In this document: piece by piece, positions 1 to 64,000 of the stretch | Numbering within the stretch: position 1 is the first letter of the stretch | Layout: each line of letters opens with the position of its first letter | Assembly: GCA_021795965.1 (NCBI GenBank) | Contig: JAJYOU010000001.1 | Span: 62,001 to 126,000 of the forward strand | Reading direction: 5' to 3' | DNA: 64,000 bases | Source: Chloroflexota bacterium | GTDB taxonomy: Bacteria > Chloroflexota > Anaerolineae > Anaerolineales > Villigracilaceae | The notes under the pieces: generated by a model | What the model was told of the DNA's origin: nothing | What the model saw: the letters and a program-made list of their open reading frames with translations, nothing else | Database searches by the model: none | Program-made: the position numbers and the translations under genes

Positions 1-1
1 C

Positions 2-133
2 CTGGTGGAAAAGAAAGTTTTATCACCCAAACAAATTGTCACTCATACCTTCCCATTCGGTGAAATCAATCAAGCTTTACAACTCGCCAGCACTGGCAAG
101 GTAGGTAAAGTCTTATTAACCATGGTAGGTTAA
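2..133 (+). CDS. C-terminal fragment of an MDR/zinc-type alcohol dehydrogenase-like protein (truncated by window edge)
   Basis: Open frame from base 2, LVEKKVLSPKQIVTHTFPFGEINQALQLASTGKVGKVLLTMVG*, resembles the C-terminus of MDR dehydrogenases. Confidence 0.5.
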   Translation: MVEKKVLSPKQIVTHTFPFGEINQALQLASTGKVGKVLLTMVG

Positions 134-156
134 GAATTTGTACGGTTTTGACCAAC

Positions 157-193
157 AAAAAAGTCCGATACCTTGCGGTGTCGGACTTTTTTT
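157..193. terminator. Intrinsic terminator between converging genes
   Basis: AAAAAGTCCGATACC-ttgc-GGTGTCGGACTTTTTTT perfect stem followed by a T-run. Confidence 0.85.
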
Positions 194-305
194 GTGCCTG
201 TTTAACTTTCACTTTTAAACATTTGCGAGTGAAAACTTTTTGAGATAAATTTGCCGGTATTGATGTTTTTTCAACCTAAATCATTTGGCATCAGGCAAAA
301 TAAAA

Positions 306-752
306 TTATTTCTTATTTTCCAAATTCCAAAGTAACGCCTGTAAACCCGCAAAATAACTCCACCTGCCAAAGCCGGCGCAGACGCCCAGGCAAACTGGAG
401 CGATCACGGATTTATGGCGAAACTCCTCGCGGGCGTGCACATTGGAAAGGTGAGCTTCGACGACTGGCAGCTTGACCGCTGCAATGGCATCGCGCAGAGC
501 GATACTGTAATGTGTCAAAGCACCCGCATTCAAAACAATTCCATCTGCCCATTTGTAAGCATCATGGATCGCATCCACGATAGCACCTTCATGATTTGAC
601 TGGAAATCTCGAAGTTCAACATTCCTTTCGGCGGCATATTGTTTCAAATCTTTGACGATGGTTTCGAGGGAGTCTGTTCCGTAGACTGCAGGATCGCGGA
701 TGCCCAACATATTCAGATTGGGTCCATTCAAAAGCAAAATTTTAAAGCCCAT
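306..752 (-). CDS. aroQ: Type II 3-dehydroquinate dehydratase family protein
   Basis: LNGPNLNMLGIRDPAVYG, QSNHEG and VEAHLSNVHAREEFRHKSVIAPV motifs of the AroQ family. Confidence 0.85.
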   Translation of the reverse strand: MGFKILLLNGPNLNMLGIRDPAVYGTDSLETIVKDLKQYAAERNVELRDFQSNHEGAIVDAIHDAYKWADGIVLNAGALTHYSIALRDAIAAVKLPVVEAHLSNVHAREEFRHKSVIAPVCLGVCAGFGRWSYFAGLQALLWNLENKK

Positions 753-777
753 GTTTTGATCCTTTTCTCCGTTCTGG

Positions 778-2187
778 TTAAAAAGTTTCGGTACCGTAGA
801 ATTCGCCGAAGAGTTCTTCTTCTGATGGACGGTCTTCAGGAATCGGTCTGCTGACCCAGGTTACATTCATGTAGTGCTTGAGGTGGATATTTTCGGAGGT
901 ACTATTGCCACCCCAGGTGCCGCATCCCAGGCTGGAGGTCATGGGCATGCCATTGGTGAACGAGCCGGCATTCGCTTTTGACTGCGGCTGGCGAACCATG
1001 ATGCGACTGACGGGTGCCATGAGTGCCAGTTGGTTGACATGTTCATCATTGAAGGAGTAAATCCCGCAAGAATGTCCCTTCCCGCCAACCTCGTAAATCT
1101 GTTCGACCATTTTCAGCGCGTTATCAAAGCCGCTGTACTTAAAAATTGCCAGGACAACACATAGTTTTTCGCTTGAAAATAAATACTCTTTTCCAATATG
1201 TTCTTCCTTGACGATGATAAATTTGCGATCCTCGGGAATGGAAAAACCAGCCCGGTTTGCAATTCGTTGTGCTGAAATGGCGACTGTATCGGAGGTGCGG
1301 TGACCTTCAGCATCCCAAAGAATAGCCTGCAATTTATTTTTTTCGTCTTCAGAAGTTAAATATCCACCTTCTTTAACTAGTTGATCGAGAAACCGGTCAT
1401 AGATGCTGGCTTCAACCACTAAATTACCGTCAGCAGAGCAACCGGAGCCAAAATCTGAGGTTTTGCTCATGCGAGTATTGCGGGCGGCATCCGCGATATC
1501 GGCGGTTTCGTCGATGACCATGGTCGAGTTTCCAGCTCCGACGCCCAGTGAAGGTGTGCCCGAACTATAAGCTGCTCTAACCATTTGCTGACCGCCTGTA
1601 GCCTGGACGAGGTCGCAGATTGCCATCAGTTCCTGCGAAAGAGGAATGCTCGGATTTTCGACGCACTGGAAGAGATCCTCAGGCGCGCCTTCGCGTTTGA
1701 GTGCTTCGCGCATGAGACGAACCGTTTCAAAAGAGGTTTTTTTACTGCGAGGGTGCGGCGAAAAAATGACGGCATCCCGGCACTTCATCGCAAATATACC
1801 TACTCCCGGGGGGGTGAGTTCTGGGTTGGTGGTGGGTACGATTGAGGCTATAACTCCAACAGGTTTGGCATATTTGATGATGCCTTTTTCGGGAATTTCT
1901 TCAATAATTCCAACACTTTTTTCTCTGAGGACGTCACGCAAAATTCCCATTACTTTAAAGCGCTTACTGACACGTCCGACGGGATCACCAAGACCACTTT
2001 CTTCAACCCCCATCACGGCGAGATGCGTGAACGATTTTTCATTGGCAACCGCCCAGCCAATTGCCTGGCAAAGGCGATCCACCCGGGCCTGGTCATAATT
2101 TTCGACTTCTTTCTGGGCAATGCGGGCTCGGTTTAAAAGTTCAGCGGCATACGCCTTTTCTTCGGGAGTAATTGATCTTGCTGCCAT
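778..2187 (-). CDS. CoA-acylating aldehyde dehydrogenase (acetaldehyde/sulfoacetaldehyde dehydrogenase-like)
   Basis: IASIVPTTNPELTP, GAGNSTMVID, and FGSGCSADGN with the catalytic Cys; EutE/SauS-like architecture. Confidence 0.8.
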   Translation of the reverse strand: MAARSITPEEKAYAAELLNRARIAQKEVENYDQARVDRLCQAIGWAVANEKSFTHLAVMGVEESGLGDPVGRVSKRFKVMGILRDVLREKSVGIIEEIPEKGIIKYAKPVGVIASIVPTTNPELTPPGVGIFAMKCRDAVIFSPHPRSKKTSFETVRLMREALKREGAPEDLFQCVENPSIPLSQELMAICDLVQATGGQQMVRAAYSSGTPSLGVGAGNSTMVIDETADIADAARNTRMSKTSDFGSGCSADGNLVVEASIYDRFLDQLVKEGGYLTSEDEKNKLQAILWDAEGHRTSDTVAISAQRIANRAGFSIPEDRKFIIVKEEHIGKEYLFSSEKLCVVLAIFKYSGFDNALKMVEQIYEVGGKGHSCGIYSFNDEHVNQLALMAPVSRIMVRQPQSKANAGSFTNGMPMTSSLGCGTWGGNSTSENIHLKHYMNVTWVSRPIPEDRPSEEELFGEFYGTETF

Positions 2188-2220
2188 TTAATACCTCCAA
2201 TTACAATCAGTATGGTTGAT

Positions 2221-3012
2221 TCAGTTTGTTTCTGGCAATTTCCTGTCAGAGGGTCCATCATATCCATGATCTACGGGGTCGATCCGGCGCATGGGGGTCA
2301 TCCGATTAATCTCCTCATTAGCGTGGGCTAAAATTCCAGTCAGACGAGCAACCATAAATAATGCGTTTGAAAGACTTGGGGGAAATTTTATTTCACAAAG
2401 GATTGCTGCGGTTGCGCCATCGATATTAATTGGAAATTCCTTGCCAGTGCTACGCTTCAAAGCTCGGACGATTGCCTGGGCAGATTCAAGATATAAGCCG
2501 GAAACACCTGCATTTCTTGCCAATTCAAAAAGGCGCTCGAGGCGGGGATCCAGCTTTTTATGCTGCCTGTGCCCAAACCCGGCAATCCTGCGACCAACCT
2601 GGCGCCATTCTGCCACCAGCTTATCGGCTGCGTGATCCAATTCATCTTTTTGACCGCCAGCCAAATCATAAACCTTTTGAATGGCTTCCATGGAATCTTC
2701 CACGGCAGCGCCGTGAAATTTATTGAGAGTAAGCAAGCCGGCTGCAGCAGCTGCACCTAAAGGTGCACCGCCAGAAGCAGTGGTGCGCGCGGCAAGAACA
2801 GAGGGAGCCCCCGCGCCGTGATCTATGCTAGCCACCATTAAGGCATCAATCAGCCTGGCAATTTCAGGTTCTGGAAGTTCACCCGTGAATAATAGATATA
2901 AAACCGAAGGAAATGGGACGACACCGATCAGTTCGATTAAGTTATAACCACGAATGATGATCCCGTTTTCGGTTGTAGAAGAAAGGCTGGTGGTCCAGTG
3001 GTAATCGCCCAT
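2221..3012 (-). CDS. Short citrate synthase-fold protein (citryl-CoA lyase-like)
   Basis: 263 aa; RGYNLIELIG N-terminus, GFGHRQHKKLDPRLERL and FALARLTG-like region (MVARLTGILAHANEEI) of the citrate synthase superfamily. Confidence 0.75.
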   Translation of the reverse strand: MGDYHWTTSLSSTTENGIIIRGYNLIELIGVVPFPSVLYLLFTGELPEPEIARLIDALMVASIDHGAGAPSVLAARTTASGGAPLGAAAAAGLLTLNKFHGAAVEDSMEAIQKVYDLAGGQKDELDHAADKLVAEWRQVGRRIAGFGHRQHKKLDPRLERLFELARNAGVSGLYLESAQAIVRALKRSTGKEFPINIDGATAAILCEIKFPPSLSNALFMVARLTGILAHANEEINRMTPMRRIDPVDHGYDGPSDRKLPETN

Positions 3013-3020
3013 GATGGTTC

Positions 3021-3860
3021 CTAATCTGGAGTGTTGGAAAATTGAAGAGTTCGGCTGAGTTCTAATTTGGATTCTTTTGGAATAAACCCCATTGCCTGTG
3101 ATATTTTTCCTGTAGCCTGTTTAAGCAATTCAGCGTATTCTTCCATCTTTTCCTCTGAAAAGCGTGTGCTGGGTCCAGAGATGGTAATTGAGCCTATTAT
3201 TTTCCCGGTCATATCAAAGATTGGAGCGGCGACGCAGGATACCCCTTCAACACGTTCGCCCTGACTGATTGAATAGCCACATTCCCTGATCTGTTCCAAT
3301 TCCTGATTTAAAATTTTTGGATCCGTTGTCGTGTTGACTGTCAATTGTTCAAGAGATGCGTTTTTAAGAATTTCATTTTGCTGCCCCGGTGGCATGTAAG
3401 ATAGCATTACCTTGCCACTTGCACTGGCATAATACGGCATCCTCTCGCCTATCCGGGCGACCCAGCGCAATCTGTGTGAACTTTCGATGCGCTCGATGCA
3501 AATACGCGTCATTCCATCTGGAATATCGAGGTGGACGGTCTCTTCGGTTTTTTGGTGTAATTCTTCCATGTAAGGGCGGGCTTCAGCTCTGAGATCGAAG
3601 CTGCTCATATAGACTGACCCCCATTTTAGAACTTTGGACCCCATGCGGTAGAGGTGGGTGTCTTTGTCCTGGGTCAGAATACCCAGGGAGGTCAAGGTCA
3701 CCAGCATCCGTCCGACCGTGCTGGGATGCAGCTCCAATTGCCGGGCGATCTCACGAACGCCTAATTCCGGCTGAATATCACGAAAGCAATCCAAAATAGC
3801 AACTGCTCGATGAATACTTTGTGTCTCATTGATCGGCATAGTCATATTATTTTGTCCCAT
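3021..3860 (-). CDS. IclR family transcriptional regulator
   Basis: N-terminal HTH (SIHRAVAILDCFRDIQPELGVREIARQLELHPSTVGRML) plus IclR effector domain. Confidence 0.9.
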   Translation of the reverse strand: MGQNNMTMPINETQSIHRAVAILDCFRDIQPELGVREIARQLELHPSTVGRMLVTLTSLGILTQDKDTHLYRMGSKVLKWGSVYMSSFDLRAEARPYMEELHQKTEETVHLDIPDGMTRICIERIESSHRLRWVARIGERMPYYASASGKVMLSYMPPGQQNEILKNASLEQLTVNTTTDPKILNQELEQIRECGYSISQGERVEGVSCVAAPIFDMTGKIIGSITISGPSTRFSEEKMEEYAELLKQATGKISQAMGFIPKESKLELSRTLQFSNTPD

Positions 3861-4129
3861 TATTGGAGACGCTGTCTCAAAAGTGAATTATAATTGGGTT
3901 GAGTAAAAAAATCAAGCAACAAACAGTATTTTTAAGCGAGATCTGATCCGAAAAATAAGCGCTACAGCTCTCGTTTGAGGGCCAGTTTTCGCTCCTTACA
4001 GATGTAAAAAAATACCCGCAAAGACTTTGCTTCCAGGGTGTAGATCCAAAGGTCATAGACATCTTAACAGGCAAGTATATTGTCAAAGGTCCTCTAATAA
4101 GGGACCTATAAAACAATCCCAAATTTGAT

Positions 4130-5035
4130 TTGAGAACGAATATGGTTATCCAATCAAAAGCGCCATCAAAATTGCTGAAATCTTACCTTGCTCTTGGAAC
4201 GGGAACACTTTCGCTAAGCTTTGCCGCGATGTTCATCCGGTGGGCGCAAGCACCTGGAGCGGTCACAGGATTTTACCGGTTGTTTATTTCGACAATCATC
4301 CTTTTTCCATTCTTTATAAAACGAAATTTTAAGAGTCACATTAGTTGGTCTGATATTGTTCCCCCCCTGCTGGGCGGGTTATGCATGGCTATAAATTTCG
4401 CCTTATGGAATACCTCCCTTTTTTATACCAATGTTGCCAATGCTTCCATGCTGGGAAATATTTCCCCTCTTTGGGTATCGCTTTTCGCCTGGTTAGTGCT
4501 GCGAGAACACCTCAAGAAACAATTTTGGATTGGTCTCCTGACTATTCTCCTGGGTATCATCTTAATCATGGGCGGAGATTTTTTCTTAGACCCGCACCTC
4601 GGTTTTGGCGACATATTGGCGATCAGCGCTTCATTTTTCTCCGCAGGTTACATTCTTATTACGCAGTGGGGGCGAAAAAACCTCGATTCTTTATCGTACA
4701 CCTGGATTAATGGAGCCAGTGCCAGCATCTGGTTGTTCTTAATCATCATTTCGTTAAAAGATCCTTTAACTGGTTTTCCTGCGCAAACCTGGATAATATT
4801 TGGGGCAGCTGCAATAATTACCCAAATTATTGGTTACATGGCAATTTCGTTCTCGCTTGGTAATTTGCCAGCTTCGATTGTCTCTCCAACTTTGAATTTA
4901 CAACCTGTATTCGCTATTATTTTAGCTGTGCCTCTTCTGCAAGAGATTCCAAGTGCAATCCAGATCATCGGTTGTTTGTTTGCGCTCGGGGGCATTTACA
5001 TTATTAACTATTCATACCAGCGAAAAAATGTTTGA
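4130..5035 (+). CDS. EamA/DMT-family transporter (alternative start at 4142)
   Basis: About 10 hydrophobic segments; FRLFISTIILFPFF and NVANASMLGNISPLWVSLFAWLVLREH are typical of EamA. Confidence 0.85.
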   Translation: MRTNMVIQSKAPSKLLKSYLALGTGTLSLSFAAMFIRWAQAPGAVTGFYRLFISTIILFPFFIKRNFKSHISWSDIVPPLLGGLCMAINFALWNTSLFYTNVANASMLGNISPLWVSLFAWLVLREHLKKQFWIGLLTILLGIILIMGGDFFLDPHLGFGDILAISASFFSAGYILITQWGRKNLDSLSYTWINGASASIWLFLIIISLKDPLTGFPAQTWIIFGAAAIITQIIGYMAISFSLGNLPASIVSPTLNLQPVFAIILAVPLLQEIPSAIQIIGCLFALGGIYIINYSYQRKNV

Positions 5036-5251
5036 ACTTTGAATAAGGAAAAGGGGTATTTTTAGGTGAAACGGTTGCCAAAAAGCAGGAAATAGTTATA
5101 CTTGACGAGAGGTTGTCTGATAAGACCATCGTTCGGATCATCCTCTATTTTAGGCTTCCCCTTTTTTCTTTTAATTCATTCAATCTTCCAGCGCGTAGAC
5201 GTTGATTAACCGTAAATGATATTTTGCAACAAAAATTTTGCAGGAGCGAAA

Positions 5252-8200
5252 ATGGGAATTCCTTTTCCAGTTCCAAATTCGAATTGTATCCCTTCGCCGG
5301 TAGAATTCTTTTTCGAGCGAGAGAATGAAATTAATTTAATGCTTGATTTCATCATGAGGGATTATGATCAACTCTCCTCTGGAAAAACCTGCGTGATTGA
5401 CGGTCCGGATGGAATAGGGAAAACCGAGCTGTGCCAGGTGGTTGTGAACCGCCTACCCGGGGAATATTTTGATGCAAAAGTGTATATAAAAATTGAAGAG
5501 TCAGAAACAGGCGATGAACTTCTGCACAAGATTCTGGAAATTCTCATTCACGTTTTTAATCCCCTGGCACTTCTTCCTGATGATCCCGCGGTGTTACAGC
5601 GTCAATTTCAATCCGAATTGAAAAATAAAAAAGTACTGATCATCTTGGATGATTTAGAGAATATCGAACCTGTTTCATTAATCATCCCGACAATTTCGTG
5701 CATTTTCCTGATCACTGCAACAAAACCGCTTGAAATCCCGAATGCGTTGTCCATCCATCTCGGAGGGCTTTCTCAAAAGAGTTCAGAAGCTTTGCTGCAA
5801 AATATTTGCCCGCGAACAGGTCAATATACAGCCGGGATGGCTTCCACCTGCAGAAATAATCCCCTCTATTTACGTTTAATTGCAAGACTTTTAAATTTCC
5901 TCCCTGAGCTTCAAGTCGATCTTTGCATGGATGATTTGCGAAAACGATTTGAACAAGGCGGGGTTGATCAATATGATTTCCTGACTGAACCTTTTATAAC
6001 CTATATATTGGAGCAAATTCCTCCAACCCAAAAACTATTTATCAACCAGCTCGGGGTGATTCCTGAAGGATTTAGGGAAAATCTGGCGATCGAGTTGGAC
6101 CAAATGATTTCGGGTGAAAACGATCAACCCGAAATGACCAGAGCGAAACTTGAGGCGTTAATCCGATTAAATTTTATAACGCATGATCCTACAAGAAATT
6201 ATTACCGCATGCAAGCAACCGTACAAAAATTTGTTTTGAGAAAATTTGAGAATGCATTTTCAGCATGGTTCAGCCTGGCAAAAATTTATGCAGACCAGGT
6301 TGATTGGTTCACCACTCTGGCTGGCAAAGATGCAGATGGATTTCTGCTTGCAATTTCAGTATTCGATGAGCATAAATCAAAGATTAAGAAAATCATACGT
6401 TTTTTACAGGACCACCCTGTTAAAGCATTGGATGAAACAAGGTTGGAGCTTTTTCGCCTGGTTCATTTGTTTGGACAGTGCCGTTTTTTCCCTGGAGCTG
6501 AGATGGTTCCCCTGATGGAATCGGAGCTGGAAATTGCAGCGCGTCTGAATCAAAAGGAAAAAATAATTTCGGTTTCCAAAGAACTAGCCAGAATTTGCCT
6601 GGCTGTAGGAGAAAAAAAGAAATCCCAGTTATATGCTCGGATCCAGGACAGCCTGGTTGATGACTACGCGAAAGATAAAATCCGGGAGATCCTGGAAGAA
6701 ATTCGAAATGGCAGGCAAGAAGATTTATCAACATTGGAAGCATTCAAGGCGCATGAATCGGGAACAGAGTCATTCAATTTGAGCCAATTTCCGATTGACA
6801 AAACAAAAATAATCCTGACTGGGTTTATGGGAACAGGTAAAACGACGATCGGAAAATTACTTTCAGATTCTCTCAAGTACGAATTTATTGATACAGATGA
6901 ATTTATCGAATCAAAATACGGAATTTCAATCAATGACATTTTCAAGAAATACGGGGAAGAGGAATTTCGAAAAATAGAGCGCAGTATTGTCAAAGAAATC
7001 GGAGTTAAGGAATCTATTGTGATTTCGACGGGTGGACGGCTAATGCTTGATCCTGAAAATGTCAGCATTCTCAGCCGGAATGGCCGGGTTTTTTGCCTGG
7101 TAGCGACGCCAGATGAGATCTTGACGCGCGTTTCAAAGGATAAAACACATATTCGACCGTTACTGAGCGTGCCGAATCCAAAAGAACGCATTGTTGAATT
7201 GTTACAGGAACGGAATGACAAGTATCGGAGGTTTCCACAAATAATCACGGACCAAAAAGAGCCAACATCCATCGCCAGAAATTTAATAGAATTTATAACG
7301 ACAAATCCAAAAAGCATTGTGGTCGAGAATCCCCATAAAAATTACGAATACATCGTCGGCGCCGGGTTGCTGCCTTTTATCCGGCAATTGACAGGAATTG
7401 AAGGTGAAATTGTCATCATCAGCGATGAGGTTGTCAATGCTTTGTATGGTCCAAGTTGTGCTTCAATGGGTCAAATTATTGAAATTCCCTCCGGCCGGCA
7501 GAACAAGTCCCTTGAAACCGTGCAATCTGTTTATGATCAATTACTTGAAAAAGGCTTTGATCGAACTGGAACCATCATCGCTTTAGGGGGAAGTGTTGTG
7601 GGTGATATAGGTGGGTACGTGGCTGCAACATTTATGCGCGGAGTAAATTTTCTTCAGTGCCCAACCAGCCTCCTGGCAATGGTGGACACCAGTGTCGGTG
7701 GAAAAACGAGCATTGATCTTCCACAAGGTAAAAATATGATCGGAGTTTATAAACAACCTGCCAAGATCATTGCGGATGTCGCCACACTTCAAACCCTGCC
7801 AAAATCAGATTTCGCTTCTGGGCTGGCGGAAATCGTCAAATATGGCTTGATTGCAGAATCCAATTTGCTGGAACAGGTGGAAGATGGGGATCTTGGAAAA
7901 AACTGGAATCAAATCCCATTAAACATCGGCGAATTACAAAACCTTGTCGCGCAGGCAATCCAGGTCAAAATCAATATCGTGCAGACCGATCCATTTGAAC
8001 AAGGACAGCGTCCGATATTAAATTTGGGGCATACTTTCGCTTATGCGATTGAACAAGTCAGTGGCGATGCTTTTCGCCATGGTGAAGCAGTCAGCATTGG
8101 GTTGGTCGCCGCGGTTAATTTGTCTGCCAGGTTGGGATATTGCGATGCTTCCCTGCAGAATCGAATTGAAGCCATTCTAAGAAGTGTAAATTTGCCAATA

Positions 8201-8374
8201 CAAATACCAACGCAACTAAAACCTGATGCGATCTTTCAAGCCATGCAGCGAGATAAGAAAAAACAAGCCGGGCGATTAAGATTTATTTTAATTAGTGGAA
8301 TTGGACGAGCATTTGTTTCTGATGAAGTTCCCAAACGAGAAGTAATGGAAACTATCTCGGCATTATATGATTGA
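5252..8374 (+). CDS. Trifunctional-looking fusion: STAND/NB-ARC-like NTPase, shikimate kinase (AroK), 3-dehydroquinate synthase (AroB)
   Basis: One uninterrupted ORF. N-terminal Walker A GPDGIGKTEL and Walker B KKVLIILDDLEN; AroK IILTGFMGTGKTTIGKLL...FIDTDEFIE (about 6800); AroB GGSVVGDIGGYVAATFMRGV...DTSVGGKTSIDLPQGKNMIG...NLGHTFAYAIE (about 7320-8370). ATG at 5252 with CAGGAG upstream is preferred over 5216. Confidence 0.9.
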   Translation: MGIPFPVPNSNCIPSPVEFFFERENEINLMLDFIMRDYDQLSSGKTCVIDGPDGIGKTELCQVVVNRLPGEYFDAKVYIKIEESETGDELLHKILEILIHVFNPLALLPDDPAVLQRQFQSELKNKKVLIILDDLENIEPVSLIIPTISCIFLITATKPLEIPNALSIHLGGLSQKSSEALLQNICPRTGQYTAGMASTCRNNPLYLRLIARLLNFLPELQVDLCMDDLRKRFEQGGVDQYDFLTEPFITYILEQIPPTQKLFINQLGVIPEGFRENLAIELDQMISGENDQPEMTRAKLEALIRLNFITHDPTRNYYRMQATVQKFVLRKFENAFSAWFSLAKIYADQVDWFTTLAGKDADGFLLAISVFDEHKSKIKKIIRFLQDHPVKALDETRLELFRLVHLFGQCRFFPGAEMVPLMESELEIAARLNQKEKIISVSKELARICLAVGEKKKSQLYARIQDSLVDDYAKDKIREILEEIRNGRQEDLSTLEAFKAHESGTESFNLSQFPIDKTKIILTGFMGTGKTTIGKLLSDSLKYEFIDTDEFIESKYGISINDIFKKYGEEEFRKIERSIVKEIGVKESIVISTGGRLMLDPENVSILSRNGRVFCLVATPDEILTRVSKDKTHIRPLLSVPNPKERIVELLQERNDKYRRFPQIITDQKEPTSIARNLIEFITTNPKSIVVENPHKNYEYIVGAGLLPFIRQLTGIEGEIVIISDEVVNALYGPSCASMGQIIEIPSGRQNKSLETVQSVYDQLLEKGFDRTGTIIALGGSVVGDIGGYVAATFMRGVNFLQCPTSLLAMVDTSVGGKTSIDLPQGKNMIGVYKQPAKIIADVATLQTLPKSDFASGLAEIVKYGLIAESNLLEQVEDGDLGKNWNQIPLNIGELQNLVAQAIQVKINIVQTDPFEQGQRPILNLGHTFAYAIEQVSGDAFRHGEAVSIGLVAAVNLSARLGYCDASLQNRIEAILRSVNLPIQIPTQLKPDAIFQAMQRDKKKQAGRLRFILISGIGRAFVSDEVPKREVMETISALYD

Positions 8375-8514
8375 CCAAGATCCTACCCTGTAAAATCAAT
8401 TAAACCAGGTTGATCAAATAAAAATTGGCACCTGACAAGGAAGCCTTTATTTCAGATCAGGGGGCAAGCCTGCTGCAACCGGTCCAATTGTTTTGTTTTT
8501 TGATTGTATTCCAG

Positions 8515-9183
8515 TTAAGCCACATCATCCGATGGATGGCTGTTTCCCATGACCTGCATGACACCAGGGAAGAAGAGATGCTGGAAATTTCGCGCCATTT
8601 CCTCCGGGCTGATCGGCTCGGACTGATTCAACCACCAGGCAAGGCTTCCCATCAACGCCCCACTAAAGTAAGCTGCAAGCATTTCCAGCGGGACTTCCTG
8701 CGATTTGCTTTGTGACATAGATTGTTTGCGAGTGCGAATAATTTCATTGATAGAATGGACAATGATTTCCTGGATTTGCTCAACGATGCGCTGTGAACTT
8801 TGACCGCGCAGCAGGATCCGGTAAAGGTCCGCATTTTGGGATGCGTGTTCGAACACCACCAAGAGCGGCATGAGGGGAGCCTGGGATTCAGTTAATTCAC
8901 TTTGAGAGTGGTTTGATTTCCAGATCAGGACCGGGATTTCGGAAAGCTCCTGCACACGGCTGCTGGCGATCTCGCGGAATTCCTCAAGAAGCAGGTCTTC
9001 CTTATCTTTGTAATGCAGGTAAAACGTTGCCCGTCCCAGATTGGCACGCTCAGTAATTTCTTCCACGGAGAGAGCATCAAAACCCTTTTCCTTGACCAAT
9101 TCCAACAAGGCACTGCGCAGCGCCTTGCGTGTGCGCTGGATGCGCCGGTCTATCTTGGGTTGGTCCATGAATTTTGCGTCCAT
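8515..9183 (-). CDS. TetR/AcrR family transcriptional regulator
   Basis: TetR HTH: TRKALRSALLELVKEKGFDALSVEEITERANLGRATFYLHYKDKEDLLLE. Confidence 0.9.
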   Translation of the reverse strand: MDAKFMDQPKIDRRIQRTRKALRSALLELVKEKGFDALSVEEITERANLGRATFYLHYKDKEDLLLEEFREIASSRVQELSEIPVLIWKSNHSQSELTESQAPLMPLLVVFEHASQNADLYRILLRGQSSQRIVEQIQEIIVHSINEIIRTRKQSMSQSKSQEVPLEMLAAYFSGALMGSLAWWLNQSEPISPEEMARNFQHLFFPGVMQVMGNSHPSDDVA

Positions 9184-9241
9184 GTTTTCTATTTTCTTGA
9201 TCTCCCTTACATTGGGCTTGACAAGTGCCTTTCCCAGATTA

Positions 9242-9260
9242 TAATAGGCACAGTCTATTA
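9242..9260. promoter_or_regulatory. Candidate TetR operator between divergent genes
   Basis: TAATAG-GCACAGT-CTATTA inverted repeat between tetR (-) and the ABC efflux cassette (+). Confidence 0.45.
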
Positions 9261-9356
9261 GTGGTTTTTGTACAATACTAACCTGTGTATAATTTCCCCT
9301 AGTTTTACTACATTATTCGTAAAAATGGAACCCATCAACTTTAAAGGAATGTTTTT

Positions 9357-10133
9357 TTGAGTGTCACAAATGTTCATTCAACCCGAGAAAACCCTGGCAG
9401 CCCGCTGGTTGAACTGCGCGATGTTGTCAAGGTATACGAAAGCGAAGCCGGGGAATTTACCGCCCTGGACGGAATCAACACACAAATTTATCCCGGGGAA
9501 TTCCTGGGAGTCATTGGCAAGTCGGGAGCGGGAAAATCGACCTTTCTAAATATGATCACCGGGGTGGATACCCTCACCCAGGGTGACGTGTTGGTTCGGA
9601 CGGAGGGTCAGGAAATTTCCATCCACCGGTTGAGCGAAGATGCGCTGGCTTTATGGCGCGGGCGCAACCTGGGCGTAGTTTTCCAATCCTTTCAATTACT
9701 GCCGATGCTGACTTTACTGGATAATGTGATCCTGCCAATGGATTTGTGCGGCGCCTACAGCCCGCGCGAAAGCCGGAAACGAGCCATGGAACTGCTCGAC
9801 CTGGTGGAAATTGCTGAACACGCCAACAAACTGCCGGCGTACATCTCTGGCGGACAGCAGCAGCGCGTGGCGATTGCCCGCGCATTGGCGAATGACCCAC
9901 CCATTCTGGTGGCTGATGAGCCAACCGGATCGCTGGATTCTGTCACGGCGGATCATATTTTTAGTGTTTTTGAACACCTTTTGGAACGCGGCAAGACCAT
10001 CATCATGGTCACACATGACATGGCTCTTCAGCCACGCTTCAGCCGCCATTTGCTGATCGCTGATGGAAAAATCATTTCGGATGAGAACCCGGCGGGGTCG
10101 GGTCTCCCGCTAAGTGCAATCCAGGCGAGATAA
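9357..10133 (+). CDS. ABC transporter ATP-binding protein (MacB/LolD type); TTG start
   Basis: Walker [35 protein letters not shown]. Confidence 0.9.
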
Positions 10134-10134
10134 T

Positions 10135-11352
10135 ATGGAATTCACTATACGCAACTTTCCTTCCAACCCAACGAAAACTCTGGCAACTTCCGGTTTGACG
10201 ACCGAAACCCAGGGTTCGCCCATGATTGACCTCCGCAAAATTGTCAAAATTTTTAAAAATGCAGCGGGCGAGTTCACCGTGCTCAAGGGTATCGACTTAA
10301 CCATCCAGCGCGGACAATTCGTCTCCATTGTGGGCAAATCAGGAAGCGGAAAATCGACTCTCCTGAATATGATCACGGGTATTGACCACCCCACGCACGG
10401 ACAGGTTTGTGTCAATGGCACCGATCTCTATACCGGTAAAAACGAAAGCGATCGTTCGTTGTGGCGGGGTCGCAACCTAGGAATTGTCTTCCAGTTTTTC
10501 CAAATGTTGCCAATGCTAAGCCTGCTGGAAAACGTGATGCTGCCAATGGATTATGCCAACATGTACGATTTTGACGAACGCCCGAAACGAGCGTTGGAGC
10601 TTCTGACCCTGGTGGGACTGGAAAAACAGGCTCGTAAACTACCATTGGCTGTATCCACTGGACAGCAGCAGCTAGCGGCGATTGCCCGGGCACTGGCTAC
10701 CAACCCACCACTGCTGGTGGCGGATGAACCCACCGGTAACCTGGATTCCCGGTCTGCTGACCACATCATTGAGTTATTTGACCAGCTGGTCAGGGAAGGC
10801 AAGACAGTGGTGATGGTCACCCACGATTCCTCCCTCACCGCCCGAACGACGCGAAATATCATCATCTCTGACGGTGAATTAATCGATGAAACGGTTGCAA
10901 AGACCTTGCCGCTGCTCAAACATCGACAAATGCTTGTGGTGACGAAGAAGGCGGAGCGGATGACTTTTCAACCCGGGCAGGCAATCCTGAATCGCAATAT
11001 CCATGTCGATTCCTTTTTCATGATCGCGCAGGGTGTTGTAGAAATTGTTCTACAGGGAAACAAAAGCGAAGATTTGATCGTATCGCGCCTGGTACCCGGG
11101 CAGTATTTTGGTGAAGTGGAACTATTGCGCGGGGATAAATCGATTGCCAGCGTTCGAGCGGCAGCGGATAACCCGGTCGAACTACTTGCGCTCAAACGGG
11201 ATGATTTTTACGTCTTGTTGAAGGAATCCCCTTTAACAGAAGAAACGCTCGAAAAGGTTGCACAACAGCGCCTGGAAGAAAATAGATCCTTGGATCGACG
11301 CGGGCATTCCACTGGCGTTCAGAAAGATTATGATGAGACCTCGCTGGCGTAA
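10135..11352 (+). CDS. ABC transporter ATP-binding protein with C-terminal cyclic-nucleotide-binding-like domain
   Basis: Walker A GKSGSGKST, degenerate signature VSTGQQQLAAIARAL, Walker B VADEPTGNLDS; C-terminus FQPGQAILNRN...FFMIAQGVVEIVLQ...LVPGQYFGEVELLRGDKSIASVRA is cNMP-domain-like. ATG at 10135 directly follows the upstream stop. Confidence 0.88.
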   Translation: MEFTIRNFPSNPTKTLATSGLTTETQGSPMIDLRKIVKIFKNAAGEFTVLKGIDLTIQRGQFVSIVGKSGSGKSTLLNMITGIDHPTHGQVCVNGTDLYTGKNESDRSLWRGRNLGIVFQFFQMLPMLSLLENVMLPMDYANMYDFDERPKRALELLTLVGLEKQARKLPLAVSTGQQQLAAIARALATNPPLLVADEPTGNLDSRSADHIIELFDQLVREGKTVVMVTHDSSLTARTTRNIIISDGELIDETVAKTLPLLKHRQMLVVTKKAERMTFQPGQAILNRNIHVDSFFMIAQGVVEIVLQGNKSEDLIVSRLVPGQYFGEVELLRGDKSIASVRAAADNPVELLALKRDDFYVLLKESPLTEETLEKVAQQRLEENRSLDRRGHSTGVQKDYDETSLA

Positions 11353-13768
11353 AGTAATTTCGGATTTATCTGATAACTGGCTTCGCACTGCGCTGGTGGT
11401 TTTTTCGATCGCGGTGGGGGTGATTTCAATCGGCGTGATCACAGGCGCATATTTCATTATTTCAAATGATATGAGCGCCAGTTATGCGGCTAATAACCCG
11501 ATGAATGTGGAACTGCGGATGGAAACCCCGTTCAACAATGACCTGCTGAGCATGGTGAAAAATATTCAAGGGGTTGCCGATGCAGAAGGCAGGCGTATTT
11601 TTGCCATCCGGGCACGCATCCCTGGAAGTACACAGTGGAACTCGCTGGACATGGTGGCGATCGACAATTTCAAAAAGGTCAATATCAACCTGCTGAAGCC
11701 GATTTCAGGGGCAACCATTCCTGGTAAGAAGCAAGTGCTGCTTGAAAAGAAAGCTCTCGCGACCTTCAACGTGCAGGCTGGGTCCGTGCTGGAGTTTGAG
11801 CTGCCAGACGGAACGATCATGAGCATGCCTGTTGTTGGCGTCGTGCAAGACCAGACTACCGGAGCCGGGGATTTTCTGGCAGCGCCATTTGCCTATATTA
11901 ATACGGATACATTGACTTATTTGGGGCAAAACAGTGGATTCAACCGGATGTTCGTAACAGTCAGCGATGGTAAAAATGATCAAGAACATCTGCGCCAAAT
12001 GGCAGCGAACATCAAGGACAAGCTGCAGAAATCGAATATCAACGTTACACGTTCGAGGGTGACCAAGTCCAATGAGCACCCGATGGCATCCACTGTGCAA
12101 GCCATTTTGGGCATCCTGCTGGCACTTGGTGTGCTGATCCTCTTCCTTTCCAGTTCATTGATCGCAAACACTCTGAGTGCCCTGCTGAACCAGCATTTGC
12201 GCTACATCGGGGTGATGAAGTTGATCGGTGGACGGCGCAACCAGATTTTTGAGATGTATATCGCGTTGATCATGGCTTTCGGCTTGATCGCACTGTTGAT
12301 CGCTGTCCCGCTCGGCGGTCAAGGTGCATACGCTCTTTCATCCTTTATTGCGAATAAATTAAATTTCAGTCTGCTGGGATATCGCATTGTTCCGCTGGCT
12401 TTTGTGGTCCAGATCATTATTGGCCTGGCGGTTCCGCTTTTAGCTGGTCTCCTGCCAGTTTTGAACGGCTCACGCATCACGGTGCTGCGCGCCATCAGCG
12501 GTGAAACCAGCCGTGAAGTGGAGGGGAAACACGCTGTAAGCGCCAGAAAAGAGACAAGCTGGGAACACTTCCAATTAAAGGCAGTGCATGCCCTAGCCCG
12601 GCGCGGGATTCACATACCCCGACCACTCCTGATTTCACTGCGAAATACTTTCCGACGCCGCGGACGTTTGATCCTGACCCTCTTCACGCTGACAATGGGT
12701 GGAGCAATTTTCATCGGGGTCTTTAACGTACGTGTGACCCTGTTTGATTATATCGATGCAATTGGAAAATATTTCAAGGCGGACGTGACCGTCAGTTTTG
12801 ACCGTCCGTACCGCCTGGAAAAAGTTGAAATGGCTGGTATGCAGTACCCGGGAGTGACCCAAGTTGAAGGCTGGGCTTTTGCAAACGCAGAAGTTCTTTT
12901 TCCAGATAAGACAGTTGCCGACAACCTCCTGATATTGGCTCCCCCGATTAACAGCAAACTGGTCGAACCGATGCTGATTGCAGGTCGCTGGCTGCAACCA
13001 GGTGACGAAAAGGCAATCACGGTCAGTGAAAGTATTAAAAACGAGTTTCCCAACCTGGAACCAGGTCAGAGCCTGCACATGAAAGTGAACGGCAAGGAAG
13101 ACGACTGGAAAGTGGTGGGAATCTTCTCTTTCGTCAGCCAGCAGGGCACGATTGCTTACGGCAGTTACGATTATATTTCGCGGTATGTCAATCTCGTGGA
13201 CCGCTCGGTTTCATTTCGCTTTGTAGGGCACAACCTGGATGAGGCAGCCCAAAAGCAAATGGCTGAGGGTCTTGACAAATATTACCGGGCAAAGGGATAT
13301 CATGTCACCGAGGCGCTGACAGGTAAATCCACACTTTCGACTGCATCGGAAAGCTTGAACATCCTCGTGACCTTTCTCCTGGTGATGGCTTTGCTGACAG
13401 CCTCGGTCGGGTCGATGGGTTTGGCGGGGACCATGGGAATGAACGTGCTGGAGCGAACGCGAGAAATCGGGATCATGCGTTCAATCGGAGCCGTGGACAG
13501 CGAGATCATGAGAACTGTGATGGTGGAAGGTATGATCATCGGGGGTATTTCATGGCTGCTCGGCGCCCTGTTGTCGTTTCCATTTACCTACATGCTTTCA
13601 ACCATTGTCAGTATGGCAGTATTTAATTCCCCGATTGCCGTACATTTCACCTGGATTGGATTTGTGATCTGGTTGGTGGTTGTGCTGGTGCTTTCCGCAC
13701 TGGCAAGCGTCCTGCCAGCTCGCAATGCTGCGAGCCTGACCATCCGGGAGGTATTAGCATATGAATAA
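11258..13768 (+). CDS. ABC transporter permease, FtsX/MacB family (start may be 11330)
   Basis: 836 aa with two FtsX-type halves: SIAVGVISIGVITGAYFII, and a C-terminal GSMGLAGTMGMNVLERTREIGIMRSIGA. Confidence 0.88.
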   Translation: MHNSAWKKIDPWIDAGIPLAFRKIMMRPRWRKVISDLSDNWLRTALVVFSIAVGVISIGVITGAYFIISNDMSASYAANNPMNVELRMETPFNNDLLSMVKNIQGVADAEGRRIFAIRARIPGSTQWNSLDMVAIDNFKKVNINLLKPISGATIPGKKQVLLEKKALATFNVQAGSVLEFELPDGTIMSMPVVGVVQDQTTGAGDFLAAPFAYINTDTLTYLGQNSGFNRMFVTVSDGKNDQEHLRQMAANIKDKLQKSNINVTRSRVTKSNEHPMASTVQAILGILLALGVLILFLSSSLIANTLSALLNQHLRYIGVMKLIGGRRNQIFEMYIALIMAFGLIALLIAVPLGGQGAYALSSFIANKLNFSLLGYRIVPLAFVVQIIIGLAVPLLAGLLPVLNGSRITVLRAISGETSREVEGKHAVSARKETSWEHFQLKAVHALARRGIHIPRPLLISLRNTFRRRGRLILTLFTLTMGGAIFIGVFNVRVTLFDYIDAIGKYFKADVTVSFDRPYRLEKVEMAGMQYPGVTQVEGWAFANAEVLFPDKTVADNLLILAPPINSKLVEPMLIAGRWLQPGDEKAITVSESIKNEFPNLEPGQSLHMKVNGKEDDWKVVGIFSFVSQQGTIAYGSYDYISRYVNLVDRSVSFRFVGHNLDEAAQKQMAEGLDKYYRAKGYHVTEALTGKSTLSTASESLNILVTFLLVMALLTASVGSMGLAGTMGMNVLERTREIGIMRSIGAVDSEIMRTVMVEGMIIGGISWLLGALLSFPFTYMLSTIVSMAVFNSPIAVHFTWIGFVIWLVVVLVLSALASVLPARNAASLTIREVLAYE

Positions 13769-13850
13769 TTTATTTTTGGAGACAGACCGCAAAACCATAG
13801 CGCCGTGTTCAAACTCGCGGCTTTCCATGCAAACTTTAAGGAGTAACACC

Positions 13851-15182
13851 ATGAAAAAGAACCCTCTTCTCTACCTCTCGAGCATTCTGCTTGCACTTGC
13901 CATTTCCGCCAGCGCATGCTCCGCTTTAACGGCTGTGCCAACCGCGAGCCCGAATGCCACCGCCACAGAGAGTGCCCCTGGCGACGTCAGCGCTGAAGGA
14001 AAGCTACTGCCTTCCCCAGCCATAAAATTAGCCTTTGCCCAAGGCGGCGTTATTTCCGAGGTGCTGGTTAAACCGGGTGACAGCGTCGCCGCCGGGACGG
14101 TTCTCGCGCGCCTGATGGGCGTTAAAACGGTCCAAGCCGACCTGGCGGCAGCCCAGGCACAGTATAACCAGGTCTATAACTCGGTCATGGCACAGGACGC
14201 CGCCAACCGCAGCAAAGATTTATACAAGACCCAACCAGGAGATTTCACCCTGCCACCCTGGTATTTCAACCAGCAGGAACAACTCACCGCGGCTCAGGCG
14301 GCGGTGGACCAAGCCCAGGCTGAGCTGACAAAAAACCGGGAGAGATTAACCAACAAGATGCAGACCAGTGGGGCTGAATTTATCAAAGCTGAAACTGATC
14401 TCGCCACGGCACAGGCAATTTATGATGTTGCCAAAAACCTGAAGGATCGAATAAAGACTGGCAAAGAAATTGATGACCTGACCCGCAAACAGCTCTCATT
14501 GCTACAGCGCGACTTGTATTTACAATCGAAGGGCGTGGACCCAAAGTGGAATGTAAACATCACAAATATGAACAAAGATTTACGCGACGAGGCTCAACAA
14601 GTCTTTGACGATGCCGAGTCAGCCCTGAAGGATGCACAGACCGCTTTTGATGATGCCTCATCGACAGATGGCGCCAAGGAAATACAGAAAACCCGGGCAC
14701 AGGTGAGTATTGCCCAGGAACTGTATTACACGGCGCTGGACAAATACCGCTCGCTGCAGACTGGTCCGGAATCACAGGCGCTGGCGACAGCCAAGACCGC
14801 GCTGGATAAGGCTTCGGCTGCACTTGAAATGTTTGAATTGCGCACACCAATCGCTGGAACCATCCTGAATTTTGATCCGTCTGTGGGTGAAGTCGCCGCA
14901 CCCGGGGTGCCGGTGGCATTCCTGGCAGATACTTCGCATTGGACGGTTGAAACCAAGGACCTGGCAGAAATCGACATCGCCCGGGTGGCGATTGGCCAGA
15001 AAGTCTCCATCAAACTGGATGCCCTGCCAGACGAAGAGTTTCCCGGCAGCGTGACCAAAATCGACCCGGTGGGTCAGGAATACCTGGGCGATATGACCTA
15101 CAAAGTCACGATCACCCTCGAAAAGGCAGATCCGCGCTTCCTGTGGAACATGACCGCCACGGTGGATATTCAGGCAAAATAA
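13851..15182 (+). CDS. HlyD/RND-type membrane fusion (adaptor) lipoprotein
   Basis: Lipobox-like LAISASAC signal; biotinyl-lipoyl-like SEVLVKPGDSVAAGTVLARL; long coiled coil; ELRTPIAGTILN. ATG at 13851 preceded by GGAG. Confidence 0.88.
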   Translation: MKKNPLLYLSSILLALAISASACSALTAVPTASPNATATESAPGDVSAEGKLLPSPAIKLAFAQGGVISEVLVKPGDSVAAGTVLARLMGVKTVQADLAAAQAQYNQVYNSVMAQDAANRSKDLYKTQPGDFTLPPWYFNQQEQLTAAQAAVDQAQAELTKNRERLTNKMQTSGAEFIKAETDLATAQAIYDVAKNLKDRIKTGKEIDDLTRKQLSLLQRDLYLQSKGVDPKWNVNITNMNKDLRDEAQQVFDDAESALKDAQTAFDDASSTDGAKEIQKTRAQVSIAQELYYTALDKYRSLQTGPESQALATAKTALDKASAALEMFELRTPIAGTILNFDPSVGEVAAPGVPVAFLADTSHWTVETKDLAEIDIARVAIGQKVSIKLDALPDEEFPGSVTKIDPVGQEYLGDMTYKVTITLEKADPRFLWNMTATVDIQAK

Positions 15183-15535
15183 TTAAAATAAAAAATGCTG
15201 CGTGATCTTCGAAAAGATTTGCAGCTCACTTAAGAGAGAAATTGCTCCATCCGGTTATGACGCGGCTTTGCACCGCGTCATTATCGTTAAGCTGGTACAA
15301 GAATTTCGACCCTCAAAAACACTTTTAAGAAACCAGGGTTAGAAAAAATTAGGGAAGTTGAATAATCGCAAGTTTTGAGTGAAATATATTGCTCCTTCGA
15401 TTGCTTGATTTGCCTAAAAATACAATCTATAATAATATTTAGAGAAAGTTTCAAAATTATTTAATGTTTGGGAGGATCCTCACTCAAGCATATTCATTAA
15501 TGGTGATTTAACCGTCTCCTGAAAATTGAGGTATT

Positions 15536-16504
15536 TTGATCAGCCATATTTTAGTTCCACTGGACGGGTCTTCGCTGGCGGAATGTGTGTTGCCGCATGT
15601 TTTCGCAATTGCGTTACCAAATAATACGAAAATAACTTTGCTTCATGTTTTGGAACGTCCTCGTGCAAAAGGTGATCAGGAAGAATCGATTGATCCTCTT
15701 GAGTGGCATCTGAAGAAACGTGAAGCGGTGATCTACCTTGAAAAAATTGCCCAACGATTTGAGGAAGCAAATTACAAAGTAACCAATGTAATTCTTGAGG
15801 GATTGCCGGCTGATACCGTCATTGACTATGCGAAAAACAACGATGTGACTTTAATCATTCTAAGTACCCACGGACGAGGCGGTTTAAGTGGATGGAATAT
15901 CAGTAGTGTGGTTCAAAAAATCATCCAGCGGTCATGCAAATCCATCTTCCTGGTGCGAGCTTATAAAGATGTCAGCACAGAACCGGCACCGATCCACTAC
16001 AAACGCATTTTTGTAGGATTGGATTGCTCTGTACGCGCAGAATACATATTACCGACTGCCATCAATCTTGCCCAAACCCACAAGGGCAAACTTATTCTAG
16101 GTTTGGTCCTGCCAAAACCTGATATTCTCAACCGTTTTCCACCTTCAGAGGAAGACCAGCAGCTGGTCGCAAAAATTGTTGAACGCAATCATCGGGTTGC
16201 GTCACAATATTTTGAAGGGTTACAAAAACAACTGACCATTCAGGGGGTTGAATCACAGATTCAACTCGTGGTGAGTGACAATGTCACAACGGCACTTCAT
16301 GATATGGTGGACCAGGTGGAAGCCGATCTCGTGATGATGGTGGCTCATGGCCACACTGGTGAGGGTCGTTGGCCTTATGGAGGCGTCTCGACGAGTTTTA
16401 TCCACAACGGGACAACTTCTCTGATGATCATGCAGGATATGCTCGCAGATGAGATAAAGCAAACACTCGCTGAAAACGTTGCGAGTGAGTCCAAGGGGCA
16501 TTAA
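15536..16504 (+). CDS. Universal stress protein with two UspA domains (TTG start)
   Basis: ILVPLDGSSLAECVLPH and IFVGLDCSVRAEYILP repeats; STHGRGGLSGW and VAHGHTGEGRW. Confidence 0.88.
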   Translation: MISHILVPLDGSSLAECVLPHVFAIALPNNTKITLLHVLERPRAKGDQEESIDPLEWHLKKREAVIYLEKIAQRFEEANYKVTNVILEGLPADTVIDYAKNNDVTLIILSTHGRGGLSGWNISSVVQKIIQRSCKSIFLVRAYKDVSTEPAPIHYKRIFVGLDCSVRAEYILPTAINLAQTHKGKLILGLVLPKPDILNRFPPSEEDQQLVAKIVERNHRVASQYFEGLQKQLTIQGVESQIQLVVSDNVTTALHDMVDQVEADLVMMVAHGHTGEGRWPYGGVSTSFIHNGTTSLMIMQDMLADEIKQTLAENVASESKGH

Positions 16505-16507
16505 ATC

Positions 16508-19500
16508 ATGCAGTCCAACGTTCCAAATGCCGATGTTGAACCCGTTACGACATCGGATACTGTGATTACGGAAAAATGGTTAAGAGAACTTGCAAGAAAA
16601 ATCGCAGCGCAAGCTGTACCCGTCCCAAACCCTATTAACCAAAATTATCTTCCCGTCCTTTTAAAATCATTGGGGGAATATCTCACTTCGGTTCACCATT
16701 ATTTCGAAGAAACCAGCGGTTCCGAGGCAAGTGTTTCAAATACTGCTGAGTGGATGCTGGATAATTTTTATTTGATTGAACAAACATTACGCCAGGTGGG
16801 GGAAGATATATCTCCAAAGTTTTTCGAACGTTTGCCAAAGGTAAGAATTGATGGTCAAGAAACACTGCGCATTTTTACCCTGGCTTTAATACTCACTAAA
16901 ACTACCGACAGCCGTCTTGGCATAGATCAAATCCAAAACTTTATTGAAGCATTTCAAAGCATTACCCCGCTTCAGATAGGGGAAAACTGGGCACTGCCGC
17001 CAATGTTGAGATTGAGTATTTTGGAAACATTGGTGGATGCCCTGGTACGCATTACGAAATTAAACATTCCGCCTTTAGAAACCCTGGATGAAAAGTATCC
17101 GGTGGTGATCAATCTCTGGGCTGAAAGTTCTGGCGATCGACGCCTCACTCCCAGAGTATCGGACGAAACCATCGTTGTTAATTGTTTCCTGAGCTTGAGG
17201 ATGCTTGCCACGCAAAACTGGCATGAGTTTTTTGAGATTATCAACGTTGTAGATTCCATCCTGCGCAAAGATCCGGCGGGCGTTTATTCTCAAATGGATT
17301 TTGAGACGCGCAACCGATACCGTAATTCGATCGAAGAACTTGCATCCCATTCACATTTTGATCAAGCCGCAATAGCAAGTGAAGCGTTGAACCAATCCCA
17401 AAATGGAGTGTCGTTCAGGGCGCATCATGTTGGCTATTATTTAATCGGTCCAGGCAGGCACGAATTTGAAAAGTTGGTTGGCTATCGAACCCTGCATGAA
17501 AGATGGTTTCGCAAATGGCTAACGCAATATTCACTGCCAATTTACCTGACCAGTATTATTTCGCTCACATTAATCCTTTGCACGGCACTGGCTTCGTATG
17601 CGATTTATGCTGGTGGAAGTTTGCTGCAGATAATCCTTGCTTTTGCTCTGACCTTATTTCCCGCCTCAGCGGTTGCAGTAGATTTTGTAAACTGGCGGGT
17701 GACCCAAATCGTGCCGCCTCGCAGGCTTCCGAGACTTAATTTTAAAGAAGGGATTCCCGCCGAATCCGGTGTGATGGTGGTCATTCCATCTTTATTGAAA
17801 AATGAATCCGAGCTGAATTCCCTGCTAGATCAACTGGAAAATCATTATCTTGGGAATACCGATCCAAATATTCGTTTTGCTTTACTGACGGATTACGTTG
17901 ACGCACCTGAAAAAGAATTGCCAGGAGAATCAGAATTAATCCAAAAAGCAAAGGATGGCATCGATCAACTCAATTTGCATTACGGAAATGAGGGCGTATT
18001 CCCTTTTTACCTCTTCCACCGGGAAAGATCCTGGAATGCAAGTGAAGATTGCTGGATGGGTTGGGAGCGCAAGCGGGGAAAACTTGAGGATTTCAATAAA
18101 TTGATTCTGGGTAAGGATACTGGAAATTTTTCGTTCCAGGTCGGTGACCTATCTTGTTTATCCAAAATCCGATTTGTTGTGACATTGGATGCGGATACAA
18201 CTTTGCCGAGGGATAGCGTCCGACAATTTGCTGGTATCCTGGCACATCCTTTGAACCAGGCTGAGTTCGATGAGAAAACCGGTATGCTGCGGGATGGGTA
18301 TGCAGTGATTCAGCCACGTTTGCAAGTCCGACCCAATGTGGCAAACCGATCCATCTTCACTCGAGTTTTTTCCGGGGATATGACTCTTGATCTTTATACG
18401 AGAGCAGTTTCAGATGTTTACCAAGATTTATTTGGTGAAGGGAGTTATGTCGGCAAAGGGATTTACGATGTGGCAGCATTTGAAAAATGTCTGGATGGAC
18501 GCATCCCTGACAATATGCTTTTAAGCCATGATTTGTTCGAAGGAATGTATTCACGCTGCGGGCTGGCATCTGACATCACTTTATTCGAAGATTACCCAAC
18601 CCATTACCTGGCATTTTCAAACCGCTTGCATCGTTGGATCAGGGGGGATTGGCAACTTCTTCCCTGGTTACAACCACAGGTTCCACATAAATTAAATGGA
18701 AAAATCCAAAACACCCTTTCCGGGCTGAGTCTCTGGAAGATCATTGACAATTTGCGGCGAAGCCTGGTCAGCCCATTTACTCTCGCATTTCTAATTTCAG
18801 GTTGGTTCCTCCTGCCCGGGATAACGCTCGTTTGGACCTTACTGGCTCTTTCACCAATTGCTTTTTCAATTTTGATCGGCTTAATTTCATCAGTACGCGC
18901 CAGAGGAACGGATCAATTCCCTGAGACAACATCCAGACCGGTCCAACAAGCACTTTTATATGCTTTTTTTGAAATTGTATTCCTGACCCATAAATCACTG
19001 GTTGTTTCTGATGCAATCGTTACAACTATTTATCGGATGACAATCACGCATAAAAGACTCCTGCAGTGGGTCACGGCGGCTCATGTCATAAATATCTTTG
19101 GGAAAGAATTAAAAGTACAAGTCGCCTGGCGCGAGATGTTCCTAGCACCCATTTTTTCCATTTTATTATTTGTGCTGGCGTGGCTCGTCAATCCCATTAT
19201 TTTATGGGTGGCTCTGCCCTTCCTAGTATTATGGATTTTATCACCTCAAATTGCAGCAAAAATCAGTCAGCCAATTTATCGTGAGCAGAGCAAAATCACT
19301 CCACAGCAGGAAACCTCCCTGCGGCAGCTGGCTCGATCGACCTGGTTGTTTTTTGAAAAATTTGTTGGCCCAGATGATCATTGGCTACCCCCAGATCATT
19401 TTCAGGAAGATCCTCTCGGACTGATTGCGCACCGCACATCCCCCACTAACATTGGATTGCTTTTGCTTTCTACTCTCTCTGCATGGGACCTGGGGTATAT

Positions 19501-22500
19501 TGGTCCCCGAGAAATAGTGATACGGGTGCAGAACACCCTGGACGGAATGGATAATTTAAACAAAGAACGCGGACATTTGCTGAATTGGTATGATACACGC
19601 ACTTTGGCACCTCTGACACCGCGTTATATTTCCACCGTGGACAATGGCAATTTAGCCGCCTGTCTTGTCACTTTACGACAGGGGTGCAGAGATATCGCAG
19701 ATAAACCAATCATTCGCTGGGAAGGATTGATCGATACTCTGGACGTTCTGGATACGACTTTAAGCCATGCCCATCTTGGTAAAGATGCGATTGAATTGCA
19801 CAAAATTATTGCAAATTTACGGGAAAAAGTAAATAAACTGCATCATTCGGACCAATTCAACTCCCATCTGCTGGTGGAACTTTTCCAGGAAAGCCGTACT
19901 GAACTGGAAGAGTTGTTGACCCAATCCATCAAATCTTCAACAGAACAGTTGGATGCCGATACGATCCGCGGCATCTCAGTCTGGATCGAGAGGGTTCACC
20001 ATCACATGTTTCAGGTTCGACAGGATATTGAAATCCTGAGCCCCTGGGCATTGACAATGTTTCATATTCCGCCATTTTTTTCCCAAAATAATCTCAGCCC
20101 CGATCTTTCCTTCGCATGGCAGGAATTCAGATCCAGCCTGCCTTTCAACCCAATTCTTGAAGAAATCCCTAATATTTGTTCGCGATCGTTATCAGTAATT
20201 GATCGGATCGTATCCATTCTCCCTCTGGATGAAGAGGATGCAATTTCCTGGTGTCATTCAATGGCAATTCACATTAAGAATGCGCAGGAAGCTTCAAGTT
20301 CATTAATAAATGATCTCAATTTAATTTATGACCGGATTGATACCTATATAGAGGAGATGAACTTCAACTTTCTCTACAATGCACAAAGAAAAGTTTTTCA
20401 TATCGGTTACAACGTGGATAATGGACAACTCGACTCGAGTTATTACGATTTGCTTGCATCAGAAGCACGGTTGACCAGCCTGCTGGCAATAGCAAAAGGA
20501 GATGTACCGCAAAATCACTGGCTGCATCTAGCACGTCCAATCACCCAGGTAAATGGGGCGCGCATCCTGCTTTCATGGAGCGCAACAATGTTCGAGTACC
20601 TGATGCCTGAATTACTGACACAACATTATCCAGATACATTGCTCGAACAAAGTTGCCGCGGCGCGGTGGACTATCAAATCTCTTATGGACAAAGCAAGCA
20701 TGTCCCCTGGGGGATTTCCGAATCCGGTTTCTATTATTTCGATAACAATCAAGCCTATCAATATCGCGCCTTCGGTGTTCCCGGGCTGGGTTTTAAGAGA
20801 GTCACCGGTGATGATCTTGTCATTTCACCCTATGCTTCCATGCTTGCGTTACCATTTGCGACTCAATCTGTTTTGCATAATCTTGAACATCTTAAAAAAT
20901 TAAATATGGTCGGATTGTATGGGCTGTACGAAGCCGTCGATTTTACCGCCGAGCGTCTCTCCACCGGGCAGGATTATGCAATCGTTCGTTCCTACATGGC
21001 GCATCATCAAGGGATGATCCTGCTCTCGTTATGTAACTCTCTTTGTGGAAAAAGTATGATTCGACGTTTCCATAGCGATCCGCGCGTTGAAACTGTCAAA
21101 ATTCTTCTGCAGGAACAAACACCCATCCGCGCACCAATTGAACGAATCCAACCTAAAATGATTGGAACAATCCATCCGATTAAGACGGCGGTTTCGCTTG
21201 ATGCATGGGAAGTTAAACCTGAAGCTCCGCATCCGCAGGTTCATTATCTCTCCAATGGCAATTACAGTCTTCTCATCACCGCTGCTGGAAGTGGCTTCAG
21301 CCGTTGGCATGATATTGACCTGACGCGTTGGCGGGCGGATGCAACTCTCGATCAATATGGGTCATGGATTTACATTAAAAACCGGGAAACGCACCAGTTC
21401 TGGTCGGCTGGGTTTCAACCTACATCTGCCACACCTCAAAGCGAGCAAATAAAATTCTACCCACATACGGTTGAATTTCTCCGCAGCGATGGAGAACTTT
21501 CCACAAGAACTCAGATCGTTATCGCTCCAAATGTAGACGTTGAGATCCGGCTCGTAACATTGACCAATCATAGTGCAGTGAAACTGGATCTGGAATTAAC
21601 CAGTTATTCAGAGGTGATTCTCTCACTTCAATCCGCCGATGAACGTCACCCAGCATACAACAAACTTTTTATTGAGAGCGAATATATTGAATCCGAAAAA
21701 ATGCTCTTATTTCGTCGCAGACCGCGTTCGGCTGAGGAAAAACCCGTCTATCTCGCTCATTTTTTAATTGGAGAAAAGGATGATTTCCAAATCGCCGGTT
21801 ACGAAACCGACAGGGATCGATTTATCGGTCGCGGCAACACACAAAGAAATCCTTCGATGATCAAAGCAAATTTGCCCCTGTCGAATTCATCCGCCAGCCT
21901 GGACCCCATCCTAGCCATGCAAAGTCGTGTCCAAATCGAAGGTTATGAATCCCAACAAATTGCATTCGTGACACTTGCAGCGCCATCACGTTCAAAAGCA
22001 ATCGAATTAGCTCACCGTTTTGATCAACTGCTGAAGATCAAAAGAACTTTTAGCGAGGCTCGTTCTCAAACAGAACAAGAATTAATTCAAACGAGCCTTA
22101 CGACTTCCCAGATCGAACAATACCAAAAGCTTTTATCTGCGATTCTCTATCCCAGCAGCGAAATGCGGGCAGATTCAGAAACAATCGCATCGAATACTCT
22201 GGGACAATCTGGATTATGGCCATTCGCGATTTCGGGTGACTATCCGATTTTACTTTTACGCGTCAAGAATGAAGAAAACCTTGAATTGTTGAGCGACTTA
22301 CTCCACGCACATGCTTATTGGCGCAGACGCGGCTTGATGATTGACTTCATCATTCTCAATCAGCGGGCAAATAGCTACGACCAAAGTTTTCAGGGAAAGA
22401 TTTATCGCCTGTTGCCCCTGACAAATAGTGATGACTGGCTTGGAAAACGCGGAGGGATCTTCATCCTGAATGAAGATCAAATACCTGATTCAGAACGTAT

Positions 22501-25051
22501 ATTAATAGAAACTACCGCCCGGGTGATTTTGAATGGCGAAATGGGTACTCTGACCGACCAGCTGCAAAAGCTGGACCAATCGCCGATTCGATTGCCAGCT
22601 TTCGTTCCAATCCTGCCTTTAATTGAAAAAACGCTTCCTCTTGCAATATTGAAGCGACCGACTGACCTGTTATTTGATAATGGACTGGGAGGTTTTTCAC
22701 CAGACGGTCGTGAATATATCATTTACCTTGATCGGGATCATACGACTCCTGCGCCATGGAGCAATGTCATCGCAAATCCTGAGTTTGGCTGCCTGGTTTC
22801 CGAATCAGGAATGGGTTGCACTTGGGCTGGCAACAGCAGCGAGAACCGGCTGACACCCTGGCACAATGACCCGGTCAGTGATCCACCAAGCGAGGCGGTT
22901 TATTTGCGCGATGAAGATACTGGCCAGGTTTGGTCACCAACGCCATTGCCGGCAAACGATCACGCGCCTTACCTGATTCGTCACGGAAGCGGATACACAA
23001 TCTTTGAACATAACAGCCATCAGCTGGAGCAAAAATTAAAAGTGTTCGTCGCCCCAGATGCGCCGGTGAAGATTGTCACATTAATAATAAAAAACACCAC
23101 ATCCCGCACGAGACGCATCAATATCACATATTTTGCGGAATGGGTGCTGGGTAGCTCTCGTGAAAATATGGCTCCATATATTATTCCTGAATTTGAATCA
23201 GCCAGTTTGGCATTGCTGGCAAACAATCCATATAACCAGGAATTTGGCAAGCGAGTGGCTTTTTTGGCAGCGACGCGTGAACTGCAGGGATTGACCACTG
23301 ACCGGGCAGAATTTCTCGGCTCAATGGGAAACTACGCCCACCCCCTGGCGCTCGATCGCGTGGGATTAACCGCAAATATCAAAGCTGGTAATGATGCCTG
23401 TGCAGCAATCCAACTTTTATTATGGCTCGCGCCAAACGAAACCAAAGAAGTTTCTTTTCTTCTCGGCGAGGGACAGGATCGCGAGGATGCGCTTTCCTTA
23501 ATTACCCATTATCAAAACCTTGAGAATATCGAAAAAACATGGAATTCGCTGGAAGGTTTTTGGGATGACCAAATCGGCAACATTCAAGTAAAAACCCCGG
23601 ACCCCGCGATGGACCAATTGGTCAATCGTTGGCTGCCATACCAGGCGCTCTCATGTCGAATTTGGGGCCGAACAGCGTTTTACCAATCCGGCGGTGCTTT
23701 CGGATTCCGGGACCAACTCCAGGATGTACTCGCGTTCACTTACACCAAACCTGAGATTCCACGCCAGTTTATTTTAAAAGCTGCGGCGCATCAATTCGTG
23801 GAAGGCGATGTTTTACACTGGTGGCATCCTCCTGGAGATAAAGGAATACGGACTCGCATTTCAGATAATATGCTTTGGCTGCCATTCGTCACCGCCCAAT
23901 ACATTCATGCGACTGGAGATCAATCCATTTTGGATGAACAAGTCTCATTCCTGACTGGTGATCCATTGAAAGAAGGGGAATATGAATCCTATGGCAAGTT
24001 CCCGACTGGCGTAAGCGGTACATTGTTCGAACATTGCCGGCGCGCAATATCCAAAGGTTCAACCGCAGGAAAATATGGTTTGCCCTTAATGGGAGATGGG
24101 GATTGGAATGACGGAATGAATAAAGTTGGCGCGGGAGGAATTGGTGAAAGCGTCTGGCTCGGGTGGTTCCTTTATTCAACATTAATCAGTTTTGCAGAGG
24201 TTTGCAAAGAAGAGCAAGCCGCCGCTTATCATAAACAGGCCGAAATATTGCGAATTTCTCTTGAAAATTCCAGCTGGGATGGGAATTGGTTCCGGCGGGC
24301 GTACTATGATGATGGCAAGCCCCTCGGTTCCATTCAAAATAACGATTGTCAAATTGATTCGATCAGCCAGTCATGGTCAGTCATATCAGGAGCGGGTGAG
24401 CCTCCAAAAACCTTGCAAGCGATGGAATCCTTATACCAGCGGCTTGTCAGAACCAAGGATGGTTTGATTTTGCTCCTCACTCCACCATTTGACCGAAGCC
24501 TTCATGATCCAGGATACATCAAAGGCTATCTACCGGGAATCCGTGAGAACGGCGGACAATACACTCACGCAGCAATTTGGGCTATCTGGGCTTTTGCGGA
24601 GCTTGGACAAAATGAACGGGTATCGGAACTTTTTAATTTCATCAATCCAATCCAGCATAGCGACACACCCGATAAGATAGCCCTTTACCGCGTGGAACCA
24701 TATATCATTGCGGCAGATGTTTACAGCGCGCCACAACACCTCGGTCGCGGAGGGTGGACATGGTATACAGGCTCTGCCAGCTGGATGTATCGTTTGGGTG
24801 TGGAAAAAATTCTTGGCTTACAACTCAAGGGGAAACAGCTGACAATCAAACCATGCGTCCCGGCAGGTTGGAATGAATTCGAAATACACTATCGTTTTGG
24901 AAAATCGTTGTACCATATCCACGTGGATAATTTAAATCGTACTGATACCGATCACATTAAATACACCCTGGATGGCAATTCGGTCAATGAGGATCATGTG
25001 ACCCTGGCAGACGATGGGAATGAACATATTCTCCTGGCCAGTATGGCATGA
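16508..25051 (+). CDS. Cyclic beta-1,2-glucan synthase-like protein (GT84, glucoamylase-like and GH94 domains)
   Basis: 2847 aa; GT core FVVTLDADTTLPRDSVRQFAG and RWIRGDWQLLPW; C-terminal GH94-like YQSGGAFGFRDQLQDVLAF and GDGDWNDGMNKVG; NdvB/ChvB-like size and order. Confidence 0.85.
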   Translation: MQSNVPNADVEPVTTSDTVITEKWLRELARKIAAQAVPVPNPINQNYLPVLLKSLGEYLTSVHHYFEETSGSEASVSNTAEWMLDNFYLIEQTLRQVGEDISPKFFERLPKVRIDGQETLRIFTLALILTKTTDSRLGIDQIQNFIEAFQSITPLQIGENWALPPMLRLSILETLVDALVRITKLNIPPLETLDEKYPVVINLWAESSGDRRLTPRVSDETIVVNCFLSLRMLATQNWHEFFEIINVVDSILRKDPAGVYSQMDFETRNRYRNSIEELASHSHFDQAAIASEALNQSQNGVSFRAHHVGYYLIGPGRHEFEKLVGYRTLHERWFRKWLTQYSLPIYLTSIISLTLILCTALASYAIYAGGSLLQIILAFALTLFPASAVAVDFVNWRVTQIVPPRRLPRLNFKEGIPAESGVMVVIPSLLKNESELNSLLDQLENHYLGNTDPNIRFALLTDYVDAPEKELPGESELIQKAKDGIDQLNLHYGNEGVFPFYLFHRERSWNASEDCWMGWERKRGKLEDFNKLILGKDTGNFSFQVGDLSCLSKIRFVVTLDADTTLPRDSVRQFAGILAHPLNQAEFDEKTGMLRDGYAVIQPRLQVRPNVANRSIFTRVFSGDMTLDLYTRAVSDVYQDLFGEGSYVGKGIYDVAAFEKCLDGRIPDNMLLSHDLFEGMYSRCGLASDITLFEDYPTHYLAFSNRLHRWIRGDWQLLPWLQPQVPHKLNGKIQNTLSGLSLWKIIDNLRRSLVSPFTLAFLISGWFLLPGITLVWTLLALSPIAFSILIGLISSVRARGTDQFPETTSRPVQQALLYAFFEIVFLTHKSLVVSDAIVTTIYRMTITHKRLLQWVTAAHVINIFGKELKVQVAWREMFLAPIFSILLFVLAWLVNPIILWVALPFLVLWILSPQIAAKISQPIYREQSKITPQQETSLRQLARSTWLFFEKFVGPDDHWLPPDHFQEDPLGLIAHRTSPTNIGLLLLSTLSAWDLGYIGPREIVIRVQNTLDGMDNLNKERGHLLNWYDTRTLAPLTPRYISTVDNGNLAACLVTLRQGCRDIADKPIIRWEGLIDTLDVLDTTLSHAHLGKDAIELHKIIANLREKVNKLHHSDQFNSHLLVELFQESRTELEELLTQSIKSSTEQLDADTIRGISVWIERVHHHMFQVRQDIEILSPWALTMFHIPPFFSQNNLSPDLSFAWQEFRSSLPFNPILEEIPNICSRSLSVIDRIVSILPLDEEDAISWCHSMAIHIKNAQEASSSLINDLNLIYDRIDTYIEEMNFNFLYNAQRKVFHIGYNVDNGQLDSSYYDLLASEARLTSLLAIAKGDVPQNHWLHLARPITQVNGARILLSWSATMFEYLMPELLTQHYPDTLLEQSCRGAVDYQISYGQSKHVPWGISESGFYYFDNNQAYQYRAFGVPGLGFKRVTGDDLVISPYASMLALPFATQSVLHNLEHLKKLNMVGLYGLYEAVDFTAERLSTGQDYAIVRSYMAHHQGMILLSLCNSLCGKSMIRRFHSDPRVETVKILLQEQTPIRAPIERIQPKMIGTIHPIKTAVSLDAWEVKPEAPHPQVHYLSNGNYSLLITAAGSGFSRWHDIDLTRWRADATLDQYGSWIYIKNRETHQFWSAGFQPTSATPQSEQIKFYPHTVEFLRSDGELSTRTQIVIAPNVDVEIRLVTLTNHSAVKLDLELTSYSEVILSLQSADERHPAYNKLFIESEYIESEKMLLFRRRPRSAEEKPVYLAHFLIGEKDDFQIAGYETDRDRFIGRGNTQRNPSMIKANLPLSNSSASLDPILAMQSRVQIEGYESQQIAFVTLAAPSRSKAIELAHRFDQLLKIKRTFSEARSQTEQELIQTSLTTSQIEQYQKLLSAILYPSSEMRADSETIASNTLGQSGLWPFAISGDYPILLLRVKNEENLELLSDLLHAHAYWRRRGLMIDFIILNQRANSYDQSFQGKIYRLLPLTNSDDWLGKRGGIFILNEDQIPDSERILIETTARVILNGEMGTLTDQLQKLDQSPIRLPAFVPILPLIEKTLPLAILKRPTDLLFDNGLGGFSPDGREYIIYLDRDHTTPAPWSNVIANPEFGCLVSESGMGCTWAGNSSENRLTPWHNDPVSDPPSEAVYLRDEDTGQVWSPTPLPANDHAPYLIRHGSGYTIFEHNSHQLEQKLKVFVAPDAPVKIVTLIIKNTTSRTRRINITYFAEWVLGSSRENMAPYIIPEFESASLALLANNPYNQEFGKRVAFLAATRELQGLTTDRAEFLGSMGNYAHPLALDRVGLTANIKAGNDACAAIQLLLWLAPNETKEVSFLLGEGQDREDALSLITHYQNLENIEKTWNSLEGFWDDQIGNIQVKTPDPAMDQLVNRWLPYQALSCRIWGRTAFYQSGGAFGFRDQLQDVLAFTYTKPEIPRQFILKAAAHQFVEGDVLHWWHPPGDKGIRTRISDNMLWLPFVTAQYIHATGDQSILDEQVSFLTGDPLKEGEYESYGKFPTGVSGTLFEHCRRAISKGSTAGKYGLPLMGDGDWNDGMNKVGAGGIGESVWLGWFLYSTLISFAEVCKEEQAAAYHKQAEILRISLENSSWDGNWFRRAYYDDGKPLGSIQNNDCQIDSISQSWSVISGAGEPPKTLQAMESLYQRLVRTKDGLILLLTPPFDRSLHDPGYIKGYLPGIRENGGQYTHAAIWAIWAFAELGQNERVSELFNFINPIQHSDTPDKIALYRVEPYIIAADVYSAPQHLGRGGWTWYTGSASWMYRLGVEKILGLQLKGKQLTIKPCVPAGWNEFEIHYRFGKSLYHIHVDNLNRTDTDHIKYTLDGNSVNEDHVTLADDGNEHILLASMA

Positions 25052-25161
25052 GCAATAATTTGTCCTCCAAAATCATCCTGGGTGTTATCTAAAAAAATCA
25101 TTTCTCAACCATTTCCAATCATGGATTTTTTCGTAGTTTCACAATTTTTAAGGTATTAATG

Positions 25162-25193
25162 TATAATTTTATGAATCAGACCAGTTCTGGTCT
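25162..25193 (+). promoter_or_regulatory. TATAAT -10 element followed by a palindrome
   Basis: TATAAT at 25162-25167; AGACCAG-TT-CTGGTCT at 25178-25193, between the -10 and the ABC substrate-binding protein gene. Confidence 0.45.
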
Positions 25194-25215
25194 TTATTAC
25201 ATAAGGAGAGAGAAA

Positions 25216-26040
25216 ATGAAAGCTTTTAAATTTGTTACTGGATTGCTGATCCTGGCTTTCCTCCTGGCGGCATGCGGTAGCGCGCCAGCCGCCCCGGCTG
25301 CTGCCACAGTTGCGCCTGCAGCCAATGCTCTTCCCGATTTAGGCGGGAAAAAGATCATTGTCGCTGTTGAAAACGCTTATCCACCCTTCAACTTCATCGA
25401 CAAGGCCACCAATAAGGGCGCAGGCTGGGATTATGATGCCTGGCAGCAAATTTGTAAACTCCTGAATTGCGTGCCGGTGATGACTGAAGCTGCCTGGGAT
25501 GGCATTTTTGAAGCCGCAGCCGCAGGACAGTATGACGTCGTAGCAGATGGTGTAACCATAACGGATGAACGGAAGCTCAAGGTTGACTTCTCTAATTCCT
25601 ATATGCATTATGGCCAGGTCATCCTGGTTCGAGCAGATGAAACCCGCTTCACTGATTCCAAATCACTGGCTGCACTGACCACTGCGCTGGTTGCTTCGCA
25701 GCTTGGGACCACGAATGAAAAGAAAGCCATCGAAATTGTCGGTGACAAGCGCGTTAAATCATTCGACACCTTCGATTCATCCGTCCTGGCTCTGATGTCG
25801 AAAGACGTCGATGCAGTCATTATGGATCAACCCGCTGCAATGGGCTTTATCGCAGCGAACAAAGGCAAACTTAAATTCCTGCCTGAGCTTCTCACGAGCG
25901 AAGATCTGGGCTTCGTGTTCAAGAAAGGCAGCGATCTGGTTGCCCCTGTGAACGCAGCCCTGGACGCCATGAAAGCCAGCGGTGACCTGGATGCCCTTTA
26001 TCAAAAATGGTTTGTCGATTACGTTCCTGCCACAAACTAA
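25216..26040 (+). CDS. Amino-acid ABC transporter substrate-binding lipoprotein (SBP family 3)
   Basis: Lipobox [50 protein letters not shown] at 25216 preceded by AAGGAGAGAG. Confidence 0.9.
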
Positions 26041-26062
26041 TCCCTTAGTGATTAATTAATTT

Positions 26063-26101
26063 GAGGGGCTTGAAATCCATTATATGGATTTCAAGCCCCT
26101 C
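26063..26101 (+). repeat. Perfect 18-bp stem-loop between SBP and permease genes
   Basis: GAGGGGCTTGAAATCCAT-tat-ATGGATTTCAAGCCCCTC, with no T-run after it. Confidence 0.85.
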
Positions 26102-26117
26102 TCTTGGGAGACTTGAA

Positions 26118-26978
26118 TTGACTACATCAACTGAAAATATTGGTGAGGGGAAATTATTTCCAGCCAGCAACGACCTTTCCAAATGGCCATGGTGGGCATT
26201 GGCTCTCGCCCTCGCAGCTATCATCATCATTTATAGTATTTTTACCTCTGTAGCCTACTCAGAAGCTTTTAATTTCATTAAGGAAGGTATTTTCACCACC
26301 ATACGCGTGACTTTGACAGCGTATGTGATGGCAGTTGTTGGCGGGCTATTCCTTGGGCTCGGTCGAGTCTCCAAGAATGTTTTTTATTATAATTTTTCAA
26401 CTTTGTATGTTGAATTGATGCGCGGCATCCCCATGTTAGTAATCATTCTTTACGGGGCATTTGTGGTTGTCCCCCTGGGATTGGATTTGATCAATGGGCT
26501 TGGTTTGTGGTTGGTCAGTGTTCCAGCCTTGGCAGGGGTTGGGCGGTCTTTTCAGCAATTAAATATTCAACAGGTGGATATGAGCTGGCGAGCGATTTCG
26601 GGACTTGCCATGGGATATGCCGCATTTGAAGCCGAAGTCTTTCGCGCTGGCATTCAATCCATTGAAAAAGGGCAGATGGAAGCCGCCCGCTCCCTGGGCA
26701 TGAATTATTTCCAGGCAATGCAGCATGTCATTCTCCCTCAGGCATTCCGGCGTGTCTTACCTCCACTGGGAAATGATTTCATCGCCATTTTAAAAGATTC
26801 TTCCCTGATTTCCGCACTGGCGGTTCGTGACATTACCCAGCTTGGGAAGTTATTCCGAGCTCGTTCTTTTAGTTCCTACGAAGCCTACAACACCATGGCA
26901 TTCTTATATTTGAGCATGACAATCTCATTATCCCTGGTGGTTAAGTACATCGAGAGGAAATTAAAAAGTGGTCGATAA
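26118..26978 (+). CDS. Amino-acid ABC transporter permease (HisM/GlnP type); TTG start proposed downstream of the hairpin
   Basis: [74 protein letters not shown]. The track start at 26061 falls in the hairpin; TTG at 26118 has GGGAG upstream. Confidence 0.88.
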
Positions 26979-27717
26979 TCAGGAAACTGCACCAATAATC
27001 ATGATCGAAAATGTTTGCAAAAACTTTGGAAAAACCCGGGCTTTGCAGGGGGTTTCCATGACCGTTCATCGTGGAGAAGTCATGATGATTCTCGGACCAA
27101 GCGGATCGGGGAAATCGACCCTTCTGCGGTGCATCAATATGCTTGAAGAACCCGATTCGGGTCACATCCTCGTCGATGGAATTCCAGTTATGCACAAAAA
27201 GACCAATATTAATTCTGTGCGGGCTGAAGTGGGCATGGTTTTTCAATCATTTAATTTATTTCCACATTTGACTGTGCTCGGGAACATCATGCTGGCACAG
27301 AAAATTGTGCGCGGGCGTGCGAAAGGTGAAGCAGAAATCGTTGCCCGCCAGCAATTACAACGGGTGGGAATTCCTGAAAAAGCCGAATCATTTCCGAACG
27401 AATTATCTGGTGGACAGCAGCAGCGGGTTGCGATAGCCCGCGCACTGGCTATGAATCCCAAAATCATGCTTTTCGATGAACCAACTTCTGCTTTAGACCC
27501 TGAGATGATTAAGGAAGTGCTCGACGTTATGCTTGCCCTGGCCAAGGAAGGCATGACCATGGTCGTTGTCTCTCACGAAATGGGTTTTGCACGAGCTGCA
27601 GCGCATCGAATCGTATTCATGGATGCTGGCAGGATCGTTGAAGAAGGCATACCAGATACCTTTTTTAATAATCCCCAGGAAGAACGTACCAAAGCTTTCT
27701 TGAGTAAAATTCTTTAA
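26968..27717 (+). CDS. Amino-acid ABC transporter ATP-binding protein (GlnQ/HisP type); GTG start
   Basis: [53 protein letters not shown]. Confidence 0.93.
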
Positions 27718-27751
27718 GGTTTTGTGACCATAATTTGGAACAGATCATTAT

Positions 27752-27777
27752 CTTCCCCGGAATTCGATTCGGGGAAG
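27752..27777 (+). terminator. Stem-loop after the amino-acid ABC operon
   Basis: CTTCCCCGGAAT-tcg-ATTCGGGGAAG hairpin; weak T-run, so terminator status is uncertain. Confidence 0.45.
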
Positions 27778-27926
27778 TATGATTTAACCTTTCGAACATT
27801 GGAGGCAATCGAAAGTCATCGACCAGTTCCTATTTCAGTGGAGTGATTTTCAGGCAAAAAAGGACTAAACCGAAATCTGTATAAATCCTTTCTTACTGCA
27901 AGATTAATTAATTCAAAAAAGGTCAA

Positions 27927-27964
27927 TGAAACGTTTCAGTTCATAAAAATGATTATGTTACAAT
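27927..27964 (+). promoter_or_regulatory. hutH promoter region with a LacI-type palindrome
   Basis: TGAAACGTTTCA (27927-27938) 12-bp palindrome upstream of an extended -10, TGTTACAAT (TACAAT at 27959-27964). Confidence 0.45.
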
Positions 27965-28048
27965 CTTTTTAAAATTCATCACTGAGGGCAGAATTTGAAC
28001 ACTTTGCAGTTTATATCGGTCCTTTTTGGGAAAAATCGGTAGAGAGGA

Positions 28049-29620
28049 ATGTCTAGGATGGATCCTGTGATCGAGTTGGATGGAAAATCTCTGACCATTG
28101 AGCGAGTGCTTGAAGTTGCAATCGGGCAGGTACAGGTCAGATTATCTGCGGAAGCATTATTAAAGGTTGAGCGTGCAGCGAAAGCTGTTGAGAAAATGCT
28201 CGCAAATGGAGAAATTGTTTACGGTGTGACAACAGGGTTTGGAGCGTTCAAAGATCGCATCATTTCCCCAGACCAGGTTGAAAACCTGCAGCGAAATATC
28301 ATCATCAGCCATGCCGTGGGAACGGGGGATATTTTTGACATCCCAACCACGAGGGCGATCATGCTGATCCGCGCAAATACCCTCTCGCATGGACATTCAG
28401 GGATAAGACCTTCAACTCTGCAATTGTTACTGGAAATGCTCAATCGTGGAGTCCACCCCAGAATCCCGGAAAAAGGGTCGCTGGGTGCGAGTGGAGACCT
28501 TGCCCCCCTGGCTCACATGGCGTTGGTCATGATCGGCGAAGGAGAAGCACTGTATCAGGGTGAAATTTTGAGCGGTTCGGAAGCCCTGCGCAGAGCGGGG
28601 CTTAAGCCGATCGTTTTGGCGGCAAAAGAAGGATTGGCACTCACGAATGGCACGTCGGTGATGTGTGCAACTGGCAGCCTGGCAGTGGCAAAAGCCGAAC
28701 AGTTGAGCCGGGCTGCGGATGTTGCAGGCTGCATGAGCCTAGAAGCGTTACACGGCACGGTTCTGGCTTTTGACGAACGCATCCATGCCGTCCGTCCACA
28801 CCCGCGCCAGATTGAATGCGCGAGTTTTTTGCGTAAAACACTCGAAGGCAGCCAATTTACCCGTCTGCACGACCCAACGAACGTCCAAGATGCCTACACT
28901 TTGCGCTGTATCCCTCAGGTTCACGGAGCTGTAAGGGATGCGATCGCTTATGCCCGCTGGGTGATGGAAATCGAACTCAATGCCGTGACCGACAATCCAC
29001 TGATATTTTTTGATGATGAATCGGGGGAAGTGACGGTCCTCTCAGGCGGCAATTTTCACGGAGAACCCATCGCAATTTCGATGGATTACCTTTGCATCGC
29101 GATAACTGAGCTGGGAAACATCTCTGAGCGCCGAATCATGCGGCTGACGGACGGCGCCAGTAATGCACAGGTACTGCCCCCGTTTCTCACCAGGGATGGC
29201 GGGCTGAATTCAGGCTTCATGATCACCCAATATACTGCAGCAGCCCTGGCAACTGAAAATAAAGTCTTATCCCATCCAGCGAGCGTGGATAACATCCCGA
29301 CGTCCGCCAATGTTGAAGATCATGTCAGCATGGGAAATACAGCCTGTTTAAAAACACGACAGGTTTTATTAAATGTAGAACATATTCTTGCGATCGAATT
29401 AATGGCAGCCGCGCAGGGAATCGACTTCAGGCGCGAGGTCCAGGGCAGTGAGGCTAAGCTTGGGAAAGGTACCGCCCCGATTTACGAGCTGATCCGAAAA
29501 AGCGTGCCTTTCATCTCGAGGGATGTGATCATGTACCCATTCATTAATGCGGTGAAATTATTGATTCAAGATGGTCAAATTGACAGGGTGATACAGGAGA
29601 GTGTAGATGGAAGAAGTTGA
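28049..29620 (+). CDS. hutH: Histidine ammonia-lyase
   Basis: MIO triad motif GSLGASGDLAPLAHMAL; YGVTTGFG; 523 aa. Confidence 0.93.
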   Translation: MSRMDPVIELDGKSLTIERVLEVAIGQVQVRLSAEALLKVERAAKAVEKMLANGEIVYGVTTGFGAFKDRIISPDQVENLQRNIIISHAVGTGDIFDIPTTRAIMLIRANTLSHGHSGIRPSTLQLLLEMLNRGVHPRIPEKGSLGASGDLAPLAHMALVMIGEGEALYQGEILSGSEALRRAGLKPIVLAAKEGLALTNGTSVMCATGSLAVAKAEQLSRAADVAGCMSLEALHGTVLAFDERIHAVRPHPRQIECASFLRKTLEGSQFTRLHDPTNVQDAYTLRCIPQVHGAVRDAIAYARWVMEIELNAVTDNPLIFFDDESGEVTVLSGGNFHGEPIAISMDYLCIAITELGNISERRIMRLTDGASNAQVLPPFLTRDGGLNSGFMITQYTAAALATENKVLSHPASVDNIPTSANVEDHVSMGNTACLKTRQVLLNVEHILAIELMAAAQGIDFRREVQGSEAKLGKGTAPIYELIRKSVPFISRDVIMYPFINAVKLLIQDGQIDRVIQESVDGRS

Positions 29621-30878
29621 CCTCATCATCCAAAATGCCGGACAGGTGGCAACTTGCAGCAGCCCAGCAGGTCCAAAGCGCGGTCCAGAAATGCAGGACG
29701 CCGGGTTGATTTCAGATGGAGCCATCGCCATCCGTGGAAATGAAATTGCCGCGGTGGAAGAGAGAAAATTCATCCAGAGCAACTATACCGCCAGAAAAAT
29801 TATCGATGCACAAGGGATGGCAGTATGCCCGGGTTTTGTGGACCCACACACTCATGTGGTTTATGCGTCCAACAGGGTTAATGAATTTGAGCTCAGGATA
29901 AAAGGCACCTCGTACCTGGAAATCATGGCTGCGGGGGGCGGGATCGTCAGCACAACCCGGGCAGTCCGATCGGCAAGCGTGAACGAATTGGTGGATCAGG
30001 CATGGTCGAGACTTGATGCCATGCTTCAGCTTGGAACAACAAGCGTTGAAATTAAAACTGGTTATGGACTGGATGCAGCGAATGAAATGAAAATGCTGGA
30101 GGTGATTGAAATCCTTGCCAGCAAACACCCCTGCACAATCGTACCGACCTTTCTCGGCGGGCATGCCATTCCTTCGGAATTTAAAAACAACCCGGAAGAT
30201 TACGTTGACCTGGTCATCGAGAAAATGATCCCAGAGGCAGCAGAGTGGTACGAAAGATCGTTGTTCAAACGAAATAAAATCCCGTTTTGCTGTGATGTTT
30301 TCATCGAAAATAACGCTTTCAATTTCGAACAATCCCGCAGAATATTCAATGCAGCCAGCAAAGCTGGTCTCGGCATCAAAATTCACGCAGATGAATTCAC
30401 TTCGCTGGGGGGAGTGTCCCTGGCAGTGGAATTTAATGCGTTATCAGCGGATCATCTCGACGCCACAAACGCTGAAGATCGAGCCCAGCTGGCAGCTTCT
30501 CATACCATCGCGGTGGTTTTGCCCGGAGTAAATTTCAACCTGGGGAGCAGCCAATTCGCGAATGCGCGGGCATTGATTGACGAGGGCTGCGCGCTGGCTT
30601 TAGCAACCGATTTTAACCCTGGCTCGGCTCCCTGCCCGTCTCAGCCATTAATCATGGCAATTGCCAGCCGGTACCAGAAGCTGCTACCCGCTGAAACTTT
30701 GAATGCCTGCACGATCAACGCTGCGCACGCCCTGGGTTTGGGAGACAGGGTTGGTTCGATCGAACCAGGGAAAAAAGCGGATTTGATCATTTTAAAAACA
30801 GCTGATTACCGGTTCCTGAGTTATGAATTTGGCGGCAATCTCGTTGATACAGTCATCAAAAACGGAGTGGTACAGTGA
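29607..30878 (+). CDS. hutI: Imidazolonepropionase
   Basis: VCPGFVDPHTHVVYA, EIKTGYGLD, LALATDFNPGSAPC; overlaps the end of hutH. Confidence 0.93.
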   Translation: MEEVDLIIQNAGQVATCSSPAGPKRGPEMQDAGLISDGAIAIRGNEIAAVEERKFIQSNYTARKIIDAQGMAVCPGFVDPHTHVVYASNRVNEFELRIKGTSYLEIMAAGGGIVSTTRAVRSASVNELVDQAWSRLDAMLQLGTTSVEIKTGYGLDAANEMKMLEVIEILASKHPCTIVPTFLGGHAIPSEFKNNPEDYVDLVIEKMIPEAAEWYERSLFKRNKIPFCCDVFIENNAFNFEQSRRIFNAASKAGLGIKIHADEFTSLGGVSLAVEFNALSADHLDATNAEDRAQLAASHTIAVVLPGVNFNLGSSQFANARALIDEGCALALATDFNPGSAPCPSQPLIMAIASRYQKLLPAETLNACTINAAHALGLGDRVGSIEPGKKADLIILKTADYRFLSYEFGGNLVDTVIKNGVVQ

Positions 30879-30987
30879 AAAGGGACTGATGGTTTATTTC
30901 AATTAAAACATCAAAAAACGATATAAATCGTAACGGCTAAAACTTCCAATTATTTAATGAAAGGGGATATGAGCCAAGTTTATCCAG

Positions 30988-31014
30988 CAGGTTCATTTTG
31001 ACCTGATTTTTTTT
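30988..31014 (+). terminator. Intrinsic terminator of the hut operon
   Basis: CAGGT-tcattttg-ACCTG followed by A and a T-run. Confidence 0.65.
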
Positions 31015-31035
31015 AATAAAAAACCGATATTTTTA

Positions 31036-31899
31036 TTAAAAACCGGGTGATGGTGTGCTTTGATCCGGTGTGACTGCGCTCATAACTGCTCTGAAGGATA
31101 CAGCGGCAATGACGAGCAACGAACCCCATAAAGCCATGGGTCCGGGCTTCTCACCCAGCACCAGGAAGACCCAGACCGGGTTCAAAATTGGTTCGAGAGT
31201 TAAAATCAAGTTGGATTCAAGCGCGTGGACATGACGGATGGCGAGGGAGTATAAAACGAAAGATAACCCGATCTGGAAGATGCCCATGAAGAGGATAATT
31301 CCGACCGTGGAAGGAGTGAAGGATTCCTTGAACATGAAGGGAAATCCGACCACCATCCCGATTAAATTACCAATAAAAATTATATTCGCTGGATTATTTT
31401 CCCTCTGGCTGCGCATGATGATCATGACCACTGCGAATAAAATCCCGCTCAGGATGGCAAGGATATTACCGGTAACCCCGTCCAGACTCAATTGATCGCC
31501 GAAAAATAAAAATAAACCTGTAAAAATCATTGCCATGGCAGTCCAATCCACCCAATGTGGTTTTTCCTTTAAAAAAATATAACCGAAAATCACCACATAA
31601 AGCGGGGAGGCATACTGCAGGAAAATGGCATTGGCTGCGGTGGTAAGCTTGGTTGCCATGACAAAGGTGATCTGGGTTAGAACGTAACAAACTGCACCCA
31701 ATAGTTGGAGCTTTGAAATCCGGAATTTCGGTTTGCGCAAATAGACCCAAAAAACAACCAGTGCGACCAGGCTGCGTCCGCCCAAAATAGCCATTGGCGA
31801 CCAGCTAATTACTTTAATCCACAAACCGCTGGTGCTCCATAAGGCAGCCGTGATGACCAACAATAAAACTGATTTTTTCCGTGTTTCGGATGCAGTCAT
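31036..31899 (-). CDS. EamA/DMT-family transporter
   Basis: Repeated hydrophobic EamA units; LTLEPILNPVWVFLVLGEKPG. Confidence 0.88.
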   Translation of the reverse strand: MTASETRKKSVLLLVITAALWSTSGLWIKVISWSPMAILGGRSLVALVVFWVYLRKPKFRISKLQLLGAVCYVLTQITFVMATKLTTAANAIFLQYASPLYVVIFGYIFLKEKPHWVDWTAMAMIFTGLFLFFGDQLSLDGVTGNILAILSGILFAVVMIIMRSQRENNPANIIFIGNLIGMVVGFPFMFKESFTPSTVGIILFMGIFQIGLSFVLYSLAIRHVHALESNLILTLEPILNPVWVFLVLGEKPGPMALWGSLLVIAAVSFRAVMSAVTPDQSTPSPGF

Positions 31900-32042
31900 T
31901 TTGAAAATTCGCCTTTTATAAAATAATCTGGTTCTCTATAAACTATTTCTGTCAATAAATGGAAATAAAATATTCCGGCAGAAAAGTTTTATTCCCGAAC
32001 CTGTCAAGCGCGAGAAATTATCCAGATGCTGGAATGCTTTGC

Positions 32043-33836
32043 TTAATCCTTAAAACCCGTGTTATGGAGATCGTAGTAATAACCCTTTTGTTCCAGGAGT
32101 TCAATATGAGTGCCTTTTTCGACAATCCGACCATCGTGCATCACCACGATCAAATCAGCCCCCTGGATGGTGGATAAACGGTGTGCAATCACGAACGAAG
32201 TGCGCCCGCGCAGTAATCTCTCCAATGCCTTTTGAATGATCAATTCGGTCTGGGTATCGACCGAAGAGGTGGCTTCGTCGAGGATTAATATCCTTGGATC
32301 AGCCAATAAAGCCCTGGCGAAGGAGATTAACTGGCGCTGTCCAACACTGAGCATGACGCCGCCTTCCTGGACAATCGTATCAAAGCCATGCTTCATTTGA
32401 TCGATGAAATCAGTGGCGCCAACTGCGGTTGCTGCTGCCCTGATCTCGGAATCCGTCGCATCCAGGCGTCCAAAAAGAATGTTTTCTTTGACCGATCCAT
32501 TAAAAAGGAATGGGTCCTGCAAAACAATCCCCATTTGAGAACGGAGGGAATTTTGGGTCACGCTGCGCAAATCATGCTGATCGACCAGGAGCGCCCCGGA
32601 GGTTGGATCATGAAACCTGGAAAGCAGTTTGACGAGGGTGGTTTTCCCTGCACCGGTCTCACCAACAAGGGCGACTGTTGATCCGGCGGGAACTTCAAGG
32701 CAAATATCCTCCAGAACGAGTGAGGGGTCATCGGAATAATGAAATGAAACATGGTCAAATGAAACGTCGCCAACGATTTTTGGTAAATCCATCGCTTCTG
32801 GAGAATCCTGGACTTCGATCGGGACATCCAGCAAACCAAGGATTCTTTCACCCCCAGCCATTGTGGTCTGGAGGGCATCAATCCGGCGGAAAAGGTCGCG
32901 AATCGGTTCAAAATAACGGTCAATGTACAAAACGAAAGCCACCAAAACTCCGGCTGAAATCTGCGAGCCAAGGACAGCAGTCCCTCCAAACCAGACCACG
33001 AGGGCGGTGGCAATCGCACCAAGAACATCGACCACCGGGAAATAGACAGATGATATTTTGGCTGCATTGATCGACATTTGGAGATGGTAACGATTTGTAA
33101 ATTCGCTGAACTGCTGGTAATTCAGTTTTTGGCGGGAAAAAGCCTGGACAACCCTGACCGCGTTGATATTTTCAGCAAGAACGGAATTTACCCAGGAAAT
33201 GGCAGCACGAACTTTGCGGTAATTTCGCCTGGCTTCTCTTCTAAAAATGTAAGTTGCCAGCGCCATAAACGGCAGCACCGTGAAGGTGATCAAAGAGAGC
33301 TTCAGGTTCAGACTGAGCATGGCAATGATGATGCCAATCAGGACGAACACATCCCTGACAATTGCAAGCATCCCCCAGGTGAGGAAATCGCGCAAAACCT
33401 CCACGTCATTGATGACGCGGGTGATGACCCGCCCAACGCTATAATGGCTGTAAAAATTGATGGAGAGTTTTTGGAGATGGTCAAAGAGAGCTTTCCTTAG
33501 ATCATAAATCACGACCTGACCCACGACTGCCATGTTCCTGACACGGAAATAAGTGCAAATCCATTGAATGATCGTCGTGGCAACAAAAAGCAGGATTGTT
33601 TGGCGCAAGAGGGGAATATTATTGGCTGTAAAACCGTTATCAATAGCGATTTTTATGAAATAAGGTCCTGCAACGGAAGCTGCAGAGGCTCCACCCATGA
33701 AGAATAAAGCCAGGATCAATCGCCAGGAATAGGGGCGAATAAAACCTGCCAACCTTTTGGCAACCTGAGGGTCAAAATTTTTATTATATTGCTCTTCAGA
33801 TTGGGTAACGTAAGCGGGAGGAGTAATGGTACTCAT
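32043..33836 (-). CDS. ABC exporter subunit (TM domain plus ATPase)
   Basis: GETGAGKTTL, LSVGQRQLISFARAL, LILDEATSSVD; TM domain at N-terminus. Confidence 0.92.
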   Translation of the reverse strand: MSTITPPAYVTQSEEQYNKNFDPQVAKRLAGFIRPYSWRLILALFFMGGASAASVAGPYFIKIAIDNGFTANNIPLLRQTILLFVATTIIQWICTYFRVRNMAVVGQVVIYDLRKALFDHLQKLSINFYSHYSVGRVITRVINDVEVLRDFLTWGMLAIVRDVFVLIGIIIAMLSLNLKLSLITFTVLPFMALATYIFRREARRNYRKVRAAISWVNSVLAENINAVRVVQAFSRQKLNYQQFSEFTNRYHLQMSINAAKISSVYFPVVDVLGAIATALVVWFGGTAVLGSQISAGVLVAFVLYIDRYFEPIRDLFRRIDALQTTMAGGERILGLLDVPIEVQDSPEAMDLPKIVGDVSFDHVSFHYSDDPSLVLEDICLEVPAGSTVALVGETGAGKTTLVKLLSRFHDPTSGALLVDQHDLRSVTQNSLRSQMGIVLQDPFLFNGSVKENILFGRLDATDSEIRAAATAVGATDFIDQMKHGFDTIVQEGGVMLSVGQRQLISFARALLADPRILILDEATSSVDTQTELIIQKALERLLRGRTSFVIAHRLSTIQGADLIVVMHDGRIVEKGTHIELLEQKGYYYDLHNTGFKD

Positions 33837-35647
33837 TGGTCCTGGTCCCCCATCGGAAATTTTTCTATTGGGGTGGAATCCTGATTTTCATCGAGCATTT
33901 CAATTTCCTGTATAAACTTGTCGCTTGTCATGAGCTGCAAATCATGGATTTCGCGATATAGACCTCCCTGGCGTAATAAATCCTGATGAGTGCCCATTTG
34001 AACAATGCGGCCGTTTTCCATGACAAGGATCAAATCTGCTTTTCTAATTGTGCTCATGCGGTGGGCAATGACAAAAGTTGTCCTGCCACTCATCAATGTG
34101 TCCAAGGCTGCCTGAATCTGTTTTTCAGTATTAGTATCGACCGAGGAGAGGGAGTCATCCAGAATCAAAATTCGCGGATCCATCAATAATGCCCGCGCAA
34201 TCGCGACCCTTTGGCGCTGCCCGCCTGAAAGCGTCACTCCCCTTTCACCGACCACTGTATCGTAACCGTTCGGCAGGCTAGTGATGAATTCATGTGCCTG
34301 GGCGGCTCGGGCAACAGCCTCGACCTCCTCGGGTGTGGCGTCTGGTTTGCCGTACCGAATATTATCGCGAATGCTGTCTGAAAATAAAAGCGAGGTTTGG
34401 AGAACGATGCCTATTTGTTTGCGGAGACTGAAAAGATCGACGTCCCTCACATCCAGACCATCCACCAAAACAGCCCCGCTGGTGACATCATAAAATCTAG
34501 GGATCAAATTTGCGAGCGAAGTTTTGCCTGAACCCGTTGGACCAACCAGGGCAATCATCTGGTTTTTCTCAACTTTTAAGTTGATTTCTGAGAGGGATTC
34601 CCTTCGTTCATCCTGATAGATTAAGGATACATTTTTAAATTCAATTTCTCCGCTCAATTGCGGCAAAACAATAGCCTTTTGAGGGGATTGGATTTCAGGG
34701 ACATGATCCAAGATTTCCCAGACTCTTTGGGAACCTGCCGCCGCTTCACCGCTTGCGTTAACCAACCAGGCAAGCTGCTGTGCGGGTGCTGCCAGCATCA
34801 GCAAATAAGCATTGAAAGCAACCACGGTGCCGACGGTCATGGTTCCAGAAATTACCATTTGCCCGCCAAACCATAGAATCAAAATGGTGCCAACCGTCAC
34901 AAGCCCCCCGGTGGTCGGCATGACCAAAGCCCAGCCATTTACCACCTTCAAACGCGCCTGGTAATAATTTTGATTCGATTCTTCAAACCTATTAATTTCA
35001 TAGGATTCACGTGAGAAGGCTCTCACCACCTGCGCACCGGTTACATTTTCCTGAAGCCTGGCAGATAGATCTCCTAGAGCAGTATCCACCTTATAAAAAA
35101 GGACGGTTATGCGGTTGCCAAAATCGACAGCAACCCACAAAAGGGGAATGAAGGGCAAAAGAGCGATCAAGCCAAGCTGCCAATTTGACGTCAACATGAG
35201 GACCGTAATACCCAAACCCAGGAATAAAAGCTGAATCCACTCAATCAGGCTGGAGCCAGCAAAATCCTGGATAGCCCGGACATCCTCGATGCAGCGTGAG
35301 ATCAGTTGACCGGTCTGAGCATGATCGTGGAATGAAAAAGGCATGTACTGGAGATGGTCATAGAGCCGGTTGCGTAAATCGTAGCCAATTTTAGATGCCA
35401 CCCATTGTGAAAGAAATTTTTGAACGAGACCCAAGGCTGCAGAAAATAATCCCAATCCCAAAAGAAGATATGCAGATCGAACGATGTAACCCGGCTCACT
35501 CTTCATTAGCCCGACGTCAATCACCCCCTGGATAATACGCGGTACAATTAAAGACAAAGCGGTCATACTCAGTAAAATTAACAGGTTGGTGATCGTCTGC
35601 CATCGGTAAGGTTTAATTGCTTCAAGAATACGGAAAAGTTTTTTCAT
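33833..35647 (-). CDS. ABC exporter subunit (TM domain plus ATPase, non-canonical Walker B)
   Basis: [37 protein letters not shown]; overlaps the partner gene by 4 bp. Confidence 0.92.
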   Translation of the reverse strand: MKKLFRILEAIKPYRWQTITNLLILLSMTALSLIVPRIIQGVIDVGLMKSEPGYIVRSAYLLLGLGLFSAALGLVQKFLSQWVASKIGYDLRNRLYDHLQYMPFSFHDHAQTGQLISRCIEDVRAIQDFAGSSLIEWIQLLFLGLGITVLMLTSNWQLGLIALLPFIPLLWVAVDFGNRITVLFYKVDTALGDLSARLQENVTGAQVVRAFSRESYEINRFEESNQNYYQARLKVVNGWALVMPTTGGLVTVGTILILWFGGQMVISGTMTVGTVVAFNAYLLMLAAPAQQLAWLVNASGEAAAGSQRVWEILDHVPEIQSPQKAIVLPQLSGEIEFKNVSLIYQDERRESLSEINLKVEKNQMIALVGPTGSGKTSLANLIPRFYDVTSGAVLVDGLDVRDVDLFSLRKQIGIVLQTSLLFSDSIRDNIRYGKPDATPEEVEAVARAAQAHEFITSLPNGYDTVVGERGVTLSGGQRQRVAIARALLMDPRILILDDSLSSVDTNTEKQIQAALDTLMSGRTTFVIAHRMSTIRKADLILVMENGRIVQMGTHQDLLRQGGLYREIHDLQLMTSDKFIQEIEMLDENQDSTPIEKFPMGDQDQ

Positions 35648-35900
35648 AAGTATTAATGATTAATCAGACTCGCGATTGATTTCAATTCTTTCAATTTTGC
35701 CACCAAATGGAATTTCATTTGTCTGAAATTGAGGTGACATTCATCCTCAAAGATCATGATATTTTAATTTTACTGAAGAGAACATCATTTTTCAACGCGA
35801 AGGATTTGTAACCATTGCGATTGAGGGAAATAAATTTTATACTCATTGTTTGAGACGATCGATCCAAGGCTAAATCACTTTTATCACATAATTTCTCGGC

Positions 35901-37196
35901 ATGACCAAACCAAAATCTGAAAGGGAAAAAATGGACCCAAAATACAGGCAACTTCTCAAGATCCCTGCCAACCGCTTGGATGAAATCAACGCTGTGCTCT
36001 TAAATCCAGATTCCCGGGTGATGAACGAGTTTCTGGCTGTTGTGGCAAAATATGGCACCCCCGAAGAAATTAATCGAAAACACCGGGAATCACGTAAGTT
36101 GGATAATCTCCTCAAAAAAGTTGATGAAAGAAAACCGGAATATCGAAAAGAGATTGAATGGCTGATCTCTGAGCGGGATAAAGGATCATTCATTTCCATC
36201 CCTGATTACAGGAGAAGTGTTCTCGGAGATAAAGCTCAAATAACCAGGTTTAAAGACGAATTGGCGGTTACTTTGGAAGTATCAGCTTTACAATATTTTC
36301 CATGGATTCGCCGGATGGTCGAGAACGCGATCCAAAATAAAAGCCTAGTTCCAGGTCGATTTATTGCGGTCCGAAAAATGAAGGAATCTGAAAATGACGG
36401 AGACCTGCCCGCAATTGTGGCGGCGCTGGATATCATGGGAGCATCCTTCGTCGAAACGCTAGACACAAAGGGAACGGATGGGTCCAACATTCATTTGAAT
36501 GGACCGGCAACCATCACGGGTTATTTCGGCGGTATTGGTCAGCCCAATGAGCATGCCCTGCAGTGGTTAGATGAATTTTTATATTACTACACGAATTACG
36601 GCGTACAACATGTCTTAAATTTCAACGCAGGGACCATTTTACTCGGCTTCCTGCTCTACCGCCTGGGTGTGGACATCCAGTTCAAAATTTCGGTATTTTT
36701 CGGGAGCGACAATCCGTACCACGCGCTTTGGATTTTAACCGCTGCCAAGCTTTTCAGCCGAGATGATGGGACATCCCCGCTGGTGGGATTTAACTGGGCA
36801 AATTCCATCAATAATGAGACACTGATATCGAGCGCACAATTTCGCAAAGAACTTGGTTTTGAAAACGTCGTCCGTTTTGAACATCACATTACCGAAACCT
36901 GGAAATCGATTGTCATACAACCTTACAACCGGCGAGAGGAATTGATGCAAGTTGCCGGATTGGTGCCCAATATTGCTGCCAAGCATGAAGGCGGCGACCC
37001 GGAGATCGATTCGGGACGCGCCCATCCTTCAGATCTTCTTGATTATTTTAGAGATAAAAAAGAAGTGATCGAGAGCGGGGACTGGGAGGCTCTCTACCAG
37101 AATTTCAGCGATAAAGTGGATGCCTGCAACCTGACTGCACAACGCCTGACCGAAAACGGTTTATCTTTCATTGCCGCAAAGAATTTGCATCGATAA
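35901..37196 (+). CDS. Conserved-looking protein of unknown function, 431 aa
   Basis: Single long ORF with coding-like composition followed by a strong terminator; family not recognised. Confidence 0.75.
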   Translation: MTKPKSEREKMDPKYRQLLKIPANRLDEINAVLLNPDSRVMNEFLAVVAKYGTPEEINRKHRESRKLDNLLKKVDERKPEYRKEIEWLISERDKGSFISIPDYRRSVLGDKAQITRFKDELAVTLEVSALQYFPWIRRMVENAIQNKSLVPGRFIAVRKMKESENDGDLPAIVAALDIMGASFVETLDTKGTDGSNIHLNGPATITGYFGGIGQPNEHALQWLDEFLYYYTNYGVQHVLNFNAGTILLGFLLYRLGVDIQFKISVFFGSDNPYHALWILTAAKLFSRDDGTSPLVGFNWANSINNETLISSAQFRKELGFENVVRFEHHITETWKSIVIQPYNRREELMQVAGLVPNIAAKHEGGDPEIDSGRAHPSDLLDYFRDKKEVIESGDWEALYQNFSDKVDACNLTAQRLTENGLSFIAAKNLHR

Positions 37197-37211
37197 GCAT
37201 ATCTACACGCA

Positions 37212-37248
37212 AATAAAATTGAGCGGGAAATCCCCGCTCAATTTTATT
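37212..37248. terminator. Bidirectional terminator between convergent genes
   Basis: AATAAAATTGAGCGGG-aaatc-CCCGCTCAATTTTATT, a 16-bp perfect stem. Confidence 0.85.
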
Positions 37249-37274
37249 ACCTGATAAATAAACTACAATACCAA

Positions 37275-38189
37275 TCATTGACCATTGATTGCGTTTAAGA
37301 TCGCTGGAGCAACCCCTGTCAGATCGCCGATTCCCTCGAAATAAGAGTGCAGATTTCGATTCCCAAGCAGGAAAAGGGGAACGGGGTTGAGAGTATGATG
37401 ACGGGTGGAAAGATCTTCGAGGTTGCCATGATCGGACGTAAGCAGAATCAGATCTTCGGGGCTCATATTTTCCACGATACCGGAAAGAACCTGGTCGAAC
37501 TGTTCAAGAAGATTGACTGCATTTTCCATATTCTGCCGGTGACCGGCATGATCGGTTAACCAATACTCAAAGAATGCAAAATCGTATTTTTGCGCCACTT
37601 GAATAAAGTTCCTACCCGCCGCAATTGGGGAGAAAATGGGAACCGAAGGCACATTTAACTTCTCGTGCCAACCTTTACCGGTTAAATCAGCTGAGACCGC
37701 ATTTCCTGCCAAAAGATCTGCAGTCGTGAAAAGCTTCAGACCAACATTCGTAACCGCCAGAGGGATGGCTGAATAAATCCGCCTGCCTGAATGGATGTGA
37801 TGAAAATATTCCGAAGGATAGGCATTGATCAGCGCAGCAGAGCGACCACTGCGAAGCAATTCTCCGAAAATACCACCATCCCGAAGATGAAACGCGGTGG
37901 CTTTATCTGGTTTTGGTCCGTAATGGTAGCCAATCTCGGCAGGAATATTCCTTCCCGTCAGTAAAGAAGCCTGTCCGGTGGCAGATTGAGGCAGCCCGGG
38001 AACATTGAGAGTTGGATCGATGGATAATAAACTGGCTCGCTCGTTTTCGAAGCCTGCCGAGGAAGCAGTAAGGCGCCCCCCTTTTAACAGGCTTTGTAAA
38101 TACGGCATATCCGCCCGGGAAAAAGGATTGGTTTCGATATCATCCAGCCCGAGACCAACTCCATCCAGGAACATAAAAACGATTGTCAT
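37275..38189 (-). CDS. Alkaline phosphatase/phosphoglyceromutase-superfamily metalloenzyme
   Basis: MTIVFMFLDGVGLG..., SATGQASLLTGRNIP, LTSDHGNLEDLSTRHHTLNPVPLFLLG. Confidence 0.75.
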   Translation of the reverse strand: MTIVFMFLDGVGLGLDDIETNPFSRADMPYLQSLLKGGRLTASSAGFENERASLLSIDPTLNVPGLPQSATGQASLLTGRNIPAEIGYHYGPKPDKATAFHLRDGGIFGELLRSGRSAALINAYPSEYFHHIHSGRRIYSAIPLAVTNVGLKLFTTADLLAGNAVSADLTGKGWHEKLNVPSVPIFSPIAAGRNFIQVAQKYDFAFFEYWLTDHAGHRQNMENAVNLLEQFDQVLSGIVENMSPEDLILLTSDHGNLEDLSTRHHTLNPVPLFLLGNRNLHSYFEGIGDLTGVAPAILNAINGQ

Positions 38190-38197
38190 TTTAATTT

Positions 38198-38776
38198 CTA
38201 CTTTTGCTCTGGTTTTTTAAAAATAAAGTATGCAGAAGGTCGTCCGCGTTGATCCTTGTTAACCTGGCTTGAAACAAGCAAAAATCGTTTTTTCAATTCT
38301 TCAACCTCTTTTTCAGTAAAACCGACCTGATACTTTTCAGACTCTGGGTGCAAGAATCCGTAAACGAACCAAATTCCACCAGGTTTTAAGATTCGGTCGA
38401 GCGACGACAAATACCCCTGTTTTTCATTCCAAGGCAAAGAGTGAAAACAGCCCAGATCGAGCGCCAGGTCGAAATCCCCGTGGATACCGTTCATATATAC
38501 CACGTCTCCGACGCGCAAATCAACACTGAGATTAGCGGTTTTGGCTTTGGTGCGCGCTTGGCGAATTGCTGCGGGAATAAAATCCAAACCAGTCACCTGC
38601 CAACCCATTTGAGCTAGGGTCACAACATTAGTCCCGGTGCCACAACCCAGGTCGATCGCCCTGCCTGCCGGAATGGCGGAGATAAACTCGATTAATTCTG
38701 GAGGCGTGATCCCGCTATCCCAGGGAGGTTTCCGAAGATACCAAACAAAGTACCTCACTTTTCGCAAAATCGACAT
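38198..38776 (-). CDS. Class I SAM-dependent methyltransferase
   Basis: AIDLGCGTGTNVVTLAQMGWQVTGLDFIPAAI; LDLGCFHSLP; LKPGGIWFVYGF. Confidence 0.88.
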   Translation of the reverse strand: MSILRKVRYFVWYLRKPPWDSGITPPELIEFISAIPAGRAIDLGCGTGTNVVTLAQMGWQVTGLDFIPAAIRQARTKAKTANLSVDLRVGDVVYMNGIHGDFDLALDLGCFHSLPWNEKQGYLSSLDRILKPGGIWFVYGFLHPESEKYQVGFTEKEVEELKKRFLLVSSQVNKDQRGRPSAYFIFKKPEQK

Positions 38777-38861
38777 AAAACAACTTTCTTAAGATATACT
38801 TTCGCTGTTAATTAAAGGGAATTGCAGCGGACCATTATGACAATTTTGTGACATTTTTGCT

Positions 38862-38890
38862 TTGACAATTATACAGACTTCTCTTAAAAT
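38862..38890 (+). promoter_or_regulatory. Sigma70-like promoter of the EF-G-like gene
   Basis: TTGACA-17-TAAAAT. Confidence 0.65.
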
Positions 38891-38949
38891 TTAAGTTCAT
38901 ATTCTCTATCTGAAGTAATTTAATCCATCTTATCGAGGAGTAGATCTCC

Positions 38950-41031
38950 ATGAAAGAGTACACAACTGATAACCTTCGCAACATCGCTCTAGTCGCTCAT
39001 GGCGGCGCGGGAAAAACGATGATGGCGGAGGCATTTCTTCATTATACGGGCGGCACGACGCGCCTGGGGAAAATTGAAGATGGTTCCACCATCTCTGACT
39101 ATGATGAAGAAGAAATTCGACGCAAGATTTCGATTTACACCAGCGTTTTACCCATTGAATACCGTGATACAAAGATAAATCTTTTGGATACCCCCGGATT
39201 CACCGACTTCATCGGCGAAGAAATTTCTGCCTTGAGTGTCGTCGATGGGGTTATCCTGCTGATCGATTCTGTTTCTGGGGTCGAAGTAGGAAGCGAACTG
39301 GCATGGAATTATGCGGATCAGTTCAATTTACCGCGGTTCGTTGTGATCAATAAAATGGATCGCGAGAACGCGAATTTCGAAAAAGCATACGCTTCGATCG
39401 AAAATCATGCCTCCACAGCCGGAAAACGCCTGGTCAAAGTTCAACTCCCGCTGGGTGAAAAACTGGACTTTAATGGAGCGATTGATTTGATCCATATGAA
39501 AGCTTATGGCGGGGATGGCAAAAACGGAAGTGATATTCCCGCAAATTATTTGGCGGCAGCTGAAAGCTCTCACCAGGTACTGATGGAAGCGGCTGCCGAG
39601 GGAGAAGACGAGCTTCTGGAAAAGTATCTCGAAAGCGGCGAATTGAGTCAGGAAGAGCTGCTGAGGGGATTAAAGAATGTTGTAAAAAGTGGATCTTTTA
39701 TCCCAGTTTTTGTAGCTGCAGGTGGTCACGAAAAAGGGATCGGACTCATTTTGGACGCGCTGGTGGATCTCATGCCGAACCCGGCAGAGCGCCCAGCAGT
39801 CAGTGTCCACGGCAAAGATGGAGATGTATCGCTTAAACCAGTGGATAACGGATCTCCTGTTCTTTACGTCTGGAAAACCACGGCAGACCCATTTGTTGGA
39901 AAAATGACCTATTTCAAGGTGCTTTCCGGGACTGTAGCAGCCGATGTGCACCTTTGGAATAATACAAAATCGATTGACGAACGCCTGGGCGGATTGCATT
40001 TTCAGCGCGGCAAAGAACAAATCGCTATCAAGCTCATCCACGCAGGTGACCTGGGAGTGGTGTCCAAATTAAGTGTGACGGCGACAGGCGACACACTCTG
40101 TGAAAAGAACCACCCTGTGACTGTGGATGTGCCCAAATACCCAGCGCCACTTTACCGTGTGGCAGTGCATCCCAAAACTCAAGCCGATGCAGCCAAGATT
40201 TCTCCAACCCTGACCCGGCTTTGCGAGGAAGACCTGACCTTGAGCTGGGCGAACGAACATTCAACCGGTCAGACTATTCTATCAGGCATGGGCGACCAAC
40301 ATATCGATGTTGCAATCCGCCGAGCCCATACAAAATTCCAGGTTGGAATTCTAACCGAGGAACCCAAGGTGCCTTACCGAGAAGGAATCACCCGCAAAGC
40401 CAGCGCACAATACCGACATAAAAAGCAAAGCGGCGGATCCGGGCAATTCGGTGAGGTCCATCTCCGGATTGAACCCTACCTTGATGGCGATTTTGAATTT
40501 ACTGATGAATTGGTTGGGATGAACCTATCCAAATCCTACCTGCCACCGATCGAAAAAGGGATCCGCACCGCCCTGGAAAAAGGTGTTTTTGCCGGATACC
40601 CGCTGAGCAACGTCCGTGTCATTGTTTATGATGGCAAAGAACACCCTGTCGATTCAAAACCAATTGCATTTGAGACTGCTGGTCGTGAAGCTTTCAAACT
40701 GGCTGTCATGGATGCCGGTCCGGTGCTCTTTGAGCCCATCATGAATATTCATATCACCGTGCCCGATGCCAATATGGGCGATGTGATGGGTGATTTAAAT
40801 ACCCGCCGCGGACGCGTACAAGGTACTGAGACCGAACGCGGCAGAACCACCGTTAATGCCCTGGTTCCTATGGTCGAAGTGCTGCGTTACACCACTGATC
40901 TACGCTCGATCACCGGCGGACGCGGGTACTTCGCGATGGAATTGGATCACTACGATATCGTTCCGACACACCTGGCGCAACCCATCATGGAAGCACATAA
41001 GAAAGAAATGGAAGCCAAAAAAGAAGAGTAA
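38950..41031 (+). CDS. Elongation factor G-like protein (EF-G-2 type paralogue)
   Basis: G1 AHGGAGKTMM, G3 DTPGFTDF, G4 NKMD, EF-G domains III-V; departs from canonical AHIDAGKTT. Confidence 0.88.
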   Translation: MKEYTTDNLRNIALVAHGGAGKTMMAEAFLHYTGGTTRLGKIEDGSTISDYDEEEIRRKISIYTSVLPIEYRDTKINLLDTPGFTDFIGEEISALSVVDGVILLIDSVSGVEVGSELAWNYADQFNLPRFVVINKMDRENANFEKAYASIENHASTAGKRLVKVQLPLGEKLDFNGAIDLIHMKAYGGDGKNGSDIPANYLAAAESSHQVLMEAAAEGEDELLEKYLESGELSQEELLRGLKNVVKSGSFIPVFVAAGGHEKGIGLILDALVDLMPNPAERPAVSVHGKDGDVSLKPVDNGSPVLYVWKTTADPFVGKMTYFKVLSGTVAADVHLWNNTKSIDERLGGLHFQRGKEQIAIKLIHAGDLGVVSKLSVTATGDTLCEKNHPVTVDVPKYPAPLYRVAVHPKTQADAAKISPTLTRLCEEDLTLSWANEHSTGQTILSGMGDQHIDVAIRRAHTKFQVGILTEEPKVPYREGITRKASAQYRHKKQSGGSGQFGEVHLRIEPYLDGDFEFTDELVGMNLSKSYLPPIEKGIRTALEKGVFAGYPLSNVRVIVYDGKEHPVDSKPIAFETAGREAFKLAVMDAGPVLFEPIMNIHITVPDANMGDVMGDLNTRRGRVQGTETERGRTTVNALVPMVEVLRYTTDLRSITGGRGYFAMELDHYDIVPTHLAQPIMEAHKKEMEAKKEE

Positions 41032-41049
41032 TCATCCGATTGCAGGAAA

Positions 41050-41083
41050 AGAGGGAGCTTCAAAAAGCTCTCTCTTTTTTTAT
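41050..41083 (+). terminator. Intrinsic terminator after the EF-G-like gene
   Basis: GAGGGAGCTT-caaa-AAGCTCTCTC followed by a T-run. Confidence 0.85.
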
Positions 41084-41107
41084 TTACGATCATTTTAGTC
41101 CAATTAC

Positions 41108-41135
41108 TTGACATTATACAGGAATCATGTAAAAT
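41108..41135 (+). promoter_or_regulatory. Promoter of the cysK leader
   Basis: TTGACA (41108-41113), 16-bp spacer, TAAAAT (41130-41135). Confidence 0.75.
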
Positions 41136-41142
41136 GATTCAA

Positions 41143-41196
41143 ATGAAAAATTACCTGGTTGAATTAAAGTGCTTGTGTCAAAGGCGGAGCTCGTAA
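41143..41196 (+). CDS. Putative cysteine leader peptide, 17 aa (not in ORF track)
   Basis: ATG AAA AAT TAC CTG GTT GAA TTA AAG TGC TTG TGT CAA AGG CGG AGC TCG TAA = MKNYLVELKCLCQRRSS; starts about 8 nt after the -10, contains Cys-Leu-Cys, and is followed by a terminator and cysK. Confidence 0.65.
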   Translation: MKNYLVELKCLCQRRSS

Positions 41197-41299
41197 ACCG
41201 TCTTCAGGCGATTTAAACTGACAGTCAACTGCTAAAAGACGGGCATCGAACTCCGCATGTGGATGAAAAGACATGGTGTTTGATCACCGGTCTTTTTTT
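41184..41299 (+). promoter_or_regulatory. cysK attenuator: nested stems plus intrinsic terminator
   Basis: GCGGAG(41184-41189)/CTCCGC(41251-41256); CCGTCTT(41198-41204)/AAGACGG(41236-41242); terminator AAAAGACATGGTG-tttgat-CACCGGTCTTTTTTT (41266-41299). Confidence 0.65.
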
Positions 41300-41362
41300 G
41301 TTAAGCAGTTGACTGATTTTTTTAATCAATCCAATATCAATTCAAATAACAGGAAACAATCC

Positions 41363-42298
41363 ATGAAAATCGCAAACGATATCACTGACCTGATTGGGAA
41401 CACCCCACTGGTCAGATTGAACAAGATAAGCAGCGGAGCAAAAGCCGAAATCGTCGCCAAACTTGAATTTCTAAACCCGGCACACAGCGTCAAGGATCGG
41501 ATTGGTTTCGCCATGATCGACAGCGCTGAAAAATCAGGTCAACTGAACCACGACAAGATCATCATCGAACCAACCAGTGGAAATACAGGGATTGCATTGG
41601 CAATGGTGGGCGCCGCCAAAGGCTACAAGGTCATCCTGACCATGCCTGAAACGATGTCCAAGGAACGCAGGATGCTATTAAAAGCTTACGGAGCGGAACT
41701 AATCCTGACACCAGGCGCGAGCGGGATGGATGGTTCGATCAGGAAGGCTATTGAACTGCGGGACTCTGATCCGGAAAAATATTTTCTGCCGCAGCAATTT
41801 GAAAATCCCGCAAACCCGCAAATCCACCGGGCGACCACAGCCGAAGAAATATGGCGCGACACCGATGGCAAAGTGGATTTTGTCGTGGCGGGTGTGGGAA
41901 CTGGTGGAACAATCACCGGGATTGCCGAGGTCCTCAAAGGCAGGAAAAAAACGTTCAAAGCGATTGCCGTTGAACCTGCCTCATCCGCCGTACTTTCTGG
42001 CGGGACAAAAGGCGCCCATAAAATCATGGGAATTGGCGCGGGGTTTGTTCCGGGCGTGCTGAATACCGGTATCATCGATGAAATTATCCAGGTGAGAGAC
42101 GATGATGCGATCCAGACCGCAAGGCGATTGGCAACAGAAGAAGGATTGCTGACCGGTATTTCTGCTGGCGCAGCCACCTGGGCGGCAATACAGGTGGCTA
42201 ACCGCGATGAAAATTCGGGAAAAATGATTGTTGTGATTATTCCGGATTTTGGTGAACGTTATCTCAGCACGGCTTTATACGCTCACCTGGCAGAATAA
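41363..42298 (+). CDS. cysK: Cysteine synthase (O-acetylserine sulfhydrylase)
   Basis: [21 protein letters not shown] (PLP Lys), [23 protein letters not shown] at 41363 after AGGAAA is preferred; the track start at 41273 lies inside the terminator. Confidence 0.92.
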
Positions 42299-42311
42299 TT
42301 TAAAAATAAAC

Positions 42312-42343
42312 CCTCCTGCTGAACCTAATGGAACAGCAGGAGG
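42312..42343 (+). promoter_or_regulatory. Hairpin overlapping the AGGAGG ribosome-binding region of cysE
   Basis: CCTCCTGCTG-aacctaatggaa-CAGCAGGAGG, a 10-bp perfect stem ending immediately before ATG 42344. Confidence 0.65.
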
Positions 42344-43117
42344 ATGGAGGCAGGCATGGCAAGCAACACCATTTTAATTAAAAGAAAATCCCCAGGGATT
42401 TTACGTTATTTTTCAATGATCCGGCTTGACGTAATCTCCGCCCTTGAACGGGACCCGGCAGCCCAGTCTTCACTGGAAATACTATTACTTTATCCGGGGC
42501 TGCATGCAGTCTGGATCCACCGCATTTCCCATTGGCTGTGGCAGGCAGAAATCAAGCTGCCAGCACGCTGGCTCTCGCAAATGGCGCGCTGGCTGACAGG
42601 GATTGAAATTCATCCCGGTGCCGAAATTGGCGAAGGTCTTTTCATCGATCACGGCATGGGAGTGGTGATTGGGGAGACAGCAATCATCGGCAGGGACGTC
42701 ACTCTTTATCACGGTGTGACGTTGGGAGGCACCAATCTCGAAAAGGGTAAGCGCCACCCGACGATTGGAGACAGGGTGACGATCGGCGCCGGGGCAAAAG
42801 TGCTGGGGAATATCATCATCGGCTCGGACAGCCGGGTGGGAGCGAATGCCGTCGTGGTGAAATCCGTGCCTGAAAATTCGGTCGTCATCGGCGTTCCCGG
42901 TCAAATTGTGCGGCGGGCACAGCCCCACCATGCAAATGACGCTCCAGACCTGAACCACACGACGATGCCAGATGTTTTGGGAAAAACACTGAAGGAATTA
43001 CTTGAGAGGGTCGACCAGTTGGAGAATCTGACCAAGGGAGGGGCGAATCTTCCAGCGCAACATATTCACACCCCGCAAAATGATGACTGCTGGGAAGGGA
43101 TTGATTTTGCAATTTAA
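42344..43117 (+). CDS. cysE: Serine O-acetyltransferase (alternative start 42356)
   Basis: Hexapeptide repeats: [57 protein letters not shown]. Confidence 0.9.
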
Positions 43118-43160
43118 GATTTGCCAACCCGGGAAGAGGAAAATGAGGTAAGATTTTTAA

Positions 43161-43433
43161 ATGGCGACGTTGCGTGTACCTGCCCTGATGAAGATGTATA
43201 TCGGCAATCAAAGCGAAGTCACCCTGCAGGGGACGACCGTGGCTGAAACATTGAACGACCTCATTTTCCGGTACCCGGCGATCAAATTTCACTTATACGA
43301 TGATCATGGTGAATTGCGGCGGCATATCAACTTGTTTGTCAATGAGGTGAATATTAAGGATCTGAACGGAATCCAGACCCCGATCTGCGATTTCGACCGG
43401 CTGATTCTGCTCCCGTCCATTTCGGGAGGATAG
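43161..43433 (+). CDS. MoaD/ThiS-family sulfur carrier protein (CysO-like)
   Basis: 90 aa beta-grasp protein; VNEVNIKDL...LILLPSISGG with C-terminal Gly-Gly. Confidence 0.88.
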   Translation: MATLRVPALMKMYIGNQSEVTLQGTTVAETLNDLIFRYPAIKFHLYDDHGELRRHINLFVNEVNIKDLNGIQTPICDFDRLILLPSISGG

Positions 43434-43461
43434 ACCAGTAATTGGAACAGGAAACGGATCG

Positions 43462-44616
43462 ATGAATCCAGAATTATCCCATGAAGAAATCCAGCGTTAT
43501 TCAAGACATATCCTGATTCCGGATGTGGGTCTTGAAGGTCAACGCAAATTGAAGGCGGCATCGATCCTGGTGATTGGCAGCGGCGGACTCGGTTCTCCCG
43601 TTTCACTTTACCTGGCTGCGGCAGGTATTGGGCATCTTGGACTGGTGGATTATGATCGGGTGGATGAAACCAATCTGCAGCGACAAATCGTTCACGGCAG
43701 TTCCAACATTGGCGATTTTAAGGTAGACAGCGCGCGCAGCCGGCTGACAGATCTCAACCCCAATATTCAGATCGACACTTACAACACCCCCTTCACCTCG
43801 GAAAACGCCCTCGGGATCGCAAAAAATTATGACATTTTAATTGACGGGACGGATAATTTCCCGACGCGCTACCTTTCAAACGATGTGGCTGTGATGTTGG
43901 GCATACCGAATGTCTACGGGTCCATTTTCAGGTTTGACGGGCAGGCAAGCGTGTTTTACGCAAAAAAAGGACCGTGTTACCGGTGTCTCTTCCCTGAACC
44001 GCCACCCCCAGGCATGGTACCCAGCTGCGGAGTAGGCGGTGTGCTGGGTGTGCTGCCGGGCATCATCGGAACGATCCAGGCAACCGAAGCATTGAAACTG
44101 GTGCTTGGAATCGGTGACCCACTGATTGGGAGACTCCTGCTTTTCAATGCGCTGGATATGTCTTTTGATTTTGTGACCCTGAAAAAGAATCCAAAATGCA
44201 GGGTGTGCGGTCCGAATGCAGACATCAAGGAATTAATTGATTATGATGAATTTTGCGGAGTTCCTGGTCACCAGCATGAGGATGAACCCAATTTAGCTAA
44301 TGGGCAAATCACAGCCGTTGAGCTGGAAAAAGCCCTGGCTGGGAAAAACCCTCCACTGCTGCTGGATGTGAGGGAGCCGCATGAACTGGAAATCTCGGCA
44401 TTAACGGGCGCGGTAAATATCCCGCTCGGCGGGTTGGCTGGCAGACTTGCGGAGCTGGATCCAGGGCGGGAAATGGTCGTGTTTTGCAAAACAGGGATAC
44501 GCTCGCAAAGAGCCCTGGACTTACTGGCTGCAGCCGGTTTTAAGCGGGTAAAGAACCTCAAGGGTGGTATTAATTCATGGGCAGAGGATGTTGATCCGCG
44601 TCTGCCAGTTTATTAA
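43462..44616 (+). CDS. MoeB/ThiF-family adenylyltransferase with C-terminal rhodanese domain (MoeZ-like)
   Basis: RYSRHILIPDVGLEGQRKL, VIGSGGLGSPVSLYLAAAG, CxxC pairs, rhodanese active-site VVFCKTGIRSQRA. Confidence 0.9.
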   Translation: MNPELSHEEIQRYSRHILIPDVGLEGQRKLKAASILVIGSGGLGSPVSLYLAAAGIGHLGLVDYDRVDETNLQRQIVHGSSNIGDFKVDSARSRLTDLNPNIQIDTYNTPFTSENALGIAKNYDILIDGTDNFPTRYLSNDVAVMLGIPNVYGSIFRFDGQASVFYAKKGPCYRCLFPEPPPPGMVPSCGVGGVLGVLPGIIGTIQATEALKLVLGIGDPLIGRLLLFNALDMSFDFVTLKKNPKCRVCGPNADIKELIDYDEFCGVPGHQHEDEPNLANGQITAVELEKALAGKNPPLLLDVREPHELEISALTGAVNIPLGGLAGRLAELDPGREMVVFCKTGIRSQRALDLLAAAGFKRVKNLKGGINSWAEDVDPRLPVY

Positions 44617-45074
44617 TTTTCAGGATGAGATTAATATAATTGTGCAAGATTCTTGGTTAATATTAAACACAATAATTTATTGGTTTGAAAATTTGACCGG
44701 TCCGAAAAACCTTCCCAATTAACTTTTAATTTTAAGTAGAAACTGAACGCCAGCTCGGATCCAGACTTTTGGATAAGCAACTTGACGGAAGCTGCCAGGG
44801 GTGAAAATAATACAGTCAAGCGGCATATTTATTGGGAAAGGCGATCAAAACAAGTGACCCTTTTATTCCCCTTGAAAGAAATCACAAGAGGAAAAATTTT
44901 GGCAATTAAATACTGGGCTGGTTTTTGCCACAAAAAAGGTCTTGAAAAAATAATCAATTTTTAACCGGATCCTTTAATTCGAGCGAAGAACCTGTTAATC
45001 CAAGAAGAATCAGGGTTTAGCAGGAACCCGAATCCAAAAATTGCCGGTTTTTTTGAGCAATTTCGGGCTGGGTA

Positions 45075-45102
45075 TTGACACATTTCATCCGGGTGGTAAA
45101 AT
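45075..45102 (+). promoter_or_regulatory. Promoter of the argG leader
   Basis: TTGACA (45075-45080), 16-bp spacer, TAAAAT (45097-45102). Confidence 0.75.
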
Positions 45103-45112
45103 AGCCGACTAT

Positions 45113-45208
45113 ATGTTCAATTTGGTGATTATTCTCCGTGCACGTCGTCCGTATTTCTCTGCCGTCTTTGAAGGTCAGGGTAGTTCATCGTGGATGACGA
45201 GCCAGTGA
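45113..45208 (+). CDS. Putative arginine leader peptide, 31 aa (not in ORF track)
   Basis: ATG TTC AAT TTG GTG ATT ATT CTC CGT GCA CGT CGT CCG ... CAG TGA = MFNLVIILRARRPYFSAVFEGQGSSSWMTSQ; three Arg codons in four (CGT GCA CGT CGT); about 10 nt after the -10; followed by a terminator and argG. Confidence 0.65.
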   Translation: MFNLVIILRARRPYFSAVFEGQGSSSWMTSQ

Positions 45209-45266
45209 AATAACCGGCTCAAGCGTAAACCAGGCGACCCTCCTTCTTTGGTGGGTCGCTTTTTTT
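45143..45266 (+). promoter_or_regulatory. argG attenuator: alternative stems and intrinsic terminator
   Basis: CGTCGTCC(45143-45150)/GGATGACG(45192-45199); GAGCC(45199-45203)/GGCTC(45216-45220); terminator GCGACCC-tccttctttggt-GGGTCGC + TTTTTTT (45234-45266). Confidence 0.65.
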
Positions 45267-45290
45267 AATTATTTTTTCTAAGGAGATGTT

Positions 45291-46562
45291 ATGAATACAA
45301 AGCAAAAAACGCAGGTAAAGAAAGTTGTTCTGGCATATTCAGGGGGACTGGATACATCGGTGATCGTGCCCTGGCTCAAGGAAAATTATGGCTGCGAAGT
45401 CATCTGCTTTTGCGCCAACGTCGGACAGGGAGACGAAGACCTGACCCTGCTGGAAAAGAAAGCCATCCAGAGCGGCGCCAGCAAATTGATCACGCATGAC
45501 ATGCGCGAAGAATTTGCGTCAGATTATCTATTTCCAATGCTTAAATCAGGAGCGGTTTACGAGCACAAGTACCTGCTGGGCACATCCATCGCCCGCCCGT
45601 TGATCGCCAAACACCTGGTGGATGTTGCACACCAGGAAGGCGCGGATGCAATCGCTCACGGCGCCACTGGTAAAGGGAATGACCAGGTCCGCTTTGAGCT
45701 GACGGTAATGGCACTTGACCCGCGCCTGAAAATCATCGCGCCCTGGCGGGAATGGGACATCCGCTCCCGCGAGGATGCGATTGCTTATGCAGCCAAGCAC
45801 AATGTCCCGGTCACTGCAACCATCAAATCAATTTACAGCCGAGATTCCAATTTATGGCACATATCGCATGAAGGCGGGCTGCTCGAAAATCCATGGAACG
45901 AACCCGAGGAATCCATGTACCAGATGAGCACCTCGCCCGAAAACGCCCCTGAAGAAGGGGAGTACCTCACGATTGATTTCGTGACAGGCAACCCGGTGGC
46001 AGTCAATGGTGAAAAACTTTCACCTGCCAAATTGATTGAGCGCTTGAATGCCATTGGCGGCAATCACGGCATTGGCAGGGTGGACCTAGTAGAAAACCGA
46101 CTTGTCGGCATGAAATCTCACGGCGTTTACGAAACCCCCGGTGGAACCATCCTTCTTTTTTCTCACCGCGACCTCGAATCGCTCGTTCTCGACCGCGATA
46201 CCAGCCATTTTAAAGAAATCGTCGCAGTGAAATACACCGAACTGGTTTACAACGGTCAATGGTTCACCCCATTGAGGGAAGCCATTGATGCATTTGTCAA
46301 TTCGACCCAAGGACCTGTGACCGGCACGGTACGGCTCAAGCTGTATAAGGGCAACATCATCTCTGCCGGCAGGGAATCCAAATTTTCACTTTACCGCGAA
46401 GATTTTGCCACCTTTGGTGAAGAAGATGTATACGACCAGAGCCAGGCAGAGGGTTTCATTCGCCTGTTTGGCTTGAGCATGAAGGTCCGCGCTCTCAATG
46501 GACTGCCAGTTTCGGGGCTGGACATGCCTCAGCCTGATTACAGCCGATTCAAGAGAGATTAA
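45291..46562 (+). CDS. argG: Argininosuccinate synthase
   Basis: [42 protein letters not shown] ribosome-binding context. Confidence 0.95.
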
Positions 46563-46564
46563 TC

Positions 46565-47938
46565 ATGACACTATGGGGCGGCCGCTTCAGCGGCAAACTT
46601 GAAGAAAACGCCTGGAACCTGAATACATCCTTGCCTGTGGACAAACGGATGGCGATTCAGGATGTGGATGGCAGCCTGGCTTGGGCAGCCGCCCTGGTTC
46701 AATCCGGTATTTTAACCGGGGAGGAGTATGAGCAAATCTGCAACGGTCTGACGGTGATCAAACAAGAATTCAGCGAGCAGAATTTTCTTTTCATGGATGG
46801 AGATGAAGATATTCACAGCGCGGTGGAAAGGCGGCTGACCGAACTCGTTGGAGATGCCGCCCGGAAACTTCACACTGGTCGCAGCCGGAATGACCAGGTC
46901 TCGACCGATTTTCGGCTGTGGATGATGGCTGCCAGACCAAGGCTGATCAGTCAAATCAAACTTGTTCAGCTCAGTCTCCTGGAAAAGGCGGAAAACGCCG
47001 GCGAAACCTACATGCCTGGATATACCCATCTGCAACGCGCGCAACCGGTCCTGCTGGCGCACTGGTGGATGAGCCATTTTTGGCCACTGGCACGCGATGT
47101 GGAACGGCTGGATTCCCTCGAAAAACGCATCTCCATATTGCCGCTCGGCTGCGGTGCCCTGGCTGGCACGAGCCTGGATGTGGACCGGGAAGCCTTGGCC
47201 GAAAAGCTTGGTTTTGAGAAAGCTGCCCCCAACAGCATGGACTCGGTCTCTGACCGGGATTTTGCGGCTGAATTTCTCTTTTGTGCCTCAATGATTGGCA
47301 TCCACCTCAGCAAACTTGCCGAACAAATGGTTTTGTTCAACAGCTCGGAATTCGGTTTTTTTGAATTATCCGACGAATATTCGACCGGCTCAAGCTTGAT
47401 GCCGCAGAAAAAGAACCCGGACACATTTGAATTGACGCGGGGAAAATCCGGAGTCTTGATCGGTCTGCTGACAGGTTTGCTGACCACGTTGAAGGGTTTG
47501 CCATCCACCTACGATAAGGATTTACAGGAAGACAAAGCCCCAGTCTTCGCCGCTTACGACACTCTCATGCTGCTCTTACCCGTGCTGGCAGGCGGAATTC
47601 GGACCGTCAGCGCGAAGACCAAAAGGATGGAAGGAGCGGTCGATTCATTCATGATGGCGACCGACCTGGCGGATTACCTGGTGGATCGAGGTATTCCTTT
47701 CAGGGAAACCCATTCCATCGTCGGGAAAGCCGTCCGGATGGCAATTGAGCTGGGCAGCGGTCTGGATGGATTGACATTGGATCAGTACAAAAGCATTCAT
47801 CCAGCATTTGAGCCCGACCTATATCAAGCCCTTAATCCTTTGGAATCGATCAGGAAAAGGAAAGCCCTGGGGGGCACCGCACCTGAAGCGGTTCAATATC
47901 AAATTCAACAAGCTCGATCATCTCTTAAAGGAGAGTAA
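46565..47938 (+). CDS. argH: Argininosuccinate lyase
   Basis: LWGGRFSGKLEE, HTGRSRNDQVSTDFRLW, GSSLMPQKKNPD. Confidence 0.95.
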   Translation: MTLWGGRFSGKLEENAWNLNTSLPVDKRMAIQDVDGSLAWAAALVQSGILTGEEYEQICNGLTVIKQEFSEQNFLFMDGDEDIHSAVERRLTELVGDAARKLHTGRSRNDQVSTDFRLWMMAARPRLISQIKLVQLSLLEKAENAGETYMPGYTHLQRAQPVLLAHWWMSHFWPLARDVERLDSLEKRISILPLGCGALAGTSLDVDREALAEKLGFEKAAPNSMDSVSDRDFAAEFLFCASMIGIHLSKLAEQMVLFNSSEFGFFELSDEYSTGSSLMPQKKNPDTFELTRGKSGVLIGLLTGLLTTLKGLPSTYDKDLQEDKAPVFAAYDTLMLLLPVLAGGIRTVSAKTKRMEGAVDSFMMATDLADYLVDRGIPFRETHSIVGKAVRMAIELGSGLDGLTLDQYKSIHPAFEPDLYQALNPLESIRKRKALGGTAPEAVQYQIQQARSSLKGE

Positions 47939-47942
47939 AACC

Positions 47943-48113
47943 ATGCTCAACGCAAATTGTCCCGAATGTGATGCGGATATCACCCTTGACCCAAGTGCAG
48001 AAGTGGGTGAAATCATCGTTTGCCCCGATTGTGGAGTGGATCTTGAAATAATCTCGCTCAACCCAGTAAAAATTGATCTCGCCCCAATGGAACAGGAAGA
48101 CTGGGGAGAATAG
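47943..48113 (+). CDS. lysW: LysW-type amino-group carrier protein
   Basis: MLNANCPECDADITLDPSAEVGEIIVCPDCGVDLEI...EDWGE; two CxxC pairs and C-terminal EDWGE. True ATG at 47943. Confidence 0.92.
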   Translation: MLNANCPECDADITLDPSAEVGEIIVCPDCGVDLEIISLNPVKIDLAPMEQEDWGE

Positions 48114-48134
48114 CCCGGGAGGGCGAAAGACACC

Positions 48135-49013
48135 ATGACAAAAAGATTGAAAATCGGCGTGCTTTACTCACGTGTGCGCGTGGAGGAAAAGTGGATATTT
48201 TCTGCGATGGAAAAACGCGGCATCGATTACGAGCGGCTGGATGACCGGGTCATTACTTTTGATCTTGAAAATCCGGCTCCATGGCAGACATTCGACGCCG
48301 TGCTGGAGAGGAGCATCAGTTTCAACAGCGGTTTATATGCCCTCAGAATTTTAAATGCCTTTGGCGTGCCGACCGTGAACAAAGCGTCGGTGGCGGAGAT
48401 TTGCGGCGATAAATTGACGACGAGCACGATGCTGGCGAAAGCCAAGGTCCCCCAACCGCGCAACATGGTGGCATTCTCGACGGAGGCAGCCCTGGAAGCG
48501 ATTGAAAGCTTTGGTTACCCGGTGGTGCTTAAACCGGTGGTTGGTTCCTGGGGTAGACTGCTCGCCAAGATCAATGACCGGGACGCGGCTGAAGCTGTGC
48601 TGGAACATAAAGCCACGCTGGGTTCCGCCCAGCATTCGGTTTTTTACATCCAGGAATACATCCAAAAACCGGGCAGGGATATTCGCGCGATCGTGGTGGG
48701 CGGAAACGTGCTGACTGCCATCTATCGCAAGTCTGAACATTGGATCACCAACACCGCGCGGGGAGGAGAAGGGGAAATCTGCCCGATCACCCCGGAAATT
48801 GAAGCCCTCTGTCTGAACGCGGCAAGCGCTGTGGGAGGGGGTGTGCTGGCAGTGGACCTGGTGGAACATCCTGAAAAGGGCTTGATGGTCAATGAAATCA
48901 ACCACACGATGGAATTTCACACTGCACAGCCGATCAGCGGGGTGGATATCGCTGATGAAATCGTATCTTACGTGATGAATGAAGCTCGAAAAGGTCATCA
49001 TGGCAAGGAGTAA
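48135..49013 (+). CDS. LysX/ArgX-type ATP-grasp ligase (LysW-glutamate or LysW-aminoadipate ligase)
   Basis: RimK-like ATP-grasp; [59 protein letters not shown]. Confidence 0.88.
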
Positions 49014-49019
49014 GATTCT

Positions 49020-50054
49020 ATGACAACCGTTTCCATCATCGGTGGTTCAGGGTACGGCGGCGGGGAACTGCTGCGCCTGCTGCTCAGCCATCCAAACGTC
49101 GAAGTAAAGCAGGCGACATCCCGCAGCCACCTGGGAGAGTATGTTTACCAGGTCCATCCCAACCTGCGCAAACGAACACAGATCAAATTTAGCGACCCGT
49201 TCAACCTGGAGACGGTTGATGTGCTCTTTCTAGCCCAACCGCATGGGCAGGCACAGCACAACATCGAGCAGCTGGTCCCACTGGCGGACAAAATCATTGA
49301 TCTCTCGGCAGATTTTCGCCTGCGAAGCGCAGAAGATTACCAAAAATGGTATGGTGAACCGCATGCGGCGCCCGGTTGGCTGGAAAAGTTTGTTTACGGA
49401 CTGCCTGAACTGCACCGAGGGGAAATTGCCGGCGCCAGGTACGTGAGCGGGGTGGGCTGCAACGCCACAGCGAGCAACCTTGCCCTGCTACCCCTGGTCA
49501 AAGCGGGTCTGATTGATTTATCGGCACCAGTGATCGTTGAAATCAAGCTGGGATCGTCAGAATCCGGAGTAGAAGGCAACACCGGATCCCTGCATGCAGA
49601 ACGAGCCAACGTCATCCGGACTTTTTCGGCTTTTGGGCACAGGCACACCGCGGAAGTGATGCAGGAGCTCGGATTAACCGATATCTCCCTGACCATGACC
49701 GCAGTTGACCTGGTGAGAGGGGTGCTCGCGACCGCCCACGCCAGGGTCAAGCCAGGAGTGGGTCAAAAAGATTTATGGAAGGCATACCGCGCGGTTGCAA
49801 CCGAAAATCCATTCGTGCGAGTGGTCAAGGAACAACGCGGCATTTACCGCGTACCTGAGCCGAAGATCCTTTCAGGGTCCAATTACGCCGATATTGGCTT
49901 TGATCTGGATGAGAGCAACGGGCATGTGGTTTCGATGTGCGCCATTGACAACCTGATGAAAGGCGCTGCGGGGACCGCAGTCCAATGCATGAACTTGATG
50001 CTCGGATTGGATGAAACCACGGGGCTGGAATTTGCCGGGTTACACCCTCTTTAA
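49020..50054 (+). CDS. argC: N-acetyl/[LysW]-glutamyl-phosphate reductase
   Basis: IIGGSGYGGGELLRLLLSHP, YVSGVGCNATASNLALLPLVKAGL, GHRHTAEVMQEL. Confidence 0.9.
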   Translation: MTTVSIIGGSGYGGGELLRLLLSHPNVEVKQATSRSHLGEYVYQVHPNLRKRTQIKFSDPFNLETVDVLFLAQPHGQAQHNIEQLVPLADKIIDLSADFRLRSAEDYQKWYGEPHAAPGWLEKFVYGLPELHRGEIAGARYVSGVGCNATASNLALLPLVKAGLIDLSAPVIVEIKLGSSESGVEGNTGSLHAERANVIRTFSAFGHRHTAEVMQELGLTDISLTMTAVDLVRGVLATAHARVKPGVGQKDLWKAYRAVATENPFVRVVKEQRGIYRVPEPKILSGSNYADIGFDLDESNGHVVSMCAIDNLMKGAAGTAVQCMNLMLGLDETTGLEFAGLHPL

Positions 50055-50069
50055 CCTTTTGGAGTGAAA

Positions 50070-50885
50070 ATGACTGGTTCGCTGATTGTGGTCAAGCTGG
50101 GCGGCACTGAAGGGGTGGATTTTTCGGCAATCTGCGCTGACGCCGCTGAAATCATCAAAACAGGTCAGAAACTGGTCCTGGTTCATGGCGGTTCGGCAGA
50201 GGCGAATGCCCTGGGTGAGGCAATGGGGATGCCCCCGCGCTTTATCACATCACCATCAGGCTACACCTCGCGCTATACCGACCGGAAAACGCTGGAAATC
50301 TTCCTGATGGCGGTCAACGGCAAGGTCAATTCGCTGCTGGTGGAACAGTTGCAGATGCTGGGAGTGAATGCCTTCGGATTGAGCGGATTGGACGGAAGAG
50401 TGTTGCGGGCAACCCGAAAGGATGCCATCCAGAGCGTTGAAAACGGAAAACGCAGGATGATCCGGGATGACTACACTGGCAAAATTGAGGAAGTCAACCA
50501 GGAGCTCCTGACAACCCTGCTTGATGCAGGGTATTTGCCGGTGATTGCACCCGTGGCAGTCAGCATGAATGGGGAAGCTTTAAATGTCGACGCTGACCGC
50601 GCCGCAGCCATGATTGCCGCCGCGCTGAAGGCTGAAAGCCTCGTTTTACTGACCGCAGTTGCGGGATTAATGAAATACTTCCCGGATGAGAACAGCCTGA
50701 TCAGGCAACTTCCACAGTCGCAGCTCGCTTCAGCGCTGGAAGCCGCCCAGGGAAGGATGAAGAAAAAAATCCTGGGAGCCGAGGAAGCTCTCAAGGGTGG
50801 GGTTGGACAGGTCATCATCGCCGATGGACGAATCCAGAACCCAATCTCCACAGCACTTAAGGGAAATGGAACCGTGATCCAATGA
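50070..50885 (+). CDS. argB: Acetylglutamate/[LysW]-aminoadipate kinase family
   Basis: LIVVKLGGTEGVDF, LVLVHGGSAEANALGEAMG, NVDADRAAAMIAAAL. Confidence 0.9.
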   Translation: MTGSLIVVKLGGTEGVDFSAICADAAEIIKTGQKLVLVHGGSAEANALGEAMGMPPRFITSPSGYTSRYTDRKTLEIFLMAVNGKVNSLLVEQLQMLGVNAFGLSGLDGRVLRATRKDAIQSVENGKRRMIRDDYTGKIEEVNQELLTTLLDAGYLPVIAPVAVSMNGEALNVDADRAAAMIAAALKAESLVLLTAVAGLMKYFPDENSLIRQLPQSQLASALEAAQGRMKKKILGAEEALKGGVGQVIIADGRIQNPISTALKGNGTVIQ

Positions 50886-52066
50886 ACGCAGACCAAATCA
50901 TTGAAACTGAATCCAGGCACACCTCGGGGCTGTATACCAAACAGCCGATTATCTTCGTGCGCGGCAGCGGAGCCTCCCTCTTTGATATCAACGACGTTGA
51001 ATACCTGGACTGCAATTCGGGTCATGGGGTTGCCAACCTGGGTCATGCCCACCCGAAGGTGGCAGCCGCTATCGCTGCTCAATCCACCCGGCTGATGACG
51101 CTGTTTGAAACTTTTTACAACGACCAACGGGCTGAACTGATGAACCTGATGGGAAATTTTCTGCCAGGAATGGAAAGGGTATTCTTTTGTAACTCGGGGA
51201 CCGAATCCGTTGAAGCAGCGATCAAATTCTCACGAATCTCGAGCGGCAGATCCGAGGTGGTTGCTGCCATGCGGGGATTCCACGGCAGGACGATGGGCTC
51301 GCTTTCAGCCACACATAACAAAAAATACCGGGAAGGATTCGAACCGCTCGTGCCCGGTTTCAACCATGTCCCTTTTAACAATATCGAAGCACTCGAGAAA
51401 GCCATCACGAGTGAGACTGCTGCTCTCATCCTGGAAGTGGTCCAGGGCGAAGGAGGCGTGTATGTGGCAGACCAGGCTTACGTGCAGGCTGCCCGCCGAA
51501 TTTGCGATGAACACGGGACGCTCTTGATCATCGACGAAGTACAAAGCGGATTTGGGCGGACGGGAAAATTATTCGCAATCCAGCATTATGACGTGATGCC
51601 TGATTTATTGTGCTGCGCGAAATCGCTGGCAGGCGGGGTTCCGATGGGAGCCGTGTTGATCGGGTCGAAAGTATCGAACCTCAACCCGGGAGCGCACGGA
51701 TCAACCTTCGGCGGGAATCCACTTGCCTGTGCGGCGGCAGTTGCAGCGCTGACCGCCATCCGCGAAGAAAACCTGGCAGAAGAGGCAGAGCGAAAAGGGA
51801 AATACCTGATCGCCAAACTTCAAGCCATCCATTCCCCGCTCATAAGGGAAGTGCGCGGTTTGGGGTTGATGGTGGGGATTGAACTCAAACAAAAAGTCCA
51901 ACCCTACCTGAAGGCGCTCCAGGAAAAACATGTTTTGGCTTTAAGCGCCGGACTTGTGACCATACGCCTGCTGCCGCCACTCGTGATCACGTATGCACAA
52001 ATCGACCACCTGGTGGAAGTGCTTGAAGAAGTGCTCGTTGGTGGAACTGCAGGCTTTGGCGAGTAA
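50882..52066 (+). CDS. argD: Acetylornithine/[LysW]-ornithine (lysine) aminotransferase
   Basis: Class III aminotransferase; FCNSGTESVEAAIKFSR, LLIIDEVQSGFGRTGKLFA, CCAKSLAGGVPMGAV. Confidence 0.92.
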   Translation: MNADQIIETESRHTSGLYTKQPIIFVRGSGASLFDINDVEYLDCNSGHGVANLGHAHPKVAAAIAAQSTRLMTLFETFYNDQRAELMNLMGNFLPGMERVFFCNSGTESVEAAIKFSRISSGRSEVVAAMRGFHGRTMGSLSATHNKKYREGFEPLVPGFNHVPFNNIEALEKAITSETAALILEVVQGEGGVYVADQAYVQAARRICDEHGTLLIIDEVQSGFGRTGKLFAIQHYDVMPDLLCCAKSLAGGVPMGAVLIGSKVSNLNPGAHGSTFGGNPLACAAAVAALTAIREENLAEEAERKGKYLIAKLQAIHSPLIREVRGLGLMVGIELKQKVQPYLKALQEKHVLALSAGLVTIRLLPPLVITYAQIDHLVEVLEEVLVGGTAGFGE

Positions 52067-52093
52067 ACCGTGTTTTTAACAAAAGGTGGAGAG

Positions 52094-53146
52094 ATGGAAT
52101 TTGAGCCTGCAACACTGACGGGATTGGTCTCCCATTACAGCCCCTCGGGAAGCGAAGGCGCGGCAGTCGAATGGCTGGTTTCGCGTTTTAATGCGCTTGG
52201 CTATACGCAATTCAAAAAAGACTCCGCCGGCAACGCGGTTGGAATCATGGGCTCTGGACCAAGGCAAATCATCCTGCTCGGGCACATTGATACGGTACCG
52301 GGAGAAATCCCTGTGCATGTGGTGGAAAACGTGCTTTATGGGCGTGGAACGGTGGATGCAAAAGCTGCGCTTTCATGTTTCGTGGATGCGGTCGCCCGAA
52401 CGGGTATTTTGGAAGGCTGGCAGCTGGTGGTAATAGGCGCGGTTGAAGAGGAACGGGATTCAGACGGTGCGCGATATATCGCAAATCAATATCGACCCGA
52501 TTATGCGATCATCGGCGAACCGAACCGCTGGGATCGAATTGGACTGGGCTACAAGGGCAGTGCCTGGGTAAATTTGACCATGCGCAAAGCACAATTCCAT
52601 TCCGCACAGGCAGATAAATCAGCCTGCGAGAGCGCGGTCAACTTGTGGGTGAAAGCCAAACAGTTCGGGGAGGAATACAATTCCAGCCGCCCGAAGATGT
52701 TTGATCAGCTGCATCTAACCCTCCAGGAAATGGAATCTGGCACAGAAGGTTTTGAGCAGTGGGCAAGGCTCAGGATTGGGGCGCGGCTGCCAGTTGACAT
52801 TCCGCCGCAAAAATGGTTCGAGATATTAAGCGGCATCGCTGCGGGCAGCAAGGTGGAGCTGCGCGGCTACCCGATCCCAGCCTGGACCTGTGAGAAGAAT
52901 ACTGCGGTTGTGCGGGCATTGTTGAGCGCCATTCGCCGGGCGGGAGGCACGCCAAGCTTTGTGTATAAATCGGGAACGGCTGATTTGAACATCGTCGCAC
53001 CCAGCTGGGGCTGCCCGGCAGCGGTCTATGGACCGGGCGATTCGAGCCTGGACCATACGCCAAACGAATGTATTGACCTGGGGGAATACCGGAAAGCCGT
53101 CGAGTGCCTGGCTGACGCACTCATGACGCTGTGCAAAAATGGGTGA
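52094..53146 (+). CDS. [LysW]-ornithine/lysine hydrolase, M20 peptidase family
   Basis: IILLGHIDTVPGEIPV, LYGRGTVDAKAALSCF, IGAVEEERDSDGARY, IIGEPNRWDRIGLGYKG; LysK/ArgE-like. ATG at 52094 preceded by GGTGGAGAG. Confidence 0.9.
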   Translation: MEFEPATLTGLVSHYSPSGSEGAAVEWLVSRFNALGYTQFKKDSAGNAVGIMGSGPRQIILLGHIDTVPGEIPVHVVENVLYGRGTVDAKAALSCFVDAVARTGILEGWQLVVIGAVEEERDSDGARYIANQYRPDYAIIGEPNRWDRIGLGYKGSAWVNLTMRKAQFHSAQADKSACESAVNLWVKAKQFGEEYNSSRPKMFDQLHLTLQEMESGTEGFEQWARLRIGARLPVDIPPQKWFEILSGIAAGSKVELRGYPIPAWTCEKNTAVVRALLSAIRRAGGTPSFVYKSGTADLNIVAPSWGCPAAVYGPGDSSLDHTPNECIDLGEYRKAVECLADALMTLCKNG

Positions 53147-53339
53147 GAGCGGTGGTTCAAAACAATTTCGCGCGGTGTGGAAAAAATGAGTGCTTCCTGG
53201 AAAATATTCATCCCCGGAAGCAGCTCAAAATGAATAGGAACGATCCCTGCTTTTTAAAGATCTTGGACATCCTGTGCCAGGCGCCGGTAAAAAGCGCAGG
53301 TAAAAGATGCCCCGTTCGCAGCAACTCCCCTGGATAATA

Positions 53340-55088
53340 TTAGAGGACAGATTGGCTCTGAGCGCGGAGTTCTGAAAGTTTCTGACGGAGCGTTGCCAGG
53401 CTGGTTTCGCTTTTCTCAATTCGTTCAAGTTCAGCCTGGATGAAGCGGGTGTAAGGGGTGATGCTGTCCTTGAGACGAGCGACATCCCCGGCGGCTTCGT
53501 TGTTGAATTGATCGGTCAAGGCAGTCAGGAGCTTTGTACGCAGGATTTTCATCTTGATGATAAAGGCTTCCTTAGCCTGTTTGCGCTTATAAGGAATGAC
53601 GAAAAAGCCCAGGATGGCGAGCGTACCCGCAGCCACGATCCCGGTAATATCCAGGCTGGATGAAAGAACGACCGTGGTCAGCAAAGCCCCCAAGCTGACC
53701 GCCCCGACCTCGAGCAAAGCTGTTTGGGCGACGGCGGTTTCAACGGCAGAAGCCAGTTGACTGGCTTCCAGATTGCGGTCATAGGAATCGACAATGGTCT
53801 GGACGGTTTTACCGACCGAGTCGATCAACTCGCGACGGCGGGTATCGCGCGGATTGGGTACCTCGCCCACGATGTGGTCAAGATTGATTGAGCGGCGCCG
53901 CTGCAAATAACTCATAACCTGCTGCCACTCACGCTGGTCTTTTTGGACCAACCAGTCGATCATACGCTGGACCTGCTCCTCGATCTGCTGCGGGACATCT
54001 GCGAGAACATACTTCTCGAAATCGGCGCGGACTTTGTCACCGCGAACCAGCTGCTGGATATTGGTCAGCCGGAGGGTGCTGTCAAAAAAGTCGAGCCCAC
54101 GCTGTTCGAGGCGCGTCAGAATGGTCTCAATTTCAGCCAGGCGCGGGGGAAGCTCACTGTTCAGCTCGCGTTCATAGCCGCTGACCACGGCAGCCAGCGC
54201 AGTGGTGGTTTCACGATCAATCTTAAGCTCGGAGGATTGGGTTTGAATGGACGCATCCACCTGCCCAACCAGGTTTTCGGCGACGCCAAGCGGGTTGCCA
54301 AACTTGAGCTGAAGCCTGGCACGATCATCGAGCGTGGAAGTGATGTATTCCTCAAGCGCATCCAGTCCGCTCGCGGCACGCAATTGTGCACGCTGGAGCG
54401 GGTCCGGTTCGGATGCAGCGCGCTGCGCGAGGCGGGCAGAGACCGGGAACAATTCGGGCGCATCCCCGAGAAGTTTTGAAGTATGTTTAAGGACAAATGC
54501 GGAAACTTCATCCAAAGCTGCCTTGTCTTCAAAAATATCAGCCTTATTGAGGACAAAAACAATCTTTTTGCCCCAAGCAAGAATCCGCTCCAGGAACTGG
54601 CGTTCACTTTCAGTGAGGGGATGATCGGCGGATGTGGTGAAAAGAACCAGGTCGCTGCGCGGGACAAATTCATCGGTGAGGCGCTCATGGAAGCGGATGA
54701 TGGCATTGGTGCCGGGAGTGTCCACGATGTTTAATTCTTTAAGAAGCGGGAGAGGATGGGTAAAGATTGCCAGGCTTTCATCCATGACCTGTTCGGCAGC
54801 CTGTAGGCCCCATTTGACGAGTGTCACGTGCGAGGTGGTGGGGGTGGCGCCTTCGGGCAGGATTTTTTCGCCGAGCAATGCGTTGACCAGGGCACTTTTC
54901 CCAGCGTTGAATTCACCGACCACGACCACCAAAAAGAGCTCATCCAACTGGAGGATGGCTTGCTGAAGAATATCCAGTGAAGCACGCGATACTTCCAGCT
55001 CGGACAATTTCATTTGAATCTCTGCCAGTGCTTCCTTTTCATCACGAAGAAAAGTGGCTTGTTGATCGGTGAGCATGGTTTGTCGCAT
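53340..55088 (-). CDS. Bacterial dynamin-like GTPase
   Basis: G1 GEFNAGKSALVNALLG, G3 VDTPGTNAI, G4 LNKADIF; hydrophobic hairpin ALLTTVVLSSSLDITGIVAAGTLAILGFFVIP. Start at MRQTMLTDQQ is preferred over 55223. Confidence 0.85.
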   Translation of the reverse strand: MRQTMLTDQQATFLRDEKEALAEIQMKLSELEVSRASLDILQQAILQLDELFLVVVVGEFNAGKSALVNALLGEKILPEGATPTTSHVTLVKWGLQAAEQVMDESLAIFTHPLPLLKELNIVDTPGTNAIIRFHERLTDEFVPRSDLVLFTTSADHPLTESERQFLERILAWGKKIVFVLNKADIFEDKAALDEVSAFVLKHTSKLLGDAPELFPVSARLAQRAASEPDPLQRAQLRAASGLDALEEYITSTLDDRARLQLKFGNPLGVAENLVGQVDASIQTQSSELKIDRETTTALAAVVSGYERELNSELPPRLAEIETILTRLEQRGLDFFDSTLRLTNIQQLVRGDKVRADFEKYVLADVPQQIEEQVQRMIDWLVQKDQREWQQVMSYLQRRRSINLDHIVGEVPNPRDTRRRELIDSVGKTVQTIVDSYDRNLEASQLASAVETAVAQTALLEVGAVSLGALLTTVVLSSSLDITGIVAAGTLAILGFFVIPYKRKQAKEAFIIKMKILRTKLLTALTDQFNNEAAGDVARLKDSITPYTRFIQAELERIEKSETSLATLRQKLSELRAQSQSVL

Positions 55089-55649
55089 GGAATTCTCCCA
55101 GTTAATATTCTTTTTCCAGCAGGGTGGACGCCAGGGATTGAGGGGGTTCCGATTCCGGATTTTTCCCCAACGGCATCTTGGATCAAAAATAAAAAAATAA
55201 TCTAGCCACCTGACACTTTGCAAAACTACCCTTAAATATCTTTAGCGAGACCGGCGCACTTGTTCTTTGCCGGTTGTGACAATCTCGATTTCCAGGGGAA
55301 TAAGCATAAAAATGATGCTCTCAGCTAAAAAACAGATTGCTTTGTCGGGGAAAGCACCCTCCGCGCACATCGTCCCAGCTTTATCGGGAATGACATCACA
55401 TGTTGGATGCCAAACTATCAGAAGGTGGCTAGAAAATAATCTCTGGAAATATTATAACATTTTCGGAAAGCCGAAACCCACCACGGGAATCTCAACCGGG
55501 TTTTTTGAAGAGCTGGCTTGTTAAATTGGATTTGGGAGGAGGAGCAGCGAGTAGCGATTTGGATTCCCGGCATGAAAGCGGCGCAGCAGGTCGATGATCT
55601 CGTAACACTTGCCATAAAAGCTTAAAAACTTTATAATGATCGCCGCCAA

Positions 55650-55724
55650 GCGGGTGTAGTTCAGTGGTAGAACGCTTGCTTCCCAAGCAAGATATCGTGG
55701 GTTCGAGTCCCATCACCCGCTCCA
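55650..55724 (+). tRNA. tRNA-Gly(CCC) with encoded CCA
   Basis: Cloverleaf GCGGGTG...CACCCGC-T-CCA; anticodon arm CTTGC-TTCCCAA-GCAAG; T-arm GTGGG-TTCGAGT-CCCAT. Confidence 0.95.
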
Positions 55725-55727
55725 AAG

Positions 55728-55767
55728 CAAAAAAAATTCCACATTTCATGTGGAATTTTTTTATTTT
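55728..55767. terminator. Intrinsic terminator after tRNA-Gly
   Basis: AAAAAATTCCACA-tttca-TGTGGAATTTTTTT. Confidence 0.85.
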
Positions 55768-55774
55768 TCACTGT

Positions 55775-56797
55775 TTAATAAAACAATTGGCTTAAAAATC
55801 CTGCCATTTGGAGGACATCACGTGGTAAGTTTAATTTTTTAACTTCGACATGCTCAAGGATGGAGGTAATCAGGATTTCCTGCGTAAAGCCATTGCCACG
55901 CGCGGCGAGCTCCTGGTGAATGAGGGCGGAGTGTTGTGGAGGTACGACCCGGTCCGTTTGATCGTGCAGGATGAAGACCGGGCTTTTCACATTCGCCAGC
56001 TGCCCTTTTGCAGAGAGGTCATCCAAAACCGGACCTTCGTTTACCAGGTCGTCCCTGCGAGAGAGGTTCAGCCCTTTGATTTGGGTTTCAAAAAATAAAT
56101 TTTTGAAATCCTGGTCATAGGCTTCAAAATCCGTCAGGATAATCCGTATGGTTCGCAACGCGTATGGCGAAAGTTTTAACAGGTCCCGGTTGCGGTAGGC
56201 AATCACAAATTGCGACCAGATGAGCTGGTCCCTTTCCTTTATGGAAGCATGCGGCACCAGAGTTGCGTGCAGCCTTATAAAGACATCCCTGACGTCATAA
56301 ATCGGGCTAAAAAGCAAGACAGGGGAAATTTGTTCACGCAGGAGCGGATCCGCCGCCAGCAGCAGGGCATAGCTGCCGCCCGTGCTGAAACCAACCAGTC
56401 CGAGTTTCTCAGGTTTTCCGCTGGTTAAATCACGGGCAACGGCATGGAGCCGAGCCAGATCCCCCGCGTCAATCATGTAATCTGAAAGACCGGGCAAATG
56501 CGGGATGACCACCTTGAGACCCGCCCGGACGCAGGAAAAGGCAAATTCCAGCAAGCGGGTATCATTTTCCCCAGAGATGGTCATGCCGTAAATCAGGAGG
56601 ATGGTATGAATGGCTTTTCCGCGCGGGTAATATACATTGTAATCGTAGCCTTCCAGCGTTTTAGACTGTTCGGGCAGCATCAGATCCTGGTAAGTGGGTA
56701 TCACGGTTTGTGCCAGGAGTTGAACCCCTTTCAAGAGGGGAAAAGAATTTCGTGAAGTGTGCGGTGGTACAGACATTGTGACCTCGTTGATAACCAA
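55775..56797 (-). CDS. Alpha/beta hydrolase
   Basis: LLIYGMTISGEND, GLVGFSTGGSYALLLA (GxSxG), FILHDQTDRVVPPQHS, and a late His (ILEHVEV). Confidence 0.82.
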   Translation of the reverse strand: MVINEVTMSVPPHTSRNSFPLLKGVQLLAQTVIPTYQDLMLPEQSKTLEGYDYNVYYPRGKAIHTILLIYGMTISGENDTRLLEFAFSCVRAGLKVVIPHLPGLSDYMIDAGDLARLHAVARDLTSGKPEKLGLVGFSTGGSYALLLAADPLLREQISPVLLFSPIYDVRDVFIRLHATLVPHASIKERDQLIWSQFVIAYRNRDLLKLSPYALRTIRIILTDFEAYDQDFKNLFFETQIKGLNLSRRDDLVNEGPVLDDLSAKGQLANVKSPVFILHDQTDRVVPPQHSALIHQELAARGNGFTQEILITSILEHVEVKKLNLPRDVLQMAGFLSQLFY

Positions 56798-56959
56798 TAA
56801 AGAAAATTTATTCCTTGTTTCATTTTATGACAATTTTAGTCTAATTTCAATCACCCAATTCCAGATTGATCCCACCAATGCACCAACCTAAAGATTCCCA
56901 GAATAAAAGAGTAAAATTGATGAATAAATCATGTCAATTTTGAAAATTAAGAGGAAAAA

Positions 56960-57364
56960 ATGCCGGGAATTAAAAAAATCCACCACGTTGCCATCGTCGT
57001 CGAAGAAATCAAAGATTCTTTAACTTTTTGGAGGGATGCCCTTGGTCTTGAGCTGGGCGAAATGATGGATGTTCCCAACGAGAAATCAGTCGTGGCTTTT
57101 TTACCCCTGGCGGGCTGCGAAATTGAGCTTGTCCAACCGACCAGCGCTGACTCGGGGATCGGAAAATATCTTTCCAAACGCGGCCCGGGCATGCATCACG
57201 TCTGCCTGGCAGTGGATGATCTCGATGCTCTGCTGGACAAACTCAAAAATCAAGGAATTCGCCTGATCAACGAAGAGCCACGGGAATCTGGGGACGGGAA
57301 GCGATACGCCTTCGTCCATCCGGAGAGCACGGGCGGCGTCTTGGTGGAACTTTACGAGGAATAA
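56960..57364 (+). CDS. mce: Methylmalonyl-CoA epimerase / VOC family protein
   Basis: IKKIHHVAIVVEEI...FWRDALGLEL, GPGMHHVCLAVDDLD, GVLVELYE. Confidence 0.88.
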   Translation: MPGIKKIHHVAIVVEEIKDSLTFWRDALGLELGEMMDVPNEKSVVAFLPLAGCEIELVQPTSADSGIGKYLSKRGPGMHHVCLAVDDLDALLDKLKNQGIRLINEEPRESGDGKRYAFVHPESTGGVLVELYEE

Positions 57365-57375
57365 ACGGGAATTTG

Positions 57376-58764
57376 ATGGAAGCAGCCAGACTGGCAGGAA
57401 TTTATTTCAAAGCTGAAAAGCCGATCCTGGTGGGTGTATCGGGAGGACCCGATTCACTGGCTTTACTGCACTTTTTGCACAGCCTGGACTATATGCTCAT
57501 CGCGGCGACTTTTAATCACCAACTGAGGGAAGGGGCAGAAGATGAAGTGAAGTTTGTCAGGGATTTTTGTGCCCTGCTGGGAATTCCTTTTGTGAGCGGG
57601 CAAGGAGATGTGCGAAAATACGCTGCCGAAGAAGGATTATCGCTCGAGGAAGCTTCGCGCGATTTGCGCTACCAATTCCTTTTCAAGGAAGCACGCAAAT
57701 CCGGAGCCCAGGCAGTAGCGGTTGGGCATACTGCCGATGACCAGGCGGAAACTGTCCTAATGCACTTTATCCGCGGAGCAGGTTTATCCGGCTTAAAAGG
57801 AATCCCTCCAAAAATCATCCTACCCATATTCGACCGCGAGATCCCATTGGTCAGACCGCTGCTGGAATGGCGCCGGGAGGATACCGAACAGTACTGCCGG
57901 GAACACCAGCTGCAGCCGCGCATCGACCCAAGCAACACGGACACCCAATTCCTGCGCAACCGCCTGCGGTACGAGCTGCTGCCCATCCTTGAGAGTTACA
58001 ACCCTCAAATCCGCCAGACTTTGAATAAAACTGCCTGGAGCCTGCAGGGTGATCATGAGATGATCCAGCAAATGCTGAATGAACGCTGGAAAAAAGTGGT
58101 TCTGCGCGAAACGGTCAATTATATTCAATTTGACCGGGATCAACTCCAGGAACTTCCCCAGGCTGCACGCCAAAATATTTTTCGCCGGGCGATATTCCAA
58201 TTGAGACCCCGGCTGCGGGATGTGGATTTTGACTTGCTGAAAAAAGCCGCCGGCTTAAAACCAGAAATCCTGGCAGGGGGGCTGCAAACATTTGTCGAGG
58301 GAAAAAACCTGTTCATCGCCAGCAGCCAGAACCAGCTGCCGACCGAGTCCTGGCCTCAGGTTCAGCAAAAGATTGATCTTGAAACGGGCACGTTCCCACT
58401 CAATGACGGGTGGTCGATCACGATTTCGAGGGAAAATGCCCAGGATTTGACCGGTAAAGCGAAAAACAACCTGGATCCATTCTGCGCATTTCTGGCGGCG
58501 GACAGCCCGGGAAGAACCCTCTGCGTGCGTCCGTACCAGAAAGGAGACCGGCTTATTCCTTTAGGCATGGGAGGGCATTCGATCAAGCTTTCCGACTTGC
58601 TTGTCAATCAAAAAATTCCCGCACGTTTACGGGCTTCCTGGCCCGTGCTATGCATGGGGGAAGAGATTTGCTGGGTGGCGGGGTTGCGTATCTCCGAGCG
58701 GTTCAAAATTAATGCTGAAACAGAGAATGTTTATGCAGTCAAAATTTCGAGAAATAACGATTAA
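57376..58764 (+). CDS. tilS: tRNA(Ile)-lysidine synthetase
   Basis: PILVGVSGGPDSLALLHFL, ATFNHQLREGAEDE, VGHTADDQAETVLMHFIRG, NRLRYELLPIL. Confidence 0.92.
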   Translation: MEAARLAGIYFKAEKPILVGVSGGPDSLALLHFLHSLDYMLIAATFNHQLREGAEDEVKFVRDFCALLGIPFVSGQGDVRKYAAEEGLSLEEASRDLRYQFLFKEARKSGAQAVAVGHTADDQAETVLMHFIRGAGLSGLKGIPPKIILPIFDREIPLVRPLLEWRREDTEQYCREHQLQPRIDPSNTDTQFLRNRLRYELLPILESYNPQIRQTLNKTAWSLQGDHEMIQQMLNERWKKVVLRETVNYIQFDRDQLQELPQAARQNIFRRAIFQLRPRLRDVDFDLLKKAAGLKPEILAGGLQTFVEGKNLFIASSQNQLPTESWPQVQQKIDLETGTFPLNDGWSITISRENAQDLTGKAKNNLDPFCAFLAADSPGRTLCVRPYQKGDRLIPLGMGGHSIKLSDLLVNQKIPARLRASWPVLCMGEEICWVAGLRISERFKINAETENVYAVKISRNND

Positions 58765-58769
58765 ACAAG

Positions 58770-58795
58770 AAACCCTGCAAAAAAGCAGGGTTTTC
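58770..58795 (+). terminator. Intrinsic terminator after tilS
   Basis: AAACCCTGC-aaaaaa-GCAGGGTTTTC. Confidence 0.75.
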
Positions 58796-58825
58796 TATTT
58801 AGAGTAATCAATGGACCCGAAATGA

Positions 58826-59734
58826 TCAGGAGGGTTCTTCTTCGCCGGAAAGCTTTCTGAGCTTGAGATTTACTTCCCGCCATTGAATTTTTGAAACACC
58901 CAGGTTCTGCCGGATGCGATCATGATCCTCGCCACGCCGGAATTCGGTGAGCGCGTATGTCCAGCGACACATGTCAAAGGAGAGATGTTTGGTTAATCCA
59001 GCCTCCTTGCCAATATCTTCCAGCAGGTATTCCAAACGGCGCGGCGACCAGGGAAAGAGAGCATCAGTGGGTTTGTAGTTGGCAACGTACTCTTCAAATG
59101 GGGGGATCCAATCCTCTGAAATTGCCAGGTTTCGTTCTTTATAGCGGCTGATAGGAGTGTTATAGCGAATATAGAGGGTGGGACCTTCATCGGCAGTGAA
59201 ATCAATGTGATTGAGGTGAATTCCCAGGCATTCACTTTTCTTGATGCCGGTTGTGAGCAGGAGGAAAAGGAGTGTGTATGGACGGGCGTCTGGTTTTTTA
59301 TTCCTGCGAAACCGGTCTGCAGCCAACAAAACTGATTGAATTTCATCGTCGGTGAGCACTTCAGGGATTGGGCTCATGACGGTGCGCTGAATCACCTTCT
59401 CAGCAGGGTCAAACAAGATGACAGCATTTTTATGGAGCCAGCGAAAAAATGATTTTGAAGTTGTGATTCTGCGCGCCAGGGTTTTGGGGCTGCAGGCTAC
59501 CTTGCGCTCATGCTGCATCCATTCAAAATACTGGTTCAAATCCTCAGTCTTGATCTCCCCGATTGTTTTTGTGCCTGTGAAATATTTTGACATCAGATTT
59601 AAATCGGATAAAAATGCCTTGACGGTGTAGGGAGATCGACCCTGATCATTCAGATACAGTTCGTATGCCGAAATCGCTGGATTGATCTCTGTGGCTGTTG
59701 TTATGTGTCCTGTGAGCGAAGTGGCATCAGCCAT
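58826..59734 (-). CDS. Tyrosine recombinase/phage integrase-fold protein with degenerate catalytic motifs
   Basis: SAM-like N-domain (SAYELYLNDQGRSPYTVKAFLSDLNLMSKYF); LLLTTGIKKSECLGIHLNHID matches the integrase RxxE box but with Lys in place of Arg. Confidence 0.85.
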   Translation of the reverse strand: MADATSLTGHITTATEINPAISAYELYLNDQGRSPYTVKAFLSDLNLMSKYFTGTKTIGEIKTEDLNQYFEWMQHERKVACSPKTLARRITTSKSFFRWLHKNAVILFDPAEKVIQRTVMSPIPEVLTDDEIQSVLLAADRFRRNKKPDARPYTLLFLLLTTGIKKSECLGIHLNHIDFTADEGPTLYIRYNTPISRYKERNLAISEDWIPPFEEYVANYKPTDALFPWSPRRLEYLLEDIGKEAGLTKHLSFDMCRWTYALTEFRRGEDHDRIRQNLGVSKIQWREVNLKLRKLSGEEEPS

Positions 59735-59767
59735 ATATTTCTCCTCTGAAGATAGAAGAACAAATCA

Positions 59768-59804
59768 CTATACGCATAGTATAGCATTTTTCCTGTATTA
59801 TCAA
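59768..59804 (-). promoter_or_regulatory. Promoter of the recombinase-fold gene with a palindrome over the -10
   Basis: On the minus strand: TTGATA-17-TACTAT; CTATAC-gcata-GTATAG inverted repeat spans the -10. Confidence 0.55.
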
Positions 59805-59874
59805 GCGTTTAAAAAGCTTTGAAACGAGATTGTATCAGAATTGCAATAAATGTCGCATAGATTATTGGAAGGGA

Positions 59875-61317
59875 TCAATGGGAAAGTTCTGCCGGGTTAA
59901 AACACGCAGTGTAATCGGCTCCGACGATCAGGACATACGGCACTTTGCTGTTTTCGGCTGGGGCAGAAACCCGTGCACTCTCCGGCAAGCCGAGCACACG
60001 TAAAATTGCCGAGGTTTTTGCATGGTCCTGGGCTGTTGTGAGATCATATAAAAGCGTTGTCGGGTGCCCGCGTTGATCCGCCGGCTGGAATGAAGTCTGA
60101 TAACCCGCGTAATTCAGACGCTGAGCAGCCAGAGCATCCAACCCATCCATGGCAGAACCATTCTGAATTTCGATTTGGATTTTTTCAGCTTTCGTGTTTC
60201 CAGGATCAAGCGCCATCGCTTTTTCCAACATTTGTTGAATCGGGTCAATATTGGGCAGCAAGACCTGGGCTCCGTCATCCGTGACCCACTCAGTCACCAG
60301 GTCACCGGCAATATAGTATGAACGAATGTCTGCATTCGAAAGATGCAAAGCGAATGGGGAAAGTTTTAGCAGGTCGGGCAGGCTCAGGTCCGAGATAAAT
60401 GAACTGGAGAGATCCTTGTAAAGCTGGGGAATGCGGGAAATTAGATTCCCCTGCAAAACCTGCGAAAAAATGGCACGGATGACTTCCTGCTGGCGGCGAC
60501 CCCGGTCAAAATCGTTCGAAAGTTTGCGAGAACGCGCATACCACAAAGCCAAGTCCCCATTCATGTGGACGATGCCTGGACCCGCGGTAAATAAAGCCCA
60601 GTTATTCTCGTCTTCCGGATTTGAATTTGGATCCGTCAGGCGCCAATCTGTATAAGGACATGAGATTGGGATATCTATCCCGCCAATGGTGTCGACCGTC
60701 TTACGGAATCCATCAAAATCGACCATGACCAGGTGATCTATTTTCAGACCGAAATTGAAAAGAATTGTGTCCTTGAGCAATCCCGCCCCACCGCCGGAAT
60801 AACCATTCAGTTCCCCATTTTCGAAAGCGGTATTAATCCGCTGCTGCCCGACGGTTGGTATATCCACCCATAAATCACGGGGAATGGAAATGAGCGAGAC
60901 CTGCCCATCGGAGGGTCGAACCATGGCGACCATAATTGTATCGGTTCGAAAAGATGCACCATTGCGCGAGTCAGTCCCAAGCAGCAAAAAAGTGGTGACT
61001 TCGTGCGTATCCAGGACTGGCTGACCGCCAGAAAGTGCAACAGTATTTGAAATTTCGGTTGGCAGAGGAGTTGGAGTGTTGGAGAGGGGGGCGGCTGAAG
61101 GCTGAGATGGTTGAAGAGTGGGGAAATTTTGCTGCGACTTAATCTGGGGCGAAAAAACGCCAGAAGTCTGATTGGAAGGCTGAAACGGGGTAGGTGTGGC
61201 GGTTGAATCCTCCGCCGCCTGGACAATAATATAGGGAGAATAAGCTACTGCACCGGACGAGCAGGAAGCAAGCGACAGAAAAACGATTGAAATAACCGTG
61301 AGGAGAATCTTTTTCAT
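59875..61317 (-). CDS. LytR-CpsA-Psr (LCP) family protein with C-terminal LytR_C-like domain
   Basis: TFLLLGTDSRNGASFRTDTIMVAMVRPSDGQVSLISIPRDLWVDIP, LWYARSRKLSNDFDRGRRQQEVI. Confidence 0.92.
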   Translation of the reverse strand: MKKILLTVISIVFLSLASCSSGAVAYSPYIIVQAAEDSTATPTPFQPSNQTSGVFSPQIKSQQNFPTLQPSQPSAAPLSNTPTPLPTEISNTVALSGGQPVLDTHEVTTFLLLGTDSRNGASFRTDTIMVAMVRPSDGQVSLISIPRDLWVDIPTVGQQRINTAFENGELNGYSGGGAGLLKDTILFNFGLKIDHLVMVDFDGFRKTVDTIGGIDIPISCPYTDWRLTDPNSNPEDENNWALFTAGPGIVHMNGDLALWYARSRKLSNDFDRGRRQQEVIRAIFSQVLQGNLISRIPQLYKDLSSSFISDLSLPDLLKLSPFALHLSNADIRSYYIAGDLVTEWVTDDGAQVLLPNIDPIQQMLEKAMALDPGNTKAEKIQIEIQNGSAMDGLDALAAQRLNYAGYQTSFQPADQRGHPTTLLYDLTTAQDHAKTSAILRVLGLPESARVSAPAENSKVPYVLIVGADYTACFNPAELSH

Positions 61318-61367
61318 TCCAAATCAGGCAGGATGCTTTTCAGGAGCTTCGTCTGGAACATTCATCA

Positions 61368-62231
61368 TCAACCAATGCCAGCAAAAGGCGTCGGGGTTGC
61401 ATCCAGCGGCGGGGTTGGAATAATTGGGGTACAGGTAGGATAAACAATCGTGGCGTAAGGTGTGGGCGAGTACCAGGGAATCGCCGTCGGAGTGAACCAC
61501 GGCACGGCAGTGGCATAATAGGGAACCTTTAATACAGACCCAACCTGGATGGTCGTCGAGGTACCCAGGCAGTTGGCAACTTGAAGCTGGGTGACTGTCA
61601 CCCCATAGCGAAGTGCCAGGTTGTACAAGGTATCTCCGGGAGCAACGTAATAATTAACCCAATAATACGGCGCACCACAGGGAACGGGGGTGTTGGTTGG
61701 CGCGGCGACGAACTGGTAGGGCACGTAGATTTCCGAGCCGACAATAATTTGTGAAGAGGACAGGCAGTTTGCCTGCATCAACTGGTAAACAGAAACATTG
61801 TAGCGATAGGAAAGAGTATTGAGGGTATCGTTCCACTGGACGACGACCGGAACCCAGCCGTAAGGAGGAAGGCAGGCTGCGACCGTTGAAGGAGATGAGA
61901 CAGCAAGAGTGGGGGAGCCTGTCACGGATGGAAGCGGCGTCAGCGAATTTTGAGGGGTAAGAGTGAGCGTGAGAGAAGGCTCAGGCGTGGCGGTGGTGGG
62001 TTGGGTGACGGCAGGGATAGCAGTGGTGAGACCGGTGGCGGTTTGCGAACGCTGGGTGCTTAAATCCATGGTGGGGACACTGGTTGGATGCACAATAATC
62101 GGGGTAGGAGTGATTGTCTCTTTAGCATTGATACCACCCTCCACCGACGCGAGGGTATAGCCGCCCAAGATGACAAAAACCGCCAGCGCTGCCAGGATAA
62201 TTCCAATTCCAACTTGACGATAAGAATGCAT
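61368..62231 (-). CDS. Membrane-anchored protein with two LysM domains
   Basis: N-terminal TM; two repeats VQWNDTLNTLSYRYNVSVYQLMQANCLSSSQIIVGSEIYVP and VAPGDTLYNLALRYGVTVTQLQVANCLGTSTTIQVGSVLKVP. Confidence 0.9.
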   Translation of the reverse strand: MHSYRQVGIGIILAALAVFVILGGYTLASVEGGINAKETITPTPIIVHPTSVPTMDLSTQRSQTATGLTTAIPAVTQPTTATPEPSLTLTLTPQNSLTPLPSVTGSPTLAVSSPSTVAACLPPYGWVPVVVQWNDTLNTLSYRYNVSVYQLMQANCLSSSQIIVGSEIYVPYQFVAAPTNTPVPCGAPYYWVNYYVAPGDTLYNLALRYGVTVTQLQVANCLGTSTTIQVGSVLKVPYYATAVPWFTPTAIPWYSPTPYATIVYPTCTPIIPTPPLDATPTPFAGIG

Positions 62232-62234
62232 AGA

Positions 62235-63962
62235 TTAATTTCCTTCAGAAGTGCCAGCAGGAAGCGGGGTTTCAATGAGAGGGATTGAAATGCTAAAGGT
62301 GGAACCAGTTCCGGGGTTCGATTCGACCCAAATCCTGCCATTTTGACCTTCGGTCAAGGTCTTTGCAATTGAAAGCCCGATGCCTGTATCGCCGATGCCA
62401 GGGATCATGGCGCTATCCGCCCGATAGAGACGAGTGAAGACCTTCGGTAAATCTGCACTTTCAATTCCGCCACCCATATCTGAAACCTGAACAATGACAA
62501 AATCAGATTCATCTTCGGTTTGCTTCCAAACTTTAAGAAGAATTTCACCTCCGACAGGGGTGACAGCCCCGGCATTCTGGATAAGATGGATTAATATTTG
62601 CTGCAAAGATTCCTTGTCAAGATAAAGAGGTTTTAAACCCTCGGGAATGTCAATTCGCATGCTGATATTTTTTTCGCGCATCTGGTTCGCTGTGTAAGCG
62701 AGGACATTATCGATGACCTCGTTGAAATCCACAGATTCGGAAATGGCATATAAACGGTCCTTTTCCATCGTGGTGATCTGAATCAAATCATCGACCAGGC
62801 TGCCAATCCGGTTGGTCGAATTTTTGATACGTTCCAAAAATTTACGCTGCAGAGCACCTAAAATTCCGACTGATTCACCCAGCAAAAGTTCGGTATAACC
62901 AACGATGGATGTCATGGGCTGGCGCAGTTCCTGGGAAATTGAGATGATCAAATCACGAGAGCTGGCAGGAGCCTCGCGTTCGCTTTTGGATTGCAATTCA
63001 AAAATTATTTTATTTGATTCTGCCAGTTGATTTTGAAATTGAGCCAGTTCAATCAAGGTCGAGCGCAGTTCCTTTTCAAGCTGGGAATAGGAGGCATGTT
63101 CTGGGTGTTCCACGCGGACGGGAACCCAATCGGATTTAACCCGACTTTGTTCGAGCTGGATGGAAAGAGATAACAATAAATCCTTCTGATTTGCCATTTC
63201 AACCTGGTTTAGTTCAAGTTGTTTTTGCAGGAGTTCAACCTGCATGGTCAAATCTGCGTTGTTGGTTTTGAGCTGAAGGATTTGTTCTGCGGTTTCCCGG
63301 CTGGTCCGTTGGGCAAGATCGCGTTCGAGCTGGATCTGATCGGAATATTTGTTTCCCTCGAGAATGGCTGCAATGGAAGGGGAAATGCCAGCTAGAAAAG
63401 CCTGATCATCTTGATTCCATTCCCGGTTGGAATAAGGCGATAGAAAGAGAAGGCTACCAAAAAGTCCACTTTCCGACTTGACCGGTGCGCACAGGACACT
63501 TCCAAGGTTGGTAAGACCCAACCCAGACTGCAAAGCATTTAGATCGGGGTGGGGTTCCTGGGAAGAAATGAGGAGAGGATGACCTAGAAACATTTCATTT
63601 GCCATTTCTGGAATCACCTCACAAGGGATGTTGCCGCTCTCCAATCCTTCCTCTCGAATTAAATCATAACCGGAAGCAATTATTAAAGATTTTTGGTCAT
63701 CGTCCAGCAAAATTAAAAAACATAAATCCACCAGCAAGGTCTGAGCGATTGACTGGACAAGCTTTTGATTTATTTTTTTAGAGTCAGTTTCGGTCGCTAG
63801 GCTGAGAAGTGTTTGCAGGATCTTGGGTTCGCTACCATAAAGACGGTGATTGGGCTGGTCAGGCGCAGATTCGCCAGGAATGTTGACCTGGTCAACTTTT
63901 GATTCGAGCTCCTGGGTGGCGCCGGGTGAAATCTCATCCGGCTTTTTCGGCTTTCCTGCCAT
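62235..63962 (-). CDS. GAF-domain histidine-kinase-like protein lacking the phospho-acceptor His
   Basis: H-box equivalent LIISISQELRQPMTSIVGYTELL (Gln in place of His); HATPase_c LIQNAGAVTPVGGEILL, VSDMGGGI, DTGIGLSIAKTL. Confidence 0.85.
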   Translation of the reverse strand: MAGKPKKPDEISPGATQELESKVDQVNIPGESAPDQPNHRLYGSEPKILQTLLSLATETDSKKINQKLVQSIAQTLLVDLCFLILLDDDQKSLIIASGYDLIREEGLESGNIPCEVIPEMANEMFLGHPLLISSQEPHPDLNALQSGLGLTNLGSVLCAPVKSESGLFGSLLFLSPYSNREWNQDDQAFLAGISPSIAAILEGNKYSDQIQLERDLAQRTSRETAEQILQLKTNNADLTMQVELLQKQLELNQVEMANQKDLLLSLSIQLEQSRVKSDWVPVRVEHPEHASYSQLEKELRSTLIELAQFQNQLAESNKIIFELQSKSEREAPASSRDLIISISQELRQPMTSIVGYTELLLGESVGILGALQRKFLERIKNSTNRIGSLVDDLIQITTMEKDRLYAISESVDFNEVIDNVLAYTANQMREKNISMRIDIPEGLKPLYLDKESLQQILIHLIQNAGAVTPVGGEILLKVWKQTEDESDFVIVQVSDMGGGIESADLPKVFTRLYRADSAMIPGIGDTGIGLSIAKTLTEGQNGRIWVESNPGTGSTFSISIPLIETPLPAGTSEGN

Positions 63963-64000
63963 GCGTAAAGCATAGTGGGTGGGAACGGTCAGAACGAGCG

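Follow-up and report, generated by a model that had tools for sequence, protein, structure and literature searches.

Does a signalling-type NTPase genuinely stand in front of two shikimate-pathway enzymes in one polypeptide, and could it control their assembly? The question is raised by a long open frame in the window, the whole 64,000-nucleotide stretch of Chloroflexota DNA analysed here. The original prediction had read this frame as a STAND ATPase attached to AroK and AroB, had called the combination unexpected, and had raised the possibility of nucleotide- or ligand-controlled assembly of the enzyme.

Integrity and domain content of the fused gene

One stop-free frame of 1040 codons was found exactly where it had first been placed (5252-8374, plus strand), and the motifs quoted at that time were present in its translation. 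The open frame extends from 5216 to 8374. The ATG at 5252 was preferred as the likely start over the in-frame ATG at 5216, because AGGAG precedes it at good spacing and forms a good ribosome-binding site. The N-terminal part is fully open over 516 codons, and its codon use resembles that of the neighbouring genes; in 2000 shuffles of this part, a stop-free run never exceeded 180 codons. Third-position GC was even across the junction (0.401 for the N-terminal part, 0.401 for AroK and 0.392 for AroB). AroKB is unlikely to be made on its own, because no in-frame ATG occurs between 6515 and the AroK P-loop and the two in-frame TTG codons (6734 and 6779) have weak upstream signals. The features of the gene are collected in Table 1.

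Table 1. Features of the fused gene, in positions of the window
Feature	Position	Strand	Basis
Shine-Dalgarno-like AGGAG	5242..5246 (position +/- a base or two)	+	sequence upstream of ATG 5252
Fused gene, 1040 aa: NB-ARC/winged-helix/arm module, shikimate kinase, 3-dehydroquinate synthase	5252..8374	+	
N-module, aa 1-503: NB-ARC NTPase, winged helix, arm, one degenerate TPR	5252..6760	+	homology to Anaerolineales NB-ARC-TPR proteins; Pfam NB-ARC/AAA_22
Walker A GPDGIGKTE, kept	5402..5428	+	alignment with relatives
Walker B VLIILDD, kept	5633..5653	+	alignment with relatives
FLITATKP at the sensor-arginine position, arginine lost (relatives LVTSR; TSR to TAT)	5705..5728	+	alignment
NNPLYLRL, counterpart of the GLPLALR motif, partly kept	5855..5878	+	alignment
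YYRMQATVQ, counterpart of winged-helix RYRLHDL (MHD), His-Asp lost (RLHDL to RMQAT; HD to QA)	6200..6226	+	alignment
Short linker, N-module to AroK	6761..6799	+	end of N-module homology; start of SKI match
Shikimate kinase: P-loop GTGKT, DTD, FR, GGR, RPLL, R/Y motif	6800..7300	+	Pfam SKI, motifs
3-Dehydroquinate synthase: metal/substrate motifs GGKTSIDLPQGKN, GLAEIVKYG, NLGHTFAYAIE, FRHGEAV, RDKKK	7301..8371	+	Pfam, NCBIfam, motifs

The order of AroK followed by AroB after the N-terminal domain was borne out by profile matches. Pfam SKI matched over its full length with 148.4 bits (cut-off 22.1), DHQ_synthase with 145 bits and DHQS_C with 134 bits, all above the curated cut-offs, and the NCBIfam aroB equivalog TIGR01357 scored 337.6 bits (cut-off 305). 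The shikimate kinase is complete in its P-loop and substrate residues, and the dehydroquinate synthase in its metal ligands, with the E, H and H motifs present. Every active-site motif is retained, so both the shikimate kinase and the dehydroquinate synthase of the product most likely work. The bifunctional equivalog models gave scores below their cut-offs (NF010627, 312 against 565 bits; NF010556, 279 against 560 bits), and both models look lineage-narrow. GGR in place of the usual shikimate-kinase GGG is a trait of much of the Promineifilaceae-type clade, since it is common to all three aligned relatives of this type and to the Desulfobulbaceae genome UBA2775. The NCBIfam model of the anaerobic benzoate catabolism regulator also matches the AroK part.

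The N-terminal part proved to be a STAND/NB-ARC domain as proposed, a switch-type ATPase of the sort that immune receptors carry. The original prediction had named failure to match the STAND/AAA superfamily as a refuting result, and Pfam NB-ARC (PF00931) matched with 27.2 bits against a curated cut-off of 23.5, with AAA_22 also above its cut-off. The module matches 17 NB-ARC proteins of the same order or family at 21-30% identity. The homology to Anaerolineales NB-ARC-TPR STAND proteins takes in the whole of residues 1 to about 503 and extends from the P-loop, past the winged helix and arm, into the first TPR. L066 gave the longest pairwise match (residues 30-503), and L059-L070 cover most of the rest. 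TPR arrays come next in the full-length relatives, but in the window protein AroK starts instead at about residue 517, at the place of the TPR sensor and 14 residues past the end of N-module homology. Both Walker motifs are in place in the NB-ARC domain. The MHD-type motif and the sensor arginine are missing, although the winged-helix region aligns, and in place of a C-terminal repeat sensor there is at most one degenerate TPR before AroKB.

In the PDB, the bacterial protein closest to the N-module was AfsR (8k60; E = 7e-4, residues 14-212). An AlphaFold model from the single sequence of the module had a mean pLDDT of 41.7, too low to be informative. Only about 15 residues precede NB-ARC, and no effector domain was found at the N-terminus. 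Models of defence families gave weak P-loop matches only (E 0.005-0.01), and the module did not classify with the anti-phage STAND proteins (Avs and similar).

Genomic setting and origin of the AroKB half

The assembly is 62% complete in 39 contigs, and the fused gene lies on a contig of 182 kb. A same-genus genome has counterparts of the window's EF-G (79% identity), CysK (73%) and CysE (67%), and there too the three genes stand together. The fused gene is solitary, flanked by a DMT-type transporter and a TetR-type regulator, both named from the sequence by eye. In the same-genus loci whose surroundings were read, aroKB shares an operon with aroC and aroQ, and mostly also with aroA and aroE. 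The fused gene is the only AroKB in this assembly. A genus-type DAHPS (75% identity) was found right at the edge of contig C29 (L151, 67-1092), where the usual operon should continue. Because the assembly is incomplete to this degree and C29 ends at the DAHPS, a normal AroKB may lie outside the assembly, and the fusion can be either the sole copy or a second copy.

Several other genes were noted. A divergent chorismate synthase and EPSP synthase (aroC/aroA) pair is found at 21.2-24.2 kb of contig C3 of the same assembly (G000; L152, 6245-9184), with about 40% and 30% identity at best to sampled relatives and Promineifilaceae. Within the window, a type II dehydroquinase, an aldehyde dehydrogenase family gene, a citrate-synthase-like gene and an IclR regulator stand in a row at 306-3860 on the minus strand; this dehydroquinase is 80% identical to the copy of G014, which is on a contig separate from the aroC and aroKB of that genome. 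An ABC-transporter ATPase with a C-terminal cyclic-nucleotide-binding domain (10114-11352; PF00005, 114.7 bits; PF00027, 57.5 bits) adjoins an FtsX-like permease, possibly as a nucleotide-regulated exporter. A single frame of 2847 amino acids (16508-25051) resembles, as read by eye, glycosyltransferases of the cyclic beta-glucan synthase type.

The AroKB half is only about 36-38% identical to AroKB of its own genus. In the tree it fell with 13 members of a single family in the same class (support 97/97), and when named genomes were added it became sister to AroKB of the Desulfobulbaceae MAG UBA2775 (100/100; 55% identity) inside this 13-member clade. We take the family to be Promineifilaceae, because the named Promineifilum nests in the same clade. 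This placement, in the Promineifilaceae clade and not with its own genus, marks the AroKB half as a xenolog. The likeness of the UBA2775 gene reflects either transfer between phyla or contamination of the UBA2775 MAG. That gene is stand-alone (L175, 3393-5054) and lies near aroE and a dehydroquinase-like gene. Some Promineifilaceae-type genomes (G774, G796, G772 and others) gave matches at 53-55% identity to AroB only, in frames of about 355 amino acids, which indicates that AroB is unfused to AroK in part of this family.

Two routes to the fusion were considered and rejected. An NB-ARC gene hidden just upstream of a stand-alone AroKB, from which a fusion could arise by stop loss, was absent in all ten Promineifilaceae loci and also in UBA2775. 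Replacement of the whole pathway from Promineifilaceae does not fit either, as the odd aroC and aroA of the genome are not close to the Promineifilaceae versions. Since no NB-ARC match was obtained anywhere in the UBA2775 genome, the two halves appear not to have moved as a unit.

A fusion in one genome and its possible role

Among the matches listed from about 1,100 different genomes, covering relatives, the order, the phylum, the class and the whole Promineifilaceae-type family, no other AroKB carried an NB-ARC module, as judged by open-frame length in sampled and score-limited searches that rare cases may escape. The same-genus genomes were included, and the AroKB found in the same genus and family is of ordinary length. 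The closest AroKB is a stand-alone gene among the best 80 relatives listed from the GTDB scan. No match was obtained with the N-module alone in 85,462 GTDB genomes, with the whole protein or the N-module alignment in viral contigs, or in plasmids, and a literature search joining NB-ARC and dehydroquinate synthase gave no relevant paper. Two long frames were examined as second fusions and rejected: that of G865 (about 922 amino acids) is AroC-AroK-AroB, and in the 910-aa frame of G041 the AroKB measures 557 amino acids from its start codon. The attachment of a STAND ATPase is unusual, as first supposed, and the proposed search for the same domain order in other Chloroflexota yielded no second genome. 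Separate genes in all close relatives, once named as a refuting result, were indeed found for the NB-ARC part; the joining of AroK to AroB is itself ordinary in these relatives, and this known fusion is common across the order and the class. The truncated STAND gene and the transferred AroKB are truly fused, and this fusion is so far unique; confined to one genome, it does not amount to a conserved system and may be a one-off.

The explanation that we hold to be probable, with some reserve, is a genuine fusion in which an acquired AroKB stands behind a truncated NB-ARC-TPR STAND gene, the enzymes work, and NB-ARC is at most a scaffold. The homology boundaries and the tree show a horizontally acquired AroK-AroB gene in frame behind the STAND gene, in place of most of its TPR sensor; the order of events is inferred. 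In MalT-type STAND proteins, the arm links the NOD to the sensor and keeps the NOD closed (PMC4381067); the fusion has thus retained the NOD and the arm and exchanged the sensor. By analogy with STAND relatives, the module probably still binds nucleotide but would no longer be a classical ADP/ATP switch, because the sensor arginine, the MHD motif and the repeat sensor are gone. It may oligomerise or stabilise the enzyme, and its contribution to catalysis may be nil.

A captured switch, in which the nucleotide or ligand/partner state of NB-ARC assembles or disassembles an active or inactive AroKB ring and so gates aromatic synthesis, seems unlikely. Both Walker motifs are kept, the NB-ARC, winged helix and arm are present in order, and STAND proteins multimerise through the same module in an inducer-dependent manner (PMC4381067); however, the sensor arginine, the His-Asp of the MHD motif and nearly all TPRs are lost, and the arrangement does not recur in other genomes among the matches listed. 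Controlled assembly, as first suggested, found no direct support, although the Walker motifs survive; a degenerate scaffold or a passive appendage fits better. It is rather improbable that the fusion is neutral, with an enzyme that works alone and a decaying NB-ARC passenger: the single occurrence and the degraded switch motifs agree with this, but the long open N-terminal part with neighbour-like codon use and two intact Walker motifs does not. Nothing in the sequences shows selection for the joined form, because no second genome has it.

We give very little credit to an assembly or binning artefact that joined two genes of different molecules in the MAG. The incompleteness and fragmentation of the genome, an AroKB foreign to the genus and a fusion seen once would all suit it, but the two parts share strand and frame with no stop, the junction falls at a domain boundary with even composition, and the 182-kb contig bears genus-like genes in the genus-like order EF-G/cysK/cysE. 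Least credible is an integrated sensor, in which AroKB reads shikimate-pathway metabolites, or a phage protein binding them, and signals through NB-ARC. AroKB after the NOD and arm does match the STAND layout, and a shikimate-kinase-like domain is used in the benzoate regulator family whose model matches AroK; yet no effector domain precedes NB-ARC, the defence-family matches of the N-module are weak or none, and AroKB keeps catalytic motifs that a pure sensor would not need.

Comparison with known systems

NB-ARC/STAND modules, fitted with sensors and effectors, are known to serve in immunity, in the control of transcription and in signalling. One joined to two complete enzymes of primary metabolism would mean that the module is open to recruitment as a regulator or scaffold of enzymes. 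The case also shows an AroKB gene that passed from one distant lineage to another and ended up in a signalling gene. The significance is smaller if the fusion is an accident of one genome.

The C-terminal half has the same domain order and motifs as the bifunctional AroK-AroB enzyme of NF010627 and NF010556, the usual form in Anaerolineae, but known members lack NB-ARC, whereas the window protein has it and scores below both cut-offs. The N-terminal half aligns over about 500 residues, from NB-ARC through the winged helix and arm to the TPR start, with Anaerolineales NB-ARC-TPR STAND proteins (e.g. L059, L060, L066), at about 25% identity; the window protein differs from them in having AroKB for the TPR sensor and in the loss of the arginine and MHD. 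Among structure-solved NB-ARC regulators, AfsR combines a DNA-binding effector with a full sensor, and the window protein has neither. An extra domain ahead of AroKB is also found in the AroC-AroK-AroB protein of G865 (L174, 3203-5971), a three-enzyme fusion of the same class; there the extra partner is another shikimate-pathway enzyme, whereas the partner in the window protein is a signalling NTPase.

Follow-up and report, generated by a model that had tools for sequence, protein, structure and literature searches.

A probable arginine-sensing leader-peptide attenuator ahead of the argG-lysW operon in Anaerolineae

Control of arginine synthesis is usually attributed to the ArgR/AhrC repressor or to T-boxes, and the amino-acid operons associated with ribosome-mediated attenuators form a limited set (trp, his, leu, ilv, thr and phe). 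In the window, by which we mean the whole 64,000-nucleotide stretch of DNA analyzed here, an arginine operon is preceded by a promoter, a short open reading frame (ORF) with closely spaced Arg codons and an intrinsic terminator, which an initial annotation had read as an arginine leader-peptide attenuator. The locus therefore raises the question of whether entry into the operon is set by the supply of charged tRNA-Arg. We consider it very probable, based on comparison of the sequences, that the site is a ribosome-mediated transcription attenuator sensing charged tRNA-Arg; the earlier reading now has strong comparative support from 75 of 75 leaders and from covariation in both the antiterminator and the terminator.

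The leader region and its operon

The promoter, the 31-codon ORF with its CGT GCA CGT CGT codons, the terminator and argG are all present where the initial annotation had placed them (Table 1), and the downstream genes are homologs of argG, argH, lysW, lysX, argC, argB, argD and argE, as the designation argG-LysW operon had implied. The promoter matches 11 of 12 consensus positions and was the top site in a scan that returned 5 promoter-like sites against 1.6 expected. Because the leader AUG lies 10 nt past the -10 hexamer, ordinary start-site spacing would have the transcript begin about 3-5 nt before the AUG, at a predicted position of approximately 45108-45110; with this promoter, transcription would not be expected to begin 3' of the AUG.

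The terminator lies between the leader ORF and the first gene, argG, as in a ribosome-mediated transcription attenuator. The gap from its U-tract to argG is 24 nt and contains the argG Shine-Dalgarno sequence, which leaves no space for a separate promoter 3' of the terminator, and consequently argG transcription from the promoter upstream of the leader must cross the terminator. When positions 45108-45272 were folded, none of 200 shuffles was equally stable (z = -3.2); this stability comes mostly from the terminator, and the segment 5' of the terminator alone showed no unusual stability against shuffles (z 0.03).

Table 1. Positions of the leader elements and operon genes in the window
Feature	Position	Strand	Remarks
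Sigma-70-type promoter TTGACA-16-TAAAAT	45075..45102	+	TTGACA 45075-45080, TAAAAT 45097-45102
Leader-peptide ORF, 31 codons + stop	45113..45208	+	MFNLVIILRARRPYFSAVFEGQGSSSWMTSQ; no Shine-Dalgarno, near-leaderless (predicted)
Regulatory codons CGT GCA CGT CGT (R-A-R-R)	45137..45148	+	CGT 45137-45139; CGT CGT 45143-45148
Strand 1 of 1:2 structure	45143..45150	+	CGTCGTCC; overlaps Arg codons
Strand 2, antiterminator 5' strand	45170..45181	+	GAAGGucAGGGU (= GAAGGtcAGGGT)
Closing strand of 1:2 structure	45192..45199	+	GGATGACG; complementary to CGTCGTCC
Hairpin GAGCC...GGCTC	45199..45220	+	GAGCC 45199-45203, GGCTC 45216-45220; in both conformations
Intrinsic terminator (3:4) + U-tract	45233..45266	+	hairpin within 45233-45260, -18.7 kcal/mol; U-tract 45260-45266
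Strand 3, antiterminator 3' strand	45237..45246	+	ACCCUCCUUC (= ACCCTCCTTC); part of terminator 5' arm
argG Shine-Dalgarno AAGGAG	45280..45285	+	14 nt 3' of U-tract
argG, argininosuccinate synthase	45291..46562	+	ATG 45291
argH, argininosuccinate lyase	46565..47938	+	
lysW carrier protein	47940..48113	+	
lysX/argX ligase	48135..49013	+	
argC/lysY reductase	49020..50054	+	
argB/lysZ kinase	50064..50885	+	
argD/lysJ aminotransferase	50882..52066	+	
argE/lysK hydrolase	52094..53146	+	

Conservation of the leader within the family

A close argG was found in 80 of the 152 genomes of the window's family, and its upstream region was readable in 75. All 75 regions carry a TTGACW promoter, an AUG, Arg codons and an intrinsic terminator, so the promoter-ORF-terminator-argG order originally described for the window holds throughout; the named records among these relatives are Anaerolineae/Anaerolineales. 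Conservation in every readable region puts the arrangement beyond chance, with the 75 leaders to be taken as one homologous group and not as 75 independent cases. Separately, the 72 of 152 genomes of this family (f1) without a close argG match include G142 and G136, each a single contig and 99% complete; such genomes may have lost the ability to make arginine or may encode a divergent enzyme.

The -10 box ends 10 nt 5' of the AUG in 64 of the 75 leaders and 8 nt 5' of it in another 8 (72 together), and a Shine-Dalgarno-like site upstream of the leader AUG was found in none of them. Judged from this -10-to-AUG spacing of the predicted promoter, the leader transcript is presumably near-leaderless. 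The distance from the AUG to the Arg-Arg pair is 27, 30, 36, 39 or 42 nt among the 75 relatives, always a multiple of 3, and the variation ahead of the pair is greatest at third codon positions. Neighboring residues vary, and yet the first Arg of the pair is kept in 75 of 75 leaders, the second in 74 of 75 and the upstream Arg in 73 of 75; the conserved ORF and Arg codons that had been proposed as a check on orthologous leaders are thus both present in the family, and the regulatory codons match the end product of the operon. CGT accounts for 221 of 246 leader Arg codons as compared to 14.7% of the Arg codons in the 39 long ORFs of the window, which alone served as the reference. In one leader (L005), CGT CAT (Arg-His) replaces the second Arg of the pair.

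A riboswitch or an RNA-binding-protein attenuator in which the ORF is incidental would also be expected to leave a conserved RNA and a terminator at this place, but the ORF shows a coding signature and conservation of its frame. An Rfam search near the site gave no match except a weak chance one on the other strand, which indicates that no T-box or known riboswitch lies at the leader, and ArgR (PF01316) was not found above the cut-off in 61 sampled family genomes when 8 of 14 control genomes were positive (the genome that contains the window has a completeness of only 62%). We therefore regard this explanation as very unlikely, and return to attenuation by a stalled ribosome.

Competing structures and the computed effect of a stalled ribosome

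The helix that competes with the terminator pairs GAAGG-N2-GGG, within the ORF, with CCC-N-CCTTC in the 5' arm of the terminator. In the window 45170-45174 pair with 45242-45246 and 45177-45181 with 45237-45241, so that antiterminator and terminator exclude one another. Across 74 leaders 96.1% of the cells of this 2:3 helix are paired, three pairs show two-sided changes, and the covariation score exceeds those of 499 of 500 shuffles and of all slid controls. Each leader's own antiterminator strands pair at -16.2 kcal/mol as compared to -14.9 kcal/mol for swapped partners, with none of 10,000 permutations as good, it being understood that the shuffle and permutation tests leave shared ancestry in. 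For the terminator RNAalifold found two-sided changes in 9 of 11 pairs (74 leaders); over the entire leader it predicted the terminator as the sole structure, as is expected where folds compete.

The 1:2 structure is built from the pairing of CGTCGTCC with GGATGACG, together with a CTTC/GAAG hairpin inside it. Its main pairing agrees with the earlier proposal that the 5' strand of a stem contains the Arg codons. In relatives 86-87% of its cells are paired and the inner hairpin is stronger than in the window. Of the covarying stems that had been suggested as a check, the terminator and antiterminator do covary (74 leaders), but the 1:2 structure shows no covariation above shuffles in relatives; its strand 1 overlaps the constrained Arg codons. 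The GAGCC/GGCTC pairing that the initial annotation had put forward as the alternative fold turned out to be a separate hairpin, in a region whose length and sequence differ from relative to relative. As it forms in both states and makes no contact with the terminator, freeing it could not cause read-through, and it is ruled out as the antiterminator. The actual switch strand in the predicted folds is strand 2, pairing with strand 3 in the terminator 5' arm.

The effect of a stalled ribosome was simulated by folding the RNA at the emergence of strand 3, with and without the part that a ribosome would cover. Placing the A site at the Arg codons raised the median number of expected 2:3 pairs over the leaders from 0 without a ribosome to 8, and the value for the window from 0.1 to 8.8; depending on which of these codons was occupied, 90-100% of leaders reached at least 5 expected 2:3 pairs. 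When the stall was placed six or more codons downstream of the Arg codons, no leader reached 5 expected pairs. These results indicate that the Arg codons are placed where a stall releases the antiterminator and that a ribosome further on covers it; release of the antiterminator strand by a stall at the regulatory codons, as in the classical mechanism, is thus found by computation. In 18% of leaders the computation favors 2:3 antitermination even without a ribosome, which points to a shortcoming either in the model or in its energy parameters.

A constitutive partial terminator, or a promoter-proximal small RNA, neither responding to arginine, would be compatible with evidence from sequence only; a conserved competing antiterminator with covariation, and Arg codons that match the product of the operon, make such an element highly implausible. 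We instead infer a scheme of ribosome-mediated attenuation to which the comparisons contribute the conserved parts, the coding frame, the Arg codons, the covariation of antiterminator and terminator and the computed switch. Transcription would start 3-5 nt before the AUG and a ribosome would initiate on the nearly leaderless transcript. With ample Arg-tRNA the ribosome would pass the CGT codons and strand 2 would be unavailable, either beneath the ribosome or within the 1:2 structure; the 3:4 terminator would form and transcription would end before argG. With scarce Arg-tRNA the ribosome would stall on CGT-x-CGT-CGT and cover strand 1; the freed strand 2 (45170-45181) would then pair with the emerging 5' arm of the terminator (45237-45246), and the polymerase would read into argG-argH-lysW-lysX-argC-argB-argD-argE. 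All of the defining features of a trp-type attenuator that can be tested on sequence were found; translation of the leader and a rise in read-through when arginine is scarce are predicted.

Known systems, related leaders and breadth

Classical ribosome-mediated attenuators, for instance those of ilvB1 in Mycobacterium tuberculosis (PMC13236596) and of trp and ilvB in Actinobacteria (PMC1262725), likewise combine a leader ORF containing codons of the product, an antiterminator and intrinsic terminator that are mutually exclusive, and a pathway operon downstream. The leader of the window differs in its Arg codons, its predicted near-leaderless start, its occurrence in Chloroflexota and an ORF whose stop lies beyond strand 2. 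The survey of Actinobacteria did not find conserved RNA structures before arginine operons (PMC1262725).

Several other leaders share individual features. The mycobacterial polycysteine attenuators (Canestrari et al. 2020, as cited in PMC9031893) are described in the citing review as leaderless short ORFs that contain a run of codons for a single amino acid and control a downstream operon; as described there they use cysteine and affect downstream translation, as compared to Arg and an intrinsic terminator in the window. The uORFC-8-2 motif before cysS in Rhodobacterales has tandem regulatory codons in its first stem and a 3'-end terminator, but it concerns cysteine, a tRNA synthetase gene and other bacteria (PMC8632094). 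In the Salmonella orf34-speF leader two consecutive Arg codons sense arginine via ribosome pausing; this leader, however, serves polyamine synthesis and acts through Rho-dependent termination, sequestration of the ribosome-binding site and RNase G decay, and an intrinsic terminator is not mentioned in the text of that paper (PMC6386406). The rbfL leader peptide of Staphylococcus aureus also senses arginine limitation, but it represses translation of a biofilm regulator, whose ribosome-binding site it occludes (PMC13009471). In the open-access literature searched we found neither a classical arginine attenuator before arginine genes nor a report of leader-peptide attenuation for Chloroflexota, and the arginine specificity for arginine synthesis, the presumed near-leaderless start and the breadth in Anaerolineae would appear to be new.

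With regard to this breadth, other Anaerolineae families yielded 20 argG upstream regions with a terminator and a scorable short ORF, and in 13 of these the ORF has at least 3 Arg in 5 codons as compared to 1.6 expected from dinucleotide shuffles. The leader peptides outside the family share only the Arg run (RRR, RRRR or RxRR) and are otherwise unrelated, and must thus have diverged strongly or evolved separately. One carrier is cultured: Bellilinea caldifistulae GOMI-1 (f13, L282), of the window's order, has MISISSELRFRRPLTDPFFHGMVGAFGVIQ and then a terminator upstream of argG. Many other Anaerolineae families have no terminator directly before argG, and in a phylum-wide sample of Chloroflexota 36 of 40 argG upstream regions lacked one; besides the Bellilinea caldifistulae leader, whose region was the single one from the window's order, the same sample gave one possible Arg leader before argG, in f80. 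Three terminators were seen in named relatives of argG belonging to Acidobacteria, Clostridia and other phyla, none with an Arg ORF, and in the regions sampled outside Anaerolineae the combination of Arg leader and terminator before argG is thus nearly absent.

The window's own genome carries a second attenuator in which the ORF MLNNSLLLLAVIIVVLIIKVRLSFGLAAERQK is followed by a terminator and then ilvD (G000:C29:14293-14442, reverse strand; L244), a leader of the branched-chain (Leu/Ile/Val) type that matches ilvD. A search of this genome for the promoter-plus-AUG pattern gave 14 matches against 6 in the control, and no further clear attenuator among the forward-strand matches inspected. When the Arg leader was made into a covariance model, this retrieved Arg leaders upstream of argG from families f36 and f48 and also ilvD/ilvB leaders with Leu/Ile/Val runs in relatives, most of the weak R1 matches being antisense or chance. 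The agreement between codon type and operon product (Arg with argG, Leu/Ile/Val with ilv) constitutes a strong internal control.

These comparisons also bear on whether the leader encodes a nascent-chain arrest peptide (L-P-R-T-R-R-P-K-P-T-S in relatives) that stalls on a metabolite such as arginine, ornithine or citrulline, rather than on uncharged tRNA. The peptide context of the Arg codons is conserved within the family, where a Pro before them and a Pro and Thr-Ser after them are also common, but outside the family the Arg run occurs in unrelated contexts, and even within it the reading frame is not maintained 3' of the Arg codons. The ilv relatives bear Leu/Ile/Val runs instead, and stalling stimulated by arginine would increase expression at times of arginine plenty, hardly a sensible response in a biosynthetic operon; we consider an arrest peptide improbable.

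If charged tRNA-Arg is indeed what the leader senses, attenuation would explain how a large group of mostly uncultured bacteria, in which ArgR was not detected, controls arginine synthesis, and a trp-type switch would be possible on near-leaderless transcripts; a searchable model and the cultured Bellilinea caldifistulae are at hand. We speculate, at somewhat less than even confidence, that near-leaderless attenuation tuned to CGU, and hence to one tRNA-Arg isoacceptor, is the family's main arginine control, and that related or repeatedly evolved versions replace ArgR in many Anaerolineae families.

Leader-peptide attenuation seems common in Anaerolineae. Leu/Ile/Val-rich leaders with terminators were observed in other members of the class, before ilvB at L091, L101 and L110 and before ilvD at L111 and L112. 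At L114 (G359:C274) a short ORF, MKAVLVSPRPPEPIHSLSGKAS, and a terminator-like hairpin stand directly before lysW, and the same genome also carries an Arg leader before argG (L090).
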